Origin: Candidatus Nanoarchaeia archaeon
GTDB lineage: Archaea; Nanobdellota; Nanobdellia; JAQUSD01
DNA: 32,557 bases
Reading direction: 5' to 3'
NCBI GenBank assembly: GCA_028715295.1
Contig: JAQUSD010000007.1
Span: 1 to 32,557 of the forward strand
Below the pieces are notes generated by a model. It searched no databases, was not told the DNA's origin, and saw nothing but the letters and a program-made list of their open reading frames with translations. The position numbers and the translations under genes are program-made. Shown here piece after piece: positions 1 to 32,557 of this stretch. The first letter of the stretch is position 1. Each line of letters begins with the position of its first letter.

Positions 1-127
1 TTTGGTTAATGGAACATTACTCAATATACTTGTCATAAAATTAAAAAACAAGTCTTTGGTTAATGGAACATTACTCAATATACTTGTCATAAAATTAAAA
101 AACAAGTCTTTGGTTAATGGAACATTA
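1..127. repeat. 54-bp tandem direct repeat: two full copies (1-54, 55-108) plus a partial third (109-127)
   Basis: Unit tttggttaatggaacattactcaatatacttgtcataaaattaaaaaacaagtc is repeated identically; the third copy diverges after aacatta. No spacers. Confidence 0.95.
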
Positions 128-904
128 ACCAATATATCTGTTATCAGGAATATGAACGTATTCATCACTTTCTATTTGTTTCTTTAATTTATCCTGGATC
201 TTATTGATTGATGTTATCTCTTTATCAATTTCTTTTATTGGAACATCTATCTTAAGGTAATCCATCAGCACCTTAATGACGTCTCTTGCAGGTTTAATCC
301 CAATGTGCCCAGGAGCAACAGAAGTTTCTCCAAGAAGTGTAAAAGAATTAATTTTATTATTCTCAGAAATTCCCATTAGTGTCCCTGCCATACCCAAGAT
401 AACGCCTACTTTCCCCATGCTGTTAAAAACAACTTTTCTGTCAAAAGCCTTTTTCAGTTTAGAAATAAACTTTTCATTAGCACCAAGACAGTGAACTTTT
501 GGATTTTCAGGCTCAGATTCATGTCCAATTCCGCCAATAGTTATAATTTCCTTAACCCCCATTGACTTAACAATTTTTACAACTTCATCAGAAAGCAAAT
601 AAAAAGTTTCATTTTCATTGAATGAAGGCTGAAAATCAGCTGTAAGAAATATAATGCTCTGTGATTTTTTCTTAAAATAATAAAAATCAAACTTCGGAAG
701 TTCAACTACATTACCTTCATTAACATAAACAACAGCAGGAAACATAGATGAATAAAGACTCAAAATTTTTTTTGCTTTAAGTTTTTCAATCATAAAATCA
801 ACAGCTATCTTGCCTACATTCCCTATGCCAGGAAGTCCTGAAATAAGAACGCTGTTTGTCATTTTAGACATTTTTCCATGCTTCTCAACAACAAATTTAT
901 TCAA
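125..904 (-). CDS. PAC2 (proteasome assembly chaperone-like) family protein; TTG start at 904 or internal ATG start (MSKMTNS)
   Basis: SVLISGLPGIGNVGKIAVDFMIEKL N-terminal motif and overall PAC2/COG1938-like sequence. Confidence 0.85.
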   Translation of the reverse strand: MNKFVVEKHGKMSKMTNSVLISGLPGIGNVGKIAVDFMIEKLKAKKILSLYSSMFPAVVYVNEGNVVELPKFDFYYFKKKSQSIIFLTADFQPSFNENETFYLLSDEVVKIVKSMGVKEIITIGGIGHESEPENPKVHCLGANEKFISKLKKAFDRKVVFNSMGKVGVILGMAGTLMGISENNKINSFTLLGETSVAPGHIGIKPARDVIKVLMDYLKIDVPIKEIDKEITSINKIQDKLKKQIESDEYVHIPDNRYIG

Positions 905-1074
905 TACAACTCCCTCTTAGCCAATTCTTTTTTCTTTTCATCCTGCCTGTATTTTTTATACCTGTCTTCTGGAGAATACTTTGGAGGGCGCACATCTTCT
1001 GAAGTTCTACCACACCCGCATTTAAGCTCCATAGTATACTCATCACATTTCCTGCAAATATAAATTCTGTTCAT
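901..1074 (-). CDS. nop10: H/ACA RNP protein Nop10 (57 aa; not in ORF track)
   Basis: Reverse translation MNRIYICRKCDEYTMELKCGCGRTSEDVRPPKYSPEDRYKKYRQDEKKKELAKRELY*; zinc ribbon and PPKYSPEDRY..YR motif. ATGA overlap with upstream aIF2-alpha. Confidence 0.93.
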   Translation of the reverse strand: MNRIYICRKCDEYTMELKCGCGRTSEDVRPPKYSPEDRYKKYRQDEKKKELAKRELY

Positions 1075-1829
1075 TGTTCCTTATACTCAACCTTGAAATC
1101 TTTTGAAGACGCTTTTTTACAGAAAGCATCTACATCATTAATTAATTTTTTAATCTCTTTATTTGTTTTAACAGTAAATTTAACATGATATCTTGAACTT
1201 CCAAGGTATAAAGCTTCAGCCCCATACTCTTTCCCAAGCTTTTCAAAGAAATCCTTTATTTTTGAAACTCCGTCAGGAGCAGTGCTTGAAACGCTGAATT
1301 CATACTTTAAAACTATTTTCTTATTTTCTTTTATCTGGCTAAGCATTGGAGCAAATTCTTTCTCAAACTTCTTGTCAAGTCCAAGTTCCTTAACAATGCT
1401 TTCACCGCCTTCATCATAATAATCAAAAAAATCACTTAATGAATCATACTGTTCAAGTATTGTTTTTTTAACTCCTTCAATATCTTTCTTTGAATAACCA
1501 ACTTTTTTTCCTGAAAATTCAATGAGTTTTTCAATCTTTTTTTCTTTTTTTACATCTTTAAGAAATTCCTTTTTTTCAAAATCCTTTACTCTTTTTAGAG
1601 AAACATCAACCTGTCCGCTTTTTGGATTTACTCTTACAACCTTGCAGACAATACTCTTTCCAATACTTACAAAATCCCTTATGTTTTTAACCCAGCTTGA
1701 TGAAACCTCTGATATATGAAGCATGGCATCAACATCAGGGTATTTTTCAAGAGAAACAAATATTGAATGCGGAAGTATCTTTTTAACAGTACATAAAACT
1801 ATTTCATTATTTTCAGGCATAGAAGCCAT
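1071..1829 (-). CDS. eif2a: Translation initiation factor 2 subunit alpha (start MASMPENNEIV)
   Basis: S1 domain (GQVDVSLKRV) and C-terminal aIF2-alpha fold; located between rps27e and nop10 as in many archaea. The longer ORF start at 1910 is unlikely. Confidence 0.93.
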   Translation of the reverse strand: MASMPENNEIVLCTVKKILPHSIFVSLEKYPDVDAMLHISEVSSSWVKNIRDFVSIGKSIVCKVVRVNPKSGQVDVSLKRVKDFEKKEFLKDVKKEKKIEKLIEFSGKKVGYSKKDIEGVKKTILEQYDSLSDFFDYYDEGGESIVKELGLDKKFEKEFAPMLSQIKENKKIVLKYEFSVSSTAPDGVSKIKDFFEKLGKEYGAEALYLGSSRYHVKFTVKTNKEIKKLINDVDAFCKKASSKDFKVEYKEQ

Positions 1830-2011
1830 TAAATAACCTCCACAACCCTTGACTCCAGCTTTGCTTTTCCGCCAGAAGGTCTTGCAAGAATTTCCCCACA
1901 GCCAATGCATTTTACAACAGTGCTTGCTTTGTCAAATATAATTTGTTCAGCATTGCACTTAGAACATTTGACTTTTACAAATCTGCTTTTTGGTGCTTTT
2001 AACAATTCCAT
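1829..2011 (-). CDS. rps27e: 30S ribosomal protein S27e
   Basis: CSKCNAEQIIFDKASTVVKCIGCGEILARPSGGKA zinc-finger protein; neighbours L44e. Confidence 0.95.
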   Translation of the reverse strand: MELLKAPKSRFVKVKCSKCNAEQIIFDKASTVVKCIGCGEILARPSGGKAKLESRVVEVI

Positions 2012-2024
2012 GATTATCCCTTTT

Positions 2025-2336
2025 TTATTTTGATTCTACTTTTTTAAGTCTTTTGCCTTTTTTGCTTATTGTTTTTTTCTTACATTTTTCACAAGTATAC
2101 ATAAAGCTTACTTTCTTACTTGTTTTGGCTCCGTATTTGTTTCCCTTTTCCATTTTTGGCTTTGGATATCCGCCGTATCCAGTTATTCCTGAACGCCTGT
2201 TGTGTCTTCTCTGTCCTCTTTTCAGAGCGCCTCTTGTTCCTTTTACAGCTTTTACTCTGTCAATTTTCTGTTCTGTTCTTTCCCTGCATCTTGGGCAGTA
2301 TCTGTTTGTTTTTTTTGGTATCTTCATTTTCACCAT
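2025..2336 (-). CDS. rpl44e: 50S ribosomal protein L44e
   Basis: KIPKKTNRYCPRCRERTEQKI...RGQRRHNRRSGITGYGGYPKPK...CEKCKKKT. Confidence 0.95.
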   Translation of the reverse strand: MVKMKIPKKTNRYCPRCRERTEQKIDRVKAVKGTRGALKRGQRRHNRRSGITGYGGYPKPKMEKGNKYGAKTSKKVSFMYTCEKCKKKTISKKGKRLKKVESK

Positions 2337-2365
2337 CTCATTTTAGTATTAATTAATTATTACAA

Positions 2366-3031
2366 TTATATCTCTTCTGCTTTTTTATACTTTATGAGCA
2401 TTTCAGCTAAATGCCTGGGAAGACTTATAACATCTTCTGTTTTAAAAGGCCCGTATGTCTTCCCCTCTTTCCATGCAAATTCCTGAAGAGGAGCTATTAT
2501 CCTGACTATTTTATTATTATTCTGATTGGTTTCCCCAGATTCTTTTGCATCTTCATCTGGCAAATCAGTTTCATTAGTATTCATTTCTATTTTTATAGTG
2601 TCTCCTGTAAGTATTGGATGCAGGATATTATTTCTGTAATTTTTGAGCAGTTCAACAGTATCATAATACATTTTTTCTTCAAAAGAAAGCATCCTTGTTG
2701 TGTCATGAAACTTGTCTCCCGATATTATACTCAGTGCAGCATCCCTTATTATCTTTCTTTCCCTTAACTCATATATTTCATGCATTATTTTTCTTATATT
2801 CTGGAGTTCAGCCTCAATTTTTCCAGCATTTCCAAGAGAAAAAACATCTTTTTTACTTCTTGAATCTTCAATAGCAGATATACGTGCTTTTATATATCTT
2901 GAAACAACATTGTAAAACAACTGGTCAAGCCTTTCTAAATCATTGCTCATTCTTTCGCTTCTCTGAACCTTTCTGAGCTGTTCATAAGTAAAAATATCCT
3001 CATCCTTTTTGTTCTCTTCTTGCTCGCTCAT
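2366..3031 (-). CDS. GINS complex subunit (Gins51/Gins15-like)
   Basis: FTYEQLRKVQRSERMSNDLERLDQLFY N-terminus and C-terminal B-domain (APLQEFAWKEGKTYGPFKTEDVISLPRHLAEMLIK); adjacent to primase. Confidence 0.85.
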   Translation of the reverse strand: MSEQEENKKDEDIFTYEQLRKVQRSERMSNDLERLDQLFYNVVSRYIKARISAIEDSRSKKDVFSLGNAGKIEAELQNIRKIMHEIYELRERKIIRDAALSIISGDKFHDTTRMLSFEEKMYYDTVELLKNYRNNILHPILTGDTIKIEMNTNETDLPDEDAKESGETNQNNNKIVRIIAPLQEFAWKEGKTYGPFKTEDVISLPRHLAEMLIKYKKAEEI

Positions 3032-4379
3032 TTTTCTTCATCCTCATCTTATATGACATGTATGAAAGTGGATTTTTTATTTTCCTGCATATCCCGTCTG
3101 GATTACATACTCCAGTATCTTTATAATAATTTGCATTTGAACAGTTGGGTGTTTTGTATTTCCCTTTCTTTGCAAATTCAATCTGACTACTTATATAGTT
3201 GTTACCTAAATCAACTGGATTTCTTGAGTTCCATTCTTTGATTTCAGCTTCAATTTGGTGCCATTCCCATCCTGCTGAACTGAAAAAGTTTATCAGCACA
3301 AATAAAGCCCTTTTCTTTCCGTCTTCAAGGTTCCCTTCAAGTATCTTCCTTATGCATGGGGGGAATATATCCTTTGTAACTGCTTTTTCAGGTTTTTGGA
3401 ACATTCTTGATGTAATATTTGATGATTTACTCTTATTTTTAACATTTTTTAATGTTTCTTCTCTTTCCTTATAATACCAATAAAATGCTTCCTGAACAAG
3501 AGTCTCAGCTTCTGCAGTCTCAGGTTTTATTTCTAAAAAACCAAACTCAGAAGAGACATTTTCAGGAGAAGCATATTTCTCAGCGCTTTCAAGACTCATA
3601 AACTTGTAAAAATCCTCTTCTTTAATAGGCACAGAAACAAGCCATGACTTTTCATTAAGAGAATAAGGTGCTCTGAAAAGATGCCTTGGAGAAATCAATA
3701 TAGTGTCAATTTCCATAAATGTTGAAGGCTCGAAATTGCCTTCCTTATCTTTCAATTCATTGGCATCTTTTTTTCCTGTTTTTTCAAGTATTCTTTCATA
3801 TTTTCCTTCCTCATACCCGGATATTCTTTTTATAAGTTCTTCTTTTGTATGATTAATAATAAACTCAGCAAGGATTCTCACAGCAATTGGAAAAAGATGT
3901 TCTATTTTTTTGTTGTCTATATACTTTGGAAAAGCCTCAAAAGGTATGCCTATATGCCATCCTTTGTTTCCTGAAAATTTTATCGAATATGAATTTACAC
4001 CTCTTGATTTAAGAAAATCAATTATTATTTCAGCGTATATTGTGCAGTATTCAAAGCATTTTCTGTCAACAGCATCAATATCCATTATAAAATCCCATCC
4101 CAACCTTAGTTCGTCCATTTCATCAGGCTTCATGCCCGTAATTATAGACATCGGATTAATCCATCTTTCCTCGCTTGCATGGAAAGAAGTTGCTCCATTT
4201 TTTACAGCAGCGTCATATTCTGTTTCATACTCAAGAACATCAGGACGCTTTCCATAATAAGCCCTGTCAGGATTAAATCCCTGATACCTTGTTATGAACT
4301 CCCTGTTCTTTGCAAATTCAATAATTCTTTTTTTAATGTCCTTTCTGCTGTAATATGCAAAAACTTCTGAAGGCCTCAT
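3000..4379 (-). CDS. priS: DNA primase: PriS catalytic domain fused to a PriL-type Fe-S C-terminal domain
   Basis: DxD (FIMDIDAVD), SGNKGWHIGIP motif; C-terminal FPPCIRKIL...KTPNC...TGVC...GIC...NPLSYM resembles the PriL CTD. Confidence 0.9.
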   Translation of the reverse strand: MRPSEVFAYYSRKDIKKRIIEFAKNREFITRYQGFNPDRAYYGKRPDVLEYETEYDAAVKNGATSFHASEERWINPMSIITGMKPDEMDELRLGWDFIMDIDAVDRKCFEYCTIYAEIIIDFLKSRGVNSYSIKFSGNKGWHIGIPFEAFPKYIDNKKIEHLFPIAVRILAEFIINHTKEELIKRISGYEEGKYERILEKTGKKDANELKDKEGNFEPSTFMEIDTILISPRHLFRAPYSLNEKSWLVSVPIKEEDFYKFMSLESAEKYASPENVSSEFGFLEIKPETAEAETLVQEAFYWYYKEREETLKNVKNKSKSSNITSRMFQKPEKAVTKDIFPPCIRKILEGNLEDGKKRALFVLINFFSSAGWEWHQIEAEIKEWNSRNPVDLGNNYISSQIEFAKKGKYKTPNCSNANYYKDTGVCNPDGICRKIKNPLSYMSYKMRMKKNERARREQKG

Positions 4380-4412
4380 GTTATTTACATATCTGTAAAA
4401 TCTTATTAATTG

Positions 4413-4892
4413 TTATGCTTGGAAGATTTCTTTAAGATAAGAAACATAATCAAAAGCCTGTTCTTCATCAATAACAAGTATAATCTCATCCTGGCTTGTG
4501 AAAAACTCATGCATATTCACACTTTTGTCAGAAAGTATTGAAGTTATATATGTAATAACGCCCGGAACTAACTCAGTTTCAGAACAATGAACTGTTATGC
4601 AAGCAACTTTTTTCTCAATTGCAAAAATGTATTTTCCAAAGTATTTTACAATGTAGTCATGATTATGCTCATTAACTATTAATGATATATATCTTTCACC
4701 AACACTTCCCAGAATATAATGGCTTGACTGCATGAATATGGCTTTTACTGCATCATAAACCCTAAGAGCTTCCGGGTTTCTGTGTATGCTGAAGAGAACT
4801 AAATCCGTAGTTGCTCCAACCCTGCTCTTTTTAAGCAAACCCCTTATCTTCCCGTTTCTTAAAAATTTCTTAACAGCACTTTTTATTGACAT
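4413..4892 (-). CDS. Stand-alone tandem ACT-domain protein (paralog of the upstream gene); start MSIKSAVKK
   Basis: VPGVITYITSILSDKSVNMHEFFTSQDEIILVIDEEQAFDYVSYLKEIF resembles aspartokinase C-terminal ACT repeats; no kinase domain. Confidence 0.7.
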   Translation of the reverse strand: MSIKSAVKKFLRNGKIRGLLKKSRVGATTDLVLFSIHRNPEALRVYDAVKAIFMQSSHYILGSVGERYISLIVNEHNHDYIVKYFGKYIFAIEKKVACITVHCSETELVPGVITYITSILSDKSVNMHEFFTSQDEIILVIDEEQAFDYVSYLKEIFQA

Positions 4893-4893
4893 T

Positions 4894-5391
4894 TTAGCAC
4901 CCAAACACCTTCTTGATATATGAAGCCATTTTATAGGCATGCTTTTCATTAACTACAATTGCGAAATCAGTGTATGAAAGTATCATCTCATAAATTGTGA
5001 CATTTTTATCTGCAAACAAAGAGGAAACATAAGTTATAACTCCGGGGGTCTTGCTTACATCCCTTGGACATTTTATGAATATTGTGCCTACGTTTTTATC
5101 AATATCTATTACTTCTTTTCCAAATTCAGACTTTGCAGTCTCGACAAGAAGTTCAGGGATTATTAATGTGAGTGTATGCTCCCCCATAGAACTGACAATT
5201 ACCTGGCTTGGGTTTTCTATTTTCTGTATAAATCTGTCCATTGATTTTATTGAATTAATATTCTTGTTTACTGAAATAATAACTGAGTCAGTATCAACGC
5301 TTAATTCTGATTTTGCAAATATCTCAAAAATCTTCCTCTGCCTAAGATAAGACATTATCTTATCTCCGACAGAATGTGAAACCATATTCAA
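4894..5391 (-). CDS. Stand-alone tandem ACT-domain protein
   Basis: TPGVITYVSSLFADKNVTIYEMILSYTDFAIVVNEKHAYKMASYIKKVF; clear similarity to the downstream gene. Confidence 0.7.
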   Translation of the reverse strand: MNMVSHSVGDKIMSYLRQRKIFEIFAKSELSVDTDSVIISVNKNINSIKSMDRFIQKIENPSQVIVSSMGEHTLTLIIPELLVETAKSEFGKEVIDIDKNVGTIFIKCPRDVSKTPGVITYVSSLFADKNVTIYEMILSYTDFAIVVNEKHAYKMASYIKKVFGC

Positions 5392-5469
5392 TACATATCA
5401 GACTTCTATTATAAATCTAATTATTGCGTGTTCGAAATTCTTAAAAAAGTTATTCATATACTATGAAAT

Positions 5470-7233
5470 ATGTATGGGCAGAGTGGATGGGATTTAAGTG
5501 ATTTATTTGATTATCCTGAAAGTCCAAAAGTTGAAGATACAATTAAACAAATAAAATGTCTGGTTGAGGATTATAGTTCATTAAGGGACAAATTGGATAA
5601 TCTTGCACAAGAAGATTTCGTAAATCAATTGAGGCTTAACGAAAAGCTTACAAAAGCCTTTTCAAAATTAAGTATTTATAGTCAGCTACTTTTCAGACAG
5701 GATACTTCTTCAGAAAAAGCAAAGTCATTTATGTTAAAGATGAGACAATTTGGTTCAGAAATAAACAATAAAACTTTGTTTTTCAACTTATGGTGGGCGG
5801 GTCTTGATAATGAAACAGCAGAACATTACCTTAGTTCTCAGGGATTAAATGATGATATGAAACATGTTTTATATGACAGCAGACGAGTTAAACAATACAA
5901 CTTGACAGAACCTGAAGAAAAAATAATTAATATGAAAGCCGCTACCGGAGCAGATGCGCTAGAATCATTATATACTATTATAACAAGCAAATATAGATTT
6001 AACATTGCTGTTGATGGTAAAAAAGAAAAATTAACAGGAGCTGAGTTATTAAAATATTTTTTCCATCCAAAACATGAAATCAGAAAAAAAGCATACAACA
6101 TGCATCTAAAAAGATATGCAAAAGATGCTGATGTTATTGGAGAAATTTACAAAAATATGGTTATTGATTTAAGAAATGAATCCCATTTAAAAGGATATCC
6201 TTCTCCAATGTCTGTCAGAACTATAAATGAAGACTTGCCTGATGAAGTGGTTAACAGTTTGCTGGATTCTTGTTCAGAAAACATAAGTATTTTCCAAAAG
6301 TTTTTTGAATTGAAAAAAGAACTATGTGGACTTGATAAATTTACAAGATACGACTTATATGCCCCAATGGAAAAGATTAACAAAGAAATTGAATACAATG
6401 AGGGTGTTAATTACATATTAAAAACACTTGATGAGTTTTCTCCTGACATTGGGAATCTTGGAAGAAAACTTTTCGACTCAAATCACATTGATTCAGAATC
6501 AGGCACAGCAAGAAATAAAGTGAGTGGATATTGTTGGGCAGTATCTCCTGACACAATCCCTTTTATTTCAGTATCCTATGATAAAAGTTTTAATGAATTA
6601 AGCATTCTTGCTCATGAAATAGGACATGGGATACATGGTCTGCTTGCATCAAATCATGATATTTTTACATTTGATGCAGCTAGTCCTTTAGCTGAAACTG
6701 CTTCAATATTTAATGAGCTCCTTTTGCTTGACAGAACATTATCAGAAGAAAATAATCCTAATGTTAAAAGGGAGATTCTTGCAAAATCAATTGATAATGC
6801 CTATGGAACAATAACAAGACAGGCATATTTTGTAAGATTTGAAAAAGAGGCTCATGAACTCATAAAAAATGGTGCTGAGCTTGAAGACATAAATAAAGCA
6901 TATCTTTCAAATGTAAGAGAGCAATTTGGACATGATGTTCCTGAAATTTTTAAGAATGAATGGCTTCGCATACCCCATTTTTTCTTTACAATACCATTTT
7001 ACTGCTATTCATACAGTTTTGGACAATTGCTTAGCATGTCGCTGTTTAATCAATACAAAAAAGAGGGTGAAGATTTTATACAGCCCTACAAAAATATATT
7101 GTCTGCAGGAGGTTCAAAACCGCCAATACAAATATTATCAGATGAAGGTATTGATATAAGTTCAGAGAAATTTTGGCAAAGAGGATTTGACATGATAAAA
7201 GATATGACAATATCACTTGAAAATATGATATGA
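5470..7233 (+). CDS. pepF: M3 family oligoendopeptidase F-like metallopeptidase
   Basis: ELSILAHEIGHGIHGLLAS (HExGH), LAETASIFNE, and C-terminal YSYSFGQLLSMSLFNQYKKEG. Confidence 0.92.
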   Translation: MYGQSGWDLSDLFDYPESPKVEDTIKQIKCLVEDYSSLRDKLDNLAQEDFVNQLRLNEKLTKAFSKLSIYSQLLFRQDTSSEKAKSFMLKMRQFGSEINNKTLFFNLWWAGLDNETAEHYLSSQGLNDDMKHVLYDSRRVKQYNLTEPEEKIINMKAATGADALESLYTIITSKYRFNIAVDGKKEKLTGAELLKYFFHPKHEIRKKAYNMHLKRYAKDADVIGEIYKNMVIDLRNESHLKGYPSPMSVRTINEDLPDEVVNSLLDSCSENISIFQKFFELKKELCGLDKFTRYDLYAPMEKINKEIEYNEGVNYILKTLDEFSPDIGNLGRKLFDSNHIDSESGTARNKVSGYCWAVSPDTIPFISVSYDKSFNELSILAHEIGHGIHGLLASNHDIFTFDAASPLAETASIFNELLLLDRTLSEENNPNVKREILAKSIDNAYGTITRQAYFVRFEKEAHELIKNGAELEDINKAYLSNVREQFGHDVPEIFKNEWLRIPHFFFTIPFYCYSYSFGQLLSMSLFNQYKKEGEDFIQPYKNILSAGGSKPPIQILSDEGIDISSEKFWQRGFDMIKDMTISLENMI

Positions 7234-7276
7234 TTTTCTCAAAACATTATTAAAGTAGTAGGAGCTTCTTTTCCTG

Positions 7277-8713
7277 ATGGAAGTTATTCTTACTGCAGAC
7301 AAAACCCAGACATCAAATTTCAGAGGACAGACATATGGAGGGTTTTATGCTTGTTTAGGTAATTCCTATGATAACTCCTTAGCAAGACATTTGATAATGC
7401 CTCAGACAAAAAGATTTATGCCGATTGGTTTAAGAAAAGCTGAATCAAGCCTGATTAATTCAGGCATAAAAGCAAAATCAGTTCATATAGATGAGATAGA
7501 AAAAAATATTACAAAAGAAACAAAATTCGTCTGTGTTTCATGTGTAGACCCTCTTGGAAATGGGCCTACTTCAGGATTGTTTAAAATATACAATAATGAA
7601 GGGTCTGTTCTTGAAAAGGAATTCAAATATATGATGGATAAAATAAAAAGTCTGAAAGCAAAACATAATTTTAAAGTTCTTGCAGGTGGCCCTGGAGTAC
7701 AGTGGCTTATTGGAAAAGAAGATTATTTTGGGATTGATTATTTATTTTTCGGGGAAGCGGAAATCACTCTCCCAAAAATCATAAAAAATCCTCCTGAAAA
7801 AAAAATAATAAATGCAGAACTTCCAAAAGAACATGAAATAACAGCAATAAAAGCGCCTTCATGCTTTGGTGCTGTTGAAATAACAAGAGGGTGCGGAAGA
7901 GGTTGCAGTTTCTGTGCTCCTGCAACATCTGGAAAAATAAGAAATGTTGATTTAAATCAGATTATTGATGAAGTAAAAATAAATGTAAATGCAGGATACA
8001 GAAAAGTAAGCCTGCGTTCAGAAGACTTCCTTCTTTACAAAAATAAAAAGCTGATACCACAGACTGACGAAGTGATGGAGTTAATGAAATCTGTTTATAA
8101 CATAAAAGGTGTCAGTGAAGTTAATCCAATACATTCTTCTTTTGCGAGCGTACTTTCAAACACAGAACTTGTGGACAAACTTGATGGTTTTTTTAAATCA
8201 AAAGGAAGGAAAAGTTTTGGATTTCAGCCTGGGATTGAAACAGGCTCTGAAAGACTGATAAGAAAGTATATGCTGGGTAAGAAATACCCTTTCAAACAAG
8301 ACTGGAGTGAAATAGTAAAAGAATCTCTGGCAGTTCTTGAAAAAAAGAGGTGGGTAACAACATCGACAATGATTTTCGGACTTCCAGGAGAAACAGAAGA
8401 CGATTTAATTGCAACTGAAAATCTCATTGATGAAATAAAAGATTATTCAACAATAATAGCCCCACAGATTTTTGTCTCATACTCAAATGCAAGTATGAAA
8501 GATAAAAAAACTGAGAAAATAGATTATCTCAGAATTAAACTGATTAATAAATGCTTTAGAATGGATTTCAAAAAAGCAGTAAAACTTAATTCAAGTTTCA
8601 GTGGAAAATACAATTTAAGAAACATAACTCAGAACAGTATAGCAGAGTATTCTTTTCCATTTCTCAACAAAATAATTAACAAAAAAGAAGAAGAACTAAG
8701 AAAAGCAGTATAA
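7277..8713 (+). CDS. Radical SAM protein with N-terminal B12-binding-like region
   Basis: VEITRGCGRGCSFCAP (CxxxCxxC), downstream GIETGSERLI and IFGLPGETEDDL; N-terminal LAGGPGVQWL...DYLFFGEAE. Confidence 0.88.
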   Translation: MEVILTADKTQTSNFRGQTYGGFYACLGNSYDNSLARHLIMPQTKRFMPIGLRKAESSLINSGIKAKSVHIDEIEKNITKETKFVCVSCVDPLGNGPTSGLFKIYNNEGSVLEKEFKYMMDKIKSLKAKHNFKVLAGGPGVQWLIGKEDYFGIDYLFFGEAEITLPKIIKNPPEKKIINAELPKEHEITAIKAPSCFGAVEITRGCGRGCSFCAPATSGKIRNVDLNQIIDEVKINVNAGYRKVSLRSEDFLLYKNKKLIPQTDEVMELMKSVYNIKGVSEVNPIHSSFASVLSNTELVDKLDGFFKSKGRKSFGFQPGIETGSERLIRKYMLGKKYPFKQDWSEIVKESLAVLEKKRWVTTSTMIFGLPGETEDDLIATENLIDEIKDYSTIIAPQIFVSYSNASMKDKKTEKIDYLRIKLINKCFRMDFKKAVKLNSSFSGKYNLRNITQNSIAEYSFPFLNKIINKKEEELRKAV

Positions 8714-9970
8714 TTATTCATATCTAAGGGCGTCAATGGGATTTAAATCAGAAGCTCTTTTTGCAGGAAGATAGCCTGCAACAATTCCAACTCCTGAAGC
8801 AAATAATATTGAAAGCATCATCATATCTGGGTATATATCAACAGGAAGGCGGATATTTGAAGTTAAATTCACACTGATGATTTCAGCACCAATCAAAGCA
8901 CCTACAAAACCAAAGAAAACACCAATCATACCACCAATAAATCCAATTATACCAGCTTCTGTAATAAAAAGCAGTAAAACATCTCTTGATTTAGCACCAA
9001 CAGCCTTCATTATGCCTATCTCCCGCGTCCTTTCCATTATTGACATATACATTGTGTTCATTATACCAACCCCGCCGACAATCAAGGCTATGCCTGCTAT
9101 CCCGCTGACAAAAATAGTTATCATTGAAATAACTATGTTAACCCTTTCCTGTATTGTTTTTGAACTTGTAAGTGTAAAATCTTCATTTCCTTCTGAAACA
9201 TGGTGCAGAGTCCTTAATCTCTGTGCAATAGCTTCTTCAACCTCATCAATTATGGTTGAATCAACAACCTTAACCTCTATTGAACTTACTAAATTGGAGC
9301 CAATATCCGGAAGGAGTCTTCTTGCCTGCTCTTTTGGTACAAAGATATATGAGTCCTGAAGTCCAAATCCTGCTCCACTCTTGATTATGCCTGCAACCCT
9401 AAAGCTTACACCTTCAATGATTATGCTATCCCCAACTCTTATCTCTTTGCTGAAAAATTCCTTTGCAACAGCATTTCCAATAACAGCAACATAAGTATCA
9501 TAATCCTGAAGAAGCCTTCCTTCCCCTATTTCATAATTTATAACTTCAACCCACTCGGAAGGTTCAACTCCATTCAGAGTTGTTGTAAAAATCTGTTCAT
9601 TGTAATAAATTCCAACATTGCCTCTTACAATCCCGTTTGCAGCCTTTACACCATAAATATTTTTAATTGCAGACAAATCATTTTCAGTAAGAACTCCTGC
9701 TGTTGGAAGATTCAAAAAAGTTGAAGCCAGCGGATTCTGCCCAGGACCTGCCTGAAATGAAGCGCTTTGTTTTCCCGCAGTAATCTGAATTAAATCAGCA
9801 CCAAGAAAACCTAATTGTAAATTTACAGCAACTTTCAAACCCTGCCCCAAGGTATTCAAAGCAACAACTGCTGCAATACCAATAACTATACCGATTATTG
9901 TAAGCCAACTTCTTGTGCTTCTCTGAAATATTGTCTTAAAAGTCAGATTGAATAAATCGTTCAGTTTCAT
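8714..9970 (-). CDS. MacB/FtsX-type ABC transporter permease
   Basis: RSWLTIIGIVIGIAAVVAL N-terminus, periplasmic MacB_PCD-like region, GGVGIMNTMYMSIMERTREIGIMKAVGA, C-terminal PAKRASDLNPIDALRYE. Confidence 0.93.
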   Translation of the reverse strand: MKLNDLFNLTFKTIFQRSTRSWLTIIGIVIGIAAVVALNTLGQGLKVAVNLQLGFLGADLIQITAGKQSASFQAGPGQNPLASTFLNLPTAGVLTENDLSAIKNIYGVKAANGIVRGNVGIYYNEQIFTTTLNGVEPSEWVEVINYEIGEGRLLQDYDTYVAVIGNAVAKEFFSKEIRVGDSIIIEGVSFRVAGIIKSGAGFGLQDSYIFVPKEQARRLLPDIGSNLVSSIEVKVVDSTIIDEVEEAIAQRLRTLHHVSEGNEDFTLTSSKTIQERVNIVISMITIFVSGIAGIALIVGGVGIMNTMYMSIMERTREIGIMKAVGAKSRDVLLLFITEAGIIGFIGGMIGVFFGFVGALIGAEIISVNLTSNIRLPVDIYPDMMMLSILFASGVGIVAGYLPAKRASDLNPIDALRYE

Positions 9971-9985
9971 TTAACAGGCAACCTC

Positions 9986-10888
9986 TTATTTCTTTTTTCT
10001 TCTACTTTTAAGGAAGTGATATAATATAAATATCCCTGCAAAAGCAATAAACAGGAAGCCGATAATATTCACTAAAGGTTCAATAGATAGGCCACTATAA
10101 GATATATCAGAAAATCTTGTATCCCCTACATTAAGAACCGCTGATTTTATTTTCTCAACCCTCTGTTCATAAATATCTGTATATGTGATTTTAAAATCAA
10201 TATCAATTTCTCCTTCAGAAAGTGGTATTACATCAAAGCTTGCAGAAGTATAATCCCATGAATTAAGGCTTCCAAGATAACTGCTCTTTCTTGCATTTAA
10301 AACAATATTTTCATTATCCATGATTTCTACATTAACCCCACCTGCTGTAAAAAAACCGATATTTGCGATTATTAAAGAAACAACCCCTGCGTTGCCTTCT
10401 GTAAGAACCTTGGGACTTATGCTGTCAATCTGCAATAAAAAATCCATTGAACTGTCCCTCACAATCAAAGGGATGTGTACTGTTGTGTTTGAAGGAAAGT
10501 TGAATACCCCATAATTTGCCACAAGTTCAATAACATGATTTCCATAACTGACATTATCCGAAATTTTCAAAGGGATATAATGTTCAGTATATGAATTTGG
10601 GTAAACATAGCCAACACTTATTATTCCTGAATCCTTTGTTCTTGCAAAAGAAACCCCTCTTGGAAGTTCAATCTGATAAAAAAGATTTGAAACTTTCATA
10701 TTAGTATCCCTTGTTGTTGCTGTAGGAACATTTGGATTTGCAAATATTATATGAAGCAACACCTCATCTCCGGGGATAATTTCATCTTCAACAAATCCTG
10801 CCGTTATCTGGAGTGCACCTTCACTTGCATAAACAAAAGGCATAATTGCTATAAATAAAATTAAGGTTAAAATCCACCTGCTATTCAT
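9986..10888 (-). CDS. Secreted/membrane-anchored Ig-like (CARDB/NEW3-type) protein, component of the MacB-type ABC operon
   Basis: N-terminal signal peptide, beta-rich repeats, C-terminal TM followed by KSRRKKK; lies between ABC ATPase and permease. Confidence 0.7.
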   Translation of the reverse strand: MNSRWILTLILFIAIMPFVYASEGALQITAGFVEDEIIPGDEVLLHIIFANPNVPTATTRDTNMKVSNLFYQIELPRGVSFARTKDSGIISVGYVYPNSYTEHYIPLKISDNVSYGNHVIELVANYGVFNFPSNTTVHIPLIVRDSSMDFLLQIDSISPKVLTEGNAGVVSLIIANIGFFTAGGVNVEIMDNENIVLNARKSSYLGSLNSWDYTSASFDVIPLSEGEIDIDFKITYTDIYEQRVEKIKSAVLNVGDTRFSDISYSGLSIEPLVNIIGFLFIAFAGIFILYHFLKSRRKKK

Positions 10889-10891
10889 AAT

Positions 10892-11650
10892 TTATTTAAC
10901 ACCTTTCTTCTTTTTATGGTTTTGCGTATCAAGTTCTTTTATAACTTTCCTATCAAGTTCTTCACCCTTGACTTCGCTTATTATTTTTCCGTCAAGCATT
11001 CTGAATATTCTTTTTGCTTTTTTTGCAACATATTCATCATGAGTGACTATAACAACCGTATTCCCCTGATTCCAAAGTTCTTTGAAAACTTCAAGTATTT
11101 CCCTGCCTGTTTCAGAATCAAGGTTTCCAGTAGGTTCATCTGCGAGTATAAGTGTTGGATTGTTTGACAATGCTCTTGCTATTGCAACCCTCTGCCTCTG
11201 CCCGCCTGAAAGCTGATTTGGGAGATGGTGCATTCTGTCGCTGAGCCCTGTTTTTTTAAGAAGTTCTTCTGCTTTTTTCTTTCTTTCATTTTCACTTTTA
11301 TTTGAGAATATCATTGGGAGCTGGACATTTTCAACAGCACTCAGATAAGGCGACAAAAAGAAAAACTGGAAAACAAAACCTATGTTTTTATTTCTAAGAA
11401 AAGTAAGTTCTTCATCACTTAAGTCAGAAGCTTTTTGCCCATTTATAAAAATATCACCTGAAGTGGGGGTGTCAAGCAGTCCAAGAATATGCATAATTGT
11501 TGATTTTCCACAACCAGAAGGACCAACTATTGAAACAAAATCCCCTTTATATATTTTAAAATCCACCCCTCTGAGGGCATGAACTTTTGTCTGCCCTAAA
11601 TAATATGTCTTCCTTAAATCCCTAACTTCAATTACTGCTTCTTTTTCCAT
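10892..11650 (-). CDS. ABC transporter ATP-binding protein (LolD/MacB-type)
   Basis: Walker A GPSGCGKST, signature LSGGQRQRVAIARAL, Walker B LILADEPTGNLD. Confidence 0.95.
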   Translation of the reverse strand: MEKEAVIEVRDLRKTYYLGQTKVHALRGVDFKIYKGDFVSIVGPSGCGKSTIMHILGLLDTPTSGDIFINGQKASDLSDEELTFLRNKNIGFVFQFFFLSPYLSAVENVQLPMIFSNKSENERKKKAEELLKKTGLSDRMHHLPNQLSGGQRQRVAIARALSNNPTLILADEPTGNLDSETGREILEVFKELWNQGNTVVIVTHDEYVAKKAKRIFRMLDGKIISEVKGEELDRKVIKELDTQNHKKKKGVK

Positions 11651-11690
11651 CTAAATCAGAAAATGTTGTTGAATAATAAAAAGGTTATTG

Positions 11691-11810
11691 TTAAAACTTC
11701 TCTTTCTTGGTTTTTGCCTTTTCTCTTTTAGGTTTGTGTATTTTTGTTTTTACTTTTGATTCAACCTTGAGTTTTTTATCCCAATGAAATTTTGTTCTTT
11801 GTTTCTTCAT
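11691..11810 (-). CDS. Very basic 39-aa small protein (not in ORF track)
   Basis: Reverse translation MKKQRTKFHWDKKLKVESKVKTKIHKPKREKAKTKKEKF*, preceded by an RBS-like GGTGAT. Confidence 0.5.
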   Translation of the reverse strand: MKKQRTKFHWDKKLKVESKVKTKIHKPKREKAKTKKEKF

Positions 11811-11904
11811 AATTATATCACCTTTCTGTATCTTTAATCACTTTCTAACTTTCAAATGCTTAGCATTCAAAAGTTTCTTCATAATTATATCAACTTTCTG
11901 TATT
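11801..11904 (-). repeat. Direct duplication of ~32 bp (11801-11832 and 11873-11904) carrying RBS-like sequence and a start codon
   Basis: gtttcttcataattatatcacctttctgtatc vs gtttcttcataattatatcaactttctgtatt, period 72 bp. Confidence 0.85.
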
Positions 11905-11926
11905 CTAAACATCAGTTTAGTTTAAT

Positions 11927-12577
11927 TTAAATAACTTGCGAAATAAATGGAATTGTTTCCGAATCATTGGTTTTTTTCACACGGGAATACGTATTGATAA
12001 ATGACTTAGTTTTAACAGCTTCAAAAATCTCAAATCCAGAATTGTTTAAAAGTTTCTCAAGTTCATAAAGCGAATAATATGAAAAATACCTCTCACAACC
12101 CCCATAAGATTTTGAACTGACAAACCCTTCTGAATCTCCTTCTTTAACACAAAGAAACAAAACCCCGTCAGACTTCAGAACCCTGTAAAACTGACTTAGC
12201 ACATCATACGATTCCTGTTTAGGAATGTGCAGAAAAGAAGCGCACGCCCATATGCCGTCAAATATATCTGCACTGAAAAGCAGATTTCTCATATCCATTT
12301 TAAAAAATTCAGCTCTTGGGGCCCTTTTCCTTGCAATATCAAGAATCCTGTCGCTTAAGTCAATGCCTACAACATCATAAGCAGACTGTGTTAAATACCA
12401 TGCATCTCTCCCGTGTCCGCATCCAGCATCAAGTATTATTTTATCATAACCAGTATGACTTTTAAATCTGTCAAGAAGAGGCTTCATAACATCAAATACA
12501 TCTTCAGAATCATTTTCCAACGCATAGGATTCTGCAATACGATTGTACTCTTTTATTGTTTTCTCAACAGCATCCAT
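11927..12577 (-). CDS. Class I SAM-dependent methyltransferase (start MDAVEKT; alternative start at 12610)
   Basis: KIILDAGCGHGRDAWYL (motif I), VVGIDLS, FDGIWACASFLHIPK. Confidence 0.88.
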   Translation of the reverse strand: MDAVEKTIKEYNRIAESYALENDSEDVFDVMKPLLDRFKSHTGYDKIILDAGCGHGRDAWYLTQSAYDVVGIDLSDRILDIARKRAPRAEFFKMDMRNLLFSADIFDGIWACASFLHIPKQESYDVLSQFYRVLKSDGVLFLCVKEGDSEGFVSSKSYGGCERYFSYYSLYELEKLLNNSGFEIFEAVKTKSFINTYSRVKKTNDSETIPFISQVI

Positions 12578-12625
12578 TACACATAAAATGTTATAATCAC
12601 TTAAAAACACTACTAAAAGAACGCC

Positions 12626-12895
12626 TTATTTCTTAAGAGTAAGTTCCATTGTTGAAATTCTTGTCTGTCCTTCCCGGTTTCTTACAACTTCTGAATTAAC
12701 AGCAAATCCGTCTAACTTAACCTGCCCCATATACCTTTTTTTAACTATTTCAGCAACATCAACAGCTCTTGATATCATATTGCCCTTTGCTTTCAGTATT
12801 ACTTCGTCTGAGCCTGTATTGAACTGGAATATTACAGCAGTAACATAATCCATCACAGGCTTTTTTCCAATAAGAACCTCATTACCAAGAGCCAT
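12626..12895 (-). CDS. albA: Chromatin/RNA-binding protein Alba
   Basis: NEVLIGKKPVMDYVTAVIFQFNTGSDEVILKAKGNMISRAVDVAEIVKKRY. Confidence 0.95.
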   Translation of the reverse strand: MALGNEVLIGKKPVMDYVTAVIFQFNTGSDEVILKAKGNMISRAVDVAEIVKKRYMGQVKLDGFAVNSEVVRNREGQTRISTMELTLKK

Positions 12896-13070
12896 ATTCA
12901 GTTGATTTTAATTTGAACAGGTTTATATAAGTAATGGTATTGAAAATTTGGTTTAAACAGAGGATATTTATTCTAAAATTCAGACTGCACTTGTATCTGC
13001 TAAGAATATCTATTGGCTTACAACAAAGCTTTTAATTGTTAATCTGCATATATTACATGGTAATATTAAA

Positions 13071-13628
13071 ATGAGAAAAATGGAGTTTTCAGGAATAACT
13101 GTTGGAGAAGCAATGACAATCAATCCAGTGATATGTTCTCCTGAAATCAATGCAAAGGAAGCTGCTAAAATCATGATTAAAAACCATGTAGGCTCTCTTG
13201 TTGTTGCAAAGAATAAAAAATTAATGGGCATTATAACAGAAAAAGACATGCTTAATAAATTAATTGCAAATGCAAAATCCCCAGAAAAAGTTCTTGTTAA
13301 GGACATAATGACTAAAAAACCAATATCAATTGGTAGGAGAACAGACATTGCAGAAGCTCTTGACTTGATGATACGAAATGATTTCAGAAGACTTCCTGTT
13401 GTTGAAAATAATTCCTTAGTAGGCATAATAACTGAGAAAGATTTGCTTAGAATAGCACCCAAGGTGATGGATTTTCTTATTACCAAGAAAAAAATAAAAG
13501 AGATAAACAGAAAACCAATAAAAATAAGAGAAGTGCAGGGCATGTGTGAAGAATGCGGTAATTTCTCAGGAGAGCTGGTTGATAAGAACGGCATATTCAT
13601 CTGTCATGACTGTGAGTATTCTGCATAA
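13071..13628 (+). CDS. Two-CBS-domain protein with C-terminal zinc ribbon
   Basis: Two CBS repeats (MTINPVICSPEINAKEAAKIM...GIITEKDML; IMTKKPISIGRRTDIAEALDLM...GIITEKDLLR), then CEECGN...CHDCEYSA. Confidence 0.9.
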   Translation: MRKMEFSGITVGEAMTINPVICSPEINAKEAAKIMIKNHVGSLVVAKNKKLMGIITEKDMLNKLIANAKSPEKVLVKDIMTKKPISIGRRTDIAEALDLMIRNDFRRLPVVENNSLVGIITEKDLLRIAPKVMDFLITKKKIKEINRKPIKIREVQGMCEECGNFSGELVDKNGIFICHDCEYSA

Positions 13629-13677
13629 AAGGTTCTAAAAGTCAGTTTTATATAAACTAAAAAAATTAAATTATAAT

Positions 13678-16341
13678 GTGATGAAGAAAAAAATTTGGTT
13701 GGGATTTTCCCTAACATCAATATTTTTTTTATTAAATAGCGCTTACGCAACACCTCAAATCAACCTGATAAACATAACACCTGCTCTTGACATATCTATT
13801 TTTTCCCCATATAAAATAACTACAAACATAACAAGCGAACACCCGTTATCCTCGGTTGTATTAAACCTCTCTTCAATAAACGGAGAAGGTGTTTCATGCT
13901 GGGATTATTATCTTAATGGAACCTGTGGAAGCGAAAATCTTATTTTTGACATGAGTTATGACTCAGGGGATATATGGGAAAAACCCTATATTTTTCCTGA
14001 TTATATATATCCTGAAATTTATTTTGCGTCTTCTGAAATAACATGGTATAATTTGCCCTTGGAAACAAGCATGTGGAGAAGAAATTACCACTTATTTAAT
14101 TTCACAAATTCTTTTTTAGTTGATGAAAATATGAGCTTTTGGGTCGAATTCAATGCAGTGCCTTCAAGTGCGTCTAATTCAAACCAGCTTCAGGTGTATG
14201 TTATTGGCAAAGGTGAAGATTTAAGTTATTTTGAAAATGACTGGAGAACAAAATCAAACACAGAACTTGTAGCAACATTGCAAAGAACAGCACAGTTTAA
14301 CCACATACACACTGAAAATTCTTCACACCATCTAGTTGCCTTAACAACAAACTCTGACGGAACAATAGGTCCCCAAAGAATAAATATATCAGAACAATTC
14401 TGGATTGTGCTATATCAGGACTCAGTGAACATAAACAGGGGGTGGGATTTAAGATATCACAGCAGTTCCATTTGTAGCAATACAAATACATGGTATATTG
14501 CTGACAGAAGCGCAGGGGGAACATGGAACACACCTGTTTACCAGCAGGGGTGCCCTGACATGCATATACACCTTGCAAGAAGGGAAAATTATATGGATGG
14601 GATTACTGCAACTGTTACTGCAACTGACAATCAGGACAGCACAAATACATCCTCAAAAAATTTTTATTATGTTCAGCTTCCTAACTTAGCTCCAAATCCA
14701 ACTTCACTTACTCACCCTGTTGCAGGTGAAGTCTATGATGCTTCAGAAAATAACATATTAAATATAACCTGGGTGCCTGCAACAGACCCAAACGGAGACA
14801 GTTTAACATACAATATTTCCTTATTAAACCCAAATTTAAGCTTTAACACGACATTAAATGTTACAGAATTAACATTTTACGAGTGGAATATAACTAACAT
14901 TACTCACGGAATATATAGCTTAATGATTGAAGCATGTGATAATGGAGTTCCATCACTGTGCACAAACTCAACATTGGACGGAAATTTCACAATCACAAGA
15001 ACTTATCCAGTTTATAACTTGACTTCAATAAGTATCTCATCAGCAAATATAATCAACAGTTCAACTGCAAAAGCAGGAGATTTAATAACATTATATTTTA
15101 ATTCATCAGGCGCATTAATCAATCCCTCAGTCAGTTTTTACTCAGGAGGTTATGCTATTAACAATACTGTTTCCATCACAAATTCAACAAATGAATACAT
15201 TGCTACTTATTTTGTAAATTCAAGCGATGTTAATGGAGGGGTTGATTTTGAGATTACTGCTGACAATCTTGATTTTATATATAGCTTGACAACAGACAAC
15301 ACAGATGTAGTTATAGACACCATAACACCAAGTATAACTGATGTAACAACTATAATAACAGATTCAGAAGTGTCCGTAAGATGGGAAACAAGCGAAAACA
15401 CAAATACAACAGTTAATTACGGAAGTTCTGTATCATTAGGTATGGAAATATCAAACTCAACTTTTTCAGCAATGCACAATATTGTAATTTCAGGGCTGTT
15501 GCCTGAAACAGTTTATTATTACAATATAACATGCTGTGATATTTCAGGAAACTGTAATACAACCGGAGCATATGAATTCACAACCCTTGCAGAAGACTCA
15601 GAACCTCAGGAAATAGATTATACTATCTACCTGCCTCCCGCAACTTCATCTCAAAATTATTATTTGATTGAAACTGCTTCAGAGAACAATGTTATAAACT
15701 TAGCAGTAAACATGGGTTTGAATTCAAAAAAAGAAATTGAATTGCAAAACCAGAAAAACACTGGAATAAGCAAGATAACTATTGAATCTGATGAACAGCT
15801 GTCAGGCTGGATAAAAATATCAGAAACACAGCTTTTAAACTGCGTAGGTTATAACTTAGACAAAAAAATAATATACAAAACCCTTCAGATTAATACAACA
15901 ATAAACCAAAACAATCTAAAAAAAGTTTCTTTGGTTTTTAATGTTGAGAAAAACTGGATTGAACAAAACAACATCAGCGAAATTAAATGCATCAAATGTT
16001 ATCCTCATCTTGAAAATATCAGTGCAATTCTCATGGGTGAAGATGAAAATAAAGTTTCATATAACCTAAACAGCGATAGCTTTTCAACATGGGTTGTTTT
16101 CGGATTTGAAGAAGAAAGCTATGATGAACTATTTTATGAAATCCCTGAAGAGGATAAACCAGACATACAAATAATTAACGATGCAGACACTGAGGAGATT
16201 ATAAGCAAAGCACCTTTTTTAGATTACTTATATTCAATCTCTGCTTTTATACTGCTCACTGTTATAATAGTAATTCTCAGACTAAAGACTAAAAAAATAA
16301 ATAAAAGGAGAAATAAGAAAAAAAAGTTAAAACATTTATAA
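13678..16341 (+). CDS. Large secreted surface protein: signal peptide, N-glycosylation-rich ectodomain with Fn3-like repeats, PGF-pre-PGF-like domain, C-terminal TM and Lys/Arg tail
   Basis: N-terminal MMKKKIWLGFSLTSIFFLLNSAYA; many NxS/T; VSVRWETSENTNTTVNYG...LLPETVYYYNITCCDISGNCNT; C-terminal LYSISAFILLTVIIVILRL + KKINKRRNKKKK. Confidence 0.8.
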   Translation: MMKKKIWLGFSLTSIFFLLNSAYATPQINLINITPALDISIFSPYKITTNITSEHPLSSVVLNLSSINGEGVSCWDYYLNGTCGSENLIFDMSYDSGDIWEKPYIFPDYIYPEIYFASSEITWYNLPLETSMWRRNYHLFNFTNSFLVDENMSFWVEFNAVPSSASNSNQLQVYVIGKGEDLSYFENDWRTKSNTELVATLQRTAQFNHIHTENSSHHLVALTTNSDGTIGPQRINISEQFWIVLYQDSVNINRGWDLRYHSSSICSNTNTWYIADRSAGGTWNTPVYQQGCPDMHIHLARRENYMDGITATVTATDNQDSTNTSSKNFYYVQLPNLAPNPTSLTHPVAGEVYDASENNILNITWVPATDPNGDSLTYNISLLNPNLSFNTTLNVTELTFYEWNITNITHGIYSLMIEACDNGVPSLCTNSTLDGNFTITRTYPVYNLTSISISSANIINSSTAKAGDLITLYFNSSGALINPSVSFYSGGYAINNTVSITNSTNEYIATYFVNSSDVNGGVDFEITADNLDFIYSLTTDNTDVVIDTITPSITDVTTIITDSEVSVRWETSENTNTTVNYGSSVSLGMEISNSTFSAMHNIVISGLLPETVYYYNITCCDISGNCNTTGAYEFTTLAEDSEPQEIDYTIYLPPATSSQNYYLIETASENNVINLAVNMGLNSKKEIELQNQKNTGISKITIESDEQLSGWIKISETQLLNCVGYNLDKKIIYKTLQINTTINQNNLKKVSLVFNVEKNWIEQNNISEIKCIKCYPHLENISAILMGEDENKVSYNLNSDSFSTWVVFGFEEESYDELFYEIPEEDKPDIQIINDADTEEIISKAPFLDYLYSISAFILLTVIIVILRLKTKKINKRRNKKKKLKHL

Positions 16342-16365
16342 AATCCAAAAAACATTAATCAAAAT

Positions 16366-16755
16366 ATGATTATTACAAAAAAGATGCCTTATTCTGAAAT
16401 AAAAAAGAAGCTGAAAAAATCAGACAGAATTTCAATTTTATCATGCAACTCATGTGCAAGAATATGCAACACTGGCGGGGGGGATAATCTTAATAAGTTA
16501 AAAACACAGCTTGAAAAAGACGGGTTTGAGGTTTGTGATGCATTGATTGTTGCTGTTCCATGCAACAGCGACATGGTTAAAAATGAAAGAAAAAACATAA
16601 CGGGAAATGTTATACTCTGCCAGGCATGCGATGCAGCTGTTTATAACTTAAAAAAAGATTTTCCAAAAAAGAAGGTTGTTCCGGTTATTGGAAGTATTGG
16701 ATTGGGTGCATTTACCGAAAAAGGATACATTTCTTTGGTTAGAAAATTCAAATAG
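16366..16755 (+). CDS. MetV-like protein (Cys-rich methylenetetrahydrofolate reductase C-terminal-type domain), stand-alone
   Basis: SILSCNSCARICNTGGGDNLNKLKTQLEKDGFEVCDALIVAVPCNSDMV...ILCQACDAAVYNL. Confidence 0.6.
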   Translation: MIITKKMPYSEIKKKLKKSDRISILSCNSCARICNTGGGDNLNKLKTQLEKDGFEVCDALIVAVPCNSDMVKNERKNITGNVILCQACDAAVYNLKKDFPKKKVVPVIGSIGLGAFTEKGYISLVRKFK

Positions 16756-16824
16756 GCCCGGTGGGAGTTGAACCCACAGCCTTCGCCGTGTGAGGGCGAC
16801 GTCATACCGCTAGACCACGAGCCT
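16754..16824 (-). tRNA. tRNA-Val (anticodon CAC), 71 nt, 3' CCA not encoded
   Basis: Minus strand AGGCUCG U G GUCU AGCGGUA UGAC G UCGCC CUCACAC GGCGA AGGCU GUGGG UUCAACU CCCAC CGGGCCU; acceptor stem pairs 7/7 (one U-G), anticodon stem 5/5, T stem 5/5. Confidence 0.96.
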
Positions 16825-16887
16825 TTTTCTTTTGTTAATGCATTTATACAAAAATAAAAAGATTAGGTTTTTGGAAAAGTTTTTAAA

Positions 16888-16917
16888 TTAACAGTGTTAA
16901 TTAATTAACACTGTTAA
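16888..16917. promoter_or_regulatory. 30-bp perfect palindrome: probable operator upstream of the Fe-S operon regulator
   Basis: ttaacagtgttaattaattaacactgttaa equals its own reverse complement; contains two 13-bp dyads TTAACA-S-TGTTAA separated by TTAA, ending 5 nt before the GTG start. Confidence 0.85.
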
Positions 16918-16922
16918 TAAGA

Positions 16923-17294
16923 GTGATGATAATGAAAACACCTCAGGAAATAGAAGCAAGATATGTAATACCCCTGATAAGAAAAGAACTAGTTCTGGCT
17001 CTTGCAAAAAACAACCTAAATCAAAAGGAAATAGCAGGAATATTAGGATTGACAAACGCAGCAGTATCTCAATATCTTAAGAAAAAAAGAGCTAATACAA
17101 AGATAAATTTAAACAGGGAAACAAAAGATATGATTAAAGAATCAGCTAAAAAAATAGCTGAAAAAAAATCATGTTCAGTAAAGGAGATACACTGCATATG
17201 CAAGGCAATGAGAAAAGACAAAACCTTATGCAGGCTTCACAAATCAATTGAAAAAGTTCCTTGTTCATGCAAAATCTGCGGATGTGGTGAATAA
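16923..17294 (+). CDS. HTH transcriptional regulator with Cys-rich C-terminus, putative Fe-S or redox sensor (start could be 16923 GTG, 16926 ATG or 16932 ATG)
   Basis: HTH NLNQKEIAGILGLTNAAVSQYLKKKRA; C-terminal CSVKEIHCICKAMRKDKTLCRLHKSIEKVPCSCKICGCGE; directly upstream of nifS/iscU. Confidence 0.85.
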   Translation: MMIMKTPQEIEARYVIPLIRKELVLALAKNNLNQKEIAGILGLTNAAVSQYLKKKRANTKINLNRETKDMIKESAKKIAEKKSCSVKEIHCICKAMRKDKTLCRLHKSIEKVPCSCKICGCGE

Positions 17295-18445
17295 TGAAAA
17301 TCTACCTTGACAATGCAGCTTCAACAAAAGTCAGCAAAGAAGTACTTGAAGAAATGAAGCCTTATTTTTCAAAAGAATATGGAAACGCTTCCTCGCTCCA
17401 TGATTTCGGGCAAAGAGCAAAAAAAGCGCTTGAAAAGTCCAGAAGGATAATTGCTGAATCAATTAATGCAGAAACAGAGGACATTGTGTTTACATCTGGT
17501 GGAACTGAATCAAACAATTTTGCATTAAAGGGTGTTGCATTTGCAAACAAAGAAAAAGGAAATCACATAATAACTTCATCAATAGAACATGACTGTGTTA
17601 TAAATTCATGCAGATGGCTTGAAAAACAGGGATTTAAAATCACCTATCTGCCAGTGGATAAAGACGGATTTGTTTCTCCAGAAGATGTTGAAAAAGCAAT
17701 CACAAAGAAAACAATACTTGTTTCAGTTATGCATGCAAACAATGAGGTTGGGACAATAGAGCCGATAAAAGAAATAGGGAGAGTGTGCAGGAAAAATAAT
17801 GTATATTTTCACAGCGATGCATGCCAGACATACACAAAAATTCCTATTGATGTTCAGGAAATGAATATTGATTTACTAACAATCAACAGCCATAAAATAC
17901 ATGGGCCAAAAGGAGTCGGAGCATTATATATTAGAAAAGGTGTCAGAATAGAACCGCTTATGCATGGGGGTGGACATGAGTTTAAAAAAAGAAGCGGAAC
18001 TGAAAACATCCCCGGGATTGTAGGCTTTGCAAAAGCAGTTGAAACAGCAAAGAAATCAGACATCACTCACATGACTAAATTAAGAGATTATCTGATAAAT
18101 GAAATAGAGAAAAGAATATCAGAAATCATACTTAACGGTCCAAAGGGTGAAAAAAGACTCTGCAATAATGTAAACTTTTCATACAGGTTTATTGAAGGAG
18201 AATCAATACTAATGAGATTAAATGAAAAAGGAGTTATGGTTTCAACAGGAAGTGCATGCTCCTCAAATTCGCTTGAAGCTTCACATGTGCTTTTGGCTAT
18301 GGGAAGAAAACATGAAGATGCTCATGGGAGTATAAGGATGAGTTTGAGCAGAGACAATACTTTGGAAGAAATAAAATATGTTGTGAATCAAACTGAAAAA
18401 ACAGTTTCGGACTTAAGAAAGATGAGTCCGTTGTGGAATAGGTGA
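17294..18445 (+). CDS. nifS: Cysteine desulfurase (NifS/IscS family)
   Basis: IYLDNAASTKVSKEV, FTSGGTESNNFALKG, NSHKIHGPKGVGALYIRKG, STGSACSSNSLEASHVLLAMG. Confidence 0.96.
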   Translation: MKIYLDNAASTKVSKEVLEEMKPYFSKEYGNASSLHDFGQRAKKALEKSRRIIAESINAETEDIVFTSGGTESNNFALKGVAFANKEKGNHIITSSIEHDCVINSCRWLEKQGFKITYLPVDKDGFVSPEDVEKAITKKTILVSVMHANNEVGTIEPIKEIGRVCRKNNVYFHSDACQTYTKIPIDVQEMNIDLLTINSHKIHGPKGVGALYIRKGVRIEPLMHGGGHEFKKRSGTENIPGIVGFAKAVETAKKSDITHMTKLRDYLINEIEKRISEIILNGPKGEKRLCNNVNFSYRFIEGESILMRLNEKGVMVSTGSACSSNSLEASHVLLAMGRKHEDAHGSIRMSLSRDNTLEEIKYVVNQTEKTVSDLRKMSPLWNR

Positions 18446-18451
18446 TATGAA

Positions 18452-18841
18452 ATGGAATATTCAAAAAAAGTTATGGAACATTTTACAAAACCAAAGAATA
18501 TGGGTGAGATTAAAAACCCTGACGGTATAGGAACTGTGGGGAATCCTGTGTGTGGAGACTTGATGAAAATAACAATCAAGGTTTCCAAGAATAAAAAAGG
18601 TAAAGAAGTAATCAAAGATGTCAAATTCAAGACATTCGGATGCGCGGCTGCTGTAGCAACTTCTTCAATGGTTACTGAACTTGCAAAAGGCAAAACACTT
18701 AATGAAGCAGAAAAAATAACAAGAAATGATGTTGCTGAATCACTTGAAGGACTTCCTCCACTAAAGATGCACTGTTCTAATCTGGCATCTGATGCATTAA
18801 AGGAAGCAATAAAAGATTACAGGAAAAAGAAGAATAAATAA
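18452..18841 (+). CDS. iscU: Fe-S cluster scaffold protein IscU/NifU N-terminal type
   Basis: Three conserved Cys: GNPVCGDLM, KTFGCAAAVATSSM, KMHCSNLASDAL. Confidence 0.95.
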   Translation: MEYSKKVMEHFTKPKNMGEIKNPDGIGTVGNPVCGDLMKITIKVSKNKKGKEVIKDVKFKTFGCAAAVATSSMVTELAKGKTLNEAEKITRNDVAESLEGLPPLKMHCSNLASDALKEAIKDYRKKKNK

Positions 18842-18851
18842 GAATATATTA

Positions 18852-19178
18852 TTAACTGCGCTCAGACACTACTCTTTTTGATTCTTTTTTACAAATTCCA
18901 CAGGAATAAACCAAACCAGATTCTCCTTGCCTTGTGCAGAGCTCATTAATGCTGTCAATTTCCCTAAAACCAAGAACAAGATTGCAGTTTGGGCAGGTGT
19001 AATAACCATTAAACAAAATTTCATTGTTTACAAAAATATATCCATCCACAAGAGTTCCATCTCCGCTTCTGTCAGTAATAACAATGTCTCCATCAATGTA
19101 TTCTTTCAAATAATCAACAAGTTCGTCAAGATTCTCAAAAGTTTTTTTAATAGGTTTTTTTGAACATTCGTTTTCCAT
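18852..19178 (-). CDS. Conserved-looking small zinc-ribbon protein of unknown function (start MENECSKK)
   Basis: YTCPNCNLVLGF...YSCGICKKE paired Cys motifs; ORF track start at 19217 is probably too long. Confidence 0.6.
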   Translation of the reverse strand: MENECSKKPIKKTFENLDELVDYLKEYIDGDIVITDRSGDGTLVDGYIFVNNEILFNGYYTCPNCNLVLGFREIDSINELCTRQGESGLVYSCGICKKESKRVVSERS

Positions 19179-19230
19179 AATATAAAAAGAATAGCATAAA
19201 AATATAAAAATATCCAAAAAAAGAAAAAAG

Positions 19231-19740
19231 TTATTTTTTAGATTTTTTTCTGGATTTTGAAGGTTTTACAGCAATCTTCTTTTTTGCCCTGATTGTTTTG
19301 GTTTTTATAGTCTTTGTAGGCATAGGATATTTTTTACTTACTATTATCTCCAATATCCCATTTTCAAGTCTTGTCTTTACTGACTTAGCATCAACTTCCT
19401 CAGGGAAAGTCATCATTTTCCTAAATTTATTAACCATGGCCTTTGTCTCATGCATCTGTTTCCCGACTTTTTCTGCAACCTTCCTTGCTGTTGCTTCAAG
19501 CTCCATGCTTTTTTCATTTATATAAAGCATAACCTCTTCTTTTTTAATCCCTGGAAGCTCGACTTTTACAACATACCTGTTGCCCATATCTTGGGTATGA
19601 ACTCTTGGGAGCCTTATGCCTGTTTTCAAATCCTTAAGTGTCTTTCCCATCTGTTCGTTGAATCTTTTTCTCATATTCGCCATTTCTTCCTTCATCCTTT
19701 TGAATTCCTTTTCAAAATCACTGAATAAGTCATCAAACAT
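19231..19740 (-). CDS. Hsp20/alpha-crystallin family small heat shock protein
   Basis: YVVKVELPGIKKEEVMLYINEKSMELEATA ... FRKMMTFPEEVDAKSVKTRLENGILEIIVSK. Confidence 0.93.
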   Translation of the reverse strand: MFDDLFSDFEKEFKRMKEEMANMRKRFNEQMGKTLKDLKTGIRLPRVHTQDMGNRYVVKVELPGIKKEEVMLYINEKSMELEATARKVAEKVGKQMHETKAMVNKFRKMMTFPEEVDAKSVKTRLENGILEIIVSKKYPMPTKTIKTKTIRAKKKIAVKPSKSRKKSKK

Positions 19741-19840
19741 AGTTTATCACCTAATAAATAATAATGATTTTTTACTTTAAAAATTTCCTGATTTATGATA
19801 TTGACAAGATTTAAATAAATAGAACTCCAAAGAAAGTTCT

Positions 19841-20083
19841 ATGAAAGAAGTTGGAGAAATAACAAGAACCTTTGACAAAATAGGCGTTGCTGTTGTCAAA
19901 GTTTCAGGAAATATAAAACAGGGTGATAAAATAAAAATCAAAGGTTCTTCAACTGACTTTGAACAGACTGCAGGCTCAATGCAGATTGACAAAACCCCAA
20001 TAAAAGAAGCGAAAAAGGGGCAGATGATTGGGCTTAAGGTAAATAACAAAGTCAAAGCTGGGGATAAAATCTATACTATTTAA
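19841..20083 (+). CDS. Stand-alone EF-Tu domain II-like beta-barrel protein
   Basis: GEITRTFDKIGVAVVKVSGNIKQGDKIKIKGSSTDFEQTAGSMQIDKTPIKEAKKGQMIGLKVNNKVKAGDKIY; typical translation-factor domain II pattern without G domain. Confidence 0.8.
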   Translation: MKEVGEITRTFDKIGVAVVKVSGNIKQGDKIKIKGSSTDFEQTAGSMQIDKTPIKEAKKGQMIGLKVNNKVKAGDKIYTI

Positions 20084-20148
20084 GTTTTATCGGACAGCAA
20101 GGACAACAACAGGTAATTCTTTTTATAATAAACCACATAGAGTTATTT

Positions 20149-20319
20149 ATGAAAACAAATTGGACAAGGTGCACTAAATGTGGCTGGCATCAGAAAACAA
20201 ATTCAAGAAAAAAGGTAGTATGCCACAAGTGCAATTCCTCTTACAATTATAACCCCATGTACCCTGAAACAAAAATTCCAATGGGATTTCTTACATACAG
20301 ATTATTAGAAAAAATATAA
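20149..20319 (+). CDS. 56-aa small zinc-finger protein (not in ORF track)
   Basis: MKTNWTRCTKCGWHQKTNSRKKVVCHKCNSSYNYNPMYPETKIPMGFLTYRLLEKI*; CxxC...CxxC. Confidence 0.65.
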   Translation: MKTNWTRCTKCGWHQKTNSRKKVVCHKCNSSYNYNPMYPETKIPMGFLTYRLLEKI

Positions 20320-20358
20320 TAGCAAAATTTATTATACATTAAAATTATAATTTATATT

Positions 20359-21636
20359 ATGATAGAATACAAAGACTTTCTAAATCTTAAGTACACACCA
20401 AAAAAAGATGATTTAATTGTTTTATTTAAAATAAAGCCGTCAAAGGGATTTTCGATGAAAGATGCTTCATCAAGAGTTGCATCAGAATCAAGCAACGGCA
20501 CATGGGCTGCACTTTTTCCCCCAGAACACATCAAAGAATTAAGCGCGCAATGCTATGATATTAAAGGAAATTATGCAAAAATTGCTTATCCAGGTGACTT
20601 ATTTGAACAAGGAAATATGCCTCAGATTCTTAGTTCAATAGCAGGAAACATATTCGGCATGAAAGCTGTTGACGGATTAAGAATTGAAGATGTAAAATGG
20701 CCTGAAAAAATAATAAAATCATTTATGCATCCTCAGTTCGGAATTGAAGGCGTAAGAAAAATCATGAAAATAAAAAAACGTCCGATTACAGCAACAGTTC
20801 CAAAACCAAAAGTAGGTTATTATGCTGAAGAACATGCAAAAATAGGATATGACTTATGGCTTGGCGGGGTTGATTTATTAAAGGATGATGAAAATCTATC
20901 AAACCAAAAATTCAATCCTTTTGAAAAACGCCTCAGATTGTCTATGAAAATGAGGGAAAAAGCAGAAAAGGAAACCGGAGAAAAAAAAAGCTACCTTGTG
21001 AACATAACTGCTGAAACAGATGAAATGGTAAAAAGAGCGAAAATGGCAAAAGACTATGGAAATGAATATGTTATGATTGATATTCTTACAGCAGGCTGGG
21101 CTTCTGTCCAGACTGTAAGAAAAAAATGCCAAGACTTAAAATTAGCAATACACGCCCACAGGGCTTTCCATGCATCATTTGACAGAAATCCAAATCATGG
21201 TATGGCAATGAAAGTTTTATGCGAAATAGCAAGAATACAGGGTGTTGACCAAATACATATTGGTGGTATGGGAAAACTTGCTGGAGAAAAAGAAGAAATA
21301 AAAGAAAACTGGACTAAGTGTTCATCAAGCTCAAACAATGAAACTAAAAATATGCTTGAACAGAACTGGTTTGGAACAAAACCGATTCTTGGAGTCTGTT
21401 CAGGAGGACTTCATGTTGGCATAGTTGAAAGACTTTTTAACATGCTTGGTACAGATATTGCGATTCAGGTTGGCGGAGGAGTTCTTGGACATCCGGATGG
21501 AGTACTTGCAGGTGCAAAAGCACTAAGACAAAGCATTGATGCGTACATGAGCAAAATCCCCCTTAAAGAATATGCTGAAAAACACAAAGAACTAAAAACT
21601 GCATTAAATAGCTGGGGATATGAAACTCCTATTTAA
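20359..21636 (+). CDS. rbcL: Ribulose-1,5-bisphosphate carboxylase/oxygenase large chain, archaeal form III type
   Basis: ASESSNGTWAALFP, GNIFGMKAVDGLRIEDV, TATVPKPKVGY, GGVDLLKDDENL, IHAHRAFHASFDRNPNHG, MGKLAG, CSGGLHVG, QVGGGVLGHPDG; carbamylated Lys (KDDE) and other catalytic positions retained. Confidence 0.95.
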   Translation: MIEYKDFLNLKYTPKKDDLIVLFKIKPSKGFSMKDASSRVASESSNGTWAALFPPEHIKELSAQCYDIKGNYAKIAYPGDLFEQGNMPQILSSIAGNIFGMKAVDGLRIEDVKWPEKIIKSFMHPQFGIEGVRKIMKIKKRPITATVPKPKVGYYAEEHAKIGYDLWLGGVDLLKDDENLSNQKFNPFEKRLRLSMKMREKAEKETGEKKSYLVNITAETDEMVKRAKMAKDYGNEYVMIDILTAGWASVQTVRKKCQDLKLAIHAHRAFHASFDRNPNHGMAMKVLCEIARIQGVDQIHIGGMGKLAGEKEEIKENWTKCSSSSNNETKNMLEQNWFGTKPILGVCSGGLHVGIVERLFNMLGTDIAIQVGGGVLGHPDGVLAGAKALRQSIDAYMSKIPLKEYAEKHKELKTALNSWGYETPI

Positions 21637-21639
21637 AAA

Positions 21640-21885
21640 TTAAATAAGTTTCTTTCCTTTTTCATCTTTTATATGGATTATATTTACAGGGCATTTTTCA
21701 GCTGCTTCTTTATTGCATGACAAATCTTTTTCATCTATGATTAATTCAAAATTTTCTCCTTTTTTCTTTGAACCCTTAAGCTTAGATTTTCCATCAGAAT
21801 CCATTTCCCAGAACTTGTCACACACAGAAGCGCATGCACCACAGCCTATGCATTTTTCCCTTTCCTGCCATACTGTGTATTTCAT
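21640..21885 (-). CDS. Ferredoxin, single [4Fe-4S] type
   Basis: KCIGCGACASVCDKFWEMD ... SCNKEAAEKCPVNIIHI. Confidence 0.9.
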   Translation of the reverse strand: MKYTVWQEREKCIGCGACASVCDKFWEMDSDGKSKLKGSKKKGENFELIIDEKDLSCNKEAAEKCPVNIIHIKDEKGKKLI

Positions 21886-21911
21886 AAAAAATCTAAGAAT
21901 AATTTCTTATT

Positions 21912-21968
21912 TAATCTTTACTATTATTTTTAATCTTTACTATTATTTTTAATCTTTACTATTATTGT
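21912..21968. repeat. 19-bp tandem repeat x3
   Basis: taatctttactattatttt at 21912, 21931, 21950 (last copy ends attattgt). Confidence 0.92.
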
Positions 21969-22240
21969 TTTATTATTTTAATGGCAAAACCTTTTGTAAG
22001 TGATTCAGCAACTTTATTTCTTGCAGAAGAAATTATCCTGTTAAATGTTGGCTGTGAAACCCCCATTTTTTCAGCACATTCTTCCTGCTTAAGCCCTTCT
22101 GCATCAGCAAGCCTCAATGCCTCAAGCTCATCCATTTTTAATTCAACTTCCTTTAACTCACTAATTGGTATTCCTGCTGGCTTATAATATACTGCATTTG
22201 GTTCAAATACAATTCTTCTTCTTTTAAAAGGACGCACCAT
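21962..22240 (-). CDS. DUF134 family predicted DNA-binding protein
   Basis: MVRPFKRRRIVFEPNAVYYKPAGIPISELKEVELKMDELEALRLADAEGLKQEECAEKMGVSQPTFNRIISSARNKVAESLTKG. Confidence 0.92.
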   Translation of the reverse strand: MVRPFKRRRIVFEPNAVYYKPAGIPISELKEVELKMDELEALRLADAEGLKQEECAEKMGVSQPTFNRIISSARNKVAESLTKGFAIKIIKQ

Positions 22241-22289
22241 TATAATCCATAAAACCTAGTTTGTTTTAAAGTTTTTGAAAAGAAAGAAA

Positions 22290-22520
22290 TTATTCTTTCT
22301 TTTCAAGTTCTTTTAATCTCTTATTAATCGCTTCCAAGTCCTTTTCCATGAAGTCTTTTCTTTGTTCAAGGAATTCTTTTTCATCTGGTTGAACTGCAAA
22401 ACCAGCTCCGTATCCTCTCCCCAAACCTCGTCCTAATCCTCTTCCACATGGGCCTCTTCCTCTACCATAGCATGTCCAGTTAGTTTCTCCATAAGGGCCT
22501 GTTCCATCTCCTCTAGGCAT
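22290..22520 (-). CDS. DUF5320-like Gly/Arg-rich protein (start MPRGDGTGPYG)
   Basis: MPRGDGTGPYGETNWTCYGRGRGPCGRGLGRGLGRGYGAGF plus C-terminal coiled coil; GGAGGTGA Shine-Dalgarno just upstream of the ATG at 22520. Confidence 0.82.
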   Translation of the reverse strand: MPRGDGTGPYGETNWTCYGRGRGPCGRGLGRGLGRGYGAGFAVQPDEKEFLEQRKDFMEKDLEAINKRLKELEKKE

Positions 22521-22540
22521 TGTTTTCACCTCCATTTTAT

Positions 22541-22558
22541 TATGAATATATATTCATA
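22541..22558. promoter_or_regulatory. 18-bp perfect palindrome in the divergent promoter region
   Basis: TATGAATATATATTCATA equals its reverse complement; sits between DUF5320 (minus) and the plus-strand gene at 22631. Confidence 0.6.
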
Positions 22559-22630
22559 TAACTTATATATAAATATTACGGATTATTATTCATAACAGAT
22601 TTTATTAAACAAAAGAGTCTAGTTTAAAAC

Positions 22631-22954
22631 ATGGATAAAGAAGTAGAAAACATGTTTGATTCGTTCAAGAACAAAAAAATAGCCAAATATCACAAAAGAT
22701 GGCTTTCAAGATTTGTTATCCAGTACAGAAAAAAAGGACAGCTTTCTGAAAAGCAGATGGAATTACTAAAAAACATATACAAAATTTATCAAAATCAGGT
22801 TATTTGTTATAAATGTAATCAGGGCATTGGTGGAAATAAATTCTATGAAAATGTAGAAACCAAAAAAAGATTATGTCCAGACTGCATGATTAAATTAATC
22901 AATGAAACAAAGGACAAAGAAGAACTTAAAAAGTTTAAAATTTCTAAGAAATAA
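22631..22954 (+). CDS. Hypothetical protein with zinc-finger motif
   Basis: 107-aa ORF; VICYKCNQGIGGNKFYENVETKKRLCPDCMIKL. Confidence 0.65.
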   Translation: MDKEVENMFDSFKNKKIAKYHKRWLSRFVIQYRKKGQLSEKQMELLKNIYKIYQNQVICYKCNQGIGGNKFYENVETKKRLCPDCMIKLINETKDKEELKKFKISKK

Positions 22955-22991
22955 ATACTATTATAAACCATAGCATAAATTCTATTTAGTT

Positions 22992-23924
22992 ATGGAAACA
23001 GTCATAGTTTCATTTATAGGAAGAAAAGAAACTGCTTTAATGCTAGGAAAAAGTTCAACAAAAAGTGATGTTGAAATACACCATTACATTGACAAAGGCA
23101 AAAATCTGACAATTGTAAACCCTATAGGTTACCCTGATAAGTTATACCCTTTATTTGTTGCTCTAAATATAAGCGATTTAACATTAATTGAAATAAATGA
23201 GCTTAATAAGGAATTAGGAGAAACAATAATTGCCTGTGATTTTCTAAAAAAGAAGGGAATGTTTCTTGTTGATGTTTCAAAACAGCACCTGATGGACAGT
23301 ATAAAAAATATGATTAATACAACTAACTTACAAAACTGGGAGTTTATTGTAATAAATGAAAAAAGTGATTACTCAAAACTAAAAGAAAAATTAATGGCTC
23401 TTGAAACTGAAAAATCTAATTACACAAAAATAACAATTGACCATGTCTTTAATGTAAAGGGAGTTGGTGTAGTTGTCCTTGGTGTTCTCCATGGAGGAGA
23501 AATATCTTCAAGAGAAAACATAACACTTTATCCAGATAAAAAAGAAATACAGATTAAATCTATTCAAGAAAATGATATCGATTTAAGAGATATAAAAGCA
23601 AAGGCGCGTGTAGGTTTAAGCTTAAAGAACTGCACTGCTGAGGAACTTTCAAGAAATTCAGTTCTTTCAGGAAAAAATTTAGAAGTAAAATCAGAATTAA
23701 AAGGGAAATTAAACAAATCTTCTTTTTTTAAGGAAGAACTTAAATCAGGAAACCAGATAACTTTAATTTCAGGGCTTCAGGAAATTTCATGCATATATGA
23801 AGAAGATAATTCTGAAATAAAAATAAAATGCATAAAACCATTTACAATAACTGAAGAAAAAATCATTCTTGTAAGAAAAGATTCCGGCTCAATGAGAATA
23901 ATTGGAGAATTTATTTTAAATTAA
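22992..23924 (+). CDS. SelB/EF-Tu-like protein with degenerate G domain (predicted pseudo-GTPase)
   Basis: TIVNPIGYPDKLYPLFVALNISDLTLIEIN mimics the G3 region; IDHVFNVKGVGVVVLGVLHGGEISSRENITLYP...VQIKSIQ-type domain II; canonical P-loop and NKxD are absent. Confidence 0.7.
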   Translation: METVIVSFIGRKETALMLGKSSTKSDVEIHHYIDKGKNLTIVNPIGYPDKLYPLFVALNISDLTLIEINELNKELGETIIACDFLKKKGMFLVDVSKQHLMDSIKNMINTTNLQNWEFIVINEKSDYSKLKEKLMALETEKSNYTKITIDHVFNVKGVGVVVLGVLHGGEISSRENITLYPDKKEIQIKSIQENDIDLRDIKAKARVGLSLKNCTAEELSRNSVLSGKNLEVKSELKGKLNKSSFFKEELKSGNQITLISGLQEISCIYEEDNSEIKIKCIKPFTITEEKIILVRKDSGSMRIIGEFILN

Positions 23925-23959
23925 AAAGATTTAAAATAAACAAAAAATTCTAATTAAAT

Positions 23960-24250
23960 ATGGTGCAGGTTATTAAAAAAAGTAAAAAGAAAGAAGCTTT
24001 CAAACCGGCAAAGATAGTTAGAGCATGTAAAAGATCCGGATGCCCTGAACCAATAGCAAAAACAATTGCTTCTGAAGTCTCAAAGAAGCTCAAGGGAAGA
24101 AAGATTGTTACATCAACTGCAATAAAACAGATGGTTTTCTCAATGCTGATGAAAGTTGAGAAAGTAAGAAAGAGCTGGATGATGTTTGAACAAAGAAAAA
24201 GGGCAAAGAAAAAACCTATGAAAGCTAAGGCAAAAAAGAAAAAGAGGTGA
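23960..24250 (+). CDS. Stand-alone ATP-cone domain protein with Lys/Arg-rich C-terminal tail
   Basis: VQVIKKSKKKEAFKPAKIVRACKRSGCPEPIAKTIASEVSKKLKGRKIVTSTAIKQMVFSML; tail KRAKKKPMKAKAKKKKR. Confidence 0.8.
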   Translation: MVQVIKKSKKKEAFKPAKIVRACKRSGCPEPIAKTIASEVSKKLKGRKIVTSTAIKQMVFSMLMKVEKVRKSWMMFEQRKRAKKKPMKAKAKKKKR

Positions 24251-24328
24251 ATAAAACCTTAAATTGTTTGTTGTCTTAAACCTAATTTTAATTTTATTAA
24301 AATAAATATTAAAAATAAAAACAAAATT

Positions 24329-24610
24329 TTATTTTTTAAGTTCCATTACTTCTTGTTTGGCTTTTTCATTTTCCTGCACCTGTTCTTTATCTCTTTCAAG
24401 CAGAAGTGTCTGAAATTCACCAATATGTGTTTTTTCTTCCTTGGCAATGTCAAGAAGAAGTTTTTTAAGAACAGGATTCTGCGCTGTTGCAGCCATTTGT
24501 TCATAAAGGTTAACTGCATCAAGTTCTGCTATCATGCCCATTCTTATAATTTCATTGTCAATGTTTTCTTTTTTTACTTTCTTCAAATCAATAGGTATCT
24601 GAGATAACAT
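24329..24610 (-). CDS. Short ferritin-like (encapsulated-ferritin/EncFtn-type half-ferritin) protein
   Basis: 93 aa; MGMIAELDAVNLYEQMAATAQNPVLKKLLLDIAKEEKTHIGEFQTLLLERD with E...EExxH iron-ligand pattern. Confidence 0.75.
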   Translation of the reverse strand: MLSQIPIDLKKVKKENIDNEIIRMGMIAELDAVNLYEQMAATAQNPVLKKLLLDIAKEEKTHIGEFQTLLLERDKEQVQENEKAKQEVMELKK

Positions 24611-24656
24611 TTAATCCACCTTAACATAAGAAACGCGTTTATTTATTTAAACCTGT

Positions 24657-25313
24657 TCATCTGCTCCTAACAACATTTATTCTATAACAATATTTACTTA
24701 CAGGACATTTTGAACACAGGGGAATTTGTGGTTTACAGAGGTTCTGCCCGAATACAACTAAAAATTCACTTATTTCCCTCCAGTATTTCTTAGGAAGTTT
24801 TTTTCTCAATTCCTTTTCTGTTTTTTCAGGTGTTTTAGTTGAAACATACCCAAATCTGTTCATAATCCTATGTACATGCGTATCAACATAAACTGCGTCT
24901 TTGTTAAAAACAACAGAAGAAACTAAATTTGCAGTTTTTCTGCCAACACCAGGTAATCTTATTAATTCTTCAACTGAACAAGGTATTCTTCCATTGAATT
25001 CTTTATCAACAACTGAAGCCAGTTTTTTCAGATTTTTAGATTTTGTTTTGTAATAATTAACAGGTTTTATTATTTTTTCAATCTGTTTTAACGAAAGCTT
25101 ATTTAATCCCTTTAAATTTCCTGCTTTTGAGAACAATTGCTCTGAAACTCTTGCAGTTGTTTCATCCCTGGTTCTTGCAGATAAGATTGTAGAAACAAGA
25201 GTTCTGTAATCTTCATTTGTTCTTACTTTAACAAGATGTGCATAAGGAGTGTCATATTTTTTAGTTTCCTTTTTCAAAATTGAATAAATCTTACCTATCT
25301 GCACTTCTTTCAT
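24657..25313 (-). CDS. nth: Endonuclease III (HhH-GPD DNA glycosylase/AP lyase)
   Basis: LIRLPGVGRKTANLVSSVVF...VDTHVHRIMNRFG and C-terminal Fe-S motif CKPQIPLCSKCPVSKYC. Confidence 0.95.
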   Translation of the reverse strand: MKEVQIGKIYSILKKETKKYDTPYAHLVKVRTNEDYRTLVSTILSARTRDETTARVSEQLFSKAGNLKGLNKLSLKQIEKIIKPVNYYKTKSKNLKKLASVVDKEFNGRIPCSVEELIRLPGVGRKTANLVSSVVFNKDAVYVDTHVHRIMNRFGYVSTKTPEKTEKELRKKLPKKYWREISEFLVVFGQNLCKPQIPLCSKCPVSKYCYRINVVRSR

Positions 25314-25319
25314 GAAACA

Positions 25320-25862
25320 TTATAAGTTGCAGAAGTTAATAACAATTTCTTCATTCATAACTTCAGGATGGAATAATATTCCGTATATCTCCCTTTCCTT
25401 ATGTTTAATAATTACCGGAACTTTTCCTGAAAAAGCAATAACATTAAAATTTCTTTTTGTTGCTTTTTTTGAACACACAAAATAAGCAGGAAATTCATTT
25501 TTTTCAGTGAGCTTGTTCTGCAATACCACAGAAACATCAAACTGCCCTATCATTTCATTTTCAGTTAATTTTTCATTGAAGACCTCTGAGATTATCTGGA
25601 ATCCTGCACAAATACCTAATAAAGGCTTTTTAAATTCCCTAATCCATTTAAAAAGTTCAGCAGTTTCTTCATAATACCTGAAATCCTTAACTGCTGTTCC
25701 TGAAATAATAACTTTTTCTGAATTTTCCAGGTCGCTTTTATTCACAAGAGTGTAGTGTTTCGTAAAAAACTCTTTCTCTAATTTCTTAGCAAGTTCTTCA
25801 AGAGGCCTTACAAACTCGCTTTCACTTAATTTTTCCCTGCATGTGCTTATAATCAGTATCAT
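25320..25862 (-). CDS. Class I glutamine amidotransferase domain protein (GuaA-A-like)
   Basis: PLLGICAGFQIISEVF nucleophile elbow, FHPEV His/Glu motif; 4-nt overlap with dph6. Confidence 0.85.
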   Translation of the reverse strand: MILIISTCREKLSESEFVRPLEELAKKLEKEFFTKHYTLVNKSDLENSEKVIISGTAVKDFRYYEETAELFKWIREFKKPLLGICAGFQIISEVFNEKLTENEMIGQFDVSVVLQNKLTEKNEFPAYFVCSKKATKRNFNVIAFSGKVPVIIKHKEREIYGILFHPEVMNEEIVINFCNL

Positions 25863-26539
25863 TTTTTCACCAGTTCTGCTTTTTTTATTATGAAGTTACC
25901 TGAATAATCCTTGTATTCCTTTTTTGACCCAGTAACTTTTATTTTCTTTTTAAAAAAAGGAGCGTCCAAAACAGTTGTTTCAATTTCACCACCCTCACCA
26001 GCAGGATTAATTCTGTATTTTTCTGAAAGTTCAATTAAATTATTTACCATCTTCCTGTTAATTATTTTTCCAAGATAAGATTTATCAAAAGGATATGCAA
26101 AAACTCCTGATATTATTGTTTTAAACTTGTTTTTGAGGACTTCTTTAAGCAGTTCCCCCTGATTAATAAGCCAAAGAGGGTTAAAACACCATAGCTCTAA
26201 GTCCTTGCATATTTTTTCAATTCTTGAAGCCTGATAAACAGAACGCACTGCACCGCTTACAATACCTTCAATCTTGTATTCTTTCTTTGCTTTTGCTATT
26301 GCCTTTTTCAAATCAATAAGTTCTTCTTCTTTCTGCCCTTTTGTTTTCAGCATTACTATTGGAATCCCTATTGCTCCTGATTGGAGTTTGGTGATATGTA
26401 TATTTGGGGTGTGGAACATATAACTTTCAGGATTTTCAGAAACCAGACTTATCAAACAAACAGCCTTATGCTCCTGCATTGCCTTGTACAACGCAAGACA
26501 TGAATCCTTCCCCCCTGAAAATAAAACTCCCAGCCTCAT
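25859..26539 (-). CDS. dph6: Diphthine-ammonia ligase (Dph6) / PP-loop ATPase
   Basis: LGVLFSGGKDSCLAL PP-loop; GIVSGAVRSVYQASRIEKICKDLELWCFNPLW; NPAGEGGEIETTVLDAPFFKKKI. Confidence 0.93.
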   Translation of the reverse strand: MRLGVLFSGGKDSCLALYKAMQEHKAVCLISLVSENPESYMFHTPNIHITKLQSGAIGIPIVMLKTKGQKEEELIDLKKAIAKAKKEYKIEGIVSGAVRSVYQASRIEKICKDLELWCFNPLWLINQGELLKEVLKNKFKTIISGVFAYPFDKSYLGKIINRKMVNNLIELSEKYRINPAGEGGEIETTVLDAPFFKKKIKVTGSKKEYKDYSGNFIIKKAELVKK

Positions 26540-26579
26540 CAGTAATAAAATAAATAAACTGGTTTATAACATTTATCTT

Positions 26580-26819
26580 TTATTTTCTGAACTTTAAAAG
26601 GATTAAAAAAGCCAAAACCATAGCTATTATGTTAAGTAAAGCAACTAAAATCAAATTGTTTGCCATGCTGTCAATTACAAGAAGAATTACTCCAAAAGCA
26701 TAAAACATAAGGAAATAAGGAGAAACCACTATTGGCTTTTTCTTTTTTATATTGCAGACTGAAACTGCCTGGATAATCCATGCAACCACAACTAAAAACA
26801 ATCCATATTCCGATAACAT
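26580..26819 (-). CDS. Small integral membrane protein (about 3 TM helices)
   Basis: 79-aa ORF with three hydrophobic segments; spaced between oriented genes. Confidence 0.55.
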   Translation of the reverse strand: MLSEYGLFLVVVAWIIQAVSVCNIKKKKPIVVSPYFLMFYAFGVILLVIDSMANNLILVALLNIIAMVLAFLILLKFRK

Positions 26820-26911
26820 ACTCTATAACTATCAATTTGGAATAATAAAGTTTTCCATTATTTTTGAACAGGTTAAAAAGTATATAAGCAGGGAGGTATA
26901 ATTAATAAACA

Positions 26912-27592
26912 ATGGTCGGCATTATTGCAACAATAGGTCCATCAAGCATGGATTTAAGAATTCTCAAAAAAATGGCTGATGCAGGCATGACAATAGGAAG
27001 AGTAAATATGAAATATGCTTCAGCAGATGAACTCATAAGCATAAAAAACAAACTTGATGAACTTGGCGTTAAGCTGTTAGTGGATATATTGAATATCAGC
27101 CAGTTCAAAATTATCAAAAATATTGATTTTGATTATATTGCATTATCCTTCACTGAGTCAGGAGAACAAATAAATAAGCTCAGAAAACTGATGAAAACTA
27201 AAAAAGCAATTATTATAGCAAAGATTGAGAACAGAAAAGGTGTTAAAAAAATGAAAAGCATAATCAACGCAAGCGACGGACTAATGGTTGCAAGAGGTGA
27301 TTTAGGCAAAAACATCAGGCTTGAAGAACTTCCAATATGTCAGAAAATAATAATAAAAGACTGCAATAAGAAAGGGAAATATGTTATAACTGCTACTGAA
27401 ATGCTTTTATCAATGGTTAATTCAAGAACCCCGACTAAAGCAGAAGCAAGCGATGTTGTAAATGCAGTTATTGACGGCTCAAACGCAGTAATGCTCTCAG
27501 AGGAAACTGCAATAGGTAAATACCCTGTTTATGCAGTAAGAATTATGAGGAGATTAATCAAATCCGCTCAAAAATATTTAAGAAGAAAATAA
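26912..27592 (+). CDS. Minimal pyruvate kinase-like barrel protein lacking B and C domains
   Basis: [114 protein letters not shown]; only 226 aa. Confidence 0.88.
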
Positions 27593-27607
27593 GTAAAAGT
27601 GCATTAC

Positions 27608-28357
27608 TTATTCTATATCAACTCTCGGAGCAACTATGTAAATAAGCTTCATTTTGTCAACAAGGGTGTAATCAATTCTTATTGGATAATCGTCTTTGAA
27701 CTGAATCTTAACTTTTTCAAATATCCCTGCATTTTTCATTATTTTGCCAAGATATTCAACAGAATATTTTGCTTTTGCATGAGGATGATTATTATTTAAT
27801 ATTGCTCCTGAATCCTTGTCAAGAGAAAGACTCATTTTGCTTGTACTTCCAGCAGCCTTCATATTAATCCCATTGCCATCAGCAATTAATATTACATTAT
27901 CAGAAACAAGAGATGCGTCATCAATCCCTTCCTTAATTGGCTTTGAATCAAGCTCAATTTCACCATCATATGAAAGTTCAGGGATTTTATCAACTGATTC
28001 AGTGTTGTTAAGAAGAGGAAGGGAGAATTTTCTTGTCGAACCATTTTTCATAGTTATATCAAGCTGGTTTTCATCTTCATTAAGTTCAATAATAACCTTG
28101 TCAGTTGATTTTGCTCTTTTTAAAACAGAATAAAATTCAGACATATTAAGAGTTATGTCTTTGTCTTCATCAAGAGAGTACTCAGCAAAAACAGATGACA
28201 AAACATTCAGAACAATCATTGCGACTGATGCAGGATCCATTGCAAGAAGCTGTATTCCTTCTTTTTTAAGCCTGAAAGTTCCTTCTGTAATCAAATCAGA
28301 AGCTGCTGAAATACCCTGAATAAAAACTTTTGGCTCTGTCAACAATGCCCGGAACAT
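27608..28357 (-). CDS. pcn: DNA polymerase sliding clamp PCNA
   Basis: LIQLLAMDPASVAMIVLNVLSSVFAEY; C-terminal MKLIYIVAPRVD. Confidence 0.95.
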   Translation of the reverse strand: MFRALLTEPKVFIQGISAASDLITEGTFRLKKEGIQLLAMDPASVAMIVLNVLSSVFAEYSLDEDKDITLNMSEFYSVLKRAKSTDKVIIELNEDENQLDITMKNGSTRKFSLPLLNNTESVDKIPELSYDGEIELDSKPIKEGIDDASLVSDNVILIADGNGINMKAAGSTSKMSLSLDKDSGAILNNNHPHAKAKYSVEYLGKIMKNAGIFEKVKIQFKDDYPIRIDYTLVDKMKLIYIVAPRVDIE

Positions 28358-28393
28358 AAATAGTATTTAACACCCTAAAACATTTAAACTGTT

Positions 28394-28732
28394 TTATGAA
28401 GAAAGCTTTGCCAGCATTCTGTATTTAGTATATATATCTTTATTTGCTTTTGAAAAATCCTGAATAAGCTCTCCCCTCAGCTCAACACCCTCCCCATAAG
28501 GGATTATCATGCCTATTACTCTTAAAAACATGCCTGGATTGATATTTTCAAGAAATTCATCGCTTGGAAGCATTATTGTAACCTGCCCTGTACCATCATC
28601 CAGAACAATTGAAGAAGATTCGTCCTGTTTTTCTATTACTGTCCCGGTAACTCTTACCCTGACATCATCCTTTGTTAAATCACAGATTTCCTTTTCATAA
28701 GCAATACTTCTTCTTTTCTGCCCGTCTGTCAT
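28394..28732 (-). CDS. OB-fold nucleic-acid-binding protein (RPA-like); start MTDGQKRRS
   Basis: DVRVRVTGTVIEKQDESSSIVLDDGTGQVTIMLPSDEFLENINPGMFLRVIGMI; ORF track start at 28810 would run into the divergent gene. Confidence 0.8.
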   Translation of the reverse strand: MTDGQKRRSIAYEKEICDLTKDDVRVRVTGTVIEKQDESSSIVLDDGTGQVTIMLPSDEFLENINPGMFLRVIGMIIPYGEGVELRGELIQDFSKANKDIYTKYRMLAKLSS

Positions 28733-28785
28733 GAACCTTATTAATAGGTAAATAAATTTAAAACATTCCACTTCCATAGTGTTTA

Positions 28786-29574
28786 TTGATGAGCAAAGAA
28801 CATTACACAAAAAACGAATTAAAGAGTTATGCTAAAGGGTGCTATGAATTAGGCGAAGAATTTTATAAAAATTTGAAAAAAAATAAGGAGAAAACACTTG
28901 TAATTGTTGGAGTTAGGGGAGGATATCCAGTATGGCAGGGAATGTTAAATTATATTTCAAAAAGAGTACTGGATGAAAAAAGAGATGACTTGCTCGAAAA
29001 AATAACAGTCCTGTATGTCCCCACCTCAAATAAAAATAAAACAAGGGAGTTTACAAAACAATATTTCAAGGAACTTGGCAAAAAAGACTACAAAAATTTA
29101 ATAATAATTGATGAAGCGAGGAGTGGTGCTTCAGTAAAAGGTGTTTTTGACCAGTTGATTAAACCCTATTTTGAAGATAAAAATATAGAGATGTATATTG
29201 CCTCTGATAAAAACACACAGGAAATCACAACAAAACAAAGGAAAAATGTTATTGACAAATTAAGTGAACAAATTAAAATTAAAACAGTTGATATCCCTGC
29301 ATTTACAATGGACAACAGAAAACTACTGGGTGTAGATTACAAAGTGAATAATCCAAAAACAATAACTGGAAGCGGAAAATATAGCTCAAAAGGCACCAGT
29401 TTTGCAACAATACCCCTCATGTTCAGCCATCCAACACATCCAATAGGTTCAATAAATCCAATACAGAAAAATGCCCAGAAGGAAAAGCTGGAGATAACAA
29501 AAAAGTTCTATAAAGATTTAAGTAAAAAAATAGATGAGTTATATACAGAAGAGAATAAATCAAAGAAAAATTAA
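28786..29574 (+). CDS. Phosphoribosyltransferase-like protein with extended C-terminus
   Basis: NLIIIDEARSGASV matches the type I PRTase PRPP-binding loop pattern; LVIVGVRGGYPVW upstream loop; the rest is unrecognised. Confidence 0.6.
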   Translation: MMSKEHYTKNELKSYAKGCYELGEEFYKNLKKNKEKTLVIVGVRGGYPVWQGMLNYISKRVLDEKRDDLLEKITVLYVPTSNKNKTREFTKQYFKELGKKDYKNLIIIDEARSGASVKGVFDQLIKPYFEDKNIEMYIASDKNTQEITTKQRKNVIDKLSEQIKIKTVDIPAFTMDNRKLLGVDYKVNNPKTITGSGKYSSKGTSFATIPLMFSHPTHPIGSINPIQKNAQKEKLEITKKFYKDLSKKIDELYTEENKSKKN

Positions 29575-29900
29575 CTATAATCTCTCCAGGTGTGTCCACA
29601 TTTTGTACACCTGTAAAACTTTGTAGGAGGCTCATCAGCAGCCCTTGTCTGAACAGTCCAGAAATAAGCTTCTTTATTCTTGCATTTTGAACACTGTTCC
29701 TTAACAACAGGCATTGAAGCTTTTTTTGATTCATCATCCTCTACAGTGAACTTAACTTCCTTAGTTTCCTTTTTCTTTTGTTTTATCTCAATTTCACCTT
29801 TAAGGCATTCATTATGACCGCACCCTGTGCATGAAAGTATGTTTTCTCCTTTTTCTTTTTTAGGCATCATAAGCGCCCCGCATTTACAGCAAAATTCCAT
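29571..29900 (-). CDS. tfs: Transcription factor S (TFIIS/RPB9-like)
   Basis: MEFCCKCGALMMPKK...CTGCG; C-terminal QCSKCKNKEAYFWTVQTRAADEPPTKFYRCTKCGHTWRDYS. Confidence 0.95.
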   Translation of the reverse strand: MEFCCKCGALMMPKKEKGENILSCTGCGHNECLKGEIEIKQKKKETKEVKFTVEDDESKKASMPVVKEQCSKCKNKEAYFWTVQTRAADEPPTKFYRCTKCGHTWRDYS

Positions 29901-30453
29901 GAGTAAACCACCCCACAACAACAGTTAATATATATTTCGGTACGCCTATAAAAGGGATACTGAATGATGCCTTTCCTACAAGCCTTTCCTCAGGTATTTT
30001 ATACTCAAAAGAAAGAATGCCTGCATTTGCATCTCCTTTTGTTGTAAAATAATACTTGTCTTCTTCATAATTTACCATAATTACCCTGTGTATAATAGGA
30101 ATGCCTGTTTCTGTTCTAAAAACAATAACATCACCAATATAGATTTCTTCAGGATCAACTTTCATAATAACAGCAACTTCTCCAGGATAAAGTCCATTCT
30201 GAAAATCCCATGAAGTGCTGTTTAGATTATTATTTTCAAGCCATATTGAATAAGAAGTAATACTGTCCTTATTATGAACCATGCTTTCTGAAACAACAGC
30301 AAATAAATCCGCAACTCCGAACAATCCTAAAAACTGTATAAAAAGAGGATAAGCTATATTAACAAACACCAATGCAAACACAAGGAAAGCCAGCCATGAC
30401 TTCCATCCTTTTCCATGCCAAATGAAATTCCATGCTTTCTTAATTGAATTCAT
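29884..30453 (-). CDS. Signal peptidase I (archaeal/ER type)
   Basis: VVSESMVHN (nucleophile Ser), IGDVIVFRTETGIPIIHRVI, YYFTTKGDANAG. Confidence 0.88.
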   Translation of the reverse strand: MNSIKKAWNFIWHGKGWKSWLAFLVFALVFVNIAYPLFIQFLGLFGVADLFAVVSESMVHNKDSITSYSIWLENNNLNSTSWDFQNGLYPGEVAVIMKVDPEEIYIGDVIVFRTETGIPIIHRVIMVNYEEDKYYFTTKGDANAGILSFEYKIPEERLVGKASFSIPFIGVPKYILTVVVGWFTHGILL

Positions 30454-30490
30454 ATCTGTAAAAGCAAATAATCCTACTTAAAAAAGTTTC

Positions 30491-31063
30491 TTATTTCAGC
30501 CTATTTTCAACAGATTTCCAGTCTATTGAATTAAAGAAAATGTTGATGTAATCTGATTTTGAAAGCCGGTCAGGCATGAATGCGTGTTCAAAAACATCCA
30601 TTACAAGCAGAGGCATGCCACCTGCCGGATGTCCTGCATCATGTTCATTTATCCACATATTAAACAGTTTATCACTGATTTTATCATAGTAAAGTATTGC
30701 CCATCCAATGCCCCTCATATTTCCTGTTGCCTTAAAATCAGCTTCCCAGTTCTCATAACCACCAAAATCCCTTAAAAGTTTCTTAAACAACACAGAATTG
30801 TTCTTAATCGGCTTAAAGTTTTTAGTAAGGTTTCCAAAATAAAGTTCGTGCAGCCTCATGCCGTTAAATTCCCAGCCAAATCTTCTTTTAAGTTCATTAT
30901 ATTCCGGGGTTTCTTTCTCAGCAGTTTCAAGCATGCCTGCAATTTTAACAGAGTTAGCAACATAACCATGATAAAGAGTAAAATGTGTTTTTAGAAGTGT
31001 TTCACTCAAACCACCAATTCCGACCAGCCTGCTGAAATCCTTTGCCTTGTATAACTTAATCAC
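30491..31063 (-). CDS. sodA: Fe/Mn superoxide dismutase family protein (divergent)
   Basis: LLKTHFTLYHGYV, FNGMRLHELYFGNL, GNMRGIGWAILYYD, LLVMDVFEHAFMPD supply four candidate metal ligands (3 His, 1 Asp). Confidence 0.88.
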   Translation of the reverse strand: MIKLYKAKDFSRLVGIGGLSETLLKTHFTLYHGYVANSVKIAGMLETAEKETPEYNELKRRFGWEFNGMRLHELYFGNLTKNFKPIKNNSVLFKKLLRDFGGYENWEADFKATGNMRGIGWAILYYDKISDKLFNMWINEHDAGHPAGGMPLLVMDVFEHAFMPDRLSKSDYINIFFNSIDWKSVENRLK

Positions 31064-31770
31064 CCCACTACAACACTCCCAATCATAAATGGATGTGGTA
31101 TACAGTAATAATCATATGTTCCTGCTGTGTCAAACGCATAGCTGAAAGTTGCTCCGTTTGAAAGAAGCCCTGAATCAAAAAGCCCTGTGTTAGATGTTAC
31201 TGTATGCTGCATGTTCCCCTCATTTGTCCATGTTACAGTTGTCCCCACAGCAACATGGAGTTCACTAGGACTGTAATCATAATCAACTATATTGGCTAAT
31301 GCTGTTAATTCAGTTCCCGGTGTGGTTTCTATTTCAGGATCCTGCCCATCAGAAAATTCTCCCAGAGTGCTTCCAGTGGTAACTTCATATCCTGCATTTA
31401 CCCATCCTGAGTAATGGTCACTTATTCTGTAAACTGTTCCGAATCCTGCATCAACAAGTATCTGAGCGGCTTGCAGGCTTGCACCTGCTGTCCTGCAATA
31501 AATCATAATGGCTTTTGACGAATCCAGTTCGTCCAGTCTTGAGCTCAATTCCCCTACATAAATATTAACTGCACCAGGTATGTGTCCTGCTTCATAGTCA
31601 AATGCAGGTGCAACATCAAGTATTATGACGTCCAGGGTTGAATCTATCAGTTCCTTTGCCTCAACAGCACTTATGTCAACATAATCTGGTGTAAGGTATT
31701 CATTTGTCTGCTGAACACAACCACTAAGAAAAACCGCGATGAATAGTATTGCTAAAAGGTATTTTTTCAT
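31060..31770 (-). CDS. Lipoprotein with rhodanese domain fused to a C-terminal blue-copper (plastocyanin-like) domain
   Basis: Lipobox FLSGC; rhodanese DVIILDVAPAFDYEAGHIPGAVNI...IMIYCRTAGASLQAA; cupredoxin TVTWTNEGNMQHTV...GTYDYYCIPHPFMIGSVVV. Confidence 0.9.
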   Translation of the reverse strand: MKKYLLAILFIAVFLSGCVQQTNEYLTPDYVDISAVEAKELIDSTLDVIILDVAPAFDYEAGHIPGAVNIYVGELSSRLDELDSSKAIMIYCRTAGASLQAAQILVDAGFGTVYRISDHYSGWVNAGYEVTTGSTLGEFSDGQDPEIETTPGTELTALANIVDYDYSPSELHVAVGTTVTWTNEGNMQHTVTSNTGLFDSGLLSNGATFSYAFDTAGTYDYYCIPHPFMIGSVVVG

Positions 31771-31869
31771 TATTTACACCTATAGGTTTCAGGTTAAATA
31801 AATGTTTTCATAGAATGTTAAAATAAAAAACAAACAATTTAAATGATAAATACCAATTATTTCTTCATT

Positions 31870-32557
31870 GTGGCAGGCAATAACTTTTACAGAATAAGCA
31901 AGGAAGAAAGCCTTAAGATTCTGAAAACTTCTGAGAAAGGGCTTAGTGACAAGGAAGCTGTTGCAAGACTTGAAAAATACGGTAAAAATGTTCTTAAAGC
32001 AGAGAAAAAAAACACACCTTTGAAGATATTCCTAAGCCAGTTCAAAAGCGTTATGATTTGGGTTCTTATAGTTGCTGCTTTAATTTCAGGATTTGTAGGA
32101 GAATTAATTGACACAATTGCAATACTCTCTATTGTAATCATTAATGCAATACTTGGTTTTGTTCAGGAATACCGTGCTGAAAAATCAATTGAGGCTATCA
32201 AAAGGATGACTGCACCAAAGGCAATTGTAGTTAGAGATGGTGTTGAAAGAGAAATAGATGCGTCTGAACTTGTTCCGGGTGATATAATAGCAATTGAAGC
32301 AGGTGCAAAAATACCTGCTGATGCAAGAATAATAAAATCAATTAACCTTAAGGTTGATGAAGCTTCTCTTACAGGAGAATCAAGTCCTGTTGAAAAGTAT
32401 GATTATTCTATTAAAAACAGTGCTGTAGTTAGTGAAAGAAAAAATATGATGTATATGGGCACAATTGCAACATACGGAAGGGCTTTTGCAGTTGTAACAT
32501 CCACAGCAATGAAAACAGAATTTGGAAAAATAGCTGGATTAGTTCAGTCAATGGATT
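31870..32557 (+). CDS. P-type cation-transporting ATPase, N-terminal part (truncated by window end; GTG start)
   Basis: Open frame from 31870: VAGNNFYRISKEESLKILKTSEKGLSDKEAVARLEKYGKNVLKAEKKNTPLKIFLSQFKSVMIWVL...LVPGDIIAIEAGAKIPADARII...VDEASLTGESSPVEKYD. Confidence 0.92.
   Translation, partial: MAGNNFYRISKEESLKILKTSEKGLSDKEAVARLEKYGKNVLKAEKKNTPLKIFLSQFKSVMIWVLIVAALISGFVGELIDTIAILSIVIINAILGFVQEYRAEKSIEAIKRMTAPKAIVVRDGVEREIDASELVPGDIIAIEAGAKIPADARIIKSINLKVDEASLTGESSPVEKYDYSIKNSAVVSERKNMMYMGTIATYGRAFAVVTSTAMKTEFGKIAGLVQSMD

Follow-up and report, generated by a model that had tools for sequence, protein, structure and literature searches.

A divergent archaeal SelB-like protein lacking the GTPase motifs in a 0.78-Mb Nanoarchaeia genome

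The aSelBL gene and its domain structure

The DNA analyzed here (the window) is a 32,557-nucleotide stretch of contig JAQUSD010000007.1 from a Candidatus Nanoarchaeia archaeon (assembly GCA_028715295.1). It carries an intact open reading frame of 310 amino acids, beginning with an ATG at 22992 and ending with a stop codon at 23924, that encodes a member of the archaeal SelB-like (aSelBL) family. The features discussed below are given in window coordinates.

22992..23924, plus strand: gene of the aSelBL (archaeal SelB-like / EF-Pyl / aEF-X) family, divergent type, 310 aa (ORF, phmmer, AlphaFold2 model, Foldseek, tree)
22992..23411, plus strand: domain I, G-domain-like without G1, G3 and G4 motifs, about residues 1-140 (model elements E2-9 to H125-136, alignments)
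23016..23030, plus strand: G1 (P-loop) deletion site, IGRKE versus IGTEKSGRTS in MM1309 (alignments)
23058..23069, plus strand: switch-I-like strand T23-K-S-D26, equivalent to T26-S-S-D29 of MM1309, interdomain and pocket contacts (alignments; contacts from PMC4329189)
23118..23135, plus strand: degenerate G3 / switch II, N43-P-I-G-Y47-P48, Tyr at the catalytic His position (alignment)
23262..23285, plus strand: G4 (NKxD-equivalent) deletion site (alignments)
23424..23672, plus strand: domain II barrel, about residues 145-227 (NCBIfam, model)
23439..23444, plus strand: aminoacyl-pocket pair D150-H151, equivalent to D191-H192 of M. maripaludis aSelB and D178-H179 of MM1309 (alignments, PMC3037878)
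23607..23609, plus strand: aminoacyl-pocket arginine R206, equivalent to R247 of aSelB and R234 of MM1309 (alignments, PMC3037878)
23652..23654, plus strand: R221, equivalent to R249 of MM1309, which bonds switch I (alignment, PMC4329189)
23676..23921, plus strand: domain III barrel, about residues 229-310 (ORF end, model)

Upstream of 22992 the frame stays open for only about five further codons, so no N-terminal P-loop has been missed. This, together with the alignment of the N-terminus to those of relatives, led us to reject both a truncated start and a frameshift. The best phmmer match among PDB chains was 3wnb (4.5e-31), a structure of Methanosarcina mazei MM1309 (PMC4329189), followed by the archaeal SelB 4ac9 (3e-12). 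The Pfam EF-Tu domain 2 gave a weak hit below its cut-off, while the NCBIfam SelB model matched residues 109-235 (2.7e-16, far under the SelB equivalog cut-off) and the EF-1alpha model also matched (2.8e-8), in agreement with an earlier reading of the sequence (the original prediction), which had called domain II clear. An AlphaFold2 model built from a 22-row alignment (pLDDT 90.3, pTM 0.86) consists of an alpha/beta domain I (1-140) and two barrels (145-309). Foldseek ranked 3wnb first (1.7e-27, TM 0.82 by query length), then aSelB (M. maripaludis SelB), EF-Sec, EF-Tu and aIF2-gamma. The likeness to MM1309 is far beyond chance, and the window protein is a divergent-clade aSelBL that shares its three-domain fold with SelB, EF-Tu and aIF2-gamma. 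The proposal of a SelB/EF-Tu-like protein without GTPase motifs was thus borne out by sequence, structure matches and alignments, and AlphaFold2 and Foldseek, which tested for a fold foreign to the translational GTPases, found none. Domain III, which the original prediction did not mention, is present (model strands 231-309); the protein ends with it at residue 310 and has no C-terminal SECIS-recognition domain.

Atkinson, Hauryliuk and Tenson described aSelBL with its disrupted G domain in 2011 (PMC3037878), and both the loss of GTPase motifs and the idea of tRNA binding without GTP hydrolysis were already published there. According to that paper, the family descends from archaeal SelB, has lost the C-terminal domain and retains the aminoacyl pocket; its other hallmarks are a G1 deletion of 4-5 aa and, in a divergent subclade, another of 10-14 aa at alignment positions 140-149.

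Loss of the nucleotide-binding site

The motifs G1, G3 and G4 are all lost in the window protein. At the P-loop, a five-residue gap separates it from the Methanosarcina-type aSelBLs (FIGR-----KETALMLGKSSTKSD versus IIGTEKSGRTSLAANLGKKGTSSD), which corresponds to the 4-5 aa G1 deletion that marks the divergent subclade. Of the MM1309 P-loop contacts, K11, G13 and R14 are gone, and T15 and S16 have become K and E. N43 replaces D46 of MM1309 (a Mg ligand and the D of G3), and Y47 occupies the position of the catalytic His. The G4 stretch, T(K/R)SDSTHxHAIDEL in Methanosarcina-type aSelBLs, is 8-9 residues shorter, which we tentatively assume to be the published 10-14 aa indel at positions 140-149 (PMC3037878); G4 is described here by sequence, since the published contact numbers Arg103 and Asp105 do not match the residue types in the homolog used. 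From G19 to D26, in an alignment without the aSelB N-terminus, the length equals that of the Methanosarcina type.

The original prediction had recognized a G-domain layout with the P-loop lost and NKxD missing, which the G1 deletion and shortened G4 confirm. It mistook the segment GKSST for a degenerate P-loop, however; this is the switch-I-like strand (G22-KKGT in MM1309).

An atypical NTPase that still binds nucleotide at a remodelled site would be compatible with the G-like alpha/beta layout kept in the model, and Atkinson et al. left room for one (PMC3037878). With the P-loop, the Mg ligand and the base-specificity motif all deleted or replaced, however, we regard this as very improbable.

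Conserved pocket and interdomain residues

Across an alignment of 22 aSelBLs, with the residue mapping checked in a second alignment, D26, D150, F153, L163, R206 and R221 are invariant, and S25 and H151 occur in more than 90% of sequences. MM1309 residues T26, S28, D29, D178, H179, F181, L191, R234 and R249 correspond to T23, S25, D26, D150, H151, F153, L163, R206 and R221 of the window protein, while three further pocket residues, G25, S27 and M32, are replaced by S22, K24 and I29. The Asp/His/Arg signature of the pocket (D191, H192 and R247 in aSelB) is present as D150, H151 and R206. The closest homolog, L046, has T in place of H151, and the pocket is therefore not strictly fixed.

Since every GTPase motif has been lost, the gene could be a decaying, pseudogene-like paralog without function. 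Against this, the reading frame is intact, specific residues outside the GTPase motifs are invariant in 22 homologs only 24-37% identical to the window protein, and similar deletions are common to the methanogen and bathyarchaeal members. The P-loop-less state is therefore old and maintained, and decay seems a highly unlikely explanation.

Relatives, phylogeny and paralog pairs

A single-sequence scan of the genome contigs with the window protein found no relatives, and an alignment-based scan of public genomes with conserved blocks recovered 30 aSelBL loci from Methanosarcina and ANME-2, Methanomicrobiales, Methanomassiliicoccus, a bathyarchaeon and several DPANN genomes. In the tree, the window protein pairs inside aSelBL with L046 (isolate LFW-252_1, itself without G motifs; support 99/95). 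The two group with sequences of methanogens, Bathyarchaeota and DPANN that likewise lack a P-loop (93/94, not starred), and the Methanosarcina type falls elsewhere; long branches make the deeper placement uncertain. The outgroup of EF1A and aIF2-gamma sequences (L002, L077, L078) joined together (99/92), apart from SelB and aSelBL.

A survey of the class with the 22-row profile (E <= 1e-28) found aSelBL in 31 of 150 genomes, belonging to four families. Two copies were present in 19 of the 23 positive genomes of family f13 and in three of the six of family f8. Two-paralog genomes include G007, G037 and G053 (L004-L006, L035, L037, L038) and G012, G023, G033, G041 and G049 (L007-L011, L031-L034, L036, L044, L045). 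In the pairs whose sequences were read, a P-loop (GPYKSGKT or GLNNSGKT, with TKAD or TKTD) is present in just one of the two copies. In f8 the D-H pair and R221 are lost from the P-loop copies and kept in the P-loop-less copy. In f13, five P-loop copies were read, of which three keep D-H (D-N or D-G in the other two), and the P-loop-less copy is without H, R206 and R221. This pairing is not mentioned in the available text of the family papers (PMC3037878, PMC4329189) or in the open-licence literature searched, and the two papers report nothing on the host's lineage. What is new here, the lineage and the two-paralog genomes with and without a P-loop, is modest.

Genomic context

The host genome is 777 kb long and about 94% complete, and no other genome compared belongs to its order. 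Named relatives from its class are catalogued as Nanoarchaeota/Parvarchaeota, which makes the host a probable DPANN archaeon. The original prediction had suggested looking for genuine SelB and tRNA-Sec; in this genome there was no SelB above the family cut-off, no tRNA-Sec above gathering and no match to SelD, while PylRS and SepRS gave only sub-cut-off matches. At about 94% completeness these absences are not absolute. The sub-gathering tRNA-Sec matches proved to be tRNA-Leu, -Ser, -Thr and -Cys. The SelB-model matches, all under the cut-off, were the window protein, EF1A, a second EF1A-like protein, aIF2-gamma, and aEF2-like and aIF5B-like frames, the last two judged by their length and surroundings. 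A Sec-specific SelB was rejected because the GTPase motifs, C-terminal domain, SelD and tRNA-Sec are all missing, as was a Pyl-specific EF-Pyl function, with PylRS under the cut-off. As the Sec and Pyl systems are absent, neither delivery is the job of this aSelBL, unless the genes lie in the missing 6%. A class I CysRS gene (504.9 bits, well above cut-off) directly adjoins tRNA-Cys(gca), and Cys-tRNA is available to the host by the ordinary route.

The genome also encodes a pair of EF1A-like proteins that each carry normal GTPase motifs (G000:C30, L002, 436 aa; G000:C11, L077, 424 aa), the C11 copy adjoining an aEF2-like frame. They bear on the idea that aSelBL is a nucleotide-free elongation factor, bringing a specific charged tRNA to the ribosomal A site and releasing it without GTP hydrolysis. 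The domain II sequence of the window protein is well kept, and the domain II residues proposed to contact 16S rRNA are conserved in aSelBL (PMC3037878). In factors of the EF-Tu type, however, GTP hydrolysis drives tRNA release by way of the catalytic His, a Tyr in the window protein, and either EF1A-like protein could carry Cys-tRNA; we consider such a factor rather unlikely.

Relatives do not share the immediate gene order around aSelBL, and no conserved neighbor explains its role. About 4.5 kb upstream lie, in a row, an HTH regulator, an IscS-type cysteine desulfurase and a NifU_N scaffold (16923-18841). Homologs of the desulfurase and regulator are also found about 4-5 kb from aSelBL in the genome of L046, the nearest relative (G040), and are missing near it in most other genomes; this proximity is a weak lead on role. 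Directly downstream on the same strand is a stand-alone 96-aa ATP-cone domain protein (23960-24250). The window further encodes a type III RuBisCO large subunit (20359-21636; NCBIfam rubisco_III, over cut-off), in a genome of 0.78 Mb; a 93-aa ferritin-like protein related to the encapsulin cargo EncB (24329-24610, minus strand); and a 226-aa pyruvate-kinase-like protein (26912-27592) whose match lies chiefly in the latter half of the barrel domain and which could be a fragment or split gene.

A role in tRNA maturation or quality control, in which the protein would bind deacylated, precursor or misacylated tRNA and no charged elongator, was left possible by Atkinson et al., and in some archaea ribonuclease or aminoacyl-tRNA synthetase genes are neighbors (PMC3037878). 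The flanking genes scanned here include no RNA-processing neighbor, however, and the invariant aminoacyl-pocket residues imply recognition of a charged end. This makes such a role quite improbable.

Proposed role

The aSelBLs have been known since 2011, and one biochemical study of them was found. That study, of the conservative aSelBL MM1309, determined structures with nucleotides in which the switch regions serve domain contacts and not the nucleotide (Yanagisawa et al. 2015, PMC4329189). MM1309 binds GTP with a Kd of 0.43 uM, binds Cys-tRNA-Cys and lengthens its half-life from 80 to 300 min, and the authors named it aEF-X and suggested that it acts as a guardian or an alternative factor.

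The reading we prefer, at a probability of about 0.6, is that the window protein binds charged tRNA, most likely Cys-tRNA-Cys, independently of nucleotide and serves to protect or carry it. The original prediction of tRNA binding without GTP hydrolysis, already published for aSelBL, is retained as the best available explanation, although charged-tRNA binding is something we infer, because the sole assayed relative found, MM1309, still binds GTP. The protein is an ancient archaeal SelB paralog that has lost its nucleotide site and SECIS-recognition domain; it retains the aminoacyl pocket of SelB and, we propose, the closed arrangement of the three domains. Contacts of T23, S25 and D26 with H151, R206 and R221 may take the place of the nucleotide in holding this closed, GTP-form-like shape, which would bind charged tRNA, probably Cys-tRNA-Cys, with no need of a GTP switch. 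Bound in this way, the tRNA could have its aminoacyl bond and thiol shielded from hydrolysis or oxidation, and could perhaps be handed on to EF1A or the ribosome.

It is possible, if doubtful, that the divergent aSelBLs in general are nucleotide-independent guardians or carriers of aminoacyl-tRNA, locked in a GTP-like shape by protein contacts, and that some related archaea have split the duties of ancestral SelB between a P-loop paralog that lost the pocket and a pocket paralog without the P-loop, the two possibly acting as a pair.

If the proposed role is correct, a relative of the translational GTPases handles charged tRNA without GTP, and so offers a natural way to see for which part of the EF-Tu mechanism the switch is required. 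A very reduced aSelBL in a 0.78-Mb genome mainly shows which residues cannot be lost.

Comparison with known systems

The host's own EF1A and aIF2-gamma (L002, L077, L078) share the overall fold and domain II with the window protein, but have the full GTPase motifs that it lacks. Archaeal SelB (M. maripaludis; PDB 4ac9, 4acb) shares the fold of domains I-III and the D-H / R pocket; true SelB, however, has all the GTPase motifs and the C-terminal domain, whereas the host of the window protein has no detected Sec machinery. MM1309 of M. mazei (PDB 2ELF, 3wnb, 3wnc, 3wnd) agrees in the three-domain fold, pocket residues, T-x-S-D switch-I-like strand, Tyr at the catalytic His position and lack of a SECIS domain, at 26% identity over the structural alignment. 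MM1309 keeps a working nucleotide site (R14, G13, D46 and a G4 stretch) and binds GTP, whereas deletions of 5 and 8-9 residues affect this site in the window protein. The divergent aSelBLs of Methanomicrobiales, Methanomassiliicoccus and Bathyarchaeota (L048, L049, L056, L058, L070, L072) belong to another lineage, are 28-30% identical to the window protein and differ at the G3 position, with E where it has N, but share the same G1 deletion, shortened G4 and pocket.
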